A stretch of DNA of 64,000 nucleotides from Leptospiraceae bacterium (GTDB taxonomy: Bacteria > Spirochaetota > Leptospiria > Leptospirales > Leptospiraceae): positions 124,001 through 188,000 of the forward strand of contig JABTUZ010000001.1 of assembly GCA_015075105.1 (NCBI GenBank), given 5' to 3'. Positions 1-64,000 of this stretch are shown here, in pieces. The position numbers were made by a program, and so were the translations under genes. Each line of letters starts with the position of its first letter. Positions within the stretch are counted from its first letter, which is position 1. The notes under the pieces were generated by a model. The model searched no databases. It was not told where the DNA came from and saw only the letters and a list, made by a program, of their open reading frames with translations.

Positions 1-994
1 TTTTTATTAATAGGTCTGCAAATTTTGCAGGTGGAGAGACAGGCTCTACATTCGTAACAGGTGGACGAATGGGATCCGGTTTTGGAGGATCGCTCACCGG
101 TTCTGGTTTTGGAGTAGGGATAACTTCAGGAATTGGAGGTGTCGGAGGCGGCTCGGGTGTTTTCTTCCCTGCTAATAAAATTCCTGATGCGTCACCCGAC
201 ACCTGTGGAGTTTGTTCATGATCATTTTCTTTAGCCATTTTTACTACATTGTCTCGAGTTTGAAAAAAGGCTTCTAAGGCTGTAACTACCTTGTCTCCAT
301 TCAAGTCGGCAGTCTCTAACGCCTTTCCAAAATGATAAGTAAATATTCCGTGATTGATATCTCCACCCAATTCCATAGAAGTTTGATTATCGTCTGAAGA
401 TGCTATGATTCCCTTATTTTGAAAAAAGAAGTCTTCTGAATTTTGTTTCACTACTCCATCATTTCCTGCGGGGATCGGGACTTCTCCTGCACCTCTGGTC
501 TTCTTGCCCTTTTTTGCAATTCCACCCGAGAAGCAACAGTCAAAAACAAAAAGAGTTTTTGGAGATGTTATGGATTTTAAGTATTCATTTAATTCTTCAT
601 CGGATAGATGAGGTCTTTCAAAGCAGACTAATACATTTCTCATCCCGTTTTTGGCGTTTGGATCTCTTTGGAAAGTTCCGTGCCCTGCAAAAAACAAGAA
701 TACAGTGTCATCTTTTCCGGCTTTATTTCCAAGGCTTTTAATTTCTTTTTCGATATTTTTTTTAGTAATTTGAGAGCCCAGAAGTACTTTTACTTCGTCA
801 AAATTCCCAACTTTTTTAATTTGATTGGTTAGATAATTCGCGTCGGACTCGCACATCAAAAGCTCAGGAATATTGGCTTTGTTCTTTGTGTAATTTGTGC
901 CAAAAATCAATCCATACCTTTTCTGGCTGAAAATTTCTGAAGAAAAAAGTAGAAAAGTCAAAGTTATCGTTATAAACCCAAGTTTTTTCTGCAT
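1..994 (-). CDS. Secreted caspase-like (peptidase C14) protein, 3' end beyond window
   Basis: Translating the minus strand from an ATG at 994 gives an open frame of about 331 residues that runs off the left edge. A good AGGAG ribosome site lies just upstream. Residues 1-23 form a signal peptide ending near FSQ. The caspase-fold core follows. It carries the catalytic dyad: His105 in FFAGHG, and Cys154 in FDCCFSGG (two adjacent Cys, as in metacaspases). A Ser/Asp-containing [12 protein letters not shown] stretch, like caspase substrate loops, follows. From about residue 255 the chain becomes a Pro-rich linker ([11 protein letters not shown]), so another domain may lie beyond the edge. Family members are Cys proteases that cut after basic or acidic residues. 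The substrate here is unknown, and the signal peptide points to the periplasm or cell surface. No operon partner is visible. Confidence 0.85.
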
Positions 995-1084
995 ATAAGA
1001 CTCCTATTCGCTGTCTTTTTGATAGTTTATAAAATTATCTCAGAATTGTCACGAAATTATTTAGACATTTTAGTAAAAAAAATT

Positions 1085-1560
1085 TAGAGTTTTCGTGCAA
1101 AAATGTGGGATCTCCAATTCGGAGAACAGAAGACGAAACACCCGAGGACTGAAATAGTGGGAGGTTGAATCTTTGCATATAGGTTTATCTTGTAGGATGA
1201 GGTTTTGAAATTACGCATTTAGTGCAGATTTTGCACTTTTCGTGTGAAAATGTGGGATCTCCACTCTTTTTAGTAAAGTGCATGTTTTATACCAATTGTT
1301 CACCTTTTATGCAAAAATGTGGGAACTCCAATTCAGAGGACTGATGACGGAGGTCTGAGGTTGGAAATAGTGGAGGTAGAATCTTTGCAAATACGTTTTT
1401 AAAGGATGAGGTTTTGAGCTTTAGTAGAGTTTTTGAAATTTCGCGTTTGGTGCAGATCTACCTTTTCTGTTTCGTGCGAAAATGTGGAAAGAACTCTGCA
1501 AATTAAAAAGATTACACATTTAGTGCAGATTTGGGACTTTTTCTGTAAAAACTAAAAAAT
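1085..1560 (+). repeat. Tandem intergenic repeat unit upstream of DUF1564 remnant
   Basis: This gene-free stretch holds two tandem, diverged units starting at 1097 and 1311. Each begins GCAAAAATGTGGGA followed by a CTCCAATTC block. Later blocks also repeat in the same order: GGAGGT.GAATCTTTGC, GGATGAGGTTTTGA and TTTAGTGCAGAT. The short motif AAAATGTGGGA.CTCCA occurs at about 1100, 1243 and 1316, with a weaker copy near 1479. The same sequence, including the block ATGTTTTATACCAATTGTT, appears in inverted orientation at 33387-33760 ahead of the intact DUF1564 gene. The repeat therefore appears to travel with that gene family. No open reading frame of note is seen between 995 and 1647. Confidence 0.75.
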
Positions 1561-1647
1561 TTTTAAAATTGCAAAATTTTATTTTCTATCGTGATATTTT
1601 TTACCTTATGCAAGGAGAGTAAGAAAAATTTACTTTAAGAGAAATTT

Positions 1648-2095
1648 ATGAATCCACAAAATATGTAAAACACAATCGAGCTTGCACTGGTTCGGCAAAA
1701 TACATGGACGAGTTTAATAGAAGAAAACAGGATTTTTCGAGACGAAAATATTTGCACGCACTGTTGAATAGATACAGAAACGTGATTCTTTGGCAAACTT
1801 TTGAGAAGATGGAGAGGGTGAAAAAGGCTTACCAAGAAGTCGGACAAAATTTGCAGAAGAAGAATTTTACCCCAAATAACGATGACTGGATTGAGCTTGG
1901 CATTCTTGCAGACTGGCTTGGCACCACAAAGACCTCTTTTTACTCTTCTGTTGATGCTTGACCTTGAAAGGAATGGGACATTTTCTCCCCAGCAGATTCT
2001 TCGAGAATGTAAAGTTCCACCCGGTAACCCACGATTGCGGGGGATATATTACCTCTCAAGAGAGAAACGACCCGGTTTACAATAGGCTGATAAGG
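1648..2095 (+). pseudogene. Broken DUF1564-family gene
   Basis: The sequence matches the intact gene at 32898-33386 along its length: MDEFNRR, SRRKYLHALLNRYRNVILW, YQEVGQNLQKKNFTPNN and DWIELGILADWLGTTKT are nearly identical. The ATG at 1648 reads MNPQNM and then stops, because about two bases are missing relative to the intact copy. A one-base insertion follows near 1690. Near 1930 two more bases are missing (ACCTCTTTTT against ACCGCTCTTTTT), which throws the C-terminal part into another frame. The rest of the 3' end is recognisable up to about 2095. The gene cannot make a full protein. After it, 2096-2180 reads as a short open tail (DIEGKITNSIDIEKIK, then stop) that may be the end of another lost gene. 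Confidence 0.85.
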
Positions 2096-2292
2096 CAAAA
2101 GCCGGTGACATAGAAGGAAAAATCACTAATTCAATAGACATCGAAAAAATCAAAGCCTTTTTTAAAAATAAAGTAAAATAATTCTAGGCTAAGAGAATTT
2201 TACATTTTAAATAAATTGCGTACATTCAGTATAATGTCCTCGACAAAAATAATGAAAACAATATCATTCTGTTTAAACGAATTTTAAAAAAA

Positions 2293-3996
2293 ATGGATCA
2301 AAAAAGAAAATTACTCATGAATAAAACAACATTAGTTTCAAAAAAAATATCTAATAAAACAATTATCTTCATGTATTTGATAATTTTTATTATTATATTT
2401 CATATAAATACCTGTAAATCAACTGACGATAGAAATAAATTTTCACTTTCTGATTTTGAAATTGAAGAATTGGAAAAATCTATAATCTACCAGAATGAAA
2501 ATGGAGATTATTTTTATGAAGACTTTCAAAAACTTATCGAAGTACTACGAACAAAAGGTGTGTCCGATTCAGAAATTGAGAAAGTCATTCAAAAAATTTA
2601 TTTTTCAAGAAGTATCAAAAGTACAAAAGATTTAAAAAGAAAATCTGAAAGTTCGAAGTCTATAACCAAAAAAAATCCGAATACCGAATCATCTACTAAT
2701 CCTCTATACAAAGAAAAAGATATTTTTGCATCAAAAGAAAATTCTGTATCTAAAAAAGAAACCCTATTGAATAACCAAAGTTCTGCTATACCAAAAGAAT
2801 CAAAACATAAATCGGACAATTTAACTAAGAGTGACGAGAAACAAAATTCTGTAATAAAAGATGATTCTAAGTTATCAACTGCACCCGTACAAAAAAATAA
2901 AGTATATGATAAACAAGACGCTATCATTCTCGAAAATACTTCAGGGAAAGACATCATCATACAAAATCCTCCGGCAGAAACTTTTCAATTTGAGATTAAG
3001 AAGGGAGGTAGAATTGCAAGTTTTCATACAATTAATGGTCCTGAAAAAGATTACCATTTAGTTCAAAACCCGGCACCAAACTCCAGCATCTATTATTTTA
3101 TATCCGACAGATTAAATCCGACCATAGAAAAAAAATTTAATGAAAAGGAATTGTCTGAAGAAATTTTAGAAAATGAATTTGGAAAAGAAGACTACCTAAA
3201 AATGAAAGAATTGATAAAATCTTCTTCTAATATTTCAAACAACACAAAAGGAAAAGGATATCTAGAAATTTTGATATGCAATTCTATCTGGAATAAGGAT
3301 AAGACCAAAGAAATTTTTATTAATCCCAGATTTTTAAATCTAAAAGATCAAATTATCGGTGACAAGTTGGGTTTTTCCATATTTTATAATTCCAAAGACA
3401 ATCAAGTAGAAATGATTTTTTCAGCCGAAGGAGACCTTCACCGTGCTATTTCAAAAGATGGAGAAACTTTTGAATATAAAGAAGCATTAAGCACTCTAAA
3501 TACACAATTTATTGAAAGAGACCCCTCGGTTAGCTCAGACGGCAAGACAATTGTATTTGTGTCCAGTCGATTGTTTAAATCAAGCCTTGCAGGTGGTTCT
3601 ATTTTAATAGCGTTCAGAAATAATGTATCAGATCCATTTTCTGAACCTATAGAAATTCCCGGTACTGCTGACTCTACAGGTGAAATTTTCCCCTGCTATT
3701 ATTCTAACAAGCAAGGTGATTTTATATTCTTTAAAAAAGTGGACGGGGTAAAAGGGGAAAGCAAAACTGGCTGGCTATACAGTATTCAACTTCAAAATAA
3801 AAAATTATTACCTATTGTTCCATTTTTACCCAACAGTGACATCCCTTTTAAATATATGGTAGTCTTCTACAACGAAAAAAGAGGACATAGAATTATGAGC
3901 TCCTTCCCTATAAATAATTACGATATATTTAGAATGCACTTAAGCGAACCAGTTAAAGTAATCGTTTCAGAAGATGGAAAAATTTTAAAGAAATAA
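2293..3996 (+). CDS. PD40-repeat-type lipoprotein of unknown function
   Basis: The protein has 567 residues. A hydrophobic segment at about residues 24-40 ends in INTCKS, a plausible spirochaetal lipobox, so it is probably a lipoprotein. Residues 100-200 are Lys/Ser/Asn-rich and probably unstructured. The C-terminal half resembles beta-propeller blades of the TolB/PD40 kind, most clearly DPSVSSDGKTIVFVSSR, with related SAEGDLHRAISKDGETF before it. Such proteins sit in the envelope and often bind peptidoglycan or partner proteins, but no OmpA-like domain is visible here. The start is uncertain: neither ATG 2293 nor ATG 2320 has a clear ribosome site. It ends 8 bases before asnS. Confidence 0.7.
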   Translation: MDQKRKLLMNKTTLVSKKISNKTIIFMYLIIFIIIFHINTCKSTDDRNKFSLSDFEIEELEKSIIYQNENGDYFYEDFQKLIEVLRTKGVSDSEIEKVIQKIYFSRSIKSTKDLKRKSESSKSITKKNPNTESSTNPLYKEKDIFASKENSVSKKETLLNNQSSAIPKESKHKSDNLTKSDEKQNSVIKDDSKLSTAPVQKNKVYDKQDAIILENTSGKDIIIQNPPAETFQFEIKKGGRIASFHTINGPEKDYHLVQNPAPNSSIYYFISDRLNPTIEKKFNEKELSEEILENEFGKEDYLKMKELIKSSSNISNNTKGKGYLEILICNSIWNKDKTKEIFINPRFLNLKDQIIGDKLGFSIFYNSKDNQVEMIFSAEGDLHRAISKDGETFEYKEALSTLNTQFIERDPSVSSDGKTIVFVSSRLFKSSLAGGSILIAFRNNVSDPFSEPIEIPGTADSTGEIFPCYYSNKQGDFIFFKKVDGVKGESKTGWLYSIQLQNKKLLPIVPFLPNSDIPFKYMVVFYNEKRGHRIMSSFPINNYDIFRMHLSEPVKVIVSEDGKILKK

Positions 3997-4004
3997 GGCT
4001 TCCA

Positions 4005-5309
4005 ATGGAAATTCAAAATGTTGAATTATTAGATATTGCAAAATTTGAAAATAAAGTCATAAAAATTAATGGATGGCTACACGGCAAAAGAGGTAGTGGG
4101 AAGGTTCAATTTCTTATGTTAAGAAATTCCGGAAGAATCATCCAAGTTGTTGCAGAAAAAACCCACCTTGGCGAGGAAAAATTTACACTCTTAAAAAATC
4201 TTGGTCAAGAAACTTCTCTTTCTATTTTTGGCAAACTCATCCGTAGCGAAAAATCTGAACTTGGTTTTGAAATTCAATTAGACGATTTTGAAATTTTCGG
4301 ACAATCAAAAGACTACCCTATTACACCCAAAGACCACGGTCCTGATTTTTTACACAACCATAGACATCTCTGGCTTCGCTCAAAAAGACAACTTTCCATT
4401 TTGAAAATCAGAGATGAATTATCCTTCTCTATAAGAAAATTTTTTCATGAAAATCACTACACTCTGATTGACACACCAATTCTGACCGGGTCGGTTGGAG
4501 AAAGTGCAGGAACACTTTTCTCTACAGACTACTTTGATCTTGGAAGTGCTTATCTTGCACAAACAGGTCAACTGTATTTAGAAACCTCTATTTTTGCTCA
4601 CAACCGGGTTTATTGTTTCGGACCAACATTCCGTGCAGAAAAAAGTAAAACCAGAAGACATCTAACCGAGTTTTGGATGTTAGAAGCTGAAACTGCATTT
4701 CTTGATAATGAAAAAAATATTCAATTTCAAGAAAATTTTATAAAAGCAATTATAAAAGAAATAATTCAAAATTCTATAATGGATTTAGAAATTTTAGAAA
4801 GAGACCTAGATGCATTATCGAATTTCATATACAAGGATTTTCCAAAAGTTGAATATACCGAAGCGATAGAAATTCTAAAAAGTAAAAATGAATCTATAGA
4901 ATGGGGAGAAGATATAAATGCAGAAAGAGAAAATATTTTAACTAGCCACTATTCTTCTGCAATATTTATAAAGAACTATCCTAAATCGATCAAAGCATTC
5001 TACATGAAAGAAAATCCTGCAAATCCAAAAACTGTTTTATGTGCAGATTTGATTGCCCCTGAAGGAGTGGGAGAAATAATTGGTGGTTCAGAAAGAGAAG
5101 AGGACTATAATAAAATTGTAGAAAGGCTAAAATCGGAAGGACTACAAATAGACACATACAACTGGTACTTAGATTTAAGAAAATATGGCTCTGTTCCTCA
5201 TTCTGGTTTTGGACTCGGGTTAGAAAGGTTAGTGGCTTGGATTTGTGGGTTGCCCCATGTCCGGGAGTGCATTCCTTATCCGAGGCTTATGGGAAGGTTA
5301 GACCCGTAA
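4005..5309 (+). CDS. asnS: Asparagine--tRNA ligase
   Basis: The protein has 434 residues, the normal length for AsnS. It charges tRNA-Asn with asparagine in the cytoplasm. An N-terminal OB-fold anticodon-binding domain (about residues 1-105, INGWLHGKRGSGKVQFLMLR) precedes a class II catalytic core. Motif 2 is FRAEKSKTRRHLTEFWMLEAE-like and motif 3 is GFGLGLERLVAW. The core reads RHLWLRS and ends HVRECIPYPR, as in AsnS rather than AspS, and it lacks the AspS insertion domain. It lies 8 bases after the lipoprotein gene, so the two are probably co-transcribed. Confidence 0.95.
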   Translation: MEIQNVELLDIAKFENKVIKINGWLHGKRGSGKVQFLMLRNSGRIIQVVAEKTHLGEEKFTLLKNLGQETSLSIFGKLIRSEKSELGFEIQLDDFEIFGQSKDYPITPKDHGPDFLHNHRHLWLRSKRQLSILKIRDELSFSIRKFFHENHYTLIDTPILTGSVGESAGTLFSTDYFDLGSAYLAQTGQLYLETSIFAHNRVYCFGPTFRAEKSKTRRHLTEFWMLEAETAFLDNEKNIQFQENFIKAIIKEIIQNSIMDLEILERDLDALSNFIYKDFPKVEYTEAIEILKSKNESIEWGEDINAERENILTSHYSSAIFIKNYPKSIKAFYMKENPANPKTVLCADLIAPEGVGEIIGGSEREEDYNKIVERLKSEGLQIDTYNWYLDLRKYGSVPHSGFGLGLERLVAWICGLPHVRECIPYPRLMGRLDP

Positions 5310-5497
5310 CACATCTGCAAAACCTCAAGACAAATTGTTTCAAGGTCAGTAAACTAAAATTATTCTTGTTTTTTTTTTATATTCCTGTTTGCTATAATAC
5401 TTTTTTACAGTGGAGTTATTCAAAATTAAAGATTTTCTTCTCAAAAAACACTCTAAAAATAAATAAATTCTCCGATAGAAGGAATAGGAGAATTTCT

Positions 5498-6295
5498 ATG
5501 ACCCCAAACACACTCCAATCTGGAGCAAATCTTGAGAGAGAAAGCTGGGAACTGTTTGAAGTTGGTTCTTATGATGAGGTAATCTCTCTTGCAAAACAAA
5601 ATCCATCCAATTCACTACTAGTGCACCTTGGAGTTATTGCTCTATTTGAATCAGGCTCTGTAGATGCTAAAAATCTAAGTGGCGTTGCAAAGGGAACATC
5701 CGTTTTTTTACCATTAGTCAACGCATACATTGCTTCCAATTTTAAAAATTCAAAATTGGCTAATGAAAAACTATCCGAATATTTTAAATCTTCAAACCCT
5801 CCATTGTGCTTTAGCATTGTAAATTTTGGTGTGAAACTTGCCATGAAAGAAAAAGACTTTCACAATGTTTTATTTATAATCTCCCTCTACAAAAAAAGAA
5901 AAAAAGAAAATCCATTTTTAGAATTTGAAATTGAATCCTTGTATTATTTAAATAGTTTTCAAGAAGTTATAGAGGTCTTTAAAGAAAATATTCCCAAGCT
6001 AAAGGACAACAGAGATGTTCAGATGAGAGTTGGCCTATCTTTGTATTCTTTGAATAAATTTAAAGAAGCTGAAACTATACTCAAAAATATACCGGGTTAT
6101 ACAAGCTTGCCTACTTTTGAGGATAAAAGGAATGAATACAATGAACTCATAAATCAAATTCCTTTATTGGAAAAGAAAAAAGATTTGAACAAGAGAGAGA
6201 TTTCTGATTTAGGTTTTGCCTATCTTTTTAGTGAAAATTATCAAAAGGCAGAATCTATTTTTATGAAATTATTGGCTCAAATGAGTGTTTCATAA
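5498..6295 (+). CDS. TPR-like helical repeat protein
   Basis: I place the start at ATG 5498 because GGAG lies 8 bases upstream. The longer open frame from 5237 overlaps asnS and includes unrelated sequence. The resulting 265-residue protein has no signal peptide. It is mainly helical, with weak TPR-like units, for example ISDLGFAYLFSENYQKAESIF near the C-terminus and RDVQMRVGLSLYSLNKFKEAETIL before it. Such repeats usually mediate protein contacts. A second, secreted TPR protein follows 21 bases later, then a ComFB-like gene, suggesting an operon of 5498-7745. No specific function can be assigned. Confidence 0.75.
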   Translation: MTPNTLQSGANLERESWELFEVGSYDEVISLAKQNPSNSLLVHLGVIALFESGSVDAKNLSGVAKGTSVFLPLVNAYIASNFKNSKLANEKLSEYFKSSNPPLCFSIVNFGVKLAMKEKDFHNVLFIISLYKKRKKENPFLEFEIESLYYLNSFQEVIEVFKENIPKLKDNRDVQMRVGLSLYSLNKFKEAETILKNIPGYTSLPTFEDKRNEYNELINQIPLLEKKKDLNKREISDLGFAYLFSENYQKAESIFMKLLAQMSVS

Positions 6296-6316
6296 ATTCC
6301 TTCCAAATATACTGAA

Positions 6317-7459
6317 TTGAATAAGAATTATTGGATATTGATTTTTTTTTCTATCTATCCGATTTATTCTAACGAAACTGCATTCACATACAAAAATTTA
6401 TTAGACCAAGCAGAAAGAAATATCTCTGAATTGAGGTTTGAAAAGGCACACGAAAAATTATCCATAGCCGGAAAAACTCAAACACCTGATTCAAGATTTT
6501 TTTTATTGCACGGAGAAGTGTATCTTGGTTTAAACTACCCTGAAGAGGCTCTTTTTAATTTTGAAAAAAGTCTTAAACTCAATCCGCGTCAACCGGAGAT
6601 TTTATTAAAATGTTCAAATCTTTCTTCTGCTTTAAAAAAGCCAAGAGAAGAATACAATTTTCTGCAAGGGTATTTGAAATTTTTTCCAAATCACAAGAAA
6701 GAGCTTTATAGAGTGCTTGTCTTAGCTTCCAGACTTGGAATTGACAAAACAAGAAAATCTATTTTACTAAAATTAAAAAGTGAAAATCCATTCAAATATG
6801 AATTAGAAGCGATACTTTCGCTAATCCATAAATTAATCTTAGAGAAAAAATTCAAAGAGGCTCTAATCGAATTAGATAAATATCTTCCAAACTTTCCAGA
6901 CAACGAATCATTACACAAACTTCTATTGATAGCTACAAAAGCGACCCACCCGCAAAATATTGAAAAAATTCTTATCGACTCTGCCGCAATCTTCAAATTT
7001 GATCCAAAATATACCGTAGAGTATGGCTTGTTTTTATTTGAAAAGAAAAAGCTCTTTGAAGCTCTTACTACATTTAGAAGAGCATTTCTTGTGAGCATAC
7101 TTACCTCTGGGTTCAAAGCAGATGAAGAGATACTGTTTTTTATCAGGCAAGTGTACTTTGAAATGGACAGACTGCAAGACGTTTCTGCAATACAAGACTT
7201 AGTGGAAATTGTAAAAGTACAAGAAAATCAATCTGTGGAAAAGTTAAACTCGTTGATTCGACTTCACAATAACAATCGAGAAATTTTGATTTTTGCTCTT
7301 TTTTATTTGTCAGAAAAAGGTTTTAAAAAAGAATACGAGAAAACGAGCGAGCTGTTATTGCTAAGAGACAAAAGAATGCAAGACAAAGAATTTATTGATG
7401 TTTTCGGAGCATTTTCTTATGAAAATTTGAGTATCGAAAAGGAGCGCCCACTTGAATAA
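6317..7459 (+). CDS. Secreted TPR-repeat protein
   Basis: The protein has 380 residues and starts with TTG at 6317. The N-terminus (NYWILIFFSIYPIYSNE) is a short signal peptide, so the protein is probably periplasmic. TPR units are clear at about residues 30-100, for example LHGEVYLGLNYPEEALFNFE followed by KSLKLNPRQPEILLKCSN. Weaker helical repeats continue to the end. Its last 8 bases overlap the TTG start of the next gene, which indicates translational coupling. A scaffolding role is inferred from the fold only. Confidence 0.75.
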   Translation: MNKNYWILIFFSIYPIYSNETAFTYKNLLDQAERNISELRFEKAHEKLSIAGKTQTPDSRFFLLHGEVYLGLNYPEEALFNFEKSLKLNPRQPEILLKCSNLSSALKKPREEYNFLQGYLKFFPNHKKELYRVLVLASRLGIDKTRKSILLKLKSENPFKYELEAILSLIHKLILEKKFKEALIELDKYLPNFPDNESLHKLLLIATKATHPQNIEKILIDSAAIFKFDPKYTVEYGLFLFEKKKLFEALTTFRRAFLVSILTSGFKADEEILFFIRQVYFEMDRLQDVSAIQDLVEIVKVQENQSVEKLNSLIRLHNNNREILIFALFYLSEKGFKKEYEKTSELLLLRDKRMQDKEFIDVFGAFSYENLSIEKERPLE

Positions 7460-7745
7460 GAAAGTTTTAAAAATTTATGACATTGTGCATAACGCATCTA
7501 ATAGCACAGAGATCGAGCTAAAAAAAGTCTTGAAAAGTATTATTAAAAAAAATCCAAATTGGGGGTGGGAGCAGATTTCTTTTCAGGATGTTTACGCTTG
7601 TGCTATCAATTCTCTCCCCGTAAATTACCAAAAAAAAGACCAAAGTGTTCAATCTAAACTTAATATCGAAGAAGTTGAAAAAGTAGTTCAAGCTGCAATG
7701 CATAGAATATCTTTAAACCCTATCCATCTGCCACAAAAAAAATAG
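7452..7745 (+). CDS. Small ComFB-like protein
   Basis: The protein has 97 residues and starts with TTG at 7452, 8 bases inside the previous gene. GGAG at 7441-7444 supports this start. The pattern FQDVYACAINSLPVNYQ resembles the conserved D-x-x-A-x-A-L-N-R-L-P-P-x-Y block of the late-competence ComFB family, and the size fits. ComFB-like proteins are small, and some bind cyclic di-nucleotides. The Cys residues of some members are absent. The assignment rests on one motif plus length, so it is tentative. Confidence 0.55.
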   Translation: MNKKVLKIYDIVHNASNSTEIELKKVLKSIIKKNPNWGWEQISFQDVYACAINSLPVNYQKKDQSVQSKLNIEEVEKVVQAAMHRISLNPIHLPQKK

Positions 7746-7767
7746 CAGTAATAAAGAAATTTAACAA

Positions 7768-8259
7768 ATGCAAAACAAGCCTACTTCCGATTTAATCAGC
7801 TTAATAGATAAAAATTGCCCGGGCTGGATCGAAAGACCAAATCCTGATTGGGATGTTATTAAAATACTTCAAAGCATCATTGATCAAGTACTTCCGGGTA
7901 TTTTAAAAATACAAATTGAATCCTTAGATGAGGAAAAAATTGTAGGAACAATTCCATTTCATATTTCTTCCGCAAATGTAGTCGGATATATGCATGGTGG
8001 ATCAATATACTCTTTAGGGGATACTTTAGCTGGAGCATTTCTTTGGACAAAAAGCGACGGCTCCTACATCACTGTCACAAAAAGCTCTACAATTCGATTT
8101 ATTCGACCGTTCCAGTCTGGAGTCTTGGAATGCACAGTGAAAGAAATTTCTAAAACAGGAAATGAAATTTTACTTAGAGCAGTGTATCTCGATGAAAGAA
8201 AGAAAAAAGTTTGCGAATTGGACATGGTGTATGCTCAAATCAACGAAAAAAAACGATAA
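7768..8259 (+). CDS. PaaI-type hotdog-fold thioesterase
   Basis: The protein has 163 residues. The core (about residues 35-158) matches the PaaI/YigI hotdog family. The active-site loop NVVGYMHGGSIYSLGDTLAG has the family HGG motif, followed by the acidic residue of the central helix. The strand SSTIRFIRPFQSGVLECTV is also typical. Members hydrolyse acyl-CoA thioesters in the cytoplasm; the acyl group cannot be told from sequence. It follows the ComFB-like gene by 22 bases and converges with the glycosyltransferase at 8278. Confidence 0.8.
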   Translation: MQNKPTSDLISLIDKNCPGWIERPNPDWDVIKILQSIIDQVLPGILKIQIESLDEEKIVGTIPFHISSANVVGYMHGGSIYSLGDTLAGAFLWTKSDGSYITVTKSSTIRFIRPFQSGVLECTVKEISKTGNEILLRAVYLDERKKKVCELDMVYAQINEKKR

Positions 8260-8277
8260 AAAGTAATCTGTAAAAAT

Positions 8278-9426
8278 CTACTCTGAGTATCTCCACGTAA
8301 AATTTTTATTTAAAAAATAATTTCCAAATGTAGCTAAAAATATCCCGAGTAAGTTACTGATATAAGTCGAAAAACTCCCAAACATGTTAGGGAAATACAT
8401 TTGAATAATTTCCAAAGATAATCTCCAAACGGATAGCTGTATGATCAATCCTATTACGGAGATCAGATTAAATTTTATAAAACCAAAAATATTATCCAAT
8501 GCTCCAGTTTTTTTAAATTCATTGAATGTCCAGATATTGTTTAAAATATAATTGCTTAACACACTAAGCTCAAAACCAAAAACTACAGCAATGGAAGGCT
8601 TAAAATAACTTTGATAAATAATTCCTGTCTCTTTTAAATTCAAAACTTCAGTAGCGAAAAATTGTCCAAATAGATTTACAAAAATCCCAATAACTCCTGT
8701 GATCGAGTATTTTACAAATGTCAAAGAAATATATTTCCCGAAACGTATATCGTATAACGCTACAATATAGTTTTGGATAATCGAGGAAGACATTTTTGTT
8801 TCCCCGTGAATTCTGGTTCTAAAAACATAGCCGATTTCTTTTGCTCTAATTCCTTTTTTTCTACCCAAAAATTCTAATAGAATTTTAAACCCTCTTGGGT
8901 TGATAAGAGGAGCAATTTCCTCAAACAATTCTCTTTTTAAAATAAAAAATCCTGACATCGGATCACCGATTGGGATAGGGAGTAAAATTCTTGCAAGTAA
9001 GGTTGCGGCTTTACTCATCATCCTTCTGACAAAGCCCCACTCTCCGTACCCTCCTTCTTCTACCACTCTACTTCCCACAACTAAGTCATTTTCTTTTAAA
9101 GCGATAAGCATCTTTGGCAGGATACTTTCGTCGTGCTGCATATCTGCATCTATAACTCCAAGTGCATTTCCTTTCGCCAACTCCATCCCATCAATAACCG
9201 CAGAGCTAAGTCCTTTTTTATTCGCCCTTCTGATTACGTGAATTCTTTCATCACGAATAGACAACTCTTTTGCAACTCTCCATGTACCATCGGGAGAGTC
9301 ATCATCCACTACTATGATTTCAAACTTGATATTATTTTTTTCAAATAGAGATATAAGTTTTGGTATAAGAATAGAAATATTTTTTGACTCATTGAAAGTC
9401 GGGATGATTAGACTAAAGTCTGTCAT
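8278..9426 (-). CDS. GT2 polyprenyl-phosphate mannose synthase-like enzyme fused to GtrA
   Basis: The protein has 382 residues. Residues 1-235 are a family 2 glycosyltransferase of the DPM1 type: SLIIPTFNESKNI, VVDDDSPDGT, GVIDADMQHDES (the DxD metal-binding motif) and GDPMSGFF. Residues 240-380 contain four membrane helices of the GtrA kind, ending FLNKNFTWRY. Proteins with this architecture move a sugar from a nucleotide donor to a polyprenyl phosphate and help it across the inner membrane for glycan decoration. Its ATG overlaps the TGA of the lipoprotein gene at 9423 (ATGA), so it is the third gene of the btuB operon. Confidence 0.9.
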   Translation of the reverse strand: MTDFSLIIPTFNESKNISILIPKLISLFEKNNIKFEIIVVDDDSPDGTWRVAKELSIRDERIHVIRRANKKGLSSAVIDGMELAKGNALGVIDADMQHDESILPKMLIALKENDLVVGSRVVEEGGYGEWGFVRRMMSKAATLLARILLPIPIGDPMSGFFILKRELFEEIAPLINPRGFKILLEFLGRKKGIRAKEIGYVFRTRIHGETKMSSSIIQNYIVALYDIRFGKYISLTFVKYSITGVIGIFVNLFGQFFATEVLNLKETGIIYQSYFKPSIAVVFGFELSVLSNYILNNIWTFNEFKKTGALDNIFGFIKFNLISVIGLIIQLSVWRLSLEIIQMYFPNMFGSFSTYISNLLGIFLATFGNYFLNKNFTWRYSE

Positions 9427-10160
9427 CCGGATACTGGAATATTTTTAGCGTTGCAGTTGAGTGTTCCCTTGATTACAATAGGAGTTCCGCCTGACGCAGT
9501 GGACGCAGAACTCAAACAGGTTCTATTGTCTGTAGTGAAACATTTTGTAGAAGTTACAGTGCTTGTGCAATTGATACTATCCGATGTGTAGCATTCTATC
9601 GGTGTAGTAGTCGTTCCTACACCTGGAGTATAAGTCCCTTGCAAATTCACATTGATATTTAGAAACTGAACTACTTGAGTTCCTTGATTGGAGTCGTCCA
9701 CATTCACTCCTTGGTTCAACCATTTTACAAGACCCTGCTTCCCTGTGACTGTATCATTAAACACACCACCTGTAAAAGTAAAGCCTTGCTGTTGGTCAAT
9801 CGGACCTTGAGTTTGAGTAGTGTCGTATATGAATTTAATTGTAAGGATTTCCTTTGTAGTTTTCATCACAAACTGACTAAGAACAGTAAATCGAGTATTA
9901 GTAGTCTTCGTAGAAGTTGTTGTGGTTGTAGTGGTACCTGTAGTTCCGGTTGCGGTGGTTGCAGGAGTTGCAGTTCCACAGTTGGGCGTTAGATCCATGT
10001 CAATCATTCCATTACTAAGTAAGTATGTTTTTCCGTTGTCAATCAAAGGAAGTAAATCGACATGAACTTCATTCTCGTTCTTAGTATGACAAAATTGTAA
10101 AAAGAAAATCACTCCAATAAGGATAAATTTATTTATATAAAAGATAGCATTTTTACTCAT
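9423..10160 (-). CDS. Threonine-rich lipoprotein in B12-regulated operon
   Basis: The protein has 245 residues. A hydrophobic leader (residues 10-23) ends in FLQFCHTK, a lipobox with Cys24. Residues 63-90 are a low-complexity Thr/Ala/Gly tract, possibly a flexible or glycosylated linker. The rest is predicted beta-rich. A pair of similar Cys-containing segments (IECYTSDSINCTS and TKCFTTDNRTCLS) forms a small internal repeat near the C-terminus. I do not recognise the family. It lies 36 bases after the BtuB-like receptor and overlaps the following glycosyltransferase by 4 bases. Co-regulation with a corrinoid receptor is therefore likely, but any role in corrinoid capture is inference. Confidence 0.75.
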   Translation of the reverse strand: MSKNAIFYINKFILIGVIFFLQFCHTKNENEVHVDLLPLIDNGKTYLLSNGMIDMDLTPNCGTATPATTATGTTGTTTTTTTSTKTTNTRFTVLSQFVMKTTKEILTIKFIYDTTQTQGPIDQQQGFTFTGGVFNDTVTGKQGLVKWLNQGVNVDDSNQGTQVVQFLNINVNLQGTYTPGVGTTTTPIECYTSDSINCTSTVTSTKCFTTDNRTCLSSASTASGGTPIVIKGTLNCNAKNIPVSG

Positions 10161-10196
10161 AAATGAAATATTCCTTTTTTCAGAAAATTAGTCAAC

Positions 10197-12272
10197 CTAA
10201 AATTTACCGCTTAAAGTAGCATAATACAATCTACCCGGAAGAGGATAACCCACAAAATCTTCGGCTCTCGTATCGGATATATTCTTGATTTCTATACTCA
10301 ACATTATTTCTTTTTCGGAGTGCTTTTTTTTTCTTCCTCCAAAATAATAAGAAAAAAATACGTTATAAATCCACCTCGAAGGCTGATAATTGACATACTC
10401 ATTTGTCCTGTCCTTGAAAACAGCGCCTATAAAATGTGATTCTATTCCTATTTCCAAGTAACGATTATAAAATGAAACCTGTCCAAACCAATCGTGCATT
10501 GGTCTCAATGGAAGATATTTTCCTTTCAAATAACTGACATCCGATGTATTGATTGCTTTTTGATAAGTATAGTTAGACTCAAATTTTATTTTTTGATAAA
10601 TATCTGCTTTTACAGAAAATTCAAATCCTTGAATAGACGCAGAATCAATATTTTCAGGTCTAAGAGAAAATTGAGAATTCGGAACAAATAAAATCATATC
10701 TTTTATGTTCTTGGAGAAAAGCGACAGAGAAGTTTTTAGTTCAATTTTTTTAGTAGAATAATTTACCACAGGCCCTATATCAGAGTTCTTACTTTTTTCG
10801 GGACTTAAAGAAGTATTTCCGAGAATAGAACCTCTTTCTCCAAACAGCTCTAAAAAATTCGGAGCCCTTTTTTCAGAAGAGATATTGCCTTTTATAGAAA
10901 TTGTTTTATTCAAATCTTGAAGCAAAACCGCAAGAAGTCCAAGTTTATAGTTAGTGTATCGCATAACTGATTTTCCATCGTCTGGGTTAAGCAAATTGAA
11001 TTCTTTGGTTTCTGGATTATTGTATCTGTCCGTATAATTTTCAGATATTGCAGATGGAATAAAATTTAACTTTTTTGAAAAAAATCGAATTTCATCTTGA
11101 AGTTGAAACGTAGAATGATTTCTAAACTTTCTTGTAGATTTATCAACAATCTCATCAAAAGTATTTCTTCTGTCTCTTTGAAAAGTTTCCCTTTCTAAAG
11201 AAACGAAGAATCGAATGATCTGGTTGTAATTTAAAAGATAGTATGTCGGAATTATATGCAGCCCATACTGCTGAATATCTGCTTTGGAATTTGGAGTGCC
11301 ACTTGAAAATTCTGAATTCGGATCAAAGACATGGTCTCTAGTTCCCGTATAAAAAGTTCTTGTTTCCAATTTAATGTTTTCCGAAAGAAACTCCGGTGTT
11401 TCTGTTCCGATTGCACTTGTATTTCTAACGTATTCTCTCTCAACTTTTTTTGTTTGCCTGTTTCCAGGGCCGGGAATCCCATTTGTACGATAGGCGAAAT
11501 CGTTTAATAAAGTAAGTTTCGTTTTTCCTAATTCACCGGCAAGATTTCCGCTAAAATTATACCGATTGAATTGAGCGTTTCTTCTGCGATCATCAAAATC
11601 ATCGGTCTTATTCAAAACAGGAGTGCCATTGTTATTTCTAAATAAAAAATCCTGATCGCTTTTTTCGTTTTGGACTAATATGGAATATTGAACTTTCTCT
11701 GTAAAATCAGAGTGAGATGCGGAAATTTTCCCGGTATTCAAACTTCCTACAGAAATTGTTGCTCTTGAAATTTTTATTTTTACATCCTTCCCTACGATTA
11801 GGTTTACACTCCCACCGATTGCAGAGGAAGAAAGCCCCAAGGTGGAGCCACTCTTATATATTTCAATTCTTTCTATACTGTCAAAAGGCAAATCCGATAA
11901 ATTGATTTCTCCTCCTTGAGAATTATTGATTGGAACTCCGTTAATATAAAACATCACCTGATTGGAATTTGACCCACGTATGGAAAGAGTGGAGTAAGAG
12001 CCAAGCCCACCAAATTTCTTTACACGAATACCGGCTTCTTTTTCTAATACATCTGCAAGCGACAAATATTTTCCTCTGAAAGACTCAGCAGAAATTACAT
12101 TCACAAATGCAGATGGATCTTCCTTTATTGAATTCGTTTTAGAAGTGTTATTATTGTTAGTCGCAATTACTTCAATTTCTTTCACTCGAATTGGTTTAGA
12201 AAAATCAGATTGAGAAAATACAGAGCCTGAAATACAAAATATGGCAAAAAATATATATATCAAAAATAACAT
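10197..12272 (-). CDS. btuB: TonB-dependent outer-membrane receptor, BtuB-like
   Basis: The protein has 691 residues. After a signal peptide ending near SGSVFSQ comes a plug domain of about residues 50-165: DVLEKEAGIRVKKFGG, STLSIRGSNSNQVMFYINGV, DSIERIEIYKSG and SAIGGSVNLI. A beta-barrel follows and ends in an aromatic residue (YYATLSGKF), as required for outer-membrane insertion. Such receptors import a ligand using TonB energy. The cobalamin riboswitch upstream argues for vitamin B12 or a related corrinoid, hence the symbol. The ATG at 12272 directly abuts GGAG, leaving no spacing. The TTG three codons later (12263) has better spacing and may be the true start. Confidence 0.88.
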   Translation of the reverse strand: MLFLIYIFFAIFCISGSVFSQSDFSKPIRVKEIEVIATNNNNTSKTNSIKEDPSAFVNVISAESFRGKYLSLADVLEKEAGIRVKKFGGLGSYSTLSIRGSNSNQVMFYINGVPINNSQGGEINLSDLPFDSIERIEIYKSGSTLGLSSSAIGGSVNLIVGKDVKIKISRATISVGSLNTGKISASHSDFTEKVQYSILVQNEKSDQDFLFRNNNGTPVLNKTDDFDDRRRNAQFNRYNFSGNLAGELGKTKLTLLNDFAYRTNGIPGPGNRQTKKVEREYVRNTSAIGTETPEFLSENIKLETRTFYTGTRDHVFDPNSEFSSGTPNSKADIQQYGLHIIPTYYLLNYNQIIRFFVSLERETFQRDRRNTFDEIVDKSTRKFRNHSTFQLQDEIRFFSKKLNFIPSAISENYTDRYNNPETKEFNLLNPDDGKSVMRYTNYKLGLLAVLLQDLNKTISIKGNISSEKRAPNFLELFGERGSILGNTSLSPEKSKNSDIGPVVNYSTKKIELKTSLSLFSKNIKDMILFVPNSQFSLRPENIDSASIQGFEFSVKADIYQKIKFESNYTYQKAINTSDVSYLKGKYLPLRPMHDWFGQVSFYNRYLEIGIESHFIGAVFKDRTNEYVNYQPSRWIYNVFFSYYFGGRKKKHSEKEIMLSIEIKNISDTRAEDFVGYPLPGRLYYATLSGKF

Positions 12273-12289
12273 CTCCAGTCCGCGAGAGA

Positions 12290-12420
12290 TTTATTCGTAA
12301 ACGAGTGTCTGACTTACTCTGTAGAGTTCACAGTTGCGGGACAGTGAGGGAATGGTATTTTAAGGTACTCCACCCTCTTCCTCGATACAATTCTTCTATA
12401 TTAATTTTTAGATTAAATTC
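12290..12420 (-). promoter_or_regulatory. Cobalamin riboswitch
   Basis: On the minus strand, just upstream of the BtuB-like gene, lies ACTGTCCCGCAACTGTGA, a very close match to the B12-box core (C-CCGCAACTGT-A). It is followed by AGTCAGACACTC, which matches the GAGTCAGAC element 3' of the box. A GGTGGAGTACC and CATTCCCT segment upstream fits the GG.../GGGAA part of the aptamer more loosely. Cobalamin riboswitches turn off transport genes when adenosylcobalamin is plentiful. The boundaries are approximate because I could not fold the RNA. Confidence 0.85.
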
Positions 12421-12843
12421 TTCAAGTATATTCCTTGCGACTTAAAAATAGTTTTTACTGATTTCGGAATTTTATTATTTTGAAAAAGAGAAAACTAATG
12501 ACAAGCCATTGTATCTTCATTTTACAATCAGAAAAGATTGTATTCAACATTCGATTTGACATCTCTGGTAAAAATACAGAGTCTTCACAGGGACACAATA
12601 TCCAGTAGCTTTTGTGGCGCATCGTTCACTACATTGTTAATATAGGACTAAAGGAGATCTATCCTTCTTTGAGACTTTGATAATGATAGGAAAAAGAGTA
12701 ATCATCAAGTTTAAAATAATTACGTTAGGCGAAATCGACTTATGATAATTTGCAAAAATTAGTTAGGATGGATATTGTTATAGAAGTTTTCTGTTTTTTG
12801 ATAGCCATGTTAAGTGAAGTTTTGGTACGATAACGAAAATCTT
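12421..12843. other. Gene-free AT-rich stretch
   Basis: No convincing open frame, repeat or RNA gene is seen here. It lies between the cobalamin riboswitch and the vapC remnant and appears to be decayed DNA. A promoter for the btuB operon, reading leftward, is expected near 12430-12480, but no clear -35/-10 pair could be picked out. Confidence 0.4.
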
Positions 12844-13155
12844 TTACCTTTTAATTCTTTTAGGAAAATATTTTACTCCATCAATTTTTTGAAAATCGCT
12901 ATCCTGAGTCCACAATGTCGCTTTGTACTTATATGCTGTGGCTAGCATAATACTATCAGCTAATGGTAGCTTGAATTTGATTCCTCACTGTGCTGCAAAA
13001 ATTGAAAGACTCGAATCTAAATCGATAACGGCTCCCTGTTGCATGTGGGCAATTGCCTTTAGAGCACTGTCTTCGTTACGTTCGTTCAATATTTTTTTAA
13101 AAACCTCGGCGAGACTAATCGTCGGGACTATTAATTTCGGCCTTCTAACATTCAT
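12844..13155 (-). pseudogene. vapC-type PIN-domain toxin remnant
   Basis: Reading leftward from ATG 13155 gives a PIN-domain protein lacking its first 30 or so residues, including the first catalytic Asp. Recognisable parts are IVPTISLAEVFKKILNER, AIAHMQQGAVIDLDSSLSIFAA, LPLADSIMLATAYKY and LWTQDSDFQ with KYFPKR at the end. A TGA at 12987-12985 interrupts the frame (AAQ-stop-GIKFKLPLAD). VapC toxins are RNases kept in check by VapB. With the missing N-terminus and internal stop this copy is dead, and no vapB is seen. Confidence 0.85.
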
Positions 13156-13234
13156 CTTTTTAATCTGAGAGACAAAGTTGACCCGTAGTAACCCAAGTTA
13201 CTGTTATGTTATCGGAAGTCCCTACTAATCTAAA

Positions 13235-13430
13235 TCACTGTTTCAGGTTTTCATCCTCTCTAAAAGCATAGGTTTTACTTGATTGCAATTCTTTTTGTAG
13301 CATTTTTTTCTTTTCATAAAGTTCATAATGATTTTGTAAATTCATCCAAGATTCAGCCGAATTCCCAAAGAATTTTCCTAATCTAAAAGAAGTATCAACA
13401 AAAATTGATCTTTTTCGTATATTTTCTATT
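13235..13430 (-). pseudogene. higA-type antitoxin C-terminal remnant
   Basis: On the minus strand, ending with TGA at 13237-13235, the frame reads KRSIFVDTSFRLGKFFG, NSAESWMNLQNHYELYEKKK and so on. This matches the C-terminal half of HigA/VapI-type XRE antitoxins (usually TALRLGKFFG..PEFWLNLQ..YDL). The N-terminal helix-turn-helix half is missing, as is any higB toxin. It lies 79 bases upstream of the vapC remnant on the same strand. The two together mark a toxin-antitoxin graveyard. Confidence 0.8.
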
Positions 13431-13585
13431 TTTCGGTATTCTTTTTTTTTGTTACAAAAATCCTAAATTAGAAAATCCCGGTGAATGATACTGTATCATC
13501 CATCGCTACTATCTCTACTTCAATTTTCCTTCTACTCAAACCGGACAATATTGGAGTTCTACTACTAATTTATGACGCTACTGCA

Positions 13586-13690
13586 AAAACCCCTTTCAGG
13601 GCTTTTTGCAACGCTAGAAAATGGTACTTTTATTGGCCTTTTGAACAATTGCTTTTTCAAAAAACGACTTTTTGCATGTACGCCATTTAT
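13586..13690. repeat. Hairpin and 33-bp dispersed repeat
   Basis: An inverted repeat at about 13586-13612 (GCAAAAACCCC, loop, AGGGCTTTTTGC) can form a stem with one mismatch. At 13658-13690 a 33-base segment is the reverse complement of 27877-27909 at 32 of 33 positions. The second site lies four bases outside the left end of the IS5-type element. The pair looks like a dispersed repeat or remnant of a mobile element. The rest of 13431-13892 holds nothing I can identify. Confidence 0.65.
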
Positions 13691-13892
13691 CAGTGACAAC
13701 AAATGCTTGGTACGGTAACTTTTCAAATGGTGTAATAAGCCCCATTAATAAAGTTTCAGCTTACAATATTCGTTTCGTGAGCGATTCTTGATTTGGATAG
13801 AATTATTTCAGATGATTTGATCAAATTTTTGATAACAGATTTTTTTAATTCTCTTATCAATATACAAAGTATTTATGAAGAAAATCATCCAA

Positions 13893-13965
13893 TGGAGCTT
13901 ATCGGGATCGAACCGATGACCCTCTGCTTGCAAAGCAGATGCTCTCCCAGCTGAGCTAAAGCCCC
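13893..13965 (-). tRNA. tRNA-Ala (anticodon TGC)
   Basis: The minus strand reads GGGGCTTTAGCTCAGCTGGG, then an anticodon stem around CTTTGCAAG with anticodon TGC, then GGTTCGATCCC and an acceptor arm ending AAGCTCCA. The 73 bases fold as a standard cloverleaf: a 7-bp acceptor, D-loop with AGCTGGGAGAGC, and T-loop TTCGATC. The CCA tail is not fully encoded. Confidence 0.95.
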
Positions 13966-14110
13966 ATTTTGAATGTAAATCCATATTTTCAAAGTTAATT
14001 ATTTTGAAAAGTAAATTATTTAAAAATTTCTATTTCAACTTGGAATCACTTGACTTATAACACAAATAAGAATTCATAAAATCCATAGTGTTTGTACTAT
14101 TGGAGGCTTT

Positions 14111-15178
14111 ATGTTTGGAATCAAATTCATGAAAAACAGACCCACTGATTTTGTTTTACTTTACAAAAAAGGAAAAATAAAAAAACAAGGTGCAGGTTTA
14201 AGTTTTTTTTACTACTCTCCTACGTCTATTGTAGTAATTGTACCGGCAGACACAAGGGATGCACCTTTTATTTTCAAAGAAACTACTGTTGACTTTCAAG
14301 AAATCAATATCCAGGGGCAGATTTCTTATAATGTCACAGATCCTCTCAGGCTTGCAGCCGTTATGGATTTCACGGTGGACTCTTTCGGACGTTACTTAGG
14401 GGACGGGTTAGAAAAACTCCCGACTCGCCTCACAAATATTGTACAAGTTGCAATCCGAGAAAAAATCCAGTCCATGAATTTAAGAAATACCCTAACTTCT
14501 TCAACTGACCTCGTAAAGCACGTAAAAGACAAGCTCAAAGTTTCCGAATCCTTATCTTCGTTGGGATTGAGTATTGCCGATTTTTCTATATTAAAAATTT
14601 CACCTACCCCGGATATGTCCAGAGCACTCGAAGCCTCTGCAAGAGAAAATTTACTGAAAGAAGCGGATGATGCAATTTATCAAAGAAGAAATTTTGCTGT
14701 AGAGCAAGAAAGAAAGATTAAAGAGAATGAGCTTCAAACACAAATCTCCATAGAAGAAAAAAATAGAAAAATTTTGGAAGAAAAATGGAATGCAGAAATT
14801 GCAGTACAGGAAAAGCAAAAAGTTGTAGAAGAAGCGAAGATGCTCACTCAAAAATCTGTAGAGCAAAAAAAACACGAGATCGAAGAAGAAAAACTTGTCG
14901 CAAAAGTACGATTGGAAGAAAAGAAAAAAGGTTTAGTAAAGCTACAATCAGAAAATACGATTGATTATGCAAAAGCAAGAGCAGAGTCTATGAGGTTGGA
15001 GCTGAACTCTCTTAATTCTTTAAAGCCCGAACTTTTAGAAATCCTTGCTGCGAACCAGATGGACTCTTCTCAAATTTTAAGTAGGGCGTTACGCGACATT
15101 GCTAAAAATGCAGAAAAGATCGGAAACCTGAACATTAGCCCTGAGCTACTCACTTCACTAATCGGAGAAAAAGAATAA
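14111..15178 (+). CDS. SPFH/Band 7-domain coiled-coil protein
   Basis: The protein has 355 residues, and GGAGG ahead of ATG 14111 supports the start. Residues 15-180 form an SPFH/Band 7 domain ([19 protein letters not shown]-like strand, [36 protein letters not shown]). Residues 185-310 are a long, highly charged coiled coil. No membrane helix is evident, unlike classic stomatins and flotillins. The family builds oligomeric scaffolds at membranes. Its stop codon shares a base with the ATG of ychF, so the two are coupled. Confidence 0.8.
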
Positions 15179-16272
15179 TGGGTCTAAATTGTGGTATTGT
15201 AGGACTTCCAAACGTAGGCAAGTCAACTATTTTTAATGCACTTACAAAAGCCGGAGCACAGATGGCAAACTACCCTTTTTGTACGATTGAGCCAAACAAG
15301 GGAATAGTAGAAGTTCCGGATTCCAGACTTGCGAGGCTTGCAGAAATTTATAAACCTCAAAAAATCATCCCTACAATTATGGAATTTGTAGATATTGCAG
15401 GGCTTGTAAAAGGTGCAAGTCAGGGAGAAGGTTTAGGAAATCAATTTCTGTCTCACATCAGAGAAGTAGATGCAATTTGCCATGTAGTCAGAGCCTTTGA
15501 AGACGACGATATTACACACGTCCATGGGAAAATTGATCCCACTGAAGATGTCACTGTAGTAAATTACGAATTGATTCTTTCTGATTTGGAGAGTATTGAA
15601 AAACAATACCAAAAACTTCAAAAGAATGCAAAATCTCAAAAGGAAGCGGCTGAAGCAGTTTTAGTTGCCGAAAAGGTAATAGATATTTTAAAACAAGGCA
15701 AACCGGCAAGGATACTAAACTTAAAACCTGAAGAGAATAAGATTCTAAAAAAAATGAACCTAATCACTTCAAAACCTGTTCTGTACTGTGCGAATGTATC
15801 TGAAAAAGATCTAATCTCTAAAAGTTCCGAGCCAATAGACAAGGTGAAAAAATTAGCAGAATTAGAGGGTGCCGGATTTGTAATCTTGTCAGGGAAAATA
15901 GAAGAAGAAATTTCGAATCTTGACAGAGAAGAGCAAATCGAATTTTTAAAAGAGTTGGGGGAAACAGAAAGCGGTCTTGACAGGATGATTAAGTCGGCAT
16001 ACAAGATGATGAATTTGATCACATTTCTCACTGCCGGAGAAGTTGAAGTTCGAGCATGGACTACCTTAAAAGGAAGTACCGCACCCGAGGCAGCAGGTGT
16101 AATCCATTCCGATTTTGAAAAGGCATTCATTCGTGCCGAAGTGATGAAGTTTGAGGATATAGACAGACTTGGCTCTCCTGTAAAGGTCAAAGAAGAGGGA
16201 AAACTGAGATTAGAAGGAAAGGAATATATAGTACAAGACGGAGATGTAGTTTACTTTAGGGTAAATGCGTAA
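15178..16272 (+). CDS. ychF: Redox-regulated ATPase YchF
   Basis: The protein has 364 residues, the standard YchF length. The Obg-like P-loop is [19 protein letters not shown]. The G3-like motif is [22 protein letters not shown]. The nucleotide-specificity loop differs from GTPases (YCANVSEKD in place of NKxD), as expected for an enzyme preferring ATP. A C-terminal TGS domain holds [16 protein letters not shown] and ends YFRVNA. YchF binds ribosomes and is linked to stress responses. It overlaps the SPFH gene by one base. Confidence 0.95.
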
Positions 16273-16275
16273 AAA

Positions 16276-16905
16276 TCAAGCCTTTACTTTGAACAGATCG
16301 TCAATCTGAACGATTTCTCTTTCAGAAAAAATCTTAATAAACGGGGTAAGGTCTTTGATATTTATAGTCAGATTGTACCCTGCCTCCATTGTATCCGTAA
16401 GAGAAGTAGCCCCAACCATAGAAGCCGCTACTTTGATTGGAGCCATGACCAACTTTATCAATGGGAGTTTCGACAAAGAATAGAAAAAGGTGAGTGCATC
16501 GGCTACCATTAGAATTTGCTTTTTTCGATCTTCCATCCTACCGGCTTCTATAATTGCCTGATTCAACGTTTCAACAGAAATTGTCCCGTCTTCATTAGTT
16601 TGATTATTTCTCATTATCACTTCAGCTGCATCTGTATCCAAAGAGTCTGTAAGTTGGTTTAAAAGGATGAGTTTATGGATATTGTCAGTCATCGCTTTAC
16701 CGGCAATTGTTTTTAATTTTTCGTATAACTTTTCTAACGCCGAGTCTCTTTCCGCCTTGTTGGGCGGACAATAAAGGTGATTCCGAAAAAAATCAGGAAT
16801 TGCATCATAACCTTTAATTGCAAGCTGGTCAGCGTAGGTAATTTTCAGCCTATCTATTGTCGCAAGGACCACCTGAGTGCGAATGGTTTCTAAATCATCT
16901 GCCAT
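16276..16905 (-). CDS. FFLEELY-motif-like hypothetical protein
   Basis: The protein has 209 residues, is all-helical and soluble. The segment TYADQLAIKGYDAIPDFFRN followed by HLYCPP.KAERD resembles the defining region of the FFLEELY-motif family (TYAD..., FFL..LYGP...RD), though the motif itself has drifted to FFRNHLY. The family has no established function. The gene converges with ychF, with three bases between stops, and appears monocistronic. Confidence 0.6.
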   Translation of the reverse strand: MADDLETIRTQVVLATIDRLKITYADQLAIKGYDAIPDFFRNHLYCPPNKAERDSALEKLYEKLKTIAGKAMTDNIHKLILLNQLTDSLDTDAAEVIMRNNQTNEDGTISVETLNQAIIEAGRMEDRKKQILMVADALTFFYSLSKLPLIKLVMAPIKVAASMVGATSLTDTMEAGYNLTINIKDLTPFIKIFSEREIVQIDDLFKVKA

Positions 16906-17021
16906 TTCAAAATTCTGTTTTAATAAGCACTTACTTTGAATACATTTTTAAAATGGCAAAAAAAGACAATAAAAAGAAGAAATCTGTAAAAGTATTTCAA
17001 AACTTGCTTTCTGTGCCTTTT

Positions 17022-17711
17022 TTATGCCTTTTTTGACCGAATTATCATTGCCGAAGCCTGAAGGGATTGACCTAAACGATCTATAATTTTTTTTAGCTCT
17101 TTTTTATCTTTTGAATTGCCAATCCTCACAAAATACATTTCCCCTTCTTTTTGTATATAGGGTTTTAACCCTTTTTTAGACTGAACTAAGCTATTTTTCA
17201 GAGAATACGCCTCTTTTTTATTGCGAAACGCACCTAATTGCACAGTATATGTCTCATTTCTAACAACTTTAGCGGGTCTTGGAGCTAATTTTATGATTTT
17301 TTCTTTCGTTCCCTTAATAGATTGTTTTTTAGAAATTTTTGGCTTTTTTGAAAAATCTGAATCAGGAAATGAAGCAGAAAGCTTATTTTTTCCAGAGAGT
17401 GGCTCTTCCTTGAAAGAGTGGTTCAATTCTATCACTTCTGTTTTTTTTGCAGCAAGTGAATCACTGTGTTTAAGACCAGAGTTTTCAGGATTTGGACTGA
17501 AATCTGACTTTTTTTCCATTCCTGGAAGCTCATATTTTTCTGAAACTACCTCCATTGACTCCGGTTTTTCAGGGTTTTCGGCAATTGCCTTTTTTTTCCC
17601 TATACTCATCCCAAGCAAGAAAAATGAAGAAAGCATCACAGCGAGTAGGACTAAAATAATCCCAATTCTTTTATTATCTAAATTAATTACATAAAAAGTT
17701 CTTTCTTTCAT
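17022..17711 (-). CDS. Membrane-anchored SPOR-domain protein
   Basis: About 229 residues. I prefer the ATG three codons inside the longest frame because GGGGTGA lies 5-6 bases ahead of it. A transmembrane helix (IGIILVLLAVMLSSFFLLGM) is followed by a basic, Pro/Lys-rich periplasmic linker. A C-terminal SPOR domain of about 75 residues (YTVQLGAFRNKKEAYSLKNS ... MYFVRIGNSKDKKELKKII) completes it. SPOR domains bind glycan strands stripped of stem peptides, usually at the division site. It lies just after coaE. A second protein of the same design is at 38230. Confidence 0.88.
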   Translation of the reverse strand: MKERTFYVINLDNKRIGIILVLLAVMLSSFFLLGMSIGKKKAIAENPEKPESMEVVSEKYELPGMEKKSDFSPNPENSGLKHSDSLAAKKTEVIELNHSFKEEPLSGKNKLSASFPDSDFSKKPKISKKQSIKGTKEKIIKLAPRPAKVVRNETYTVQLGAFRNKKEAYSLKNSLVQSKKGLKPYIQKEGEMYFVRIGNSKDKKELKKIIDRLGQSLQASAMIIRSKKA

Positions 17712-17722
17712 AGTTATCACCC

Positions 17723-18358
17723 CTAACTTTCACAAATTGTTGTATAGATTTCGTGTATTTTTTTGGTCAGCTCTTCCATATTCCCGTTGTTCTCTATTAT
17801 AAAATCGGACTTTTTCAATTTCTCTTTAATGGATAACTGAGATTCGGATCGCCTTCTGTAGTCTCTTTCTGTGAGTTTTTCTTCTCTGTTTTGCACCCTT
17901 TTTAGTGCAATCTCATCGTCTGAAAATACCGTAAGAGTAAAATCACAGGATTTGTATGCGTCTGTTTCAAACAAAAGTGGGACCTCCCACACAATTAGGC
18001 CTTTTTCTATTGAATCTGCTTTTTTATGAAAATCTCGGCGAACAAGTGGGTGAATTAACCCATTTAGCTTTTCTAAAATAGGCTTATCTTGGAAAACCTT
18101 CTCTGCTATTTTTTTACGATCAAAATTTCCCTCTAAGTCGAGAACTTCTTCTCCAAGTATTTCTATAAGCTCTTTTCGGATTGGGGTATTTAGACCGGTA
18201 TATACCCTTGCAAGCTCGTCCGAGTTGATTCTAAACGCTCCCAATTCTTCAAATATCTTAGATACTGTTGACTTGCCACCACCGATATTTCCGGTAATTC
18301 CGAGTATGATTTTTTTTTGATTAGACTTCACCGAAATTAGATATTTTTTTATGTACAA
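17723..18358 (-). CDS. coaE: Dephospho-CoA kinase
   Basis: The protein is about 200-211 residues. It phosphorylates dephospho-CoA, the last step of coenzyme A synthesis. The P-loop is GITGNIGGGKSTV. Other CoaE marks are INSDELAR, LIHPLVRRDF, VWEVPLLFET and the lid RVQNREEKLTERDYRRR. The start is uncertain. The longest frame begins with TTG at 18358, and a GTG nine codons later (VKSNQKKIILG) is an equal candidate. It is followed closely by the SPOR gene on the same strand. Confidence 0.93.
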   Translation of the reverse strand: MYIKKYLISVKSNQKKIILGITGNIGGGKSTVSKIFEELGAFRINSDELARVYTGLNTPIRKELIEILGEEVLDLEGNFDRKKIAEKVFQDKPILEKLNGLIHPLVRRDFHKKADSIEKGLIVWEVPLLFETDAYKSCDFTLTVFSDDEIALKRVQNREEKLTERDYRRRSESQLSIKEKLKKSDFIIENNGNMEELTKKIHEIYTTICES

Positions 18359-18471
18359 AAAAGTACAAGTATTTTTAATTTATTTTTTTGATTGGTTGCT
18401 ATTTTCCCTTTTCGCATACTACTTGACCTATTTCACAATTGAAAAAAAATTTCTTAAAGTAGGGGAAAAAG

Positions 18472-20088
18472 ATGAGCGAAAATTCAATCCATATATTCAA
18501 GCCAAGACAGGAAATTCAGGAAAAGTTTTCAATTCCTGCAATCAAACAAAATGAATACCTTTGCGATGGGGAATTAAAAACTTGGAACGGGGAAGTATCC
18601 AAGGTGTACTCTCCTATCTGCTTCCCTGATAAAGACAATTTTAAAGAAGAGCCTATCGGCTACTATCCTTTATTAAGAGAAAAAGAAATTCTAGAAATCC
18701 TAAACAGCTCAGTGAATGCCTACTCTAACGGAAATGGAATTTGGCCTACAATGTCTGTGGAAGAAAGAATCCGATGCACAAAGAATTTTTCTGAAAAAAT
18801 GAAACTACAAAAAAAAGAAGTAGTAAACCTGCTAATGTGGGAAATAGGGAAAAATTTATCCGACTCCGAAAAAGAATTTGATCGAACTGTAGAATATATA
18901 AACGACACAATAGAATCTTTGAAAGAGTTGGACAGGGCTTCTTCTAAATTTGTGCACGAACAAGGAATATTTGCACAAATCCGACGCTCTCCCTTTGGTG
19001 TAGTGCTTTGCATGGGACCCTACAATTATCCTTTAAACGAAACCTTTGCAACCCTCATCCCTGCCTTGATCATGGGAAACACTGTGATACTAAAACCTGC
19101 AAAATACGGAATCTTACTTCTTCGTCCTCTTTTGGAGGCGTTTAGAGATTCCTTCCCCAAAGGAGTGATCAATACTATTTATGGAGACGGAAAACTAATT
19201 GTTCCGCCACTCATGTTATCAGGCAAAATTGACGTACTCGCATTTATTGGATCTGCAACCGTGGCTAACTCTATTGAAAAACTGCACCCAAAGCCAAATC
19301 GTTTGAAAACAGTTTTTGGTTTAGGTGCAAAAAACCCCGCCATTATTTTAGAAGATGCGGATATCGATCTTACTGTAAAAGAGTGCGTTAGTGGAACGCT
19401 TGCTTTCAATGGTCAAAGATGTACTGCACTAAAAATTTTATTTGTTCATAAAAAGATTGCAGATGAATTTTTAAAAAAATTTGTAGATGCCGTGAATTCT
19501 TTAAAATTAGGACTCCCTTGGGATGAAGGTGCGATGATCACTCCGTTACCCGAAATAAACAAGTGCGAATCTATGGATGGCTACGTTAAAGACGCAACGG
19601 AAAAAGGTGCAAAAATTTTAAACAAAAATGGTGGAGATTTTCTAAAAACAATTTTTCGTCCGGCAGTGCTTTTTCCCGTGACTGAAGATATGACAATCTA
19701 CCACAAAGAACAATTCGGTCCTGTTGTGCCAATAGTACCTTTTGACGATATATCTATTCCTATTCGTTATATAGAAGAGTCTAATGTTGGTCAACAAGCG
19801 AGCGTATTTGGAAAAGACTACGAAGTTATTTCAAAGCTAATCGACCCGCTTGTGAACCAAGTCAGTAGAGTAAATATAAACAGTCAATGCCAAAGAGGAC
19901 CGGATAGTTTTCCTTTCACAGGCAGAAAAGACTCGGCAGATGGAACACTTTCCGTAAGCGATGCTTTAAGAGTGTTTTCCATTCGTACCCTCGTTGCTGC
20001 AAAAGACAGCGACTTGAATAAAGAAATTTTCAGTAAGATTATAAAGAGTAGAAAATCAAAATTTCTCTCTACCGACTTTATTTTTTAA
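18472..20088 (+). CDS. Aldehyde dehydrogenase, GapN-like (NADP-dependent GAPDH type)
   Basis: The protein has 538 residues and covers the whole aldehyde dehydrogenase fold. Landmarks are GVVLCMGPYNYPLNE, GNTVILKPAKYGILL, AFIGSATVANSIEK, the catalytic Cys in FNGQRCTALK, and EQFGPVVPIVPF. The C-terminal QRGPDSFPFTGRKDSADGTL is typical of non-phosphorylating glyceraldehyde-3-phosphate dehydrogenases, which make 3-phosphoglycerate plus NADPH. The usual base Glu in the ELGGK motif is absent: here it reads FGLGAKNP. My substrate assignment is therefore moderate. The start has AGGGGAAAAAG upstream. It converges with the TPP-enzyme gene at 20089. Confidence 0.78.
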   Translation: MSENSIHIFKPRQEIQEKFSIPAIKQNEYLCDGELKTWNGEVSKVYSPICFPDKDNFKEEPIGYYPLLREKEILEILNSSVNAYSNGNGIWPTMSVEERIRCTKNFSEKMKLQKKEVVNLLMWEIGKNLSDSEKEFDRTVEYINDTIESLKELDRASSKFVHEQGIFAQIRRSPFGVVLCMGPYNYPLNETFATLIPALIMGNTVILKPAKYGILLLRPLLEAFRDSFPKGVINTIYGDGKLIVPPLMLSGKIDVLAFIGSATVANSIEKLHPKPNRLKTVFGLGAKNPAIILEDADIDLTVKECVSGTLAFNGQRCTALKILFVHKKIADEFLKKFVDAVNSLKLGLPWDEGAMITPLPEINKCESMDGYVKDATEKGAKILNKNGGDFLKTIFRPAVLFPVTEDMTIYHKEQFGPVVPIVPFDDISIPIRYIEESNVGQQASVFGKDYEVISKLIDPLVNQVSRVNINSQCQRGPDSFPFTGRKDSADGTLSVSDALRVFSIRTLVAAKDSDLNKEIFSKIIKSRKSKFLSTDFIF

Positions 20089-21822
20089 TTAACCTGTAAT
20101 TTTTCTGGAAAGTGCCCTTCCTATGAATCGGAACTTTTCTCCAAGTGGAAATCTGCTTAAATTGGCTTTGACTACTCCTTTCGTAAATCTTGTTCTTTTG
20201 GAGTAGTCAATTTTTACGTCCACAATTACAGGTTGGCCTTTTTTAGAAATCTCAAAAGCCTTTTGAAGTATTTCAGAAATTTCTTCGTTGTTTTTCATTT
20301 CTAAGTAGCTGGCTCCTGTACCGATTGCAAAGCCTTCTAAATTCAGTTTTCCGAGAACGCTGCAAGTTTTTCTATTGTAGGGAATTTCCTGTCCTTGAGA
20401 AATTTGAGAAAGCTCTCCGTCATAAAATACGAATATAACTACACCAAGATTTAGGGTTGTGGCAGTGAGTAACTCTGCACCTGTCATCAGAAAAGCCCCG
20501 TCTCCGACTATACCCACGACATTCTTTTTGGGGTGGGCTAATTTTGCTCCAATACTTGCAGGTACACAATACCCCATAGAGTTGAAGTCTGAAGGAGTTA
20601 AAAAAGTTTTTGTTTCATGGATAGGCAAAAGCTCTGCGGTTAGAAAAGTATGGTTGCCGTCATCTACAACAACAATATCATCATCAGAAATATTTTTTCT
20701 TAGCTCTTTAAAAAATAGGTATGGATTCACTGTATTTTTCTTAGAGTGTTTTTCCCATTCTTTTCTGTAAGATTCTTTTTCTTTTCTAATAATTTCCTTT
20801 ATATCAATTTTTTTATGTGTAGGTCTTTCTCCTTTTTTTAATTCAATTAAAACTTTTTGTAAAACTTCAAGTGAGTCTCCCTCGATAGAAACTACAGTCT
20901 TATAATTTTTATCAAATATATCTGGATCGATATCTACGTGGATTAAATTTTTTGGAACTTTCATTCCAAAGCTACCTGTGGGGATCTCGGAAAATCTTGC
21001 ACCTATAGCAAATAACGCATCACAATTCTGAAAAGCTTTTTCACCGGCAGGTACAGAATAGACTCCAAAGCCCATACCTGTGTGGAGAGGGTGATTTGCC
21101 GGAAATACACTTAATCCTTGTAAGGTCGTTGCCACAGGGGCGTTTAAAAATTCAGCAATCTCGATGAGGGTATTTTTCGCATTTCTCGCACCCCAACCTA
21201 CAAAAATCCCAGGGCTTTTGGATTTACGAAGGATTTCAACTGCTTTCAAAATTTTCTTTTCGCTTAATTCTTTTTTCTTTACTATAGGTTGAAATTTAGG
21301 TAAGCTCTTTACAGTTCCACCAAATAATTGCAAGTTTACGGGAATTTCCACAAACACCGGGCCAGGAAATCCATCGTTTGCAATTTTAAACGCTTCATAA
21401 ATTGTAGGAATAACGTCTGAGTGCTTTTCTACAAGAAATGATTTTTTTGTAATTCCGGAAAGTATTTTGTGTTGGTCTATTTGATGGAGTTGAAAAAATT
21501 TTCCTGAGTCTCTGCGAATTCCTCCTGAAATAATGAGCATGGGAATCCCGTCTAAATATGCCTCACCTATTCCGCTTAACGCATGTGTCATTCCGGCTGC
21601 AGGTACAATGACCAAAGTTCCAATAGAATCGGTGGTTCTACTGATCGCATCAGCCATAAAAGCTCCACCACATTCATGGGTTACAAGTATAGGTGTAATT
21701 TTTTTAGACTTATTCAATTCGTCATAAATTTCCGTGTTATGCACTCCCGGAATCCCAAAAGTAAATTTGACTCCTATTTCTTCTAAAGCGTGGACTAAAA
21801 GCTCTGCACCTGTTTTTTTCAT
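20089..21822 (-). CDS. Thiamine-pyrophosphate enzyme, acetolactate synthase-like
   Basis: About 577 residues. I start it at ATG 21822, where GGAG sits six bases upstream; longer frames run into the previous gene. It has the three-domain layout of the acetolactate synthase/pyruvate decarboxylase family. The N-terminal part holds FGIPGVHNTEIYD and the catalytic Glu in THECGGAFMADA. A central domain follows. The C-terminal ThDP-binding motif runs from GDGAFLMTGAELLTA to FYDGELSQ, with Asp where many members have a second Asn. The substrate is unclear: acetolactate synthase usually travels with ilvN or ilvC, which are absent here. It follows the FAD dehydrogenase by 17 bases, suggesting a two-gene operon. 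Confidence 0.8.
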   Translation of the reverse strand: MKKTGAELLVHALEEIGVKFTFGIPGVHNTEIYDELNKSKKITPILVTHECGGAFMADAISRTTDSIGTLVIVPAAGMTHALSGIGEAYLDGIPMLIISGGIRRDSGKFFQLHQIDQHKILSGITKKSFLVEKHSDVIPTIYEAFKIANDGFPGPVFVEIPVNLQLFGGTVKSLPKFQPIVKKKELSEKKILKAVEILRKSKSPGIFVGWGARNAKNTLIEIAEFLNAPVATTLQGLSVFPANHPLHTGMGFGVYSVPAGEKAFQNCDALFAIGARFSEIPTGSFGMKVPKNLIHVDIDPDIFDKNYKTVVSIEGDSLEVLQKVLIELKKGERPTHKKIDIKEIIRKEKESYRKEWEKHSKKNTVNPYLFFKELRKNISDDDIVVVDDGNHTFLTAELLPIHETKTFLTPSDFNSMGYCVPASIGAKLAHPKKNVVGIVGDGAFLMTGAELLTATTLNLGVVIFVFYDGELSQISQGQEIPYNRKTCSVLGKLNLEGFAIGTGASYLEMKNNEEISEILQKAFEISKKGQPVIVDVKIDYSKRTRFTKGVVKANLSRFPLGEKFRFIGRALSRKITG

Positions 21823-21839
21823 AGCCATCTCCTGTTTTA

Positions 21840-23465
21840 TTATATCTTTTTCCCTAATATGGAACGAACTGCGGCTCTTGCGCTCACTGCACACCCACCC
21901 AAGAATGTGCCTTCCAAGGCACCCTCACCGTGAAGTCCTCCACCACCGAATCCGGCAGTTTCGCCTATCGCATAAAGTCCTTCGATTGGTTTTCCACTAT
22001 TATTCAAAACCCTGCTCTCTAAATCTGTTTGAATTCCACCTAGACTTTTTCTGGTTAGAATAAATTCTCTAATTGCAATAAGAGGCATCGCATCTTTATC
22101 CAAAATTTTTTGAGGGCTGCAAGTCCTAGCCTTGTCTCCACCATAATTTCTAAGTTGAGATAGTCTTCTTAGCTGGTCGTCGTTGTGAAATTTTTCTCCT
22201 CTCTCGATCATTGAATCCCAATCTTGAATTTCTTTTTCTACTAAGTTCAATTTTACTAAACTATCACCGTTTAGCTTATTCATTTTTTCGACCAATTCCG
22301 AAACTGTACCGGCTACTACAAAATCTTCACAAGCATTGGTTAAATCCTCTACCAATTTTTTATTCCCAAACTTCACTTGTTTTAAAAATGCGAAAATCTT
22401 TTTATCTCGAATAGCTTCGTTGTATTCAGATCCTGAAACAGCAAGCTCTTTGACTGCAATTTTCCAATTTAGAATCTGCCATGAATACTTTTTCTTTTGT
22501 TTGCAAATTTCTTCTACTAAAAACTTAGTATCGAACCCTGTAACCAAAGGTATGGGACCAATTCTTTTCCCTTCAAAGTTTAGCCAAAGAGCTGACTTAG
22601 GGGGAACAAGGCTTAGACCGTGAAGCTCTTTATCCCCAATAGGGTGATGAACACCCGCAGCGTAATTCCACATCTTCTCCAAATGAGTAAGTCTTGCTCC
22701 AAGTTTTCCTGACATATCGTGCATGTCGCCTAACGCATATTTGTGAGAGCCGTTTAAAAGAACTTCCGGTGGAGTACCAAGTGACTTATCCCAATTCTTT
22801 CTTACTCTTATTAAATCCCCCGCTATCCCACCTGATGCGAGCATAGTTTTTTCTGCACGAACTTCAATTGTTCTTCCACTGCCTTCTTCTCTTGCAATGC
22901 AGCCTGCAACTATTTTCTTTTCGGTTAAAATTTGAGTTACTCTATGTTCAAAAATGCAATTCAGATTTGAAACATTTTTATGGTTGTAAAGGTGAGTCAC
23001 TAAAGAGTCAATTAGTCCTTTCCCTGTCCCCCACACCATGTGAAACCTCGGTACACTATTTCCAGGCTTAAACATTCCTCTCTCAACCCAGTGGACTACT
23101 GGAAAAAATCCGACTTTTCTTTTAGTGAAGAATTTATAAATATCTTCTTGAGATTGATTTACATACAACTCTGCCCATTTTTTCGGGAGGTCATAATCTT
23201 TGGTATTTCCAAAGTTTGCACAAGAATTCCAATCCGATAAAGCGAGTTCAATACTGTCTTTAATTCCGAGTCTTCTTTGATTCGGAGTATTCACCATGAA
23301 CACCCCTCCAAAGGAAAGTTTTGCAAGCCCTCCAAAGTTTTCTTTTTTATCCCTGTCTATTAAGATTACTTTTTTTTCGTTGTCTAACAAATCTAAGGCT
23401 GCAACTATTCCGGCTAACCCACCACCTACAATCACTACGTCTGCTTGCATTTTTTCTTGAGCCAC
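21840..23465 (-). CDS. FAD-dependent dehydrogenase (fumarate reductase/ketosteroid dehydrogenase-like)
   Basis: The protein has 541 residues. The N-terminal dinucleotide-binding motif VVIVGGGLAGIVAALDLL with the acidic end of strand 2 (VILIDRDK) binds FAD. The C-terminal block GLYAIGETAGFGGGGLHGEG with GTFLGGCAVSARAA is the second FAD contact of the succinate dehydrogenase/fumarate reductase flavoprotein family. LARKSLGGIQTD-type sequence is also typical. The closest type appears to be the soluble FAD-binding dehydrogenases annotated near ketosteroid dehydrogenases. The substrate is unknown. It is divergent from clpS and heads a pair with the TPP enzyme. Confidence 0.85.
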   Translation of the reverse strand: MAQEKMQADVVIVGGGLAGIVAALDLLDNEKKVILIDRDKKENFGGLAKLSFGGVFMVNTPNQRRLGIKDSIELALSDWNSCANFGNTKDYDLPKKWAELYVNQSQEDIYKFFTKRKVGFFPVVHWVERGMFKPGNSVPRFHMVWGTGKGLIDSLVTHLYNHKNVSNLNCIFEHRVTQILTEKKIVAGCIAREEGSGRTIEVRAEKTMLASGGIAGDLIRVRKNWDKSLGTPPEVLLNGSHKYALGDMHDMSGKLGARLTHLEKMWNYAAGVHHPIGDKELHGLSLVPPKSALWLNFEGKRIGPIPLVTGFDTKFLVEEICKQKKKYSWQILNWKIAVKELAVSGSEYNEAIRDKKIFAFLKQVKFGNKKLVEDLTNACEDFVVAGTVSELVEKMNKLNGDSLVKLNLVEKEIQDWDSMIERGEKFHNDDQLRRLSQLRNYGGDKARTCSPQKILDKDAMPLIAIREFILTRKSLGGIQTDLESRVLNNSGKPIEGLYAIGETAGFGGGGLHGEGALEGTFLGGCAVSARAAVRSILGKKI

Positions 23466-23613
23466 TATAATCTCCGTTTTGCAAAATATAAAAAAATTCT
23501 ATTTTAATAACTTCTATGTCAATTAGATTTTATTCAATATGCCCTGAAAATTTTTAATGGTATAGAATTTTCATTGACATTGTATATAGTTTACCAAAAA
23601 GATCAGGGAAAAC

Positions 23614-23895
23614 ATGGCTCCGATTACAGAAGAAATTACAGAATCTCAAATCAAATACAGTACAGACGATATTTACGGAAATAAAGTAATCCTTTATAAC
23701 GATGAATTCAACAGCTTCGATCACGTGGAAGATTGCCTTATAAAAATCTGTTTTAAAAATAAAAGAGAAGCAAAAAAAATTGCCATGGAAGCCCACACAA
23801 AAGGAAAAGCTATTTGTTATAAGGGAAGTCTCGAAGAGTGCGAAACTGTTGCAGAAAAAATGGGAAAAGAAAAACTCACTGTGTCACTGGAGTAG
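23614..23895 (+). CDS. clpS: ATP-dependent Clp protease adaptor ClpS
   Basis: The protein has 93 residues, the usual size. ClpS delivers N-degron substrates to ClpA. The family core is visible: VILYNDEFNSFDHVEDCLIK (the N-end-rule pocket NDxxxxxxHV, here NDEFNSFDHV), then A.KIAMEAHTKGKAICYKG with the conserved HxxGKA and ETVAEKM. The last 20 bases overlap, tail to tail, the PrsW-like gene. No clpA is in the window. Confidence 0.95.
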   Translation: MAPITEEITESQIKYSTDDIYGNKVILYNDEFNSFDHVEDCLIKICFKNKREAKKIAMEAHTKGKAICYKGSLEECETVAEKMGKEKLTVSLE

Positions 23896-24598
23896 TTTCA
23901 TATACGAACTTCCTCATATCCTTCACTACCCAAACCCAAATCCCTACAAATAGAGCGGTTGCAAGCCAACTCCCAAACTTAGAAGAAGGTAAAAGAAAAA
24001 AGTCAACAACTCCGTGTTGAAATACTGCCAGAAAAAAACCGTAAGCTATGGTTAAAATTTTTTCTTTCCACGATTTGTTGTTGCTCTTTAACAAAAATAG
24101 AGAAAAACAAAGATTGATTAGTAGATGAATATTCGACGAGTGGATTGTTCTACCGATAAAAATTTCAAATCTAAAATTTACGGTTTGTTTACTGATATAA
24201 GTATAATTTTCGATTAGAGAAAACCCGAGTGCAACAAACCCTGAAATCAGTACCGAATTTTTATGAAACTCTCTTTTTTTAAAATTATACCCAAATACTA
24301 AAATGATTAATAGAATAAATAGAATTTTAAAAGTCTCTTCCATCATCCCGGCTTGGATAAATGCGATATGCGCAGTCTGAGACAATAGGCTCACTTTTTT
24401 TACTTTCTTTTCTACTTCGGGCCAGAGAATAGGATGCAAAAATAAAACTACCTGTGTGGATAAAAATCCGAATACAATTGATACTGTGGCTAAAAAAAAT
24501 TTTCGTAACCATTTTTCAGGGTGCAGCATAAATAAAGCCAAACCCCAAGGAAGTATAGAAATAACCGAATAGACAAAAGGATTTATTTTTTCCCACAT
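23876..24598 (-). CDS. PrsW-like intramembrane metalloprotease
   Basis: The protein has 240 residues and about seven membrane helices. The PrsW/CPBP-like catalytic motifs are in order: the Glu pair in GMMEETFK, GFVALGFSLIENYTY, RTIHSSNIHLL, and FQHGVVDFFLL. Members use metal-binding Glu and His residues to cleave membrane proteins such as anti-sigma factors; the target here is unknown. It lies one base after the TonB-like gene on the same strand, so they form an operon. Confidence 0.8.
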   Translation of the reverse strand: MWEKINPFVYSVISILPWGLALFMLHPEKWLRKFFLATVSIVFGFLSTQVVLFLHPILWPEVEKKVKKVSLLSQTAHIAFIQAGMMEETFKILFILLIILVFGYNFKKREFHKNSVLISGFVALGFSLIENYTYISKQTVNFRFEIFIGRTIHSSNIHLLINLCFSLFLLKSNNKSWKEKILTIAYGFFLAVFQHGVVDFFLLPSSKFGSWLATALFVGIWVWVVKDMRKFVYETTPVTQ

Positions 24599-24599
24599 A

Positions 24600-26306
24600 C
24601 TAAAGCTCTTCCATATAACGTCCGTCGAACATCAAGACCATTTCTTTTTGCAATTGTGTAGGCATTGCTTCAGGATCAATAGCTCCATTCCAAAATAATT
24701 CTGTAACCCGAATATCTCCCTTTACGCCTGGAGGGGGCATAACAGGAGCCATACTTTCTATTAGTTCCAAGGTCATTCGATCTTGCTCAGGGTAGTCGGA
24801 AGATTCGACGAGCTCTATATCTGTAATATCTCCATCTTGAGTAATTGTATAGGCTACTACAGAGGAGTACGGTTTTGGTGCTCTTCTCCAATAGTCCATA
24901 AAATTTTCAGGCCCTCTCATTTTTGCAGAAATATAATTCGAGTAAGTCTTTGGAAGTTTTTTTCCTTTGATTCGTTTTACATAACCTTTGATCTTGCCGT
25001 AGTCGGCAGGTTTCTCGTCTGATATTTTTTCTCCTTCTTTTTTGTTTGCAGTGTCTGTGCCGGACACTACCCCACCATTCAAATCTTTTACTTCATCGGG
25101 TATATTCGGATCTATAAAATAAAATTCCAATTTTTCCGGTTGGTAATGCGTTTTTGAATTGTCGCCCTGCTTTTTACCGCTACTTCTTTGTAAGGTTACC
25201 GGAATTAAAAAAACTAGTGAAACTAAAATCAAATGGAGTAAAATACTCAAGTGAAGATTATTGGAAAACCCGCTCTCTAAACCCCTCTCATTTAAAACTT
25301 CTATATCTTGTTTTAAAGAATTCTTTAAAAGATAGCGACTAAAGGCGTACACTGCAACCAAAAAACCTCCTAAAAAAAGTGGGATGTAAAAATTGCCAAC
25401 GTATTGAAAAATTTCTTTGTCAGGGATACCGGGTTTTAGTCCGAGAGAAGTCATATACCTTAAAGAAAAAATCGGGTCGAGAAAAAAGAAAAAACTTACA
25501 GTAAAAAATAATAATGCAAGTAAAAATACAAACATAAGTGGAAAACCTTTCCAATATCGCTGTAAAAAAATTTGCCCCCAACCGGGTAAAACGTATTCTC
25601 TAAATTTGGCAAACCTTGCTTTTTTAAAAAAATATTCTCCACTGATTTCTTTTGAAGGAAGGTTGTATCTTTGCTGAACTGTGTAGGAACAAAAGATTTT
25701 TCTAAATACTAAAAAGATATTCTTTTCCCCAAGAAATCCAGAAATTGCAAATACCAGTGTAAAGAAATACAGTAAACTATCTCGAATTACTCCTACAGGG
25801 TTTCTGGAAATTTGGTAGGGGTCCAACTTACTGATTAAAATTTCTGTAAGTGATACAGAAGCTACGAAAATCAATAAAATATAAAACCAATTCGTCAATC
25901 TATGAGATCTTTTATATAAAAATCGCCCCTGTAAGTTCATTTTTCTCATTCTTTTAGAGCTGTGATTTTTTTGTAATATAAGAACCAGAAATCCTATCGA
26001 AGAATATAAAAACTTAAAATAGTGAAAACTATTTCCTGTTACGAGTTTGGTTAAAAAAATTTCAATACCTTCGCTGTAGTAAAATAAAATTTCTAACGGA
26101 TAAGTAACCCCATACACTAAAACTTGAAGAGCCAAAGCCTGAAATGCAGATATTTTGATTTTTCTATTTTTCGGGTACAATATCAAAGCACCCATCGGGA
26201 AAAAAACTCCAAGACCCACAAAAGGACTAACCCAACACAATAGGCTCGCTCCAAGCTCTATACCTCTATTTGTCGATCTTGCAATAAATGAACTTTTTTC
26301 TTCCAT
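24600..26306 (-). CDS. Polytopic membrane protein with C-terminal TonB domain
   Basis: About 568 residues from ATG 26306; a TTG four codons earlier is possible. The N-terminus has a DUF4870-like segment (CWVSPFVGLGVFFPMGALIL, SAFQALALQVLVYG). Several more helices follow, including a stretch like small membrane biogenesis proteins (LPGWGQIFLQRYWKGFPLMF). After a last helix near residue 370 there is a periplasmic linker, then a TonB C-terminal domain: VVAYTITQDGDITDIELVES, DRMTLELIESMAPVMPPPG. TonB domains contact TonB-dependent receptors and pass on inner-membrane energy. A TonB with this many extra helices is atypical. No exbB or exbD is nearby. Confidence 0.75.
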   Translation of the reverse strand: MEEKSSFIARSTNRGIELGASLLCWVSPFVGLGVFFPMGALILYPKNRKIKISAFQALALQVLVYGVTYPLEILFYYSEGIEIFLTKLVTGNSFHYFKFLYSSIGFLVLILQKNHSSKRMRKMNLQGRFLYKRSHRLTNWFYILLIFVASVSLTEILISKLDPYQISRNPVGVIRDSLLYFFTLVFAISGFLGEKNIFLVFRKIFCSYTVQQRYNLPSKEISGEYFFKKARFAKFREYVLPGWGQIFLQRYWKGFPLMFVFLLALLFFTVSFFFFLDPIFSLRYMTSLGLKPGIPDKEIFQYVGNFYIPLFLGGFLVAVYAFSRYLLKNSLKQDIEVLNERGLESGFSNNLHLSILLHLILVSLVFLIPVTLQRSSGKKQGDNSKTHYQPEKLEFYFIDPNIPDEVKDLNGGVVSGTDTANKKEGEKISDEKPADYGKIKGYVKRIKGKKLPKTYSNYISAKMRGPENFMDYWRRAPKPYSSVVAYTITQDGDITDIELVESSDYPEQDRMTLELIESMAPVMPPPGVKGDIRVTELFWNGAIDPEAMPTQLQKEMVLMFDGRYMEEL

Positions 26307-26397
26307 ACAACTACTCAATTTGACTATTTTTTATCCCCCGTATTCTTTCACAAAAGAAAAAACTTTATTGTTTTACTATGTTTAAAAATTTGGATTA

Positions 26398-27789
26398 ATG
26401 GCAAAAGAAAAAGAAGAATCAGGTTTAAAGCAAATTGTTGCTCTTTCTAAAAGAAGAGGACTCATTTTCCCGGGATCCGAGATCTACGGCGGGCTTTCCA
26501 ATACTTTTGATTATGGCCCTTATGGAATCGAGATTTTATCCAATTTAAAAAAGCTCTGGTGGGAGTATTTTGTTCATAGAAGAGAGGATATAGTCGGGTT
26601 AGATTCTTCCATTTTGCTAAACCCTACAGTGTGGGAAGCCTCCGGGCACTTGAGTAATTTTAGTGACCCTCTTATGGACTGCAAGTCCTGTAAATCTAGA
26701 ATTCGAGTGGACCACTTCATAGAAGAAAAAAAAGGCGAAGGATTTGCATCCGGGAAAAGTTTAGACGATCTTACAAAAATTATTTCTGAAGAGGGCTATA
26801 CCTGCCCGACTTGTGGATCAAAGGGAAGTTTTACAGAAGCCAGAAATTTTAACTTGATGTTTAAAACTTCACACGGTGCATCCGAGGGAGAGTCACAAGA
26901 TATTTATCTTAGACCGGAGACTGCTCAAGGAATATTTCTAAATTTTAAAAATATATACACTACTTGCAGAAAAAAAATTCCGTTCGGTATAGCACAAATC
27001 GGTAAATCTTTTAGAAATGAAATCATGGCACGACAGTTTATTTTTAGAACTAGAGAATTCGAACAGATGGAAATGGAATACTTCTGTGAGCCGGGAACTC
27101 AAAAAGAATGGTTCGATTTTTGGATAAAATATTGTATGAATTGGCTTACGAATATAGTCGGACTAAAAAAAGAAAATTTAAGACTAAGAGAGCACGAAAA
27201 AGAAGAGCTTTCTTTTTATAGCGATTCTACCACAGACATAGAATACAAATTTCCTTTTGGTTGGGGAGAGTTATGGGGAGTCGCATCTCGAACCGATTAC
27301 GATCTAAAACAACACGAAAAATTTTCTGGTGAAGATTTAAAATACCACGATCAACAAAATAATAAAAAATACATTCCTTATGTAGTAGAGCCTGCGCTCG
27401 GACTAAACAGACTCTTACTTGCAGTTTTATCTGACTCTTACGAAGAAGAAAAATTAGAAGATGGAGAAACAAGAACTGTACTAAAACTATCCCCAAAAAC
27501 TGCCCCTATTAAAATCGCAGTATTTCCACTTATGAAAAAAGATGGCTTAGACTCTAAAGCAAAAGAAATCTTTGAAGACTTAAAGACCCACTGGTACACC
27601 GAGTACGACGATAGCGCTGCAATAGGTAAAAGATACAGAAGACAAGACGAGATAGGGACTCCTTATTGTGTAACAATAGACTACGACACACTAAAAGACG
27701 AGACTGTTACAATACGAGAAAGAGACTCTATGAGTCAAAATAGGCTATCCATCTCAAAATTAAAAACCTACTTTCTAGAAAAATTATAA
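26398..27789 (+). CDS. glyS: Glycine--tRNA ligase, dimeric type
   Basis: The protein has 463 residues, matching the single-chain alpha2 glycyl-tRNA synthetase. Motifs: GLIFPGSEIYGGLSNTFDYG at the N-terminus, a Cys pair CKSC with CPTC at about residues 98-143, the class II motif 2 region SFRNEIMARQFIFRTREFEQ, and motif 3 EPALGLNRLLLAVL. The C-terminal anticodon-binding domain holds KIAVFPLMKKDG and GKRYRRQDEIGTPYC. It is divergent from the TonB-like gene. Confidence 0.95.
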   Translation: MAKEKEESGLKQIVALSKRRGLIFPGSEIYGGLSNTFDYGPYGIEILSNLKKLWWEYFVHRREDIVGLDSSILLNPTVWEASGHLSNFSDPLMDCKSCKSRIRVDHFIEEKKGEGFASGKSLDDLTKIISEEGYTCPTCGSKGSFTEARNFNLMFKTSHGASEGESQDIYLRPETAQGIFLNFKNIYTTCRKKIPFGIAQIGKSFRNEIMARQFIFRTREFEQMEMEYFCEPGTQKEWFDFWIKYCMNWLTNIVGLKKENLRLREHEKEELSFYSDSTTDIEYKFPFGWGELWGVASRTDYDLKQHEKFSGEDLKYHDQQNNKKYIPYVVEPALGLNRLLLAVLSDSYEEEKLEDGETRTVLKLSPKTAPIKIAVFPLMKKDGLDSKAKEIFEDLKTHWYTEYDDSAAIGKRYRRQDEIGTPYCVTIDYDTLKDETVTIRERDSMSQNRLSISKLKTYFLEKL

Positions 27790-27913
27790 AATTTGTATAA
27801 AATTTATTGATTTATTTTTATAGGCAATTTTCTGTATATACATTTATAGATGATGAGTCTATAAAAATGTCTTTCTATAAATGGCGTACCTGCAAAAAGT
27901 CGTTTTTTGGAAT

Positions 27914-29404
27914 AAATAGTCCTCCCTGAAAAAGTCAAATGTGGCGCTTTTCATATTGAAAATATAGCATTTTGGGTAGAATTATTGCCAAGAATTTCAA
28001 TTTTTCAAATACAAAATTTGGAAACAAAAAGAAAGCCCGAAGGATCTTTCTTAAATTGAAGCCTGCACCAGCAAGTAACGCATTGATTTTATCTCCCTTC
28101 ACACCTTTCAGAAAATTTCTGTCCATCCTATGATCAAACTTTATATGTGAAATAATCGGTTCAATTGCATTTCTACGATTCATTCTTTTTTTCTGTGTGA
28201 TGGTCATTTTTTTTTCTACTTTTGTTTGAAAGATTTACAATTATATCCTCTGGATGATTCTTGATTCCTTTGTATCCCTGATCGACGAAAGCTTCAATCG
28301 CTCTTTTTCCGGATAACTTTTCTGCCTGATCAATTGCTCCTTTTAATGTATGTGCGTCATACGGGTTGTCGTGTAACGCTTCAGCTCCAACAATCCAGTT
28401 ATTTTTACTTGTTGAAACTATGCTCACTTTACAGCCGAATTCATATTTTTTATGTGCCTTCCCCTTTACGATACATTCAACTTCCGGTGCATGAAAACTA
28501 TAGATTTTGTTCTTGTTGTTTCGTTTTTGTTGGATTAATTTTTCTGCTCTTTGTAATAAAGCTTCAAATCCTAAATCCGGATTGCCTGCTTTACGACGAA
28601 TATCACGTGTCACTCTACCCAGTAAAATCAATAGTTTTTTCGTTTCTTTTCGAGATCGTTTAGGTTGACTCGCATGTGAATAACGTCCTTGTTTGATTAA
28701 GGAAAGCTTGCCTACCCGCTCATAGGACTGCCACAATTTAATACCTCTCTTTTTTGCTTCTCTTACCAGAGTAACTCTTGCTTTATGATACAACCGTGCG
28801 TCAGTCGGAAACGCTATTGCTTTTTCTTGAACTGTCGTATCAACATTAATTCTTGTAAATTCATTCTCGGTTATGATGTCTGCCCTTTTTGCCAAAGAAA
28901 TTGTTTCTTTTAAAAGTTTTTCGACTCCATCTGCTCCGACCCTATTTCTCCATTTGGTTAGAGATGTCGGTTCACAGGGTAATCTATGCTGAAAAAATTC
29001 ATAACCACAAAAAAATTGCCAGTAAGGATTTTCAATAAACTGTTCTACGACCCTTTCATCCGAAACATTGTATGTAAATTTCAGATAATGAAGGCCGACC
29101 ACAAGCCGAATTGGTAGTCCGGGTCTTCCTTTATTTTCTACAAAATATTTTCCAAATTCTATTTCAAAAGATTTCCAATCGATAGACAATGAAAGCTTGA
29201 ATAATGGATGTCGGGGATCGAGAATTTGATCCAGTCGAGATTGAAATAATTGGATCTCGCCGGTATTTTGTGAGGATTTTTGTGATTTCATTATTTGCCA
29301 GCTTTTTAAAGTAATTTCTAAAAACATGGCAATTTTAGTACGCTCAATTTTCATGAAAAGCCTTTTATTTCAAGCTCTTTCGCTTTTTTCAGGGAAGACT
29401 ATTT
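27914..29404 (-). mobile_element. IS5-type insertion sequence with terminal inverted repeats
   Basis: The left end begins AAATAGTCCTCCCTGAAAAA at 27914. The right end, reverse complemented from 29404, begins AAATAGTCTTCCCTGAAAAA, with one mismatch in 20. The element is about 1.49 kb and holds one transposase, split by a frameshift. No target duplication longer than a few A/T bases is evident. A 33-base segment just outside the left end (27877-27909) also occurs inverted at 13658-13690, so the element may sit in or beside an older repeat. Confidence 0.88.
27935..29354 (-). pseudogene. IS5-family transposase, frameshifted
   Basis: The first frame (29354 to 28173) gives 393 residues. It contains a DUF772-like N-terminus (RPGLPIRLVVGLHYLKFTYN), the first catalytic Asp in RINVDTTVQEKAIAFPTDA and the second in AFVDQGYKGIK. 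The second frame (28207 to 27935) continues the family C-terminus: RRNAIEPIISHIKFDHRMDR with the catalytic Glu, then GDKINALLAGAGFNLRKILR. The frames meet in a run of seven A (28192-28186); removing one A would restore a single protein of about 470 residues. Inactivation, a sequencing error, or expression by slippage on the A run would all fit. Confidence 0.85.
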
Positions 29405-29414
29405 AAAAAAAAAT

Positions 29415-29475
29415 CCTAGCTCCTCTATTTCAGTCCTCGGATTTCAGTCTTCAGTCCTCCGATTTGGAGTCATGG
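29415..29475 (-). repeat. Copy of the CTCCAATTCGGAG-type dispersed repeat
   Basis: Read on the minus strand, this segment gives CTCCAAATCGGAGGACTGAA, GACTGAAAT, then CCGAGGACTGAAATAG and GGAG. It aligns with 1113-1170 (CTCCAATTCGGAGAACAGAA ... CCGAGGACTGAAATAGTGGG) and more loosely with 1331-1380. It therefore belongs to the repeat family found upstream of the DUF1564 genes. It directly follows the right end of the IS5-type element. Confidence 0.65.
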
Positions 29476-29604
29476 ATACGATAAAAGAGAATGACTTAAA
29501 AGAATTTAAAACTAACTTTAAAAAAATTTTTCTTTTTACAGAAGGAATCGGATATGGGGTGTTAGCGGGCATTTTTTTAAGATTTAATTCTCAGGAGGAA
29601 AAAT

Positions 29605-30294
29605 ATGAAAAAACATTTTACAAAACTAATATTCTTGGTTTTCTTAAACTGTATCGGTATAGATAAACCGATAGTCTTAGAGCCAGAATCATTCAAGATA
29701 AACAAATTTAAAATTGATATTCATAAGATATTAGGTCTTAATGAAAGTCAGTCTTTAAAACCCCTTCATTTATTTTTATTTTATATTGGAAGTCAGAGTC
29801 AGCTTGTAAACTCTGATCTATATTTTGATGAAGATAAAGCTGTCAGTAGTCCATAAGTTTTGTCTGAAGTCGAAGATAAAGAAGTGACACTTGATACTTT
29901 GACATCTGTTGCATTTGGGGATTTTGAGCCAGAAATGAGAAAAGTGCAAACTGTAAATCTAAAAAATATGCAAGAGTATATCCATTCAAAGGAATTTTCT
30001 GAAACAGTTAAAATTATTGGAAAGCCTCCAAACTACCAAGAAGGCTGGACGTTAAACCAAATACAATCCTCCTATATAGATGAGATAAAGGCTGATGTTC
30101 CAAAAGCAAATGATGAGTTATTGATAATCTATCGAAGAATGCTTAACTTTCAGCTATTTAATATGCTTGATATGTACTATAAAGTGGAATTTGATAGTAA
30201 GACAATTGATGAAGCGTTTCTTGGAAACTGTATTGTAGAACTTTGGGAATTACGGAAAAATATTATTGATGAAATAAAAAGGAGAGGTCTATGA
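29605..30294 (+). pseudogene. Lipoprotein gene interrupted by an in-frame TAA
   Basis: AGGAGG at 29593-29598 precedes ATG 29605. The protein begins with a lipoprotein leader (LIFLVFLNCIG) and runs 83 residues to a TAA at 29854-29856. The same reading frame then continues without another stop for 144 further residues to 30294, including MQEYIHSKEFSETVK and LLIIYRRMLNFQLFNMLDMY. A single base change probably split one gene of about 229 codons. Alternatively, a TTG at 29860 could start a separate protein, but it has no ribosome site. The family is not recognised. It overlaps the next gene by 4 bases (ATGA). Confidence 0.65.
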
Positions 30295-31058
30295 AATATT
30301 TAAAAATTCTATTAATAATTTTGTTGTCAAACAGTCACTTACATTCTGATCCACTTTCTCCATTATCCGTACTTGATGAGATAAATAATGTTTTATATAA
30401 TAAGAAGGAAAAGGATTTTAAGAACGAACTTGGAAGAGGTATTCTTTCAGTATTATACTCAAAAGAAGTTGTAAAAGACAGATTTTCCAAGAGATGTGGC
30501 TGTTCTCTAAAAGGATCAAACCCCAATGAACCAAACAATATTCAAATTCCAGAATATGACAGTTTTTCAGATAACGGAACAAACATTCCTCTTACAGGAG
30601 ATTCCAGTTTATTAAAAATCCCCTAATTTTACAACAATATATTATTAGGAGATTCAATAACACAAGCTGGGCACGACACCAGACCAAAAATATACTTGGA
30701 ATAAGGATTACGCACCTGGGTGGGGAATCGTCAGTGGCGGAGTTGGAATGGCAACATCACAAGACCTTTCGGAATGGTTGGACACCTGTGCTTCACAAAA
30801 TACCCAATTATGGACACCTGCACCTGAACAGCTCCCGTGTGAAAATAACCCTCTTGGTCGGTTTTCTTGCAATCCTCCTCCAAACGCAGATAAATATTCA
30901 GGCTATGTCCAATTCCAAAATAGAAATGTTTTTGTGATGATAGGTGGGAATGATTTTAATGTTGGTTTATATAAAACTCTACTTGAAACATTTCCTGTCT
31001 TAGTTCCTTTTCGTCATAACCATGTTGCCAATCAGTTGGATAGAATTATGACTGGTCT
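30291..31058 (+). pseudogene. SGNH-hydrolase-type gene, disrupted and cut by IS
   Basis: ATG 30291 follows GGAGAGG. A signal peptide (YLKILLIILLSNSHLHSD) leads to a TAA at 30624-30626. Directly after this stop, in the same frame, comes ILLGDSITQAGHD, the block I motif of SGNH/GDSL hydrolases. A frameshift near 30683 moves the rest into another frame (YTWNKDYAPGWGIVSGGVGM ... FVMIGGNDFNVG, the block III motif). The frame then runs into the left end of the IS3-type element at 31059, so block V is lost. At least three lesions make this a clear pseudogene. An intact gene of the same fold is at 49270. Confidence 0.85.
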
Positions 31059-32252
31059 TGCCCCCTAAAACTGGAATACAAAAAAAGGGGATAAGGAGAC
31101 TTGATAATATGATAAGAAGAAATAACTATGGCAAAGAATTTAAGGAAAAATAGTAATGGAAATTTTGTCCGGGCAGAGTTCCGTTTCGCAAATAGCTCAA
31201 AGGAAAAGGTAAATCCTCAAACAATCCGAAATTGAGAAATGAGATAGATACAGGAAAGTTTGAACAAAATAATCAAACCGAATTTGCTTTTAAGGAAACG
31301 AGTCGCAGATTTGGAAGGTGCACTTGCCAACCTTGCGTTAGATAATCACATTTTAAAAAGCCCAAAAATATCTGCAAGACTGGAAGCAAAAGAGAAATTA
31401 TCAGGAAGTATCTCGCACCAGAATTTGGAATTGTAAAAAAAGCTAAAAACTTTGGAGATCAGTATCTCTTCCTTTTATTACCAATCGGATGCAAAGATTA
31501 AAAGAAAACAGGAGGATAAGCAACTAATAGAAAAGATTGAAGCATATCTGGATTTAATGCCTCAATCAGGTTACAGGTCTGTCACTTATTTTCTGAGAAA
31601 TGATATGAAAATCAATCATAAGCGAGTTTACAGGATCATGCATGAAAACCTTTTAAAATGCAGTCCGAAGAGGCTTATCATCATGCGACCACGGATTCAA
31701 AACATAACCTGAAAAAATATCCAAATCTTCTTAAGGACAAGTCAATTAATCATGCACGAGTAATAGTTGGTGATGTTACTTTTTGATGTTCAGGAAAAAT
31801 CATTATCTGGCATCACTAATGGATATGGAAAACAGAGAGGTCATCGGACGAGCTGTTTCTGATAAACTTAATAGTGAACTTGTCAGGTCTGCATTTGAGT
31901 CGGCTCTCATGAACAGAGGAAGTCTCGAAGGTTACATTCATCATACTGATTCTGATAGAAGATATTGTTCGCATGAATATATAGAACTTCTGAACAATTC
32001 CAAAATACAAATTTCAATGTGTCTTGGTAATGCATATGAAAATGCACACGCAGAATCTTTTAATAAAACTATCAAGTATCAAGAGATAAATATCTCCTGT
32101 TATGCTGATAAAATTGAAGCAGCCAAAAGTATTTTTCAATTTATTGATCGGTACAATTCAATCAGACCTCATTCAGCTTTAGGAGGACTATCTCCTCTGC
32201 AATTTAAAAATAAACAAAAATATATTTTTTTCTTTACAGTTTTAGGGGGGCA
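31059..32252 (+). mobile_element. Degenerate IS3-family element
   Basis: The left end reads TGCCCCCTAAAACTGG. The right end, reverse complemented, reads TGCCCCCCTAAAACTG, so both ends show the TG...CA termini of IS3 elements. The element is about 1.19 kb. The bases outside the two ends (GGTCT on the left, CTTCA on the right) do not form a target duplication. The left neighbour is a 3'-truncated SGNH gene and the right neighbour a 5'-truncated chemoreceptor gene. The element therefore marks a deletion or recombination junction. Confidence 0.82.
31110..32220 (+). pseudogene. IS3-family transposase remnants (orfA and orfB)
   Basis: 31110-31440 holds orfA scraps (RRNNYGKEFKEK, EILSGQSSVSQIAQ) broken by several stops. 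From 31452 an orfB frame reads AYLDLMPQSGYRSVTYFLRN with HKRVYRIM, then shifts frame near 31690. The integrase core follows: VIVGDVTF (first Asp, then a stop), DMENREVIGRAVSDKLNSEL, HHTDSDRRYCS (second Asp region) and NAHAESFNKTIKY (catalytic Glu), ending YNSIRPHSALGGLSPLQF. Multiple stops and frameshifts mean it cannot transpose itself. Confidence 0.85.
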
Positions 32253-32890
32253 CTTCAATTGCATCCACTGGAGCAAACTCGCTTACTCAAATGACAAATA
32301 GCATGCAACAAATTACAAAAAGCTCCGATGAGATGACAAAAATTGTTGATCTGATAAATGAAATTTCCAATCAAACTAACCTACTTTCATTGAACGCATC
32401 GATCGAGGCTGCCAGAGCAGGAGAAGCCGGCAAAGGGTTTGCAGTAGTCGCAAATGAGGTCTCTAAATTAGCAGAACAAACAGCCTCCAGAATCAAGGAA
32501 ATCGACAAATTTATCAAAGCAAACAATTCAGAAATTCATGGTGGGCAAGAAAAAATACAAGATACAATCCGAATTATTGATAGAATCATTCATGGAGTAA
32601 GTGAAGTTAGTAGTGCCATGGTCACTCTTTCAGGCTTTATACAAATGCAGATGGAAATGAATTATGGTGTAAATACAAATATTCACAATATGCAATCTCA
32701 ATCAAAAAGCATGAAAGTTTCAACCGAAGAGCAAAGAATTGCAATTTCAGAAATCGCTAATTCAATTTTTAATATTAATGAAAAAACTCAAGCAAACGCT
32801 GCAAGTGCAGAAGAAGTCGCAGCCACTACTCAAAACATATCTTCACTCTCCCTTAAAATGAAACAATCTGTGGAATTTTTTAGGTTTTGA
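32253..32890 (+). pseudogene. Methyl-accepting chemotaxis protein, 5'-truncated
   Basis: From the right end of the IS3-type element a single frame reads [20 protein letters not shown] and continues into a clear MCP signalling domain. The hairpin tip is [20 protein letters not shown], followed by [17 protein letters not shown]. It ends [17 protein letters not shown], typical of the C-terminal adaptation helix. The sensor, transmembrane and HAMP parts are missing. An ATG at 32291 lies inside the domain and has no ribosome site. The fragment is probably not expressed, or yields only a soluble piece. Confidence 0.85.
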
Positions 32891-32897
32891 GTTTTTT

Positions 32898-33386
32898 TCA
32901 GTTTATAGTGTTTGTTTTGCTCTTTTCGTCAGGTTTGTGTCGTTTTAGTCTATTGTAGCGGGTCGTTTTTCTCTTGGAGAGGTAAGCTCCCCCCGCAATC
33001 GTGGTTACCGGGGTGGGAACTCCATTCTCGAAGAATCTGCTGGGGAGAATTATGTCCCATTCGGCAAGGTCAAGCACTAACAGAAGAGTAAAAAGAGCGG
33101 TCTTTGTGGTACCAAGCCAATCTGCAAGAATGCCAAGCTCAATCCAGTCTTCGTTATTTGGGGTAAAATTCTTCTTCTGCAAATTTTGCCCGACTTCTTG
33201 ATAGGCCTTTTTTACCCTCTCCATCTTCTCAAAAGTTCCCCAAAGAATCACATTTCTGTATCTGTTCAACAATGCGTGCAAATATTTCCTCCTTGATAAA
33301 CCTGTCGTTCTTCTATTGAACTCGTCCATATATTTTGCTGGAACAAGCAAACTCGATTGTGTTTCTGTAAATTTTTGTGGGTTCAT
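32898..33386 (-). CDS. DUF1564-family protein
   Basis: The protein has 162 residues, and GGAG lies about eight bases ahead of ATG 33386. The family-like core is FNRRTTGLSRRKYLHALLNR with YRNVILWGTFEKMERVKKAY, QEVGQNLQKKNFTPNNEDWI and ELGILADWLGTTKTALFTLL. The end is basic. The layout (a short N-terminal strand followed by helices) recalls small DNA-binding proteins of the ribbon-helix-helix type, but that is inference. The DUF1564 family has many paralogues in Leptospira and no settled function. A broken sister copy lies at 1648 in the opposite orientation, with matching upstream DNA. Confidence 0.8.
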   Translation of the reverse strand: MNPQKFTETQSSLLVPAKYMDEFNRRTTGLSRRKYLHALLNRYRNVILWGTFEKMERVKKAYQEVGQNLQKKNFTPNNEDWIELGILADWLGTTKTALFTLLLVLDLAEWDIILPSRFFENGVPTPVTTIAGGAYLSKRKTTRYNRLKRHKPDEKSKTNTIN

Positions 33387-33760
33387 AAATTTCTCCTTAA
33401 AGTAAAATTCTCTGCTCTTCTTTATAAGGTAAAAAAAGTTTGCTTTAGAAAAAAAATTTTATCGTTTTTTTAGAAATTTTTCTTCAGTTTTACATAAAAA
33501 GTCCTAAATCTGTATTAAATGCGTAATTTTTTTTAATCCCCGAAAACGATGGAGTTCCCACATTTTTGCGTGAAAGGTGAACAATTGGTATAAAACATGC
33601 ACTTTACTGAAAAGAGTGGAAATCCCACATTTTAGCACAAAAAGTGTAAAATCTGCTCTAAACGCGAAATTTCAAAAACTCTACTAACGCTCAAAACCTC
33701 TATCTAAAAGATAAACCTATTTACAAAAGATTCTACCTCCACTAATTCCGACCTCAGAAT
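33387..33760 (-). repeat. Repeat unit upstream of the intact DUF1564 gene
   Basis: Read on the minus strand, this gene-free stretch matches 1160-1560 in order. Shared blocks include GTGGAGGTAGAATCTTT, AGTAGAGTTTTTGAAATTTC, AGTAAAGTGCATG, TTTTATACCAATTGTTCACC and GCAAAAATGTGGGAACTCCA. It has one set of these blocks where the copy at 1-1.5 kb has two tandem sets. The region between the repeat and the gene start is A/T-rich and probably holds the promoter, but I could not define one. Confidence 0.78.
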
Positions 33761-33768
33761 AATTCCGT

Positions 33769-33815
33769 TGATCACGATTGCGAAAGGCTCTTGCCTCTCC
33801 AAGAGAAAAACTACA
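33769..33815 (+). repeat. Fragment matching the 3' end of DUF1564 genes
   Basis: The plus strand reads CACGATTGCG, 11 mismatched bases, then CCTCTCCAAGAGAAAAAC. The intact DUF1564 gene has the same two blocks with the same spacing near its 3' end (minus strand, about 33002-32960). This third, partial copy lies against the end of ileS and points in the opposite direction to the intact gene next to it. Confidence 0.65.
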
Positions 33816-36566
33816 CTATATCTCTAAGCTATTACACCTCTTACAAAGTTGCCCTTCTTTTGAGATTTCTCTTGTTCTCCTCCAACACCTTGGGCATTCT
33901 GGTTCTTTTGGAAGCACAACCGAAATATTTGCAGTCTCTGACTGGACTAATGAAATCACCTCTACAGTAGACTTTCCAAACTCTACTTGAGAAACCACAA
34001 ATAGCTTTTCTAATTCTTCTAAACTAAAAGATTTTAGTAAATTTTCATTTTTCAGTAAATCAATAAAAACTTTTCCTTCGAGGGACTTCCCAATTTTTCC
34101 TGACTGCCTTGCGACCTCTAAAGCTTTTTGGACTTGCGTTTTTAGGTGAAATATCTCAGAATATTTTTTTTCTAAGTTTTCATCTTTAAATTCAGAAATA
34201 TTTTTAAATTCATTTAAGAATACAGAATTTTTCTTTCCGTAAGATTCCCACACTTCTTCTGCAGTAAAACTTAAAATTGGTGCAATGAGAATAGTTAGAG
34301 TTTCTAAAATAACAGCCAAGGATTGAATATGAGAAATTCTGACACCAGAGTCAATTTTATCGCAATACAAACTATCTCGAATTATTTCAAAGTATTCTCC
34401 CGAAAGGTCAACACTGCAAAAATTTAATAGCTTATGATAGACCGAATGAAATTGGTAGTTAGAATAGGATTGTAAAATTTCAGTGGAAAGATTACTTAAA
34501 AGAGAAAGAAAATACCTGTCTAATTCGGATAGATTTTCTTTTTTAGGAATACCGTCTAACGTATATTTATTCAAATTTCCTAAGAGGTAGCGAAACGTAT
34601 TACGAATTTTTCTGTATTGCTCTCCGATTATTTTTACTGCGTCTTTACCGATTTTTACGTCGTCTCTGAAGTCTTGGGAAGAAACCCAAAGCCTTAAAAT
34701 ATCCGCACCATACACATTGATAATGTCCGTAGTAGGGTTCATCACATTTCCGAGTGATTTTGACATTGCGTGTCCCTTTTCATCTAAAACATAGCCATGC
34801 GTTAAAACACTTTTATAGGGAGGAAATTTTCTAAGAGCCATAGAAGGCCAAAGGCTCGATTGAAACCATCCCCTGTGCTGGTCAGTCCCTTCGAGGTATA
34901 GGTCAGCCGGAGGCTCTTTCGGGTTATCCTCTAATACTGCAAAATTAGACACACCAGAGTCAAACCAAACATCTAAAATATCATTTTCTTTAGTGAAATT
35001 TCTCCCTTTGCATTTTTGGCATACAGTATTTGGAGGTAGAAGGTCTTTAGCCACTTTTTCATACCAAATTTCTATTCCATCTTTTTGGACTAACTCGGTA
35101 AAAAAAGAAATAGATTCGTTTGTGATATACGTTTCTTCACAATCTTCACACTTAAATGCGGGAATCGGCACTCCCCAATTTCTTTGCCTTGACAAACACC
35201 AATCGGGTCTATTTTCTACCATAGATCGAATTCTTGTAATTCCCCAATTAGGGATCCAGTTTACCTTATCAATGGCTGAAAGTGAATTTTTCCTAAGGTC
35301 ATTTTTATCTATGGAAAAAAACCACTGAGGGGTAGCTCTAAAGATAAGAGGCTTTTTACTTCTCCAACTATGAGGGTAGGAGTGCTCTAATTTTGTTTCA
35401 AAAAGTAGAGAATTTTTTTCTTTTAATAGTTCAATAATTTTAGGGTTTGCCTCAAAAATATTTATTCCCTTCATGGGTAAAAATTCATCAGTGTATCTTC
35501 CTCTGTCATCAACAGGGCTAAACGGCTCAAGACCGGCTTCGAGTCCTACTTTATAGTCATCGACTCCATGACCCGGGGCAGTGTGAACACAACCTGTACC
35601 TGCATCCAAAGTAACATGACGACCAAAAAGAGGAATAGAGATTCTATCTATAAACGGATGAATAAATTTTAATTTTGAAATTTCTTCTGAGGTAATAGGC
35701 TGTATTTTTTTTAGAACTACCCCTGTCTTACTTTCTACAGATTCTTTTAAACCGTCTGCAAGTATAAGTTTTCCATGACTATCGGATTGATAAATAGAAT
35801 ACTCGATTTCTTTATTAAAAGAAATTGCTAGGTTTGCGGGTAGAGTCCATGGAGTAGTAGTCCATATTAAGCAAAAAAGATCGGGCTTCCCTTCTGCTTG
35901 AAATTTTACATAGATAGATGGAGAGGTTACGTTGTAGTACTCAATTTCAGCCTCTGCGTGTGCAGTTGCTAGATCAACAGACCAGTACACAGGCTTTTTC
36001 CCTTTGAAAATATATCCTTCTTTAAATAGCTTCCCAAAAGTATCTACGATTTTTGATTCGTAGTCTCTACTCATTGTGAGATATTTTCTTTCTTTATCCC
36101 AGACACAAAGAAATCGACTTAGGTCGTCTCCTTGTTTTTGAACAAATTCGGTTGCGTATTCCCTGCATTTTTTTCTAAGCTCAGAGGGGGAGGTGGAAGA
36201 TGCATTTTTTCCTAAGTTTTTCAATACCTGCACTTCTATAGGAAGTCCGTGACAATCCCACCCAGGAATCATATCAGTATAAAATCCAGATAAGTGTTTT
36301 GATTTTATGATTATGTCTTTCAGGATTTTATTCAGTGCGTGGCCAACGTGAAAATTTCCATTTGCATAAGGGGGACCATCGTGGAGTACAAATTTTTTTG
36401 CCCCCACTCTGGATTCTTTCATTTTACCAAAAGTGTTTTCCTTGACCCATTTTTCAATTAGAAGTGGCTCCCTCTTTGCGAGGTCTGCCTTCATAAGAAA
36501 ATCTGTATTCGGTAGAATTACGGTAGATGAATAAGGATTTTCTTTTTTCTCTTTTTCTTTACTCAT
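33816..36566 (-). CDS. ileS: Isoleucine--tRNA ligase
   Basis: The protein has 916 residues, the bacterial IleS length. Class I motifs are present: the HIGH-type [16 protein letters not shown] and the KMSKS-type [10 protein letters not shown]. The editing domain includes [13 protein letters not shown] and [12 protein letters not shown]. The Trp-rich WDCHGLPIE is also typical. The C-terminal zinc site is [20 protein letters not shown] followed by C, with two Cys pairs. It charges tRNA-Ile, whose GAT-anticodon gene is at 52949. The last few codons abut a DUF1564-like repeat fragment. It follows the YacL-like gene by 6 bases. Confidence 0.96.
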
Positions 36567-36572
36567 GCTTTA

Positions 36573-37574
36573 TTATTTAATCGCTTTTGTGAAAATCATT
36601 TTTCCGGCAGCAGTTTGAATTATTGAGGTGACGTTTACTTTTACGTCTTTGCCTACAAGGTGTCCCCCATTTTCGATCACTACCATTGTGCCGTCTTCTA
36701 AATAACCGATTCCTTGGTTTTCGTCTTTGCCTTCTTTGATTACTTGGATCTGAATTTCTTCACCCGGTAAAACTACAGGTTTCAAAGCATTTGCCAAATT
36801 GTTTAAGTTAAGTACTTTTACCCCTTGAAGTTCTGCGACTTTATTTAGATTAAAATCGTTTGTAACCAATTTTGCACCTGTATCTCTTGCGAGTTTAATT
36901 AACTTAGCATCCACTTCTCTTGTGTCTGTATAGTCAGTATAGGTGATCTTAACTTCAATAGAGCCTTTTCTTTGTAGTTTATTTAACATGTCGAGTCCTC
37001 TTCTACCCCGAGCGCGTTTGATCGGGTCTGAAGAATCACTGATTAGTTGAATCTCTCTTAAAACAAAGTTGGGAAGAATAAGTGGCCCGTCAATGAAGTG
37101 GGTGTCTGCAATATCTAAAATCCTTCCGTCGATTACAACAGAGGTATCTAAAATCTTATCTCGAATTTCAGCACCTTTTTCTCTTGAGCCGAGGGAAAAA
37201 GCTCCTATTCCTCCACCTCCAAAAACAGACAAGCCTGGGTCTTTGGCAAACTCTACCCCTGCACGGATTCCGATTAAGCCAAAAAGAAAGCTGAGAAATA
37301 TATGAATTCCGTTGAAATGCAAATCCTTAAAAATTGCGCTTAAAAAATACGCTAAAGACAAACCGATCACTGCCCCGATTCCTGAACAAAAAAGGAAATC
37401 TCCCTTCAACTTAGGGAACAACTTTCCTTCTCCATAAAAAATAATTAGAGATGTTATAAAAGTCAAAGCAGGATAAATATAAATAGATAAATCTCTAATG
37501 TACCCAAAATAGAGTACTAGTAAAGAAACACCTGTTAAAAATAATGATAGTAATATTCTGTATAAATGAATCAT
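36573..37574 (-). CDS. YacL-like PIN/TRAM-domain membrane protein
   Basis: About 333 residues. I prefer ATG 37574 because AGGA lies seven bases upstream; a TTG two codons earlier is also possible. Four N-terminal membrane helices (residues 1-105) precede a PIN domain ([40 protein letters not shown]), which has the conserved Asp residues of a nuclease site. A TRAM domain follows ([20 protein letters not shown]). The family is widespread next to carD and isoprenoid genes and is thought to bind or cut RNA. It lies between carD and ileS on the same strand. Confidence 0.85.
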
Positions 37575-37615
37575 ACCCAAATCCTATAAATAAATTTGAG
37601 TTTGCGGGAAGATTT

Positions 37616-38155
37616 CTATTCCGTAGGATTTGTTGCTACAGTGGAAGCTAAAATATCTGATACAATATTTCCTGCTTCTTCTTGCGGCACTCCCTTGCTT
37701 AAGGCAATTTCTGTTTTTACGAGTGTATAGGCGTTTTCGTACAATTTTCTTTCCATTATGGAAAGCTCTTTCCCGTTTGCTCTTTTAAACAGATTTCTGC
37801 AAACATCTGCTACTTCATAAATTGATCCAGACTTTATTTTATTCATATTGTTCTGGTAACGAATTTTCCAGTCTTCTTCGGTGTCAATTTCATCATTCAT
37901 CAATAAGTTCAAAACTTTTTTAATATCCTTTTTATTGATGATTCCTCGAATTCCTACCTGTTTCGCACTTTCTACAGGTATCATAACCTTCATTTTTGTA
38001 TTTTGAATTTCGAGGCAATAGCAATCTCTTTTTTTACCGAGAATGGTTTGTTTACTTACCTCGGTGATTGCTCCCACGCCGTGCATGGGATATACGACAT
38101 AATCCCCGACCTTAAATTCTTTCTTTGCAGAAACCTTTACGCTTTTGTTTGCCAA
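37616..38155 (-). CDS. carD: CarD-family transcriptional regulator
   Basis: The protein has 179 residues. The N-terminal Tudor-like RNA-polymerase-interaction domain ([20 protein letters not shown]) binds the beta subunit. The C-terminal helical domain (residues 75-165) with [20 protein letters not shown] and [13 protein letters not shown] binds promoter DNA. CarD proteins stabilise the open promoter complex, often at rRNA and housekeeping genes. It probably forms an operon with the yacL-like gene and ileS downstream, 36 bases away. Confidence 0.92.
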
Positions 38156-38229
38156 TTTACGTATAATATCTTCCGTTAAACTCTAATTTACTATGATAGT
38201 GGGGAATTGAACAAGTCAAGCATATTTTA

Positions 38230-38862
38230 TCAATATTCTAAAGTTTTTATGGTAGAACGCTGAAAAATTCCATTAGAATAGGTTTTTAATCGAATCTGAA
38301 TCTCTTTTGCCTCATTTTCTGAGTAGAAATACCCTAAATACAGTCTCCCTGAGGTAGTTCTAAACAACCTTCCCTGAAATTCAGGCAGTTCTTTGATTAG
38401 TCTTTTCCCTATTGAAATAGATTTTTCGGGAGAGAAATTCCCCAATTGGATCATAAAATTAGTCTGACCTATTTTAGGTGGGTGTTTTAAGTTTCTAAAT
38501 TGAGAAATCTCTTTATGATTTTCAGTTTTCGTAGTTTTTACTATAGGTTCAGGCTTTTTATTTATTTTTTCTTCTTGAATGCTATTATTGTCCGGCTCTT
38601 TGGATGATATATTTTTAAAAGAGTGGGTTTCTTTTGTTTCGTTATAAGCAAAGTTGGATTCTTTTTGGTCAATCTTCAATCCGATCACAAGCCCTGAGGT
38701 AAATATAAGAATGGCACCTACCATAATAAACAAAAAGGAAGAATTTTTTGCGGGTCTTGTTATATGTTGTCCTGAAAATAGGGCAAGGTGTTGAGGATTG
38801 ACCTGTTTTGGACTAGGGATATCCCTGGTTTTTAGCCTTCTGGAATAATCTATATTTTGCAC
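38230..38862 (-). CDS. SPOR-domain membrane protein
   Basis: The protein has 210 residues. One membrane helix (SFLFIMVGAILIFTSGLVIG) at about residues 42-62 follows a cytoplasmic tail. A charged linker leads to a SPOR-like C-terminal domain (FMIQLGNFSPEKSISIGKRL, RLYLGYFYSENEAKEIQIRL). The design matches the protein at 17022, though the sequences are not close. It probably binds septal peptidoglycan. It lies 74 bases upstream of carD. Confidence 0.78.
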   Translation of the reverse strand: MQNIDYSRRLKTRDIPSPKQVNPQHLALFSGQHITRPAKNSSFLFIMVGAILIFTSGLVIGLKIDQKESNFAYNETKETHSFKNISSKEPDNNSIQEEKINKKPEPIVKTTKTENHKEISQFRNLKHPPKIGQTNFMIQLGNFSPEKSISIGKRLIKELPEFQGRLFRTTSGRLYLGYFYSENEAKEIQIRLKTYSNGIFQRSTIKTLEY

Positions 38863-38939
38863 TTGTGTAACCGTTTCTACTACTATCGGAAAATTCTTAA
38901 AATTTCAAAAGAATTTTCTTTTATTAGAGATAAAAACAA

Positions 38940-39776
38940 TTACTCTGTGATGGGGATTCCGAGTTTTATCTTTAGTTCTCGATTTTCTTTTACTAAATCT
39001 CTGATTTCCTGATCTGTATAAGCAAAAATTTTATCTTGAGCCTTGATAATTTTTTCCATGTTCATTTCTTCTATTCTGGAGTAGGAAAGAATATTCTCGG
39101 CTGCTTCCTTCCCTTGGATTGCATTTCTTAGCTCCAGTTCTCTCAGTTCGTCTAACTTTTCAGTTGCCTTAATTCTATCGTGCAATTCTAATAGTTCGGC
39201 ATTTTTCATATCGTTTACTTTTTCTATCGCATCTTGTAAAAGATCTTGAGATTTTTTGACCTTAGATTCGTAATCGAGTATTGATTGAAGCGCCTTGTTT
39301 GTGTCGTCTGCAACTTTCATTTCTTCGCGAGCCAATTCAAAAACCCCTTCAAAAAAGCCAACATTGCTAAGGCAGCTGCTTCCGATTTCCATTGCAGCGT
39401 TTTTGTAAAACTCTGTCTGAATTGTCCGATCTAAAAGTAGCCTAAGCGAGTTTTTTTGTACCGGATTTTCTATGACTTCTATTTTCCCTTTTTTTTCTAA
39501 CTCGTCTGATATTTTTTCAAAGTCCGGAGAGGAGATTAGTGTAAGAGAAATATCTGGATGAAGTTCAAACTTGGATAAAAAATCATTTTTGATTTTGTCC
39601 CATTCGGGCTTACTCAATTCTAAAAATAAAATATTAATATCTTTAGGAGATGTCTGAATAGTCTGGATATTGGTAAGAGGAATAGTGTTTATTTCAATTG
39701 CTATTTTTGGATGCTTCCAAAGCTCAAGTGGAAAATTAGTTCTGGTGGAGATATACCATATAATTGAAGTTTTCAA
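38940..39776 (-). CDS. Pseudo-receiver plus coiled-coil protein, function unknown
   Basis: The protein has 278 residues. The start is TTG 39776, supported by GAGGTGA upstream. Residues 1-120 have the alternating strands and helices of a response-regulator receiver (INILFLELSKPEWDKIKNDF, ISLTLISSPDFEKISDELEK, KIEVIENPVQKNSLRLLLDR), but no clear phospho-accepting Asp pocket. Residues 150-275 are a long coiled coil. It may be a scaffold or an adaptor. Neighbours on the same strand are a SPOR protein and carD. Confidence 0.6.
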   Translation of the reverse strand: MKTSIIWYISTRTNFPLELWKHPKIAIEINTIPLTNIQTIQTSPKDINILFLELSKPEWDKIKNDFLSKFELHPDISLTLISSPDFEKISDELEKKGKIEVIENPVQKNSLRLLLDRTIQTEFYKNAAMEIGSSCLSNVGFFEGVFELAREEMKVADDTNKALQSILDYESKVKKSQDLLQDAIEKVNDMKNAELLELHDRIKATEKLDELRELELRNAIQGKEAAENILSYSRIEEMNMEKIIKAQDKIFAYTDQEIRDLVKENRELKIKLGIPITE

Positions 39777-40178
39777 TTTGTCACCTCATTTGTGAAATAA
39801 AAAAACTAAATACCGATTTAGATTGTATAGCACAATTGCTTAACATTTTCGAATATTTTAATAAGTTTGTCAAAGTTCGTTTTTTTTGATTTTTTTTTCA
39901 ATTCTGAACTTTGTCCAGCACTATTTTTAAATAAAATACTAAAGTGTCCCCCAACTTAGTATTTAGACCTCACCATTTAGAGAGCCTGTTAGAGTATAAA
40001 ATAATGAGGAGTGGCAAAAAATTTTCAAAATCTGTTTTAAGACGCATTCTAAATGAATTTTCCAAAAAAAATCTTTTTTTCAGAAACACTCCTAAAAATT
40101 CAGGGAAATTACTGCATTCCGACAGAAAAAGCAAGTGAGAGATTTTTATAGAATTGGTACAAAACTTTGGCTTAAAAA
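39777..40178. other. 400-base stretch without a supported gene
   Basis: The segment is strongly A/T-rich with homopolymer runs (for example around 39880-39900). Two short open frames lie within it on opposite strands, but neither has a ribosome site or recognisable protein sequence. I see no RNA gene. It probably holds the promoter for the pseudo-receiver gene and the end of the 46.3-40.2 kb operon. Confidence 0.4.
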
Positions 40179-41765
40179 TTAGAAACTCTTTTTTATGCGG
40201 ATGTAACTTTCTGTACTTTCCTGGTTTTGCATAAATATGGGTTTCATTCCAAATTCGATTGTTTCTTCGTCTATGCCGAGCGCATAAAAAACAACGCTTA
40301 GTACGAGCATAATCCCCACGCCTGCGGGTGCTATTCCTTTTAGCCTGTGCCCTTTTCTGTTGGAGCCGATTTGATCCCAATTTTTTATTTCTGATCGAAT
40401 CTTTTGTATTTGAATTTCTTGGTAGGTATATGTAGCTAAAAATTCGTTTTGGGTAAGTGTGCCTTGTAGTCTTAGAATCGAAGTTATATTAGCGAATGCG
40501 TATTGACTGCGAAGCTCGTCCGTAAGTTGAGAAGATCTTAAATCTGCATAGATAAAACCTGCATAAAAAAATAGTGTAGAGAATAGAGAAAAAATAGAAA
40601 AGTCATAATAGGTGTAATCCAAAAAAACGTTGGCTCTGTTTTTGTAATAGATTTCAGAGTCACCTGTTTTTAGTTTTACGTCTAATTTGAATTCCTTTGA
40701 ATCTACTATGTCCACTCCTTTAAAAAAATCAATATAGGTTTCTTTGGAAACTCTTACTTGATTTGAGCCAACTGGAACAGAAATATTTTTTAAAGGAGTT
40801 TGTCCGAGAAGAGTCATCCCTAAATAAACGTCTGCTCCAGGTGGATCGCTTACGACCGAGATTTTTCCTTTGGCTTCAATTTTTTTTAACTCAAATCGGA
40901 ATGTATTTTGAGAATTTGTGGAAATTTGAATTTCTTTGGTTTGTGGCAAAAACCCATCCTTAAATAGAAACAGCTCGTGTTTTCCTGAAACAACTTCTTT
41001 TTTATCAATTGGAGTTTTTCCGAGGTAGGCACCATCTAAAAAGATAAGCGTATTTTTTTCATCTCCTGTCGAGACTTCTATTGAAGCCATTTCTTTTTTA
41101 TTGAGGCTTCGTTTTAATACAATTATTGTTTTTTCCAATTCCTGAAAAGCTCTTTTTATACTTGTAGATTCGCTAAAAGAATTTACTTTTCCGTCTCTAA
41201 GGTTTGTTAATTCGATTTTTACAAAAAGGGAATCTTCACTTTTCACATTGTATTCACCTGTAATAACATAATAGCATTGATTTTTTCTTCCTAAGTAAAT
41301 TGCATTTTCTAAAAAAGCAGTTTCTTTCTCTGCGATAATTTCTGGAGAAAAATCAATGTACCTTGGATCTTTAGAAGGTAAAAGTTTTAGCTTCCCTTCG
41401 TTTAACATTTTCAGATTTATGCTATCCGGAGTAAATTTATTTATTAAGAGTTTTTCGTTTTCAGTTTCTTTTTTCTTTCCGTAAGGGTGGTTGATTACTA
41501 TCGGTAAAACATCTTCGTCGTAAATAAACTTCATAGAGTTTAAGCCCGTGAATAAAATGGATGGAATTCCCTTAGAAAGATAGTCTAACTTTTTTTGGTT
41601 TTCCGGTTTTCGGAATGGGAATAGACAGAGTTTTCTTTTTTTCTCAAATTCTATTTTTTCGGGTAAATACTGATTTTTGAAATCAAAGTACTCATCAATA
41701 GAAAATAGAGAAGTCGCGTTGGTTATAAAACAAAAAAGTAATATACTTGCAGTAATAGTTTTCAT
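40179..41765 (-). CDS. Secreted PEGA-domain protein with C-terminal membrane helices
   Basis: The protein has 528 residues. A signal peptide (ITASILLFCFITNATSLFS) leads to an N-terminal domain resembling those that collect outer-membrane lipoprotein-like functions (KLCLFPFRKPENQ). Two PEGA repeats follow at about residues 230-375: TLIFLDGAYLGKTPIDKKEV and GADVYLGMTLLGQTPLKNIS. Two hydrophobic segments lie near residues 390 and 490. PEGA domains are surface-layer or envelope modules. Its ATG overlaps the stop of the permease upstream by 4 bases, so it is the last gene of the operon. Confidence 0.8.
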   Translation of the reverse strand: MKTITASILLFCFITNATSLFSIDEYFDFKNQYLPEKIEFEKKRKLCLFPFRKPENQKKLDYLSKGIPSILFTGLNSMKFIYDEDVLPIVINHPYGKKKETENEKLLINKFTPDSINLKMLNEGKLKLLPSKDPRYIDFSPEIIAEKETAFLENAIYLGRKNQCYYVITGEYNVKSEDSLFVKIELTNLRDGKVNSFSESTSIKRAFQELEKTIIVLKRSLNKKEMASIEVSTGDEKNTLIFLDGAYLGKTPIDKKEVVSGKHELFLFKDGFLPQTKEIQISTNSQNTFRFELKKIEAKGKISVVSDPPGADVYLGMTLLGQTPLKNISVPVGSNQVRVSKETYIDFFKGVDIVDSKEFKLDVKLKTGDSEIYYKNRANVFLDYTYYDFSIFSLFSTLFFYAGFIYADLRSSQLTDELRSQYAFANITSILRLQGTLTQNEFLATYTYQEIQIQKIRSEIKNWDQIGSNRKGHRLKGIAPAGVGIMLVLSVVFYALGIDEETIEFGMKPIFMQNQESTESYIRIKKSF

Positions 41766-42526
41766 TTTTTTGGACTGAGGAAAAAGATGAGAGAAGATAT
41801 TCCGATGATTGGAATGATTAGAGAGAGAGGAGACTTAGAAAAAAAATCTTTTGAAAAAGAAATTTGCTCTCCAAAACCAGGTCCAAAAATCTCGGATGCA
41901 GTGTCGATTCCCAAATAACTGAATAGGGACAAGGTCATGATCACCGAAGGGATCCCTGTAAGAAAAAGATTTTTTTGTATTGAATAAATTTCAGGGAAGA
42001 TATGATTTTTGAAAATATAGAATGGGCTGTTTCCAAACAACACGGATGCGATACAAAAACCCGAATCTTTTACTTCTCTCACTTTTGCTTGGAGAGATTC
42101 ATAGACCACTGCCCAATCAGAAACTACGATGGATAATAGCACTACAAGAATTCCTCCTCCAAAGAAATACGCAAACATGAGGGCTGTAAAAAGAGATGGA
42201 ATTGATAAAAAAATAGACACCAAAGGCTCAAACCAAAAAGAAAAAATTTTCCCAAATGAATATTCTAAAAATACAAAAATTGAAGCAACCAAAATAGTAG
42301 ATAACCTCAAAGGAATAGAAAATAGTATTGTGCCAACTGCCCCAAAACCAAAAAGTGCACACAAGTCTCTGCCGAGTCTGTCTGTTCCCAATGGATGAGA
42401 AATCGTTTGAAAAGGAGGGATAAAGGAACTTTCTAAATTGACCTGTGTCGGTCTTTTAAAAAATACAATACAAAAAAGAACAATTCCGAAAAAAGCAATG
42501 CGAAAAAAATTATCTTTAGGATTCAT
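41762..42526 (-). CDS. Peptide-type ABC transporter permease (DppC-like)
   Basis: The protein has 254 residues, slightly shorter than typical DppC/OppC. The N-terminal QTISHPLGTDRLGRDLCALF is the family signature. Five or six helices follow, and the coupling-helix region is YESLQAKVREVKDSGFCIAS. Such permeases pair with a DppB-like partner to import peptides or nickel. The partner is the gene just upstream, overlapping by 4 bases. No ATPase or binding protein is in the operon. Confidence 0.82.
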   Translation of the reverse strand: MNPKDNFFRIAFFGIVLFCIVFFKRPTQVNLESSFIPPFQTISHPLGTDRLGRDLCALFGFGAVGTILFSIPLRLSTILVASIFVFLEYSFGKIFSFWFEPLVSIFLSIPSLFTALMFAYFFGGGILVVLLSIVVSDWAVVYESLQAKVREVKDSGFCIASVLFGNSPFYIFKNHIFPEIYSIQKNLFLTGIPSVIMTLSLFSYLGIDTASEIFGPGFGEQISFSKDFFSKSPLSLIIPIIGISSLIFFLSPKK

Positions 42527-43437
42527 TCCAAACCCTTCCCTGAGAGGATGGACTGAAGGTTGCGAGCAATTCTACCGAATAGATAAAATACAATTCCGGT
42601 ATAAACAAAAAGTGCCTGTAGCAAATTTTCATCAAGAGATTTGATCGCGATATACATTGATTTTCCGATTCCCGGGAAAAAAAATATTTCTTCTACGATT
42701 ATTGCACCCGATAGGATAGAGCCAAAATCCATTAGAATAAATATAAGTATGACCGGAAATATTTTAATAAGTACGTGTTTAAAAACTATTCGATTTATTG
42801 TAAATCCTCTTGCTTTTAAAAAAATTATGTAATAGGAATTCATTTCTGTTTTTGCCTCATCGTAGGTGAGTAGCAATTGCCTTGCAAATACGCGAGATCC
42901 TAAAGCGATTCCCGGCATGACTAAATATAGAATATTTCCCTTCTCATATCCTCCTGGAGGCAAAATTTCTAAATAATAAAAAAATATCAATAGAAGAAGA
43001 ACGCTAACCACAAAAATCGGAGTAGATAAAATAATTTTTGCTGTTTGAGTAAAAATTTCAAATAAGAGTTTGTTATCTCGGATAATTAAAAATAGAGAGA
43101 GTCCGATTCCTGATAGACTTCCGAGTAGAATCGAAAATATAGATAAGTGGATGGTAGGGATTAGTCTATTGGAGATATGGTCTATTACCTTTTCGCCTGT
43201 ATCTGTTTTACCAAAATCTAAAAGGAAGATAGATTTTTGAAATTGAAAAATTTTTGTGATAAGATTTTCTGAAGGAGTGAGTTTTGTTTCTTGAAGTCCT
43301 GAGTCTGCGAAAAGAAATTCCTTGGATTCCATTCTAGATTTGCTTAGTATAACTGAAATACTTGAAAGTAGTAATAAAAAAAAAATAAATTTGTAAAACT
43401 CACTGAAAATTAATTTACTCAAGATTTTAATTTTCAA
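42523..43437 (-). CDS. Peptide-type ABC transporter permease (DppB-like)
   Basis: The protein has 304 residues and starts with TTG 43437, with AAAGGA upstream. It has the DppB layout: an N-terminal helix, a periplasmic loop, then five helices. The coupling region is LLTYDEAKTEMNSYYIIFLK followed by ARGFTINRIVFKHVL, and the late helix has GSILSGAIIVEEIFFFPGIG, the family signature. It overlaps the DppC-like gene by 4 bases and follows the EIIA-Ntr gene by 15 bases. Confidence 0.84.
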   Translation of the reverse strand: MKIKILSKLIFSEFYKFIFFLLLLSSISVILSKSRMESKEFLFADSGLQETKLTPSENLITKIFQFQKSIFLLDFGKTDTGEKVIDHISNRLIPTIHLSIFSILLGSLSGIGLSLFLIIRDNKLLFEIFTQTAKIILSTPIFVVSVLLLLIFFYYLEILPPGGYEKGNILYLVMPGIALGSRVFARQLLLTYDEAKTEMNSYYIIFLKARGFTINRIVFKHVLIKIFPVILIFILMDFGSILSGAIIVEEIFFFPGIGKSMYIAIKSLDENLLQALFVYTGIVFYLFGRIARNLQSILSGKGLE

Positions 43438-43452
43438 ATTGTATTCCTTTGT

Positions 43453-43908
43453 TTAAATTTTTAGAGCAGAGTAAATTTCTTCAAAAGAATGCGCATCAAT
43501 TATTTGCTTTCTTTTTTCTTCGGAGTTTAATGTTTTTGCGATTAACGCAAGGGTTTTGATATGCTCTTGAAATTGTTCTCTCGGCACTATAAGCATTACA
43601 AATATATGAACTGGTAAATTGTCTATGGCTTCAAAATCTAAACCAGATTTTGAAATACCTATTACACATTTTAAGGAATCTACAGAGCTAACCGAGCAGT
43701 GGGGAATTGCAACCCCGCTTCCGATTCCAGTTGACATTGATTTTTCTCTATTTAGGAGAGCGTTTAGAATTTCTTCGCTTGAGGATTCTGAGAGTATATG
43801 ATTTTTTACTGCGTGGGTTACTAGGATTTTCAGGATTTCTTCTTTAGAAGAGCTTTTCAAATCATAGATTATATTTTTAGGTCCTAATAATTCTAAAAGA
43901 TAATTCAT
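43453..43908 (-). CDS. ptsN: PTS EIIA-Ntr-type regulatory protein
   Basis: The protein has 151 residues, full length for EIIA of the fructose/nitrogen class. The phosphorylatable His70 is in GIGSGVAIPHCS, and LNREKSMSTG precedes it. The later strand is VHIFVMLIVPREQFQEHIKT. In other bacteria EIIA-Ntr receives phosphate from NPr and regulates potassium transport or nitrogen-related functions. No PTS permease is nearby. It lies 2 bases after the RnfD-like gene, inside the same operon. Confidence 0.88.
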   Translation of the reverse strand: MNYLLELLGPKNIIYDLKSSSKEEILKILVTHAVKNHILSESSSEEILNALLNREKSMSTGIGSGVAIPHCSVSSVDSLKCVIGISKSGLDFEAIDNLPVHIFVMLIVPREQFQEHIKTLALIAKTLNSEEKRKQIIDAHSFEEIYSALKI

Positions 43909-43910
43909 TT

Positions 43911-44846
43911 CTATTCAGTTTTTCTTAATTTTATAGTTTGAGAATTTCTTTTCTCATGGTAAAAACAAAGAATGGAACGAACACTAAAAAATACAATCAT
44001 TAAAAGAATCGGAGGATAATTATTGGGGTTTATTGCTGTGGCAAAAATGAGAGTTATTGCGGCAGAAACGACAGATTCTACTTGCAAGGCTCTGAAGTTT
44101 CTGCCTATAGAAATGTATAAAAAATACCAGATTGCAGTATATAGAAAAATTTGATTTCTAAAAATAAAAATATCTTCAAAATAATACAATAAAAAAGAAA
44201 AGAAGATTAGAATAAAAACAATCAGATCGTTGAAAAAATTTTTTCTTAGTATGGCAAAAATTCCTAAGAGAGTAAATAGAATGTACCCATAGTTCTCTAC
44301 AATTGAAAAAAGATTGAAGATTGAATTTGCTAAAAAGTATTTTGGAAGAAAAAACATCCCAAGTGTATTTTCGTTTTCTAATTGAGGAGTTATCGGAAAC
44401 TCTATTTGGGTGAAAGGTATATTTAAAATATCTACTTGTATCATAATAAAAAAAATAGATACATGGAGCACGGATAAAAACAACCCAAAGGGAAAATCGA
44501 GATAACGAAAAGATTTTTTGGGGAATAAAAGTAAAACTCCAATTGGAATCGAAATAAAGTAAACTACTGTAGGTTGAAGAAATACTATAGGGGTAATGAA
44601 AAAAAATAGAATCACTTGATAAAAAAATTGTGTGATATAAACGTACTCTTTTTTGCGAATTTTCAAGAAATACACAACTACAAACGTAAAAAGAATTCCC
44701 AAAAAGGATAAGAATAGATTGAGATTAGAAAAAATAGAAAAGACTGTGAAGGCAGATATTAGAATGAAAAGAAAGAGGTCTGTGAAAAATTCAATCGACT
44801 TAGTGAAATATCCCGTATAGGTAGGGCGAATTTTATGAGCCGACAT
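43911..44846 (-). CDS. RnfD/NqrB-like polytopic membrane protein
   Basis: The protein has 311 residues and about nine membrane helices. The helix pattern and partner suggest a diverged RnfD/NqrB subunit: it overlaps the RnfC-like gene by 14 bases, as rnfC and rnfD are adjacent in classic operons. The N-terminus (IRPTYTGYFTKSIEFFTDLF) and the C-terminal INPNNYPPILLMIVFFSVRS are in keeping with that. I do not see the flavin-attachment Thr motif (S/T-G-A-T), so covalent FMN is doubtful. Membership is inferred mainly from context and topology. Confidence 0.55.
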   Translation of the reverse strand: MSAHKIRPTYTGYFTKSIEFFTDLFLFILISAFTVFSIFSNLNLFLSFLGILFTFVVVYFLKIRKKEYVYITQFFYQVILFFFITPIVFLQPTVVYFISIPIGVLLLFPKKSFRYLDFPFGLFLSVLHVSIFFIMIQVDILNIPFTQIEFPITPQLENENTLGMFFLPKYFLANSIFNLFSIVENYGYILFTLLGIFAILRKNFFNDLIVFILIFFSFLLYYFEDIFIFRNQIFLYTAIWYFLYISIGRNFRALQVESVVSAAITLIFATAINPNNYPPILLMIVFFSVRSILCFYHEKRNSQTIKLRKTE

Positions 44847-45999
44847 GTCTTAACCTTTTTTTATCGGATATTCTTTTTCTAAAATTGATTCCGCTTGGAC
44901 AATATACCGTACATAGTCCACATTCAATACAAAGTTCACTTTGAAAACTTTTGTCGTTCTCGTCTAAGATATTTCTGGGCTTTAGATTGACCGGACAAAA
45001 TAGAGAGCAGTCTTTGCAGTCGATGCAGGGAAGTTCTTTTTTTTGAACAGGATTTTTTGCGACAAGATTTAAGTGTGTATCAGAATATATATCAAGAAAA
45101 AAATTGTCGGTGCTCGGAAAAAAAACAGGTAGAGTGTAAATTGAATTTGTAGAAAAGTATCGAAAACGATTCTGAAAATTTTTTGTAATAAAGTTGATAT
45201 TTTGTCCGTTCTTTAAGAAGATCGGTTTTTTTTGAGTTTTAAATTTACCGTTTTTATGTAAAAAATTTACAGAAAACATTCTCTCAATAAAAGGAATTTC
45301 TCGATACAAACTTCGGAATAGATAGTATAGAGTTTCTGCGCCCAAAAAAAGTACATCGTGCAATGGGAATTTTTCAGAATTTGGCAAGCCGATATATTTG
45401 CATAAGAAATACATCGGGTCTCCAGAAGGGTAGTGAGATTTCTTTTGTTTCCTTGATAGAAAATCGAGCACTTTGGATTTCGGAAAGACTTCTTTTATAT
45501 TTTTTTTAAACAACTCCAACTCAACAGAAAACTCAGAATGGATTTTTTCTTGGAAATCTATAAATTCATTTTTTGAAAATGGAGAAAAAATAATCTTGGA
45601 ATTTTCTTTGTCGGAGAATTTATTTAAGCAGGTAATTAAAGTTTCATCGGTAAAGTCGAAACTTGTATTTCCATATTTCAGAATTTTTTCTTTTAGTGTT
45701 TTTAGTTGAAAGGCATCTTTTGAATATTTTTCTTTTGGCTCAAAGGTTCCATTCAAGGTCAATACAAGAGTGTCTTTTTTGTTTTCCGAAAAGTGTGCAT
45801 ACCCGGATATGGGGGATAAAATATTTAGATAGTCAGAAAAAAAAAGCGTTTCTCCGATTTGGACAGAGCGAGGAAAATTTCCGTAAGTTTGTAGAAAAGA
45901 AAAATCCGGAGGTTTCTGTATTTGAAATTCACCGGATATTATATTTTCACCGATAAAGTCGGAGCTTTTTTTTATAAAAAAAGTTTGAAGGGCGATCAA
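44833..45999 (-). CDS. RnfC-like protein with two [4Fe-4S] motifs
   Basis: The protein has 388 residues and starts with TTG 45999. The N-terminal part (YGNFPRSVQIGETLFFSDYL then ILSPISGYAHF) resembles the barrel-sandwich region of RnfC/NqrA. The C-terminus carries two ferredoxin motifs: CIDCKDCSLFCPVNL and CIECGLCTVYCPSG, each Cx2Cx2Cx3C. The central NADH/FMN-binding part is weakly conserved, and I see no clear Gly-rich nucleotide loop. Classic RnfC passes electrons between NADH and ferredoxin in an ion-pumping complex. Here the rnfA, B, E and G partners are absent. Confidence 0.75.
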   Translation of the reverse strand: MIALQTFFIKKSSDFIGENIISGEFQIQKPPDFSFLQTYGNFPRSVQIGETLFFSDYLNILSPISGYAHFSENKKDTLVLTLNGTFEPKEKYSKDAFQLKTLKEKILKYGNTSFDFTDETLITCLNKFSDKENSKIIFSPFSKNEFIDFQEKIHSEFSVELELFKKNIKEVFPKSKVLDFLSRKQKKSHYPSGDPMYFLCKYIGLPNSEKFPLHDVLFLGAETLYYLFRSLYREIPFIERMFSVNFLHKNGKFKTQKKPIFLKNGQNINFITKNFQNRFRYFSTNSIYTLPVFFPSTDNFFLDIYSDTHLNLVAKNPVQKKELPCIDCKDCSLFCPVNLKPRNILDENDKSFQSELCIECGLCTVYCPSGINFRKRISDKKRLRHVGS

Positions 46000-46016
46000 T
46001 ACCTATCCCAAAAGAA

Positions 46017-46298
46017 TTATGAAATAGATTTCATCATATAGATTTCATCTTTTATCGGTAGTTCTTTTTTTAGATTTTTAATAAATGGAAGAATTTCTCC
46101 CATTTCCTCATAAAACTCACAATCGGCTTGCATTCTTCTTGCTACAGTAAAATATTTATAGAGTTTTTCTTCACCGGATCTTTTGGACCACTTTTTCTTT
46201 GTGCATTTTACTCTAAGAATGTACTTATCCTGTTCAGGCTCTACATGTCTAACAACGACACAATGCAAACAATTGGCACAATAGACTTTTTCACTCAT
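46017..46298 (-). CDS. Small Cys-motif protein, possible metal binder
   Basis: The protein has 93 residues and GGAG upstream of its ATG. The N-terminus has CANCLHC with further Cys at about residues 32 and 60, giving four or five possible metal ligands. The rest is charged (KCTKKKWSKR) and helical. The pattern suggests a zinc ribbon or small iron-sulfur site. I do not recognise the family. It is the first gene of the packed minus-strand run and lies 17 bases upstream of the RnfC-like gene. Confidence 0.65.
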   Translation of the reverse strand: MSEKVYCANCLHCVVVRHVEPEQDKYILRVKCTKKKWSKRSGEEKLYKYFTVARRMQADCEFYEEMGEILPFIKNLKKELPIKDEIYMMKSIS

Positions 46299-46361
46299 TT
46301 TTCATTCTCCAAAAGATAAATATTGTCAGTACATGAAAACTTGACTATAAGTCAAGTGAAT

Positions 46362-47912
46362 TCATATTTTTGCCGTAACCGGGTCTATTTCTGTATCTTT
46401 TTCGGTAGAAGTTTTCATGCTCCAAAGAGCTTCTTTTAAAGAATTGATCGCTACAAAGAAAAACCCAAAAGCATACATAATCAGAAATCCTACAATATAG
46501 GGCTTTCCAACTTTAAAAGATAGATAAACACAAAGTGTGCAATACAATCCCATAAAAAATTCTAAGACTACGTGAAAGTCCAATGGAATCGAATACTTAT
46601 TTTTTTCTTTTAGGTTGTCCTTAGAGGTTTCAATATTTAGCTTTGGAGTACGCTTGAATGAAGATTTGATTCCAAGAATTGCTTCGAGCCAAGCTCTTGT
46701 ATTTACGATAGCAATTCCTGTGCCGATCATGATCATAATAGGCAAGAACATGAGTCTTTTCTTCCAATCTTTTCTAAGCTCTCTTTGGGAGTAAGCATAA
46801 AACACCAAGGGTCCGATTGAGCCTATAGAAAGAAGTGCTGCGGTTGCAAACATTACCGCTATCGGAATGTCTTTGAATGTGTATCCAGACCAATACTCCA
46901 TTAAAAGAAGTGGGGCAGTAAAAAGTATGTTTACCATCATTAGAGGGTGAACAGAGTAATTAATCAGATGAATAATCGCCTCTCCTTTGATTTTCCAGTT
47001 GAACTTAGATTTCAAAATAGTAGGTAGAAGTTTTACCGCAGTTTGGATACTTCCCTTGCACCATCTGAATTGTTGAGACTTGTAGGCACTGATTAAGGCA
47101 GGTATCTCTGCTTTACAAACTATATCTTTGAAGTATCTGAATTTCCAGTTTTTTAACTCTGCTCTGTAAGAAAGATCAAAGTCTTCTGTTAGAGTATCGT
47201 GCTCCCATCCACCTGCATCTTCTATACATTCTCTTCTCCATATTCCAGCTGTGCCGTTAAAATTCATCCAGAGATTGTTTGCATTTCTTGCGACTTGCTC
47301 GATCATAAAATGACCGTCTATTCCATAGCTTTGGGCTTTTGTTAAAACATTGTAATCAGGGTTTATGTGACCCCATCTTACTTGAACCATGCCGATTTCT
47401 TTATCCGAAAAATACGGTAAAGTTTTTAAAAGAAAAGAAGGCTCAGGAATAAAGTCTGCATCAAAAATAGCAATAAATTCTCCCTTAGAAACTTTCATCC
47501 CTGCTTCCAATGCACCTGCCTTGTGTCCTTCTCTTTTCGTTCTGTGAAGGTGAATAATATTGAAACCTTGCTTTTTATAGTGCTTTACAATCTTGTTTGC
47601 CTTTTCAACAGAATCATCAGTAGAATCATCCAATAATTGAATCTCTAATTTATTCTTAGGGTATTCTAATTTCACTGCTGAATCTATCAGTCTTTCTACA
47701 ACATAGTATTCGTTATACACCGGGAGTTGAACAGTCACTTTGGGTAGGTTTTTGTCTGTTTTCTTAAAATTACGAGAATCGTCTGAATTGCAGTACTTGT
47801 GGTTTTTTCGGTATAAATACACCATTAGTAAAGAATGCAATCCAAAAAGAAATAGAAGAAGTATATCGACTGAATAAATCGACATAAATAAAACTGAAAT
47901 TATTTGTAACAT
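46362..47912 (-). CDS. Membrane-bound family 2 glycosyltransferase, cellulose-synthase-like
   Basis: The protein has 516 residues. An N-terminal helix, a cytoplasmic GT-A domain and several C-terminal helices match processive family 2 enzymes. Motifs: VQLPVYNEYYVVERLIDSAV, LLDDSTDDSVE, FDADFIPEPSF (DxD), TEDFDLSYRAE (catalytic TED) and QQFRWCKGSIQT (the Q..RW signature). The enzyme probably makes a beta-linked glycan or a glycolipid; the product is unknown. No BcsB-like or cyclic-di-GMP (PilZ) partner is nearby. It lies 57 bases after the alpha/beta hydrolase on the same strand. Confidence 0.88.
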   Translation of the reverse strand: MLQIISVLFMSIYSVDILLLFLFGLHSLLMVYLYRKNHKYCNSDDSRNFKKTDKNLPKVTVQLPVYNEYYVVERLIDSAVKLEYPKNKLEIQLLDDSTDDSVEKANKIVKHYKKQGFNIIHLHRTKREGHKAGALEAGMKVSKGEFIAIFDADFIPEPSFLLKTLPYFSDKEIGMVQVRWGHINPDYNVLTKAQSYGIDGHFMIEQVARNANNLWMNFNGTAGIWRRECIEDAGGWEHDTLTEDFDLSYRAELKNWKFRYFKDIVCKAEIPALISAYKSQQFRWCKGSIQTAVKLLPTILKSKFNWKIKGEAIIHLINYSVHPLMMVNILFTAPLLLMEYWSGYTFKDIPIAVMFATAALLSIGSIGPLVFYAYSQRELRKDWKKRLMFLPIMIMIGTGIAIVNTRAWLEAILGIKSSFKRTPKLNIETSKDNLKEKNKYSIPLDFHVVLEFFMGLYCTLCVYLSFKVGKPYIVGFLIMYAFGFFFVAINSLKEALWSMKTSTEKDTEIDPVTAKI

Positions 47913-47969
47913 AAACCCATAATTTTCTGTGTCAAAAACCGGTCAAGAGTTTTATAGTGCGGTGCATTA

Positions 47970-48872
47970 TTATAGATATTTACCGTAGTATTCTTGAACT
48001 TTCTTTTTTATAAGGTCAGGATCTTTTTGCCAAAGTCTTGTGTGTCTTCCGTCTTTGATTGTGATAAGCTCTTTAGGATTTTTTGCATTTTCATACAGCT
48101 CCTGACCCATAGAATAGGGAACTGTAACGTCTGCAGTCCCGTGTAATATCAAAACCGGTCTCGGACTGATTTTACCGATATAGGCTTTTGGGCTCATTTC
48201 GTTTAAATTCAAATTCCCTCTAAGCTCATAGAGTAAAGACACGATCGGGAGTAGAGGGTATTTTGGAAGACCGTAGTCATTTTTTGCGTTGATTGTAATT
48301 ACGTCATAAAAGTCAGAAAACCCGGAATCGAAAATTCCTACTTTGATATCCGGATGCTCTGCCATAAAAATAATAGAAGTTGCAGCACCCATAGAGAATC
48401 CGAGTATTCCAATAGAGTTCATTTTTTTTACTTCTTTCAAATAGTTGTACGCAGACTCTACATCTTTTCTTTCGTGGTAGCTCATAGAACTGAAACTTTT
48501 TTGGCTTTCACCACAGTTTCTTAAATCCGGCATGATTACGTTTATTCCAAGCTCGTGGATCGCTTTTACAAATCGCAAACCCTCTCTTCTTGTAGCTCCT
48601 CTTCCGTGGATTGAAATTACTGCTTTTGAGCTTTTTTGTTTGGAAGGAATGTACCAAGCACTTAAAGTAAAACCATCTTTTGTGTGTAGCTCGATATTTT
48701 CAAAATCCAGCCCTAGATCAATTTTCGGATCGTTGCAAAATACGTAGTGTTCTGGTTTGCAAGAAGAAACTTTTGTGTACATGAGTACAGAGGAGAAATA
48801 CCAAGCTCCTCCAAATAGTGCGAATGAAAAAAGAATTAAAGCTGCAATCAGTGTTCGTTTTATAATTTTCAT
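47970..48872 (-). CDS. Membrane-anchored alpha/beta hydrolase
   Basis: The protein has 300 residues. An N-terminal hydrophobic anchor (TLIAALILFSFALFGGAWYF) is followed by a hydrolase fold of the BAAT/dienelactone-hydrolase-like type. The oxyanion region is ISIHGRGATRREGLRF. The nucleophile Ser is in GILGFSMGAATS, and the acid and His are in LHGTADVTVPYS and IKDGRHTRLW. The substrate is unknown. It probably acts on the periplasmic face of the membrane. It is the first gene of a pair with the glycosyltransferase. Confidence 0.85.
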   Translation of the reverse strand: MKIIKRTLIAALILFSFALFGGAWYFSSVLMYTKVSSCKPEHYVFCNDPKIDLGLDFENIELHTKDGFTLSAWYIPSKQKSSKAVISIHGRGATRREGLRFVKAIHELGINVIMPDLRNCGESQKSFSSMSYHERKDVESAYNYLKEVKKMNSIGILGFSMGAATSIIFMAEHPDIKVGIFDSGFSDFYDVITINAKNDYGLPKYPLLPIVSLLYELRGNLNLNEMSPKAYIGKISPRPVLILHGTADVTVPYSMGQELYENAKNPKELITIKDGRHTRLWQKDPDLIKKKVQEYYGKYL

Positions 48873-49162
48873 AAGACAGGTGTGGGTTATTATTCTCCAA
48901 AATAAGTGTAGTCTATCATTTTTGAATCGAACTCGAAAATGATTAACCCAGTTTGTATAAAATTCGTTTGAAAATCAAGGGAAAAATTTTAAAAATTCAA
49001 GGTATTTTTAAAAATAGATTTTATTTATGAGCTTAACGGTGTTTTTTTAAAAAATCAGACCCTATAAATCGTGTCAAAAATTATGAAAAATCGACAAAAA
49101 TAGGTCGCAAGGGCAATTCTGACACAAAAATAGATTTTTTTTGTAAAAAAATCAAAAAAATA

Positions 49163-49191
49163 TTGCAAGAATTAAGGATAGCTGTTATAAT
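49163..49191 (+). promoter_or_regulatory. Near-consensus sigma-70-type promoter
   Basis: TTGCAA at 49163-49168 and TATAAT at 49186-49191 are separated by exactly 17 bases. It precedes the SGNH gene with an untranslated leader of about 70 bases. The rest of 48873-49162 is A/T-rich with no gene seen. Among the intergenic regions I scanned, this pair is the closest to consensus, suggesting strong expression. Confidence 0.75.
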
Positions 49192-49269
49192 AAACAAAGT
49201 TTACTTTTTTTTCAAGGTTGATGTGGCTTGAAAAAAAGATAAAAACAATGCTAAAGGAGAAATTAAGGA

Positions 49270-50538
49270 ATGAAGAATAGAACATATTTGGTGTTCGGTT
49301 TGGTTTTGGCTGTTGCAGCAAGCTCGGTAAGTGCCCAAACTATTCAGCAATTATTTGCAAAGCCTGGCGTAGTAGGGGATTCATTAAGCCAAGGGTTTTA
49401 CGGGGCAACAGTAGAGGAGAAAACCCAAAACTGGGCATATCCGGTACTTGTTGCAAAACAAGCAGGGAACGGGGTTTCGTATAACGTATTAAAGGGACCG
49501 TTTATCAACTTAGAAGATGTTTTAAAAGGAAACTGTGGACCTATTTGTATTGCGAGTGCGATTATCGGGGGAAACAAAAGCACTGTTTCTTTACCTACTC
49601 ATGCGGGTATCACCGGTGGAGAATACACATCGGCTCTTAGAACAAGCGGTAAATGCGAAGACATTACTGCAACCAAACAAGAAAAAGATTGGTATTGGAA
49701 AAATTGGTACACTTTTACCTATCGTTGGGTAACTGTTGCTGATTGCAAAGACCCTGATAAATTTCACCAGTTTGGCTTAAGAGATGCGGGAACTCAAACA
49801 CAGATCATGGAAAAAGTAAAGCCGACTTTTCTATTTGGTTCGATCGGTGCAAACCACGTTTTATGTACTGCACTCGGCACAAGCACGGCTTGTCTTGACG
49901 ACGCAAGATTCTATAGAGACGTAAGAGAGTTTTTTAGAAGAATGGCGGCTATGAAGAGCTTGAAAGGTGGAGTTGTGTTCTCAGTTCCAAACGTTACTAC
50001 GATAGGATTTCTAGAGCAATACAAAGACCCATCTGGAAGAGCAAATTACACCGGATTGAAAGCATTTTTCAGAAATTCTGTTACAAGCCCTGACCATGTA
50101 TTAGATGCAAACGAAGTTGCAAGAATCGTTCAGTCACTTAACATTATCAACAATGAATTAAGAGCACAAGCTGCAGCAAATAATTTAGCTTTTGCCGATT
50201 TAAAAGTAGTATTTGATGATATTAAGCAAAACGGAAGAAGAATTGCAAGCCCTACCGGCTGGAGTCCTGGAAACGGACAAGCAGGATGGCCTCTTCCTAA
50301 TAAACCCGGGGTATTCGGGTTGGATGGTGTGCATCCGAACCAGTATGGTCACGCAGTTATGGCAAATGAGTTGATAAAGTCAATCAATTCTAAATACGGT
50401 GTGAACATTCCTCAGGTAAGTGAATACACTGCATGGTATTACGATTCACTAAACAGAAACCCTGTTGATTTGAAAAACTTCTTAACACACACACTTTTTG
50501 GACAGTTTATTTCTTGGATCATAGGCGTATTCACCTAA
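49270..50538 (+). CDS. Secreted SGNH/GDSL-like protein
   Basis: The protein has 422 residues, and AAGGAG ahead of ATG 49270 supports the start. The signal peptide ends at SSVSAQ. SGNH blocks: [12 protein letters not shown] (block I, Ser nucleophile), SIGANHVL (block III; the Asn is kept but the usual GxND is GANH), and [15 protein letters not shown] (block V, Asp and His). This is larger than small GDSL esterases because of inserts. It probably acts outside the cytoplasm as an esterase or lipase; the substrate is unknown. A strong promoter precedes it and a hairpin terminator follows. Confidence 0.82.
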
Positions 50539-50561
50539 GATTTCTGAAAACTTAGGAAATT

Positions 50562-50601
50562 TACGGCTTTGTGAGAAACTTCGCAAAGCCGTATTTTTTT
50601 T
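50562..50601 (+). terminator. Rho-independent terminator after the SGNH gene
   Basis: A 10-bp perfect stem TACGGCTTTG / CAAAGCCGTA with a 12-base loop is followed by eight T. It lies 24 bases after the stop codon and separates the SGNH gene from the pair starting at 50638. Confidence 0.88.
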
Positions 50602-50637
50602 GTTTACATCATTACATAATAAAAAGAGAATAACAAC

Positions 50638-51324
50638 ATGAAAAATAAGAATCTATTAATCTATATAGTGATTGGAGTTGCAGTTCTTTTGGTTGCCATT
50701 TTATTCTTTGTTCCTGGTGAGAAAGAAAAAAAGAAGACAGACGTTTCAGTAAGGGATAAGATTAAGATTTCTACAAAGGGTGTAGTGATCGACGATCCAT
50801 ATTTTCCTGATGCACCTCATCCTTCATCCGAAGACCCAAAATTAGAAGCAGAGGCAGAAAGACTTTGGCCGCATGCGTTGAAACCGGGTCCGACTGACAA
50901 AGACAGAGAAAAAATCAGAGAAGAATGGAATCGTTTTTCGGCAAAGTACCCTAAAAATTTATATATACCAAATGAATACAAGCCACCTCAAACTGAAAAA
51001 GAAGCAGAACAAATTCGTAAAGAGTTGGATGTCTTTACAGAGGTTGATGCGAGTTTTGCTTCACAAATTGCTGCAAATAAATATGCAGAGCCCGGCTCTG
51101 AAATGAAAACCCCGAATGAGCCTAAAGTAACTCCTGAGCAACAAGCGACTTATTTTTCTTATAAAATTCGAGAGCTTGAGTCAAGAATCCAGCTCGTAGA
51201 ATTTATGATGGAGTCAGGAGAAATTGATCAAGCACAGTCCAATATAGCTAAAAATGATTTGGCTGTATGGAGAAAGGAGTTAGAAACTCTAAGGAAAATA
51301 GCGAAACAAGTTCCGGCTTCATGA
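50638..51324 (+). CDS. Single-pass membrane protein of unknown function
   Basis: The protein has 228 residues. One N-terminal membrane helix (LLIYIVIGVAVLLVAILFFV) is followed by a basic patch and a soluble domain, probably periplasmic. It contains KLEAEAERLWPHALKPGPTD and a C-terminal helical pair (YKIRELESRIQLVEFMMESG). The family is not recognised. It overlaps the HEAT-repeat lipoprotein gene by 4 bases (ATGA), so the two may act together. Confidence 0.75.
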   Translation: MKNKNLLIYIVIGVAVLLVAILFFVPGEKEKKKTDVSVRDKIKISTKGVVIDDPYFPDAPHPSSEDPKLEAEAERLWPHALKPGPTDKDREKIREEWNRFSAKYPKNLYIPNEYKPPQTEKEAEQIRKELDVFTEVDASFASQIAANKYAEPGSEMKTPNEPKVTPEQQATYFSYKIRELESRIQLVEFMMESGEIDQAQSNIAKNDLAVWRKELETLRKIAKQVPAS

Positions 51325-52895
51325 AAAATCAAATTGTTCCAAAATGGATAATTTTCGGATTTGTGATGACTTTATTTTTTTGCAGTGGGCCTCCGAAACC
51401 AGATTATTTACCCGTTCCAGTCGAAGAAGTTCGCTCCAATGAAGAAATTGAAAAATCACTCTGGTCTGAGGAATGGTCTGAAAAAACCCAAGCAATTGTA
51501 GAGTTGTCTCAAAGAAACTACCGAAAAGTAATTCCAAAGATTCGAGTATTTTTAAAAGACAAAAATCCTGCGGTTAGGGGAACGTCTGCAATTGCGCTTG
51601 GTACATACCAAGACAAAGAGTCCACCATTGCTATCGGTAAAATGATCCAAAATGACAAAGAAGTGACCTCTGATATTTTGATAGATGCCCTTGCGAGAAT
51701 GAAAGACCCAAGAGGTGGAGAATTTGTACTGCCATTGCTTGAATCAGAAAATAATATTTTTCGATTGCAGGTTGTTGACTCTCTTGTTCAGATGAAAGCT
51801 GGTTTTTTGGGTGAAAAAATTCTTAGTATGGCTGTGAAAAACAAAGACATAGAGAAAGCAAAAACATACTCGATGGCGCTTGGTCAATTAAAGGTTCGAT
51901 CTTCCGAGAATTATTTAATCGCCTTAGCAGAAAAAACAGAAAGCTCTCCCACTCTTGCAGCAACGTATTTGGCTCTCGGAAGAATTCAAAGCAAAAAAGC
52001 TATCCCTGTATTGAGTAAAGCAGTCGGTAAGGATTTTCCTAAAGGGCGTGAAAATTCTGTAGAAGCCCTTCTTGCCATAAATGATCCATCTTGTTTGAGC
52101 TATATGTTCCCATATTTATCCGACAAGGAAAAAGAAGTACAATACTATTCTGCAAATGTAATTGCAGGAATTCCTTCCAAGGAATCCGGTCCAAAACTTT
52201 TAAAAGTATTAGATGAAAAAGGAAAAGAAGTCGCAGGCCCAGTATCTTTTGCAATCGGAAGATTAAAATACGAGCCAGCCAGAAAAAAATTAGAGAATAT
52301 TTTACTCGATACCTCTTATCCTGATAGAGAAGAAATCGCTAAGTCTCTTGGTTGGATTGGAAACAAAGAAAGTGTGGCGGTTTTAATAAAAGTGTTAGAA
52401 GAAAAAAATGGGGAAGGCAGGTACGGTGCAGCTTGGTCTTTAGGGGTTTTGGGTTCTGAAGATGCGTTAGAGCCATTGATTCAAGCAGCAGGAAGTCCTG
52501 ATCGAAAACTTTCTGCAATATCCATAGAAAGCTTAGGTCTATTAAAGTCAGAAAAATCTTTGCCAATTTTACGAAGTAAAATGAAAGCTGATCCAAATTT
52601 AGCCACTTTTGTAGTGAGTGCATTGGTTTCAATTCCGGGAGAAGAATCAAGATTGCTTTTGGAAGAATACGCTCTTCACAAAGATCCGATCATTCATCAA
52701 CCAGCGATTCAAGGGTTGGGTCAGAGAAAAGAGATTGAATCGGCTCACGTGTTATTGAAATTAATAACAGGGGACAACCCTGAGGTAGTAAAAATTTCTT
52801 ATTTGGCTCTAACATCTATCACAGGGGAGAAGTACCGATCCAGAAATGAATGGATAAACTGGTATGTGAAAAAGTTTGGAAAACAGCCGGAGTAG
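51321..52895 (+). CDS. HEAT-repeat lipoprotein
   Basis: About 524 residues from ATG 51321, whose first bases overlap the TGA of the previous gene. The leader (WIIFGFVMTLFFCSGPP) has a lipobox Cys. The rest consists of HEAT/PBS-lyase-like repeats about 30 residues long: PAVRGTSAIALGTYQDKEST, EGRYGAAWSLGVLGSEDALE and PDRKLSAISIESLGLLKSEK. Such solenoids bind proteins. The gene probably forms an operon with 50638 and ends 53 bases before tRNA-Ile. Confidence 0.85.
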   Translation: MKNQIVPKWIIFGFVMTLFFCSGPPKPDYLPVPVEEVRSNEEIEKSLWSEEWSEKTQAIVELSQRNYRKVIPKIRVFLKDKNPAVRGTSAIALGTYQDKESTIAIGKMIQNDKEVTSDILIDALARMKDPRGGEFVLPLLESENNIFRLQVVDSLVQMKAGFLGEKILSMAVKNKDIEKAKTYSMALGQLKVRSSENYLIALAEKTESSPTLAATYLALGRIQSKKAIPVLSKAVGKDFPKGRENSVEALLAINDPSCLSYMFPYLSDKEKEVQYYSANVIAGIPSKESGPKLLKVLDEKGKEVAGPVSFAIGRLKYEPARKKLENILLDTSYPDREEIAKSLGWIGNKESVAVLIKVLEEKNGEGRYGAAWSLGVLGSEDALEPLIQAAGSPDRKLSAISIESLGLLKSEKSLPILRSKMKADPNLATFVVSALVSIPGEESRLLLEEYALHKDPIIHQPAIQGLGQRKEIESAHVLLKLITGDNPEVVKISYLALTSITGEKYRSRNEWINWYVKKFGKQPE

Positions 52896-52948
52896 TACTC
52901 AAAAAAAGTTTACGTTTTGACTATCTCGAAAAATCATGGTTTAAAAAG

Positions 52949-53024
<76 letters not shown>

Positions 53025-53053
53025 CCTTTTATTTATTTCACGATTGAAAAACT

Positions 53054-54973
53054 ATGTCTCAACTTACAATTACACTTCCTGATGGCTCAACTAAGTCTCT
53101 TGAAAAAGGAACAAAAATCTCCGAATTCGTAAAGTCTTTCAGTGTATCTCTTTTTAAATCGGCTTTGGCTGCAAAAATAGACGGACGTAGTGTTGATTTA
53201 AGCGAATCTATAGAATCCAATTGCAAATTAGAAATTATCACTTACGATTCTAAAGAAGGCAAAGAAGTATTTCATCACTCTAGCGCGCACCTATTGGGTC
53301 AAGCAGTGCAAAGATTGTGGAAGGATGCAAAGCTCACTGTGGGTCCGGTCATTGAAACTGGGCCTGGATTTTTTTATTATGATATAGATTTTCCTTCTAC
53401 TACGATTACGCCGGATGACCTTCCGAAGATTGAAAAAGAAATGGAATCTATCGTAAAAGAAAACCTACAAGTAAAAAAAACAGAACTAACAAAAAAAGAA
53501 GCTATAGAAAAATTTAGCGAACTTGGTGAAAACTATAAAGTAGAAATAATTTCAGGGATTCCTTCCGAAAAAGTTACTCTCTATGGGCAAGGAGAGTGGA
53601 CTGACCTTTGTAGAGGCCCCCATATTCCGAATACCGGGCTTATCAAGGCGTTTAAGCTGACTGCAATTTCAGGAGCCTACTGGAAGGCTGATAAAAATAA
53701 CAGGATGCTTCAAAGAATTTATGGGGTTTCGTTTTCTAATAAGAAAGAATTGGAAGAGTATTTTTTTAGAATTGAAGAAGCAAAGAAAAGGGATCATAGG
53801 AAGATCGGAAAAGAAATGGATCTTTTTTCTTTTCAGGAAGAGGCACCGGGTTTTCCATTCTGGCATCCGAAAGGGACTGTGCTATGGAATACATTGGCAG
53901 ACTATTTAAGAGTAGAGTGTGCAGAAAGAGGTTATCAGGAGATTCGAACTCCCGCAATATTGAACGCAAATCTTTGGACACTAAGCGGTCACTCTGAAAA
54001 TTATAGAGAGAATATGTATTATACCGAGATAGATGAAGAGGACTATGCGATTAAGCCGATGAACTGTCCCGGTTGTTGTTTAATTTACAAACACCACTTG
54101 CATTCTTATAGAGAACTTCCGCTTAGGTATTCTGAATTGGGGATGGTACACAGACACGAACTTCATGGGGTTTTACACGGGCTGTTTCGAGTTCGTGCTT
54201 TCACGCAAGACGATGCTCATATTTATACTCCAATAGAATTTGTAGAATCAGAAGTTATTTCCATTATTGATTTCACACTCGAAGTGTACAGAAAATTCGG
54301 ATTTCACGAGATTAAAACTTTTATAGCCACCCGTCCAGAAAAATCAGTAGGTAACGACAGTGATTGGGAGACAGCCACAAATACTTTAATTTCATCTTTA
54401 AAAAAGAAAAATATTGAATATGCGATTAAAGAGGGAGAGGGTGCCTTTTATGGACCTAAAATTGAATTCAATATCAAAGACAGTATAGGCAGATATTGGC
54501 AGTGCGGCACGATTCAAGTCGATTTTTCTATGCCTGAGAGATTGGGTTTAGACTATACTGCAAGCGACGGAAAGAAACATGTTCCGGTTATGCTCCATAG
54601 GGCGATCTACGGCTCTTTAGAGAGGTTTGTAGGTATTTTGATCGAGCACTACGAAGGTAAGTTTCCACTTTGGCTTTCTCCAACTCAAATCAGAATACTT
54701 ACCGTTTCGGATAAGCAAAAAGAGTATGCGAGAGAGTTAAATGATAAACTAATCGAGATTGGTTTTCGCTCTGAAACTGACCTCCGAAATGAAAAAATTG
54801 GACTGAAGATTCGTGAATCTATCTTAAAAAAAGCCAATTATGTCTTAATCATAGGGGACAAAGAAGTGGAGGGTGGGTTAGTATCAGTAAGGAAAAGAGG
54901 AGAGGAGGAAACAATTTCTTATTCAAGTTATGAATTTTTAGAGCATTTAAAAACAGAGTTGTCGAATAACTAA
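53054..54973 (+). CDS. thrS: Threonine--tRNA ligase
   Basis: The protein has 639 residues, standard length. It opens with a TGS domain (residues 1-62), then the N2 editing domain with the HxxxH zinc motif HSSAH. The class II core has the zinc-binding Cys in MNCPGCC, motif 2 [20 protein letters not shown] and motif 3 [16 protein letters not shown]. The C-terminal anticodon domain begins [17 protein letters not shown]. It charges tRNA-Thr. It heads the conserved thrS-infC-rpmI-rplT series. Confidence 0.97.
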
Positions 54974-55034
54974 ATAGAAAATGCTTGAAAAGTTAAATAG
55001 TTTTGAAAATATGGGATATTACCGTGGAGAATGA

Positions 55035-55571
55035 ATGCTTAAAAAGCCGCCAATTAAAGTAAACGAAAAATTTTCTGGTCCAAGGATCAATGAGCAGATT
55101 ACAGGGGTTTCAAAAGTACGATTGGTTTCTGACGAAGGATCAGAAATTGTAGATTTTAACGAGGCTTTGAGGCGATCAAGAGAAGTAGGTTTAGATTTAA
55201 TAGAAATTTCAGGGGATCAGGAAGTTCCTGTTCTAAAAATTTTTGATTATGGAAAATTTAAGTTTGAATTATTAAAGAAATCGAAAGAAGCTAAAAAAAA
55301 GCAGCATGTCGTAACGATCAAAGAGATAAAAATTCGCCCCAGAATTGATATTCATGATTATGAGATTAAAAAAAGGCAAGCGATTGAATTTTTAGCTAAG
55401 GGAGACAAAGTAAAAGTCACTCTTAGATTTAAAGGTCGAGAAATGGCGCATACAGAGCTTGGAATGAATGTAGTGAATCGAATGATTGAAGACTTAAAAG
55501 ATTCTGGGATTCCAGAAAAAGCACCTGTGCATGACGGTAAACAGATTGTAGTGATGATGAGTCCGAAATAA
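55035..55571 (+). CDS. infC: Translation initiation factor IF-3
   Basis: The protein has 178 residues, full length. The N-terminal domain has [20 protein letters not shown] and [20 protein letters not shown] with YGKFKFE. The C-terminal domain has [20 protein letters not shown] and [19 protein letters not shown]-3 keeps 30S subunits free and checks start codons. It starts with ATG 55035 rather than the rare AUU used for autoregulation in enterobacteria. A second ATG at 55031 is in another frame and stops at once. Confidence 0.97.
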
Positions 55572-55589
55572 AAAAAGAGGAAAATAGAA

Positions 55590-55793
55590 ATGCCAAAAAT
55601 GAAAACTAACAGAGCCGCAGCAAAGCGTTTTAGGTTTACAAAAGACGGAAAAGTAAAACGTGCTAGTGGATTTGCAAATCATAATCTTTCTAAAAAATCT
55701 CCAAAAAGAAGAAGAAACCTAAGAAGAACTAGTCTTTTGGATGAAAGAGATGTAAATTCAGTAAAAAAATTAATGCCTTATGGAGATAGATAA
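55590..55793 (+). CDS. rpmI: 50S ribosomal protein L35
   Basis: The protein has 67 residues. [20 protein letters not shown] at the N-terminus and [20 protein letters not shown] are the L35 signature. It is highly basic. GAGG lies just upstream of the ATG. The stop shares a base with the start of rplT. Confidence 0.96.
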
Positions 55794-56146
55794 TGGCAAG
55801 AGCGTACAACGGAACAATTCATAAAAATCGCAGAAAGAAAATTCTAAAATCTGCAAAAGGTTTTAGAGGCGGGAGATCCAAGCTACTCAGAACTGCAAAA
55901 AGCGCAGTAATGAAAGCCGGTCAGTGGGCTTATCGCGATAGAAGGGCTAAAAAGAGGGATTTTCGATCTCTTTGGATTATCAGAATTAATGCTGCTGTTA
56001 GAGAAAATGGGCAAACCTATTCTAAATTTATGCACTCTTTGAAAAAACTAGGAATTGAATTAGACAGAAAGGCTTTGGCTAATTTAGCATACAATAATAA
56101 GGAAGTTTTTTCTGCAATTGTTGAGAAAACTAAATTAGCTGTATAA
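55793..56146 (+). CDS. rplT: 50S ribosomal protein L20
   Basis: The protein has 117 residues. The family sequence is clear: [40 protein letters not shown] and [21 protein letters not shown]20 binds 23S rRNA early in 50S assembly and can repress its own operon in other bacteria; I did not detect a leader structure here. It overlaps rpmI by one base. Confidence 0.97.
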
Positions 56147-56206
56147 ATTTGCTTGTATTAATTATTAAAAACTTACACTATCGTAAATTTGGTAGGAGAG
56201 GTTAGG

Positions 56207-56824
56207 ATGATAACATTGGAAACGATCGAAGAATTAGAGTCTCGAATTGTAAAAGCTATTGAACTCATTGGAGATTTACGGACTGAAAACGGTCGTTTAG
56301 AGTCCGAAAATGAAACGCTTCGTGCTGAAAATGATCAGATGAAGCTTGCCATGGAAGAGAAGGAAAGGGAGCTATCTAAGCTAAAAAATCAGCTTCAAGA
56401 AACTACTACCGAATTAAATGATTTGAAAGATAGAGAATCCAAGTTAGAGGGCAAGATCAATTCTCTGCTCTCCAGATTAGATGGTTTATCAGGTGGCAGC
56501 CCGGTAAAGTCAAATACAGATTCTAATTCTACTCCGGCTTCTAATTCATTTAGTTCGCAACCTTCACCGGCGGCAGTAAAAACTTCTCCTCCCCCCTCTG
56601 AATTAGACGAAGACGATGAGATTATTTTATTAGACGATGAAGAGTCAGCACTCGATACAGAAGAAGAGTCTGTGCCTGTACAGGATTCAAGCTCGAAGGC
56701 AGCTGAAAAAGAATCGGAAGATGATACAGACATTATAATTGATGAGGATGATACGGACACGATTGATGTGTTTGATGCGGACGACGACGATGATTTCTTG
56801 ATAATTGAGGAAGAAACAAAATAA
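56207..56824 (+). CDS. Acidic coiled-coil protein upstream of zapA
   Basis: About 205 residues. I choose ATG 56207 because AGGAG lies eight bases upstream; the frame's TTG at 56189 has none. Residues 1-90 are a continuous heptad coiled coil (LESENETLRAENDQMKLAME) reminiscent of ZapB or other division-associated coiled coils. Residues 90-205 are Ser/Pro-rich and then strikingly acidic (DDTDIIIDEDDTDTIDVF and DDDDDFLIIEEE). Placement 22 bases before zapA supports a link to cell division, but no direct homologue is recognised. Confidence 0.72.
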   Translation: MITLETIEELESRIVKAIELIGDLRTENGRLESENETLRAENDQMKLAMEEKERELSKLKNQLQETTTELNDLKDRESKLEGKINSLLSRLDGLSGGSPVKSNTDSNSTPASNSFSSQPSPAAVKTSPPPSELDEDDEIILLDDEESALDTEEESVPVQDSSSKAAEKESEDDTDIIIDEDDTDTIDVFDADDDDDFLIIEEETK

Positions 56825-56846
56825 TCTTTTTCATGGTTTTTAGTCT

Positions 56847-57137
56847 GTGAAAGTAGAGGCTAAAATTTATGGATCTGAATATTTAATTTCTGGTTCAGAT
56901 TCTAAAGAATATATACTTGAGCTAACAGACTATGTAGATCAAAAAATGAGAGAACTGGCTGCGATGTCGCCGGGTATTTCAGTTCAGAAATTGGCTGTTT
57001 TGTCTGCCGTAAATATTGCTGACGAGTTGTTTCAAGAGAAAAATAACAAAACACACTCTATTGATAGAAAAGTGGAAGAAAAAACTAAGAAACTGATTTC
57101 CCTTCTTGAAGAAGGAATAGTCGGTGATAGCTTCTAA
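56847..57137 (+). CDS. zapA: Cell division protein ZapA
   Basis: The protein has 96 residues and starts with GTG 56847. The ZapA pattern is present: VEAKIYGSEYLISGSDSKEY ILELTDYVDQKM in the head domain, then VQKLAVLSAVNIADELFQEK and a coiled-coil tail. ZapA binds and bundles FtsZ filaments at mid-cell. The gene sits 12 bases before the 5-formyl-THF cyclo-ligase gene, the common bacterial arrangement, but without a gap large enough for the 6S RNA often found between them. Confidence 0.85.
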   Translation: MKVEAKIYGSEYLISGSDSKEYILELTDYVDQKMRELAAMSPGISVQKLAVLSAVNIADELFQEKNNKTHSIDRKVEEKTKKLISLLEEGIVGDSF

Positions 57138-57149
57138 AGTTTGTAGTAA

Positions 57150-57695
57150 GTGATTCAAAATCCTGAAAAAATAAGACAAAGAGAAATTCAAAAACAAAAT
57201 ATTGTGCTTGTGAAAGATAAAGAATCCAAACAAGCCGAGATTTTTCGTTCTCTTACTCAGATAATCCAAAACAAAAAAGTGGTATTGGCTTACAGAGCGA
57301 TTCAGTTTGAGGTAAATTTGGATTCAGTCTTAGACAGCCTTAACCAAGATATAAAAATATATTATCCGAGGGTAGCCGGTTCCAAGTTAGAGTTTGTGTG
57401 TCCAGATTCTTGGCGAAGTGGCAAGTTTTCTATTCAAGAGCCGGTAGGTGAGAGAGTAATTTCTTTAGACAAGGCAGATTTTTGTATTGTTCCAAGTTTA
57501 GGCTTTAATAGAAATGGGTATAGACTTGGGAGGGGAGGGGGGTATTACGATAGAACTTTGGAGGGATTCTCTGTAGAAAAGATTATCGGTCTTAGCTTTT
57601 GGGAGAATTTTCCGGTTGAATTTCAGGAAGAGAGCCATGATATTCGAGTTAGCAAGCTAATTACAGATAAAGAAGTAATTTTTTTTAAAAATTAG
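57150..57695 (+). CDS. 5-formyltetrahydrofolate cyclo-ligase
   Basis: The protein has 181 residues and starts with GTG 57150. It converts 5-formyl-THF to 5,10-methenyl-THF with ATP. The family signature is near the C-terminus: CIVPSLGFNRNGYRLGRGGG followed by YYDRTL. VLAYRAIQFEVNL and IYYPRVAGSKLEFV also match. The N-terminal Arg/Lys region reads KIRQREIQKQ, a drifted form of the usual KxxLRxxxxxxR. It follows zapA closely, as in many bacteria. Confidence 0.92.
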   Translation: MIQNPEKIRQREIQKQNIVLVKDKESKQAEIFRSLTQIIQNKKVVLAYRAIQFEVNLDSVLDSLNQDIKIYYPRVAGSKLEFVCPDSWRSGKFSIQEPVGERVISLDKADFCIVPSLGFNRNGYRLGRGGGYYDRTLEGFSVEKIIGLSFWENFPVEFQEESHDIRVSKLITDKEVIFFKN

Positions 57696-57741
57696 AAAAA
57701 TAAAAAAGCCGATAATGAAAGCATATACAAGGTGAGACAAA

Positions 57742-58212
57742 TTGAGAGAAATTGCAGAAGAAACAACCCCAAGTGAGTCTATTGCGGAAGAGACCCAGTT
57801 TTTATCTTTTCTAATCTCTAACGAAGTTTTCGGAGTGGATCTGCTTCGAGTGCATGAGATTTTACGCCTTGTCTATGTTACTAGGATTCCAAATGTAGAT
57901 GAATCTATCATTGGAGTAGTAAATCTTAGGGGAGAAATTATCCCTGTAGTGGATTTGAAGAAAAAATTTGAACAAGGGTTTACATCGATCACTCCTACAG
58001 CTCGATTTATTGTAACAGAAATAGGAACTAAAAGAGTTGGAATTTTAGTAGAGGAAGTTAGACAAGTTATTAAAATTCGGAAAGATTCAATTTCTGAAAT
58101 TACAGACAGTCTGTCCTCAAATTTTAACAATTTAGTGGGTCATGTCGGTAGAAATGAAGGGCGACTTGTTTTATTAATAGAATTAAGTAAAATTATTCAA
58201 CTGGAAGAATAG
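57742..58212 (+). CDS. cheW: Chemotaxis coupling protein CheW
   Basis: The protein has 156 residues and starts with TTG 57742; AAGGTGAG upstream supports it. The CheW fold is clear: FLISNEVFGVDLLRVHEILR, VTRIPNVDESIIGVVNLRGE, IIPVVDLKKKF and RVGILVEEVRQVIKI. CheW links chemoreceptors to CheA at the membrane. It is the first gene of the chemotaxis operon, 12 bases before cheA. Confidence 0.95.
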   Translation: MREIAEETTPSESIAEETQFLSFLISNEVFGVDLLRVHEILRLVYVTRIPNVDESIIGVVNLRGEIIPVVDLKKKFEQGFTSITPTARFIVTEIGTKRVGILVEEVRQVIKIRKDSISEITDSLSSNFNNLVGHVGRNEGRLVLLIELSKIIQLEE

Positions 58213-58224
58213 AAGGAATTTACA

Positions 58225-61200
58225 TTGTCAGGAATTTTAGGCGAATATACAGAGGTCTTTTTAGAAGAGTCAGAAGATCAAATAGAAGAATTGAATTCTA
58301 ATTTATTGATTTTAGAAAAAGATCATAATGACCGGGAAATCATTAACGATATTTTTAGAGCTGCGCACTCCTTAAAAAGTTCCGCTGCTTTTGTCGGGTT
58401 GTACAATCTCTCTGATCTTGCTCATAAGATGGAGAACTTACTTCAGAAAATCAGGGAAGATAAGTTAGAAGTAAATCTTCAGTTGGTAAATCTTTTGTTT
58501 GAGTGTTTTGATTTAATTAAAGAGGTAATTGATTCAGTCGGAAATGGCATAAAAGTGGATACTGACTTTTCAGAGATGATAAAAAAGTTAGAAGATTATG
58601 AATCCGGTTCATCACCTACTGTGGAGAAAAAATCTACTCCAACAACAAATGGAACAGGGAAGCCAACTGAAACCGAAAGGATTTCAAAGGAAGCTCATCA
58701 AATTTCTGTAATCGAACTTGAGCCGGAAGAGGAGAGAGACCTCGAAGAAGAAATCAAGGAAAAGAAAGTCAAAGTTTTTGATATAAGCGTAAAGTTAAAA
58801 TCCGACACTCCGATGAAAGGTCTTAGGTTTGCACTGATCTTGCAGAATTGCAAAGACTCCGGTATAATATTCAAATCCAGCCCTGATGACGAAGAGCTTG
58901 AAAAAGGAACTGATAGAGATTCCATCGAATTTATATTTATTTCAGGAAAAAGCGAAAAAGAAATTCAAGAGTTACTCATCGTTGACATGGTGGAGTCTAT
59001 ACAAATTCAACTAAGAGTGGTTCAATTACCACATCTTGAAAAGCAGGTTGAACACGTAGAGCATCGAAAAGAATTTGCGATTCCAGATAAGGATGTAGAA
59101 GGGAAGTCGGTTGTAAAAAGTATCAAAGTAGCATCAGAAAAATTGGACCACTTGATGAACAATGTCGGAGAATTGGTAATAACAAATTCCGGTTTTCAGA
59201 AAATTTATGATGACTTGATAAAAAATTTTGGTGAAGATTCTCTGTTCGCAGAGTTGAAAAGTAAAATCGACCAAATCAATAGGATTTCAAAAGATTTACA
59301 AACCGGAATCATGAATACTCGGATGGTTCCGATTGGATCAGTGTTTAATAGATTCACTCGTTTGGTTAGAGACCTTTGCATTGAGACAGGGAAAAAAATT
59401 GAATTGGTTTTGCAAGGAGAGAATACGGAATTAGATAAAAAGGTTGTAGATGTAATTGGAGAGCCTTTGATGCATCTGATTCGAAATTCTATAGATCATG
59501 GAATTGAGTCTCCTGAAGAAAGGATAAAAAAAGGAAAACCGGAAACAGGCACGATTCGCTTGAATGCTTTTCAGGGAGGAAACAACATCATGGTAGAGAT
59601 TTCCGATGATGGCAAAGGATTGGATCGAGAAAAAATATTAAATAAAGCTGTTAAAAATGGACTAATAACTTCAGAGGATGGAGCAGGTTTGCCGGATAGT
59701 GAGGTCTATCAATTTATTTTTGCTGCAGGGTTTTCGACTGCAGAAAAAATTACAGATATTTCCGGTCGCGGGGTCGGGATGAATGTAGTGAATAAGCTAA
59801 TTCAAGAGTTCAAAGGGAAAATTATCATCAATTCTATATCCGGTCAGGGAACATCTTTTACTCTTTGTTTCCCTCAAGCACTTGCAATCATCTCTTCCAT
59901 TCTCGTAACTGTGGAAGAAGAAATGTATGCCTTTCCTTTATCGGAAGTTGTAGAAACTATTCGGGTGAATAAAGACCAAATTACTACTTTAGAAGGTCAT
60001 GATATTATTAATTTAAGAGGTGAAGTTCTTCCTATTTATACGTTAAGTGCAATGATTGGATTGAATCCAAATCGAAGTGTCACAGAGGTGCCAATCGTTA
60101 TTGTAAATTATAATTCCAGAAAACTTGGGTTTATTGTAGATGATTTAATTGGCAAACATGAAACAGTTATAAAATCTTTAGATAAGAATTACAAGAATAT
60201 CCAAGGTCTGACAGGAGCTTCTATTATGGGGGATGGTACGATCATCTTGGTCTTGGATGTGCCGGGTCTCGTGGAGATGTCGTCAATTAGAGATTCTCAA
60301 ATAGATACAGAGTTTGGTGCTAAACTTATGAAAAGACTGGGTGCGTCAAAATCTCTCGATATGGATGATTCTGATTCTATTCTAAAAACGCTAAACCCTA
60401 CAAATGTATTCAATGATAAGTTATTAGAAATTCTTTTAAAGGACAAATCTCGTCAAAAAAGAAAGAAGGCAGAGCAGTCAAGAAAACTTATCTCAATAGA
60501 AGAAAGTGTTACAATCTCAAAACCTGATTTTGTGGTAGAGGACTCAATTCAGTCACCGGTTCTAAAGATCGAATCTACAGAAAATGAAAAACCTGTATTA
60601 GAAATTGTAGCGGTAGAGCCAGAAAAAGTTGAGCCTAAAGTTGAAGATGTGGAAAAAGAGAAAGAAAAAGAAATCATTCAAAACTTTAGAGCACAAACTC
60701 AAGAAAGGTTTTCTACAATTCTACCAGAAAGACATATCAATGAGCTTCTTACAAAAGAAGAAACTAAAAAATTAGAGACTATAGTCAATACCGGTATGAT
60801 GAATGCAGGACTTGTTCTTTCTCAATTAGTGGGATCCAATGTAGAATTGTATATTCCTGAAATTTCATTGACTGATAAAGAAGAGCTAATTCAAAAAATT
60901 CCAAATCTTGCGGATCACTACTTTGGTTTAAAAGTTCGTATGAATGGAGACCTTAACGGTAATTTACTTATGATGTTTTCTGAGGAAGTCGGAAAAAAAT
61001 TATCGGATGATCTATTGAAGTCAAAAGAAAACACTCTAACAAAAAAAATATCCGATGACTCAAAGTCGGTGCTTTCCGAGATTTCTAATATTGTTTGTTC
61101 GAGTATTATTAATTCACTTTCCAACAAATCAAAGTCTCAGATCATGCCTTCAGTCCCTGAATTTATTTCAGGCTCATTTAGGGAAGTGCTGGATATAGTG

Positions 61201-61326
61201 AAGCCTGAAAAGACAAGATTTTTAATGATGCATACAGAATTTATTCACGAAGGCGGGAATTTGCTTGGCGATTTACTCTTCCTTCCAGATTTTGACGAAT
61301 TAGTAAAACTTATTTCTAAAATGTAA
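58225..61326 (+). CDS. cheA: Chemotaxis histidine kinase CheA with C-terminal CheC-like domain
   Basis: The protein has 1033 residues, far longer than typical CheA (about 650-700), and starts with TTG 58225 (GAAGGAA upstream). Domains: HPt at about 1-105 (His48 in FRAAHSLKSS); a variable P2-like part; dimerisation domain from about 297; kinase with N-box HLIRNSIDHGIE (417), DDGKGLD and GRGVGMNVV; CheW-like domain about 555-690; a charged linker; and about 842-1033 a CheC/CheX-type domain. The second half of that last domain has S-x3-E-x2-N-x22-P intact (SVLSEISN, then P 23 residues later). The first half keeps N-x22-P (NTGMMNAGLVLSQL) but has lost the Glu. It should phosphorylate CheY and CheB, and may also dephosphorylate CheY. 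Confidence 0.93.
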   Translation: MSGILGEYTEVFLEESEDQIEELNSNLLILEKDHNDREIINDIFRAAHSLKSSAAFVGLYNLSDLAHKMENLLQKIREDKLEVNLQLVNLLFECFDLIKEVIDSVGNGIKVDTDFSEMIKKLEDYESGSSPTVEKKSTPTTNGTGKPTETERISKEAHQISVIELEPEEERDLEEEIKEKKVKVFDISVKLKSDTPMKGLRFALILQNCKDSGIIFKSSPDDEELEKGTDRDSIEFIFISGKSEKEIQELLIVDMVESIQIQLRVVQLPHLEKQVEHVEHRKEFAIPDKDVEGKSVVKSIKVASEKLDHLMNNVGELVITNSGFQKIYDDLIKNFGEDSLFAELKSKIDQINRISKDLQTGIMNTRMVPIGSVFNRFTRLVRDLCIETGKKIELVLQGENTELDKKVVDVIGEPLMHLIRNSIDHGIESPEERIKKGKPETGTIRLNAFQGGNNIMVEISDDGKGLDREKILNKAVKNGLITSEDGAGLPDSEVYQFIFAAGFSTAEKITDISGRGVGMNVVNKLIQEFKGKIIINSISGQGTSFTLCFPQALAIISSILVTVEEEMYAFPLSEVVETIRVNKDQITTLEGHDIINLRGEVLPIYTLSAMIGLNPNRSVTEVPIVIVNYNSRKLGFIVDDLIGKHETVIKSLDKNYKNIQGLTGASIMGDGTIILVLDVPGLVEMSSIRDSQIDTEFGAKLMKRLGASKSLDMDDSDSILKTLNPTNVFNDKLLEILLKDKSRQKRKKAEQSRKLISIEESVTISKPDFVVEDSIQSPVLKIESTENEKPVLEIVAVEPEKVEPKVEDVEKEKEKEIIQNFRAQTQERFSTILPERHINELLTKEETKKLETIVNTGMMNAGLVLSQLVGSNVELYIPEISLTDKEELIQKIPNLADHYFGLKVRMNGDLNGNLLMMFSEEVGKKLSDDLLKSKENTLTKKISDDSKSVLSEISNIVCSSIINSLSNKSKSQIMPSVPEFISGSFREVLDIVKPEKTRFLMMHTEFIHEGGNLLGDLLFLPDFDELVKLISKM

Positions 61327-62387
61327 TGCTTTCTTCAAATTCAAAAATTAAAATTCTAATCGTCGATGATTCTGCTTTGGTTAGAACGATTATTTCCGAT
61401 CTGATCAAAAATGAACTGGACATGGAAATTGTAGCAACGGGGAAAACCGGTACAGAATGTGTTGAGCTTGCTATGAAACTTCAACCCGATGTGATCACCT
61501 TGGATATTGAGATGCCTGTCATGGATGGGTTGACAGCTCTCGAAGAAATGAAAAAAAGAAATATAAAAATCCCAGTCATTATGATGTCTGTTTTAACCCA
61601 GCACGGGGCAGAGGCTACATTCAAAGCCTTAGAGCTTGGTGCAATTGACTTTGTACCAAAACCATCTTCCGGGATGAGGTTGGAGCTTGGAGAAATGGGG
61701 GATTTGTTGAAAAGTAAAATTCGCGGATATTTCTTTCGAGACAAAAAACAGGAAATAACCGTAGAAAAGAAAATTTCGGGTTTTTCTACCCCAAGGAAAA
61801 AAGAAAAAATTAGAGCAATAGGGATTGGAACTTCAACAGGAGGCCCGAACGCACTCCAGATTTTATTTAAAAGTATCCCTAAAAATTTTCATTTACCAAT
61901 TTTTATAGTTCAACACATGCCCCCCGGATTTACTAAGGCTTTTGCTTCGAGGCTAAATTCCATATCGGAAATACAAGTAAAGGAAGCTGCCCAAGGGGAC
62001 ATAGTTCAACCGGGTTGTGCGTATATAGCTGCCGGGGATCACCACATGAAACTAGAAAAGACTGAAACAAATATTTCAATTGAATTAGATAGGGGAGAGC
62101 CTGTCAATGGACATAGACCGTCGATAGATGTTACTTTTGACAGCTTAAAGTCCTTTTATGGAGCTTCTTTAGTCGGTATAATTATGACGGGTATGGGTAG
62201 AGATGGAGCTGAGTCGATTAAATCGATCCATGATATTGGTGGGGCGACAATTGCGCAAGATGAAAGTACATCGGTAGTGTTTGGAATGAATAAGCAGGCA
62301 ATAGATATTGGGGCAATTGATTGTGTTGTGCCCGTTGAAGCAATAGTTCAGAATATGATTAGATTTATAGAAGAAAGAGGAATATAA
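61326..62387 (+). CDS. cheB: Protein-glutamate methylesterase CheB
   Basis: The protein has 353 residues. Its start shares one base with the stop of cheA. The receiver domain (1-125) has the acidic pair in IVDDSALVR and phospho-acceptor Asp60 in VITLDIEMPVMDG. The C-terminal esterase has GIGTSTGGPNALQ (Ser nucleophile), FIVQHMPPGFTKAFASRLN (His) and IIMTGMGRDGAE (Asp). CheB removes methyl groups from chemoreceptors. The partner methyltransferase CheR is not in this window. Confidence 0.96.
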   Translation: MLSSNSKIKILIVDDSALVRTIISDLIKNELDMEIVATGKTGTECVELAMKLQPDVITLDIEMPVMDGLTALEEMKKRNIKIPVIMMSVLTQHGAEATFKALELGAIDFVPKPSSGMRLELGEMGDLLKSKIRGYFFRDKKQEITVEKKISGFSTPRKKEKIRAIGIGTSTGGPNALQILFKSIPKNFHLPIFIVQHMPPGFTKAFASRLNSISEIQVKEAAQGDIVQPGCAYIAAGDHHMKLEKTETNISIELDRGEPVNGHRPSIDVTFDSLKSFYGASLVGIIMTGMGRDGAESIKSIHDIGGATIAQDESTSVVFGMNKQAIDIGAIDCVVPVEAIVQNMIRFIEERGI

Positions 62388-62389
62388 AA

Positions 62390-62752
62390 ATGGCCAGAAT
62401 ACTTGTAGTGGATGATGCAAAATTCATGCGGACTTTAGTTAAAGACGCTCTTACCGCAGCAGGCCATGAAATAGCCGGTGAAGCTGAATATGGAAATATT
62501 GCAATTGATCAGTACAAAACTTTAAAACCAGATCTGGTTACTATGGATATTACCATGCGAGAAAAAGATGGGATCGAGGCAGCAAGAGAAATATTAAAAA
62601 TGGACCCAAAAGCAAAAGTAATCATGGTCACTGCACTCGGACAAGAAGATCTTCTTGCAAAAGCTATTAAAATGGGAGTAAAGGATTTTGTTGTGAAACC
62701 TTTTCCTCCTGAAAGATTGCAACAGGCCGCTGCGAAGGCTCTCGGTATCTGA
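62390..62752 (+). CDS. cheY: Chemotaxis response regulator CheY
   Basis: The protein has 120 residues, a stand-alone receiver. The acidic pair is in ILVVDDAKFMR, the phospho-acceptor is Asp53 in LVTMDITMREKDG, the Thr is in VIMVTALGQ, and the Lys is in DFVVKPFPPERL. In this location it is the likely motor-binding CheY, and the probable target of the CheC-like domain of CheA. It lies 2 bases after cheB. Confidence 0.95.
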   Translation: MARILVVDDAKFMRTLVKDALTAAGHEIAGEAEYGNIAIDQYKTLKPDLVTMDITMREKDGIEAAREILKMDPKAKVIMVTALGQEDLLAKAIKMGVKDFVVKPFPPERLQQAAAKALGI

Positions 62753-62764
62753 TTATATCCTTAA

Positions 62765-63550
62765 ATGGATTTTACTCTTTCAGGGAAGGACGATGAATCT
62801 TTGTTTCTTGTCAGGTGGAATAATTCAGAAGGCGGACTTTCTGAAGGGCCTCTTTCTTTATTGTGGAATTTAATCGAAAGCTATAAGATTGATATTTTCG
62901 ACGTTTCACTTTCTAAGATTACGGAAGACTTTATTAATTTTGTAAAATTTTCAGAGAGCCTTTCTATAGAATTAGGAGCAGAATTTTCTCTAACCGCAGC
63001 CAATCTGATTTACTTAAAATCAAAAGCTCTACTTCCTAATCCCGGATTTGAGGAGGAGAACTATGAGCCTCCTTTACCCAAGGAATTGGTTGCAAAACTA
63101 TTGGAGCACAAGAAGTATCAAATGGCAGCAGGAAATCTTTCTGAATTAGAAAAAATCAATTCTGGAGTTTTTAAGCGAGAAACGAATCAGATTCTTATGA
63201 ATTTTGGTGATGACGAGAATTGGTTGGATGTGAGTCTTTTGGATTTAATATCTTCGTTTAATAAAATTTTAGAAAAAAACTCCGTAAATAACGAAACACC
63301 TGATTTTTTGATAGCTTCTCAAGAATACTCAGTTGACGAAAAAATTGACTATCTTCAAGGTCTTTTAAAGATAAAGGGAGAATTTCTGTTTTTTGAAATG
63401 TTTGAAAGTGACGAGCCTAATCTCAACGAAATTGTTGTTTCCTTTCTTGCACTATTGGAATTAGTGAAATTAAAAACAGTGAAAGTAACACAGCACAAAA
63501 TGTTTGGTGATATAAAAATTATTAGAAATCTTACAACTGAAATACAATGA
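62765..63550 (+). CDS. scpA: Segregation and condensation protein ScpA
   Basis: The protein has 261 residues. The N-terminal SMC-binding part has EGPLSLLWNLIESYKIDIFD (family form: EGPLDLLLHLI...DI) and ITEDFINFVKF, with LTAANLIYLKSKALLPNP. The C-terminus ends in the winged helix FLALLELVKLKTVKVTQHKMF. ScpA bridges SMC and ScpB in the condensin complex. It follows cheY by 12 bases, so it is probably co-transcribed with the chemotaxis genes, and it overlaps scpB by 4 bases. Confidence 0.94.
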   Translation: MDFTLSGKDDESLFLVRWNNSEGGLSEGPLSLLWNLIESYKIDIFDVSLSKITEDFINFVKFSESLSIELGAEFSLTAANLIYLKSKALLPNPGFEEENYEPPLPKELVAKLLEHKKYQMAAGNLSELEKINSGVFKRETNQILMNFGDDENWLDVSLLDLISSFNKILEKNSVNNETPDFLIASQEYSVDEKIDYLQGLLKIKGEFLFFEMFESDEPNLNEIVVSFLALLELVKLKTVKVTQHKMFGDIKIIRNLTTEIQ

Positions 63551-64000
63551 ATACGAAAAAAATATACAATAAGGGACTTGTAGAATCGCTCATATTTTTG
63601 TCTTCCGAGCCTGTGAAGTTAACTTCTTTATCGGACTCGTCCGGTCTAGAGAAAAGCGAAGTCAGAAATATCGTAGAAGAATTGATTTTAGATTATTCAG
63701 AAAAATCTGGAGGGTTCTTGTTGAAAGAAATTGCAGGTGGCTACCAATTTCTCACCAATGAAATCTACCACGAAAAATTAGGAAATATATTTAAAGAAAG
63801 AAGAAGAGAAACTCTGTCACGCGGGACTTTAGAGACTCTTTCTATAATTGCTTATAAGCAACCGATAACATTGCCGGAGATCGAAGAGACTAGAGGAGTT
63901 TCATCTCGCGCGATGGTTACTACTCTACTTTCAAAAAAATTGATTAAGCCCATAGGGCAAAAAGAAGTTCCTGGAAGACCTACATTGTATGGAACTACTC
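63547..64000 (+). CDS. scpB: Segregation and condensation protein ScpB, 3' end beyond window
   Basis: ATG 63547 overlaps the TGA of scpA (ATGA). The 151 residues visible form the two winged-helix domains of ScpB: VESLIFLSSEPVKLTSLSD, GGFLLKEIAGGYQFLTNE and ETLSIIAYKQPITLPEIEETRG-type sequence, then SRAMVTTLLSKKLIKPIGQK and EVPGRPTLYGTT at the window end. ScpB joins ScpA and SMC to compact and segregate chromosomes. Confidence 0.94.
   Translation, partial: MNTKKIYNKGLVESLIFLSSEPVKLTSLSDSSGLEKSEVRNIVEELILDYSEKSGGFLLKEIAGGYQFLTNEIYHEKLGNIFKERRRETLSRGTLETLSIIAYKQPITLPEIEETRGVSSRAMVTTLLSKKLIKPIGQKEVPGRPTLYGTT

Follow-up and report, generated by a model that had tools for sequence, protein, structure and literature searches.

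A cobalamin riboswitch and three minus-strand genes

The window analysed here, a 64,000-nucleotide stretch of a Leptospiraceae genome, carries a cobalamin riboswitch followed on the minus strand by genes for a BtuB-like receptor, a lipoprotein with a Thr-rich linker, and a glycosyltransferase:

12283..12425, minus: cobalamin riboswitch aptamer (RF00174, 38.7 bits), 10 bases 5' of the receptor ATG
10197..12272, minus: BtuB-like TonB-dependent outer-membrane receptor, 691 aa (Plug, PF07715)
9423..10160, minus: LIC10920-family lipoprotein, 245 aa, lipobox Cys24 (NF047807, 243.1 bits)
9885..9959, minus: Thr-rich linker of the lipoprotein, residues 68-92, 18/25 Ser/Thr by count (pLDDT <50 over residues 70-86)
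8278..9426, minus: predicted GT2-GtrA polyprenyl-phosphate sugar synthase (DPMS-like), 382 aa (PF00535 and PF04138; 5mlz match)
7452..7745, plus: short ORF, 97 aa, cluster c20, with a weak ComFB match below cut-off; outside the operon

The receptor and lipoprotein genes are separated by 36 bases (10161-10196), and the lipoprotein and glycosyltransferase reading frames overlap by 4 bases (9423-9426), confirming the order and spacing described in an earlier note on this DNA. The range given there for the group, 9423-12420, omits the glycosyltransferase, which extends to 8278. No terminator-like site was found on the minus strand between the genes (3 sites in the stretch in total versus 2.6 expected), making co-transcription of the three plausible as judged from the sequence. 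A promoter scan of the stretch was uninformative: it gave 18 sites where chance alone predicts 17.0.

The RF00174 match (12425-12283, minus strand; E 3e-6 over the window) spans the whole model with several non-standard pairs and scores above the gathering threshold of 31.5; of two such matches in this genome, one lies upstream of the receptor. The Plug domain of the receptor is recognised at 72.6 bits (cut-off 23.9). By profile, the receptor is not clearly BtuB: it falls below the BtuB equivalog TIGR01779 (124.7 bits, cut-off 599.7), and the siderophore-receptor model MxcH scores it slightly higher (127.9 bits, cut-off 925). Its best PDB match is 9gbc, a TonB-linked receptor (5.5e-18); the colicin I receptor (5.9e-12) is about equal to the BtuB entries (4.1e-12 to 5.2e-12), and Bacteroides BtuB entries range from 4.9e-10 to 1.5e-7. 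The riboswitch score and the matches to BtuB nevertheless leave the riboswitch-receptor part of the earlier reading sound, and we infer that the substrate is a corrinoid. A cobalamin riboswitch likewise precedes a BtuB-like receptor in Leptospira interrogans (LIC12374, riboswitch LIC1nc55; PMC3953431) and L. licerasiae (PMC3493377). In our comparison, 14 of 38 genomes have a riboswitch no more than 1,200 bases ahead of the receptor gene, in some of them with a gene of cluster c13 between the two.

Partners of the receptor across the class

The association of receptor and lipoprotein does not extend to other genomes. Among the 21 that have the lipoprotein, 20 of which also have the receptor, the lipoprotein lies behind the receptor in this genome only, and only here does a riboswitch stand upstream of it. 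The conserved trio, on which the earlier note had staked its grouping, is thus not borne out. In G014, the two genes are about 567 kb apart on one 4.3-Mb contig; the locus numbers LIC10920 and LIC12374 point to widely separated genes, so the trio would not be expected in L. interrogans.

The gene that usually follows the receptor in the leptospiral class belongs to cluster c2, a different lipoprotein family, which was found within 1,200 bases behind it in 27 of the 37 genomes with both. The ten in which c2 does not follow within this limit are this genome (G000), G001, G003, G005, G006, G007, G011, G022, G026, and G047. A single 745-aa gene intervenes in G022, as does a short ORF in G008, which was counted as linked. 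No receptor was recognised beside c2 on the short contigs of G044 and G047, and in G031 and G033 the receptor scored under the search threshold but was located between c13 and c2. In 22 of the 37 genomes that have cluster c13, its gene follows a riboswitch at a distance of at most 1,800 bases. Outside the class, G104 and G172 share the order c13-receptor-c2, and G184 has receptor-c2. In the genome of the window, c2, an open 390-aa frame, lies away from the receptor (G000:C1:1840102-1841247), and the second riboswitch accompanies c13 (G000:C1:223600-225380), whose product belongs to the LIC_13355 family (NF033170, 260.1 bits, cut-off 120).

For all adjacency counts, match coordinates were entered by hand, split receptor matches were merged, and the limits were our choice: 1,800 bases for riboswitch-c13, 1,200 for riboswitch-receptor and receptor-c2, 1,300 for c13-receptor, and 700 for lipoprotein-glycosyltransferase, with gap lengths only rough because matches can be shorter than genes. 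Left out of the counts were eleven riboswitch rows belonging to out-of-class genomes and the low-scoring second glycosyltransferase rows of G002 and G005. The ORF caller skipped c13 in G002 and c2 in G037; both are shown by separate matches, c13 as an open frame.

Against 177,635 PDB sequences, the three best matches of the c2 profile were 8puj, 8okv, and 8p97, with weak whole-sequence E-values (0.0015-0.0021) and no single stretch significant alone (best i-Evalue 0.44); 8okv and 8p97 contain BtuG3. The first small c2 profile had matched BtuG at E 0.088, and a more diverse one (A10) weakened the match to 0.0097-0.017, compared with 0.0015 for A6. DUF5074, matched by 1 of 28 c2 members (E 0.0057), was tried as a bridge between c2 and BtuG; it occurs at 20 places, spread over 15 of 61 genomes, and at none of the c2 places, which argues against a link at the Pfam level. 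Assignment of c13 to DUF4465 (BtuH/BtuJ-type, B12-binding) gained no support: no Pfam match better than 0.05 was obtained among 27 members, and the single PDB match of c13 (E 0.16) was unrelated. A single scan of viral contigs, made with one pattern, turned up no relative of c2.

The Bacteroides BtuB-BtuG loci (BtuG2, BtuG3) resemble the arrangement seen in the class, in which a riboswitch-controlled TonB receptor has a surface-lipoprotein gene beside it, usually c2. The earlier note had proposed the Thr-rich lipoprotein as a BtuG-like corrinoid capture protein on the cell surface, co-regulated with the receptor. Its operon-like spacing is consistent with such a role. The AlphaFold model of the lipoprotein, built from an 8-sequence alignment, is all-beta and of low confidence (pLDDT 56; 43 for the L165 relative, also from 8 sequences). 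VIA-align comparison of this low-confidence model returned mostly streptavidin-like barrels and also hemophilin (Z <=6.1), look-alikes that include ligand binders, with no BtuG-type chain in the list; because the program marks such resemblances as possibly only a common arrangement, we did not take them as functional evidence. BtuG is a seven-bladed beta-propeller; on this low-confidence model, a B12-binding fold is possible for the lipoprotein. Against the capture role stand the linkage in only 1 of 21 genomes, the absence of any solved-structure relative of the sequence profile up to E 1 and of any Foldseek match of the model in the PDB at E 0.001 or better, and the position of c2, with its weak resemblance to BtuG, behind the receptor in most relatives. 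We consider the role very unlikely for this protein, which is probably not the BtuG counterpart; c2, with its position and a weak sequence link, is a better candidate, as LIC_13355 possibly is too.

LIC_13355 has been published as an adhesin binding laminin and plasminogen, and its genomic context has been described in terms of B12 biosynthesis. LA_4202/LA_4203, equated with LIC13354/LIC13355 (PMC5348505), appear in all 20 Leptospira species of a published table, where they are listed with cobT, cobS, and cobC; the same source assigns LIC13354/LIC13355 to the cob II cluster with a role that "may or may not" lie in B12 biosynthesis, and describes cob II genes split over two clusters in non-pathogenic Leptospira (PMC4758666). 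Cluster c13 is the LIC_13355 family and c9 occupies the LIC13354 position, suggesting from gene order that c9 is the LIC13354 family. Unlike the published description of cob II, our comparison links c13 throughout the class with c2, the receptor, and the riboswitch.

We regard as evenly balanced the proposal that leptospiral-class spirochaetes, and certain others, have a surface-lipoprotein B12-capture module of their own, in which a riboswitch controls the LIC_13355-family lipoprotein, the BtuB-like receptor, and c2 as a divergent BtuG-like lipoprotein. Capture of the BtuG type would in that case occur outside Bacteroidetes as well, LIC_13355 would be primarily a cobamide-uptake lipoprotein, and the module would have been split in the lineage of the window, with a putative glycoprotein-making pair now under the receptor riboswitch. 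From a BlastP survey covering 313 gut strains, BtuG has been called exclusive to Bacteroidetes (PMC6143338), which makes a spirochaete module an interesting lead. A literature search, mostly at title level, found no publication on surface B12 capture in the spirochaete phylum.

The lipoprotein-glycosyltransferase pair

The lipoprotein exceeds the curated cut-off of the LIC10920 (Lsa24.9) family (NF047807, cut-off 210, residues 24-241), differing in that its gene lies behind a B12 receptor. This membership, with the laminin and plasminogen binding reported for Lsa24.9 (PMC7662565), would fit a host-matrix or plasminogen-binding adhesin whose B12 control is incidental. All seven relative loci, however, come from MAGs with titles naming no host, and plasminogen binding has been reported for several leptospiral recombinant proteins, including LIC_13355 of a family with B12 context, so the assay may be unspecific. 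An adhesin function as named for LIC10920 is therefore unlikely here.

The glycosyltransferase combines PF00535 (115.7 bits) and PF04138 (GtrA, 50.2 bits) in one chain, both above cut-off. It matches 5mlz, a dolichol monophosphate mannose synthase that we take to be archaeal, over its full length (residues 4-379, E 7.6e-59); common to both is a GT2 domain plus a GtrA-type membrane domain. We predict a polyprenyl-phosphate sugar synthase. The best NCBIfam model was PgfS (NF047588), and membership was rejected at 73.9 bits, far under the cut-off of 500. The modified part of the Streptococcus mutans protein Cnm is threonine-rich. PgfS is the glycosyltransferase required to modify this surface adhesin (PMC5856776); the system resembles the window pair in coupling a glycosyltransferase to a surface protein and differs in being Gram-positive.

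Unlike the trio, the pair recurs. The glycosyltransferase follows the lipoprotein in 16 of the 21 genomes with the lipoprotein, over two families (13 of 18 by lipoprotein search alone, with the other three recognised only at loci derived from the glycosyltransferase), and in two families the pair is kept without the receptor. Five genomes have no adjacent glycosyltransferase, and in two of them, G004 and G009, none was found at E 1e-20. A distant f2 relative scores 46.5 bits against NF047807, under the cut-off of 210; since the f2 lipoproteins are so distant, the wider pairing rests on weak homology combined with a shared neighbourhood. At least 15 Ser/Thr in a 25-residue segment, a count exceeded by the linker here, was reached by none of 854 other ORFs of at least 150 aa in the retrieved loci and by 12 of the 21 lipoproteins, the remaining nine falling below it (minimum 11). 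The Thr tract thus stands well outside what chance would give; linker and homology are not fully independent, as the f2 lipoproteins were partly found via the linker itself.

A conserved pair in which a LIC10920-family lipoprotein bears a Thr-rich linker makes O-glycosylation of that linker our best guess. The idea that the glycosyltransferase decorates the Thr-rich segment, raised in the earlier note, thereby gains indirect support from the conservation of the pair without the receptor and from the recurring Ser/Thr linker, the glycan itself being presumed. One match in this genome passes the PMT cut-off. A title search found no publication with lipoprotein O-glycosylation in Leptospira as its subject. 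GT2-GtrA enzymes provide polyprenyl-phosphate sugars to several pathways, and in G001, G002, and G014 homologues are not next to the lipoprotein gene, as might be expected if the enzyme served envelope glycans in general (LPS or another) and stood beside the lipoprotein by position only. That the two are neighbours in 16 of 21 genomes from two families, and that the partner has a recurring Ser/Thr-rich linker, makes this doubtful, though a serious alternative to linker glycosylation.

A probable lineage-specific junction

In five relatives (L091, L093, L094, L095, L097), the c20 ORF lies upstream of the lipoprotein, whereas here it is on the opposite strand beyond the glycosyltransferase, a different placement that marks a rearrangement. 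With this displaced neighbour, the genes and riboswitch match described above, and two separate conservation patterns, we read the locus, at a probability of roughly 75%, as a junction, peculiar to this lineage, between two older units that are each conserved on their own, the BtuG-like part being more likely the candidate c2; the junction is read from one genome, with no second genome of this genus among the relatives.

In the first unit, low intracellular cobamide would lead the riboswitch to permit expression, and the receptor would import a corrinoid with TonB energy. The second would comprise a LIC10920-family surface lipoprotein and a membrane enzyme making a polyprenyl-phosphate-linked hexose, which a separate periplasmic GT-C transferase would use to O-glycosylate the Ser/Thr-rich linker. 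The rearrangement would have placed the second unit behind the receptor, in what we infer to be the direction of change, where it is probably co-transcribed with the receptor and may be B12-responsive as a side effect.

Recruitment of the pair into B12 uptake in this lineage, replacing c2 in the receptor complex, would account for c2 not standing behind the receptor here and for the lack of a riboswitch match near it. Yet c2 persists in this genome as an open frame of 390 aa, and G001, G003, G005, G006, and G007 likewise have c2 separated from the receptor without the Thr-rich lipoprotein taking its place, so that recruitment appears highly improbable.

On the preferred reading of a junction, operon-like proximity in a single genome would point to the wrong protein as the B12 catcher. 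The comparison instead yields two testable B12-capture candidates, LIC_13355 and c2; our searches showed no reports of surface B12 capture from this phylum. If LIC_13355 does bind B12, its label as an adhesin would be questionable, and if the module is real, BtuG-type capture would extend beyond Bacteroidetes. The pairing of a lipoprotein with a predicted polyprenyl-sugar synthase, in turn, provides a starting point in the search for O-glycosylated lipoproteins within the order.

Gene order behind the cobalamin riboswitch

A cobalamin riboswitch, a BtuB-like receptor gene, a Thr-rich lipoprotein gene and a glycosyltransferase gene lie in this order on the minus strand, as the earlier note stated, and its 36-base gap between receptor and lipoprotein and 4-base overlap between lipoprotein and glycosyltransferase were recovered.

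12425-12283, minus strand: cobalamin riboswitch (Rfam, 38.7 bits; gathering threshold 31.5)
12272-10197, minus strand: BtuB-like receptor, 691 aa, with a TonB plug domain
7452-7745, strand opposite to the lipoprotein–glycosyltransferase pair: c20 gene, beyond the glycosyltransferase

The receptor ATG is located 10 bases past the riboswitch end. Because GGAG abuts this ATG and a TTG three codons downstream is better spaced, the start codon is uncertain. Among solved structures, the receptor best matched 9gbc, a TonB-linked receptor (5.5e-18), with further matches to BtuB entries (4.1e-12 to 5.2e-12), the colicin I receptor (5.9e-12) and Bacteroides BtuB entries (4.9e-10 to 1.5e-7). Given that its score of 124.7 on a curated B12-receptor model is far from the cut-off of 599.7, and that a siderophore-receptor model gives 127.9, "BtuB-like" is a fitting label.

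The earlier grouping of the three genes does not recur in relatives. A search of 61 genomes gave lipoprotein relatives in 18, all belonging to two bacterial families (f1 and f2); loci retrieved for the glycosyltransferase added another three, for a total of 21. Only in one of these, the window's own genome (G000; 3.42 Mb, 4 contigs, 99.97% complete), does the receptor gene stand ahead of the lipoprotein, and the same holds for the riboswitch. Within the limits set by draft assemblies, the glycosyltransferase follows the lipoprotein in 16 of the 21 genomes (13 of 18 without the later additions), and the pair is broken in five. In another genome (G014), receptor and lipoprotein are ~567 kb apart on a single contig. 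In five relatives c20, a small, weakly ComFB-like gene, is upstream of the lipoprotein; in the window it is found past the glycosyltransferase, on the opposite strand. The simplest reading is that the pair moved behind the receptor in the window's lineage, and we assign a probability of roughly three in four to the three genes being a junction of two units.

Six f2 loci (L098, L100, L101, L103, L106 and L107) hold the pair inside a larger conserved neighbourhood, with c7 (~380–430 aa) before it and c3, c6 and c5 behind; c16, a GTP cyclohydrolase I gene (identified for L100), separates c7 from the lipoprotein in all six but L103. The seven relatives' loci that bear a name are all from MAGs, with no Leptospira isolate genome among them.

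The usual gene behind the receptor and a second riboswitch

Within 1,200 bases behind the receptor, 27 of the 37 Leptospiria genomes having both genes carry c2, a lipoprotein of ~360–470 aa as called. It is present in 40 of 48 genomes of the class and 48 of 392 of the phylum. With 28 aligned members, the best Pfam family match was no better than 0.0013, and DUF5074 did not retrieve c2. Against 177,635 solved-structure sequences, the c2 profile ranked 8puj, 8okv and 8p97 highest (whole-sequence E 0.0015–0.0021; best single stretch 0.44), and a second, more diverse profile left the top three unchanged at a weaker E of 0.0097–0.017. Both 8okv and 8p97 contain Bacteroides BtuG3 (PMC10404256). Gene order, chiefly, and a weak sequence signal suggest that c2 is a divergent BtuG-like protein. 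A BlastP survey of 313 gut strains reported BtuG homologues from Bacteroidetes alone (PMC6143338), and no title on a spirochaete BtuG appeared among the papers retrieved on BtuG/BtuB, Leptospira B12 genes or the locus tags, mostly judged by title. Outside the class, c2 occurs in eight genomes; the six loci examined read c13–receptor–c2 (G104, G172; c13 is a LIC_13355-family lipoprotein), receptor–c2 (G184) or c2 before the receptor (G190, G158, G123).

In the window's genome, the corresponding features all lie outside the window:

C1:1840102-1841247 (L158): c2, with no receptor or riboswitch match nearby
C1:223600-223771: second cobalamin riboswitch
C1:223600-225380 (L138:8601-10381): second riboswitch with c9 and c13

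This riboswitch precedes two lipoproteins, c9 and c13, the latter in the LIC_13355 family (NF033170, 260.1 bits). Across 37 c13-bearing genomes, 29 have any riboswitch match and 22 have one at most 1,800 bases upstream of c13; the order riboswitch–c13–receptor–c2 is found in G002, from the same family as the window's genome, and in several genomes of a third family, f3. c9 and c13 are better B12-lipoprotein candidates than the Thr-rich lipoprotein.

Tiny Cys-rich proteins of 59 and 66 aa lie right behind c13 in riboswitch loci (L141:4014-4193, L142:12113-12313) and may resemble DUF5522. A further short Cys-rich segment lies near riboswitch loci: in G014 the c13 ORF itself carries it towards the N-terminus (L120:6690-8087), and in G003 it forms a small ORF of its own behind c9 (L111:6804-7202).

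For L. interrogans, one study places a riboswitch upstream of LIC12374/btuB and reports LIC13354 and LIC13355 up 3.77- and 3.72-fold in rat-chamber cultures with btuB unchanged (PMC3953431), which speaks against simple co-regulation. These two genes are LA_4202 and LA_4203 (PMC5348505). They are marked present in 20 of 20 Leptospira species under the cob II cluster, which is split in non-pathogenic species, and are described as genes that "may or may not" be involved in B12 biosynthesis (PMC4758666). LIC_13355 is described as an adhesin binding laminin and plasminogen (PMC11891782), a text in which cobalamin, B12 and riboswitch have zero occurrences.

The lipoprotein, its glycosyltransferase and possible O-glycosylation

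The window lipoprotein (245 aa) scores 243.1 bits, over a cut-off of 210, and so falls in NCBIfam NF047807 ("LIC10920 family plasminogen-binding lipoprotein"). In L. interrogans, LIC10920 is the protein Lsa24.9, for which binding of laminin and plasminogen has been reported (PMC7662565). Ser/Thr account for 18 of the 25 residues at 68–92. Of the 21 proteins compared, which are family members plus distant relatives (f2 lipoproteins found partly via the linker itself), 12 reach at least 15 per 25, as do 0 of 854 other ORFs from loci fetched by that stage. The alignment of all 21 lipoproteins shows four invariant Cys, belonging to two Cys-loops. One family has this loop pair close to the C-terminus and the other has it at an earlier point of the chain, as though the element had been relocated between strands.

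The glycosyltransferase (382 aa) combines a GT2 domain with a GtrA/DPMS membrane domain, each over cut-off, and residues 4–379 match dolichol monophosphate mannose synthase (5mlz, E 7.6e-59). Enzymes of this type make polyprenyl-phosphate sugars, which serve other transferases as donors beyond the inner membrane. The genome has one PMT (PF02366) match over cut-off; therefore, a candidate periplasmic transferase may be at hand. G005 has a fragmented glycosyltransferase gene (52- and 226-aa frames; L097:10711-11539), and relatives hold intact copies.

We give roughly even odds to the linker being glycosylated with help of this enzyme. Streptococcus mutans PgfS, which modifies the adhesin Cnm (PMC5856776), offers a parallel to the pair, although the window enzyme, at 73.9 bits, is far short of the PgfS cut-off of 500 and does not belong to that family. 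Density at Thr164 of Bacteroides BtuG1 was interpreted as a likely O-glycan (PMC10404256); B12 lipoproteins of another phylum may therefore carry glycans.

Most likely, the receptor would import corrinoids under riboswitch control, and the pair would most probably make a surface lipoprotein whose linker is O-glycosylated. Any B12 control of the pair in this genome would then, most likely, come solely through its new position.

Follow-up and report, generated by a model that had tools for sequence, protein, structure and literature searches.

The cheA gene in the window analysed here, a stretch of 64,000 nucleotides from a Leptospiraceae genome (3.42 Mb in four contigs), encodes a five-domain CheA to whose C-terminus a domain of CheC fold with one intact active site is fused. 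We think it probable that the product is a canonical CheA kinase carrying a CheC-fold phosphatase as its sixth domain, held on a flexible tether. The original prediction, made by reading the sequence alone, had assigned a CheC-like domain to the end of this protein, and both profiles and a fold model placed such a domain there (about residues 836–1033). Fusions of CheC/CheX with F1 CheAs in class Leptospirae were described in 2023 by Berry, Andrianova and Zhulin, who proposed a dual kinase/phosphatase function (PMC10782961); the prediction was therefore correct, but for Leptospirae the fusion and its likely role were already in print. In the literature that we searched, which took in few subscription papers, no experimental work on the fusion came to light.

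The fused gene (58225..61326, + strand) is one ORF of 1033 aa with a TTG start, and every domain scored above its Pfam cut-off: P1 (Hpt, residues 7–97), P2 (184–262), the P3 dimerisation domain (298–364), the P4 HATPase (414–551) and the CheW-like P5 (559–684) follow one another in order, and then come a linker (about residues 691–835; 60295..60729, +) and the CheC-type domain (residues 836–1033; 60730..61323, +). Upstream lies cheW, encoding a coupling protein of 156 aa (57742..58212, +; Pfam CheW, 7.7e-31), and downstream are cheB (61326..62387, +; receiver plus methylesterase), the start codon of which overlaps the cheA stop, and cheY (62390..62752, +; Pfam Response_reg, 2.6e-27), a single receiver and the likely substrate, in which the phospho-acceptor Asp (in VTMD) and the Lys (in VVKP) are intact. 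The order cheW-cheA/C-cheB-cheY is conserved in nine families (f1, f2, f12, f23, f30, f33, f37, f39 and f44). Chemosensory classes F1 and F8 are known from Leptospirae (PMC7666581), and the fusion has been assigned to F1 (PMC10782961). It is improbable that the CheC domain is also made separately from an internal start, as there is no ATG, GTG or TTG codon in cheA residues 810–857. A frameshift or an assembly join of two genes was rejected, because the fused frame is intact in every Leptospiraceae genome searched as well as in about 74 genomes of the phylum.

The identity of the C-terminal domain was settled by profiles and by fold. With the C-terminal 218 residues of CheA, the stronger of two Pfam matches was to CheX (PF13690; 1.5e-9, 38.2 bits against a cut-off of 27) and the other was to CheC (PF04509; 1.1e-5, 25.7 bits against a cut-off of 22), while the NCBIfam model CheC_Thtogales was matched over its full length by residues 842–1033 (4.7e-23), although the 82 bits fell below its 250-bit equivalog cut-off. 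Thermotoga maritima CheC in the PDB was matched with E-values of 5e-10 (single sequence) and 5e-24 (profile). An AlphaFold2 model of the domain, built with 22 related sequences (pLDDT 84, pTM 0.83), has two pseudo-symmetric halves with the long CheC helices at domain residues 9–34 and 109–134. When this model was compared with the PDB by Foldseek, the best match was T. maritima CheC (1xkr; 7e-17, TM 0.83/0.81), the CheC-CheD complex (2f9z) came next, and FliY (4hyn; 2e-14), FliM (about 1e-10 and weaker) and CheX (only 3e-8, TM 0.56, far behind CheC) followed; all PDB matches with E-values of 1e-3 or less were of CheC/FliY/FliM/CheX type. Thus the profile searches and structural model that the original prediction had put forward as its checks both upheld it, the CheC/CheX matches being significant in Pfam, NCBIfam and the PDB, and the model having CheC topology with CheC itself as its top match. 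Curated profile cut-offs exceeded, a pseudo-symmetric alpha/beta CheC fold and, in the second half, a catalytic ExxN followed by its Pro place the domain in the CheC/CheX/FliY superfamily (Pfam clan CL0355), and within it topology and length are those of CheC rather than CheX. A reading as CheX was rejected on the poorer structural match, and one as a FliM or FliY C-ring protein on the weaker fold matches and the presence of a CheA core in the same frame.

The active-site pattern S-x3-E-x2-N-x22-P had been predicted to fit the second half of the domain exactly, and it does (S948-x3-E952-x2-N955-x22-P978; 61066..61158, +), but the numbering given then was off by three: the Glu and Asn are at 952 and 955, not at about 949–952. 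As also predicted, the first half (residues 852–878; 60778..60858, +) keeps N855-x22-P878 and has lost its Glu, position 852 being Thr. The pattern occurs once in the whole CheA protein; as 2000 shuffled versions of the 198-aa domain included 7 that also contained it, the motif alone is just suggestive, and it is the profile matches that settle identity. A chance motif was rejected, since profiles, model and conservation concur: in an alignment of 64 fused CheAs, picked by profile and not by motif, E952, N955 and P978 are each present in 64/64, including one copy with a shortened loop. In the first half, by contrast, most copies have Ser, Val, Leu, Thr or Ala in place of the Glu, and the six fused copies that do have Glu there have it in contexts such as LKEWLRQ or of WLRQGN type, with no proper ExxN, whereas this Glu is kept in 11 of 11 free CheCs. 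The fused domain therefore departs from the CheC subfamily in not having a Glu/Asn pair in both halves, and, judged by the alignment, every fused copy has a degenerate first half-site. As free CheCs keep the Glu of this site, the domain appears to have turned into a one-site enzyme after fusion, with a CheX-like single site on a CheC-like fold. The invariance of Glu, Asn and Pro in the 64 proteins fits retained catalysis. Separately, we observed a fusion-specific conserved residue eight positions past the catalytic Asn: Asn963 (61111–61113) is present in 64/64 fused copies and in only 1 of 11 free CheCs, nine of which have Gly.

Conservation along the chain is uneven. Compared with a relative in the same family (L110), P1 is 85%, P3–P5 77%, the linker 32% and the CheC domain 75% identical, so that at this distance the CheC domain and the kinase core are constrained about equally; for a more distant relative (L112) the identities are 38% in the CheC domain and 57% in the kinase core. 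In a model of residues 545–1033 of low overall confidence (pLDDT 66, pTM 0.41), most of the linker had a pLDDT below 50, a helix being modelled at about 807–832, and this low confidence is consistent with a flexible tether. Two other fused CheAs are unusually long (L085 and L086, in genomes G036 and G038; 1351 and 1362 aa), with post-CheW tails about 300 aa longer than in other fused CheAs.

The family survey that had been suggested with the prediction found the fusion throughout Leptospirales, in 8/8 Leptospiraceae genomes, with which relatives the window genome groups, and in 19/22 of a sister family. The three sister-family exceptions comprise two genomes (G012 and G029) without any CheA dimerisation domain and one (G022) of 78% completeness. 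When 392 genomes of the phylum were searched with a profile, about 74 had, among the matches listed, one that fell within a frame of at least 850 aa; about 37 of the 74 do not belong to the class of the window and represent at least 10 Spirochaetota families (f8, f12, f18, f23, f27, f30, f33, f37, f39 and f44). The loci that we fetched from these families have the CheA core and CheC domain in one frame, and their motif takes the form SALxE; Pfam independently found P1–P5 in seven representatives and CheC above its cut-off in four of these. One locus (L154, genome G185), at a contig end, has a single in-frame TGA within the match but is otherwise a typical fused CheA; the TGA is probably a sequence error or the mark of a decayed copy.

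We built a kinase-core tree of 39 fused and 26 unfused CheAs, leaving out the CheC domain, by a quick method; some branches are long. All fused CheAs fell on one side of one branch (SH-aLRT 94; 95 in an earlier tree with fewer unfused rows), and these kinase cores fit one ancient fusion event. A tree of the CheC domain concurs, except that one long-branch fused copy (L066) was placed with free CheCs; in the kinase-core tree this copy falls among the fused CheAs. A scan of named genomes with the pattern SV[LM]xE[LI][TSA]NIV, which misses SALxE forms, gave a single free-standing CheC among its loci, that of Clostridium weizhouense (L125), 24 bases behind cheA, and it is plausible that this arrangement is the gene order that preceded fusion. 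The fusion is genuine and of long standing, and selection on it is strong.

In dephosphorylating CheY-P, members of the CheC/CheX/FliY group insert an Asn, which orients water, together with an acidic residue, which forms a salt bridge with the receiver Lys (PMC3035606). From this mechanism, together with the intact receiver residues of CheY, it follows that the simplest reading is one bifunctional protein by which CheY-P is both produced and removed at the array, the phosphatase activity of the fused domain being inferred from its conserved site. P1 would phosphorylate CheY bound at P2, and the tethered CheC domain would then bind CheY-P much as in the CheX-CheY complex, with Asn955 inserted so as to place a water molecule for attack on the acyl phosphate, and with Glu952 in a salt bridge with the receiver Lys, so that the phosphate would be removed at or near the array. 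As kinase and phosphatase are in one chain, the source and sink of CheY-P would be co-located in a 1:1 ratio, which would shorten signal lifetime and make the gradients of CheY-P along a long cell less steep. The CheC domain of Leptospirae would probably act without CheD.

The fused domain is not the sole candidate phosphatase of the window genome, as there are two free CheX proteins with intact ExxN (L093:5118-5576, − strand, and L092:3591-4091, + strand; 152 and 166 aa). These may be the main CheY-P phosphatases, and the fused domain need not be. One of the two cheX genes lies upstream of a FapA gene. Family searches gave four CheA dimerisation-domain matches in this genome, and a second chemosensory cluster (L090, C1:694000-706500) contains cheY, a gene for a STAS protein, an unfused cheA, cheR and cheD, along with a 553-aa ORF, presumably a receptor, and what we take to be cheW-like and cheB-like ORFs.

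The likeliest rival, which we nevertheless consider improbable, is that the domain is an adaptation module that senses CheY-P and controls the receptor deamidase CheD at the array, catalysis being secondary, as in Bacillus subtilis, where CheC, the best studied of its kind, has just 6% of the activity of FliY and matters mainly through CheD binding (PMC3513319). CheD was found in 54 of 61 related genomes, with two copies in the window genome (C1:698244 and C2:1194454), and in two families (f8 and f27) alone cheD stands directly after cheA/C; the fused domains there (L069, L070 and L144) keep the D-M signature of helix alpha2' seen in T. maritima CheC. A docking Asp also occurs, as DYMQSIL, in f12, f23 and f30. 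Against this, the docking helix (modelled by AlphaFold2 at domain residues 150–155; 61159..61203, +) lacks the Asp of the DM[LI]xA[IL] signature in the window protein and in all other Leptospirae copies aligned, and cheD is not part of their operon; in addition, Glu, Asn and Pro are invariant, which is more than CheD binding alone would need. In B. subtilis CheC, Asp149 lies at the CheD interface, and with Lys in its place CheD is bound less strongly while the phosphatase is not weakened (PMC3513319); the column in question would, by way of the T. maritima CheC alignment, be equivalent to this residue. Several free spirochaete CheCs also lack the docking Asp. The CheD partnership was probably lost in the Leptospirae lineage. 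As to where cheD genes do occur, one copy in the window genome is an orphan (L094:4305-4811, on C2), outside any che cluster in the 9 kb read and adjoining a same-strand ORF of 283 aa. In another genome (G073, L144) cheA/C is flanked by a cheX-like gene on one side and cheD-cheR-cheB on the other, a single operon holding the two types of phosphatase as well as CheD. A further genome (G049; L069 and L070) has two paralogous fused CheAs, and behind each of them come cheD and a small gene of CheX-like type.

The conserved motif could also reflect conserved binding of CheY-P without turnover, and a catalytically silent domain might keep CheY-P near the kinase or report its level to CheA. FliM is a non-catalytic protein of CheC-type fold, and it is among the structural matches to the fused domain, of which one of two half-sites is degenerate in every fused copy; yet a non-catalytic role has no obvious need for a second-half ExxN that is present in 64/64, and we regard a silent domain as improbable, somewhat more so than the adaptation module. 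That the domain mainly serves another receiver, e.g., that of CheB, whose gene at most loci comes right after cheA/C and in the window shares bases with the cheA stop, or a CheY-like protein of another cluster such as L090, is very improbable, as the characterised substrates of CheC, CheX and FliY are CheY-P (PMC3513319, PMC3035606) and nearly every locus has cheY close to the fused gene, even some in which cheB does not adjoin it.

Returning to the make-and-remove kinase, and with slightly more doubt than conviction, we speculate that one ancient fusion, predating the split of Leptospirae from at least 10 other Spirochaetota families, made the adaptation partner of CheD into an array-anchored, one-site CheY-P phosphatase, so that the kinase and its off-switch became obligatorily stoichiometric and co-localised, with CheD coupling left in a few lineages (those with cheA/C-cheD operons) and lost in Leptospirae. 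A covalent kinase-phosphatase CheA would fix both the ratio and the place of CheY phosphorylation and dephosphorylation, and would be a natural experiment on why Escherichia coli puts CheZ at the array. The survey of the phylum shows the design to be old and common in a large part of Spirochaetota, and not a curiosity of Leptospira. The series from two-site free CheC, through fused one-site domains with cheD adjoining, to fused domains that have no CheD sets the phosphatase role of CheC apart from its CheD role and makes both testable.

The fusions of Berry et al. (2023) have the same architecture and come from the same class as the window CheA, but Leptospirae alone are named there; what is new here is the spread to at least 10 further Spirochaetota families, the evidence for one old origin, the loss of the first site in all fused copies and the graded loss of the CheD link. 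T. maritima CheC (1xkr; 2f9z with CheD) matches the fused domain over the full length of the fold and likewise has an intact second half-site, but it is free-standing and has Glu in both halves, whereas the fused domain is without the first-half Glu and, in Leptospirae, without the docking Asp. CheX of T. maritima and Borrelia burgdorferi (1xko, 3hzh) resembles the fused domain in its single functional ExxN in the second half, but is free-standing and a poorer structural match (TM 0.56). Rhodobacter sphaeroides CheA3 is reportedly a bifunctional kinase-phosphatase (Porter et al. 2008, cited in PMC10782961), and like the fused CheA as we read it would join kinase-pathway and phosphatase activity; to our knowledge it has no CheC domain and is an unrelated solution. 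In E. coli, a short form of CheA (CheA-short) brings CheZ to the array, and there too a CheY-P phosphatase is localised to the array by attachment to CheA, but its fold is unrelated and the attachment is non-covalent.
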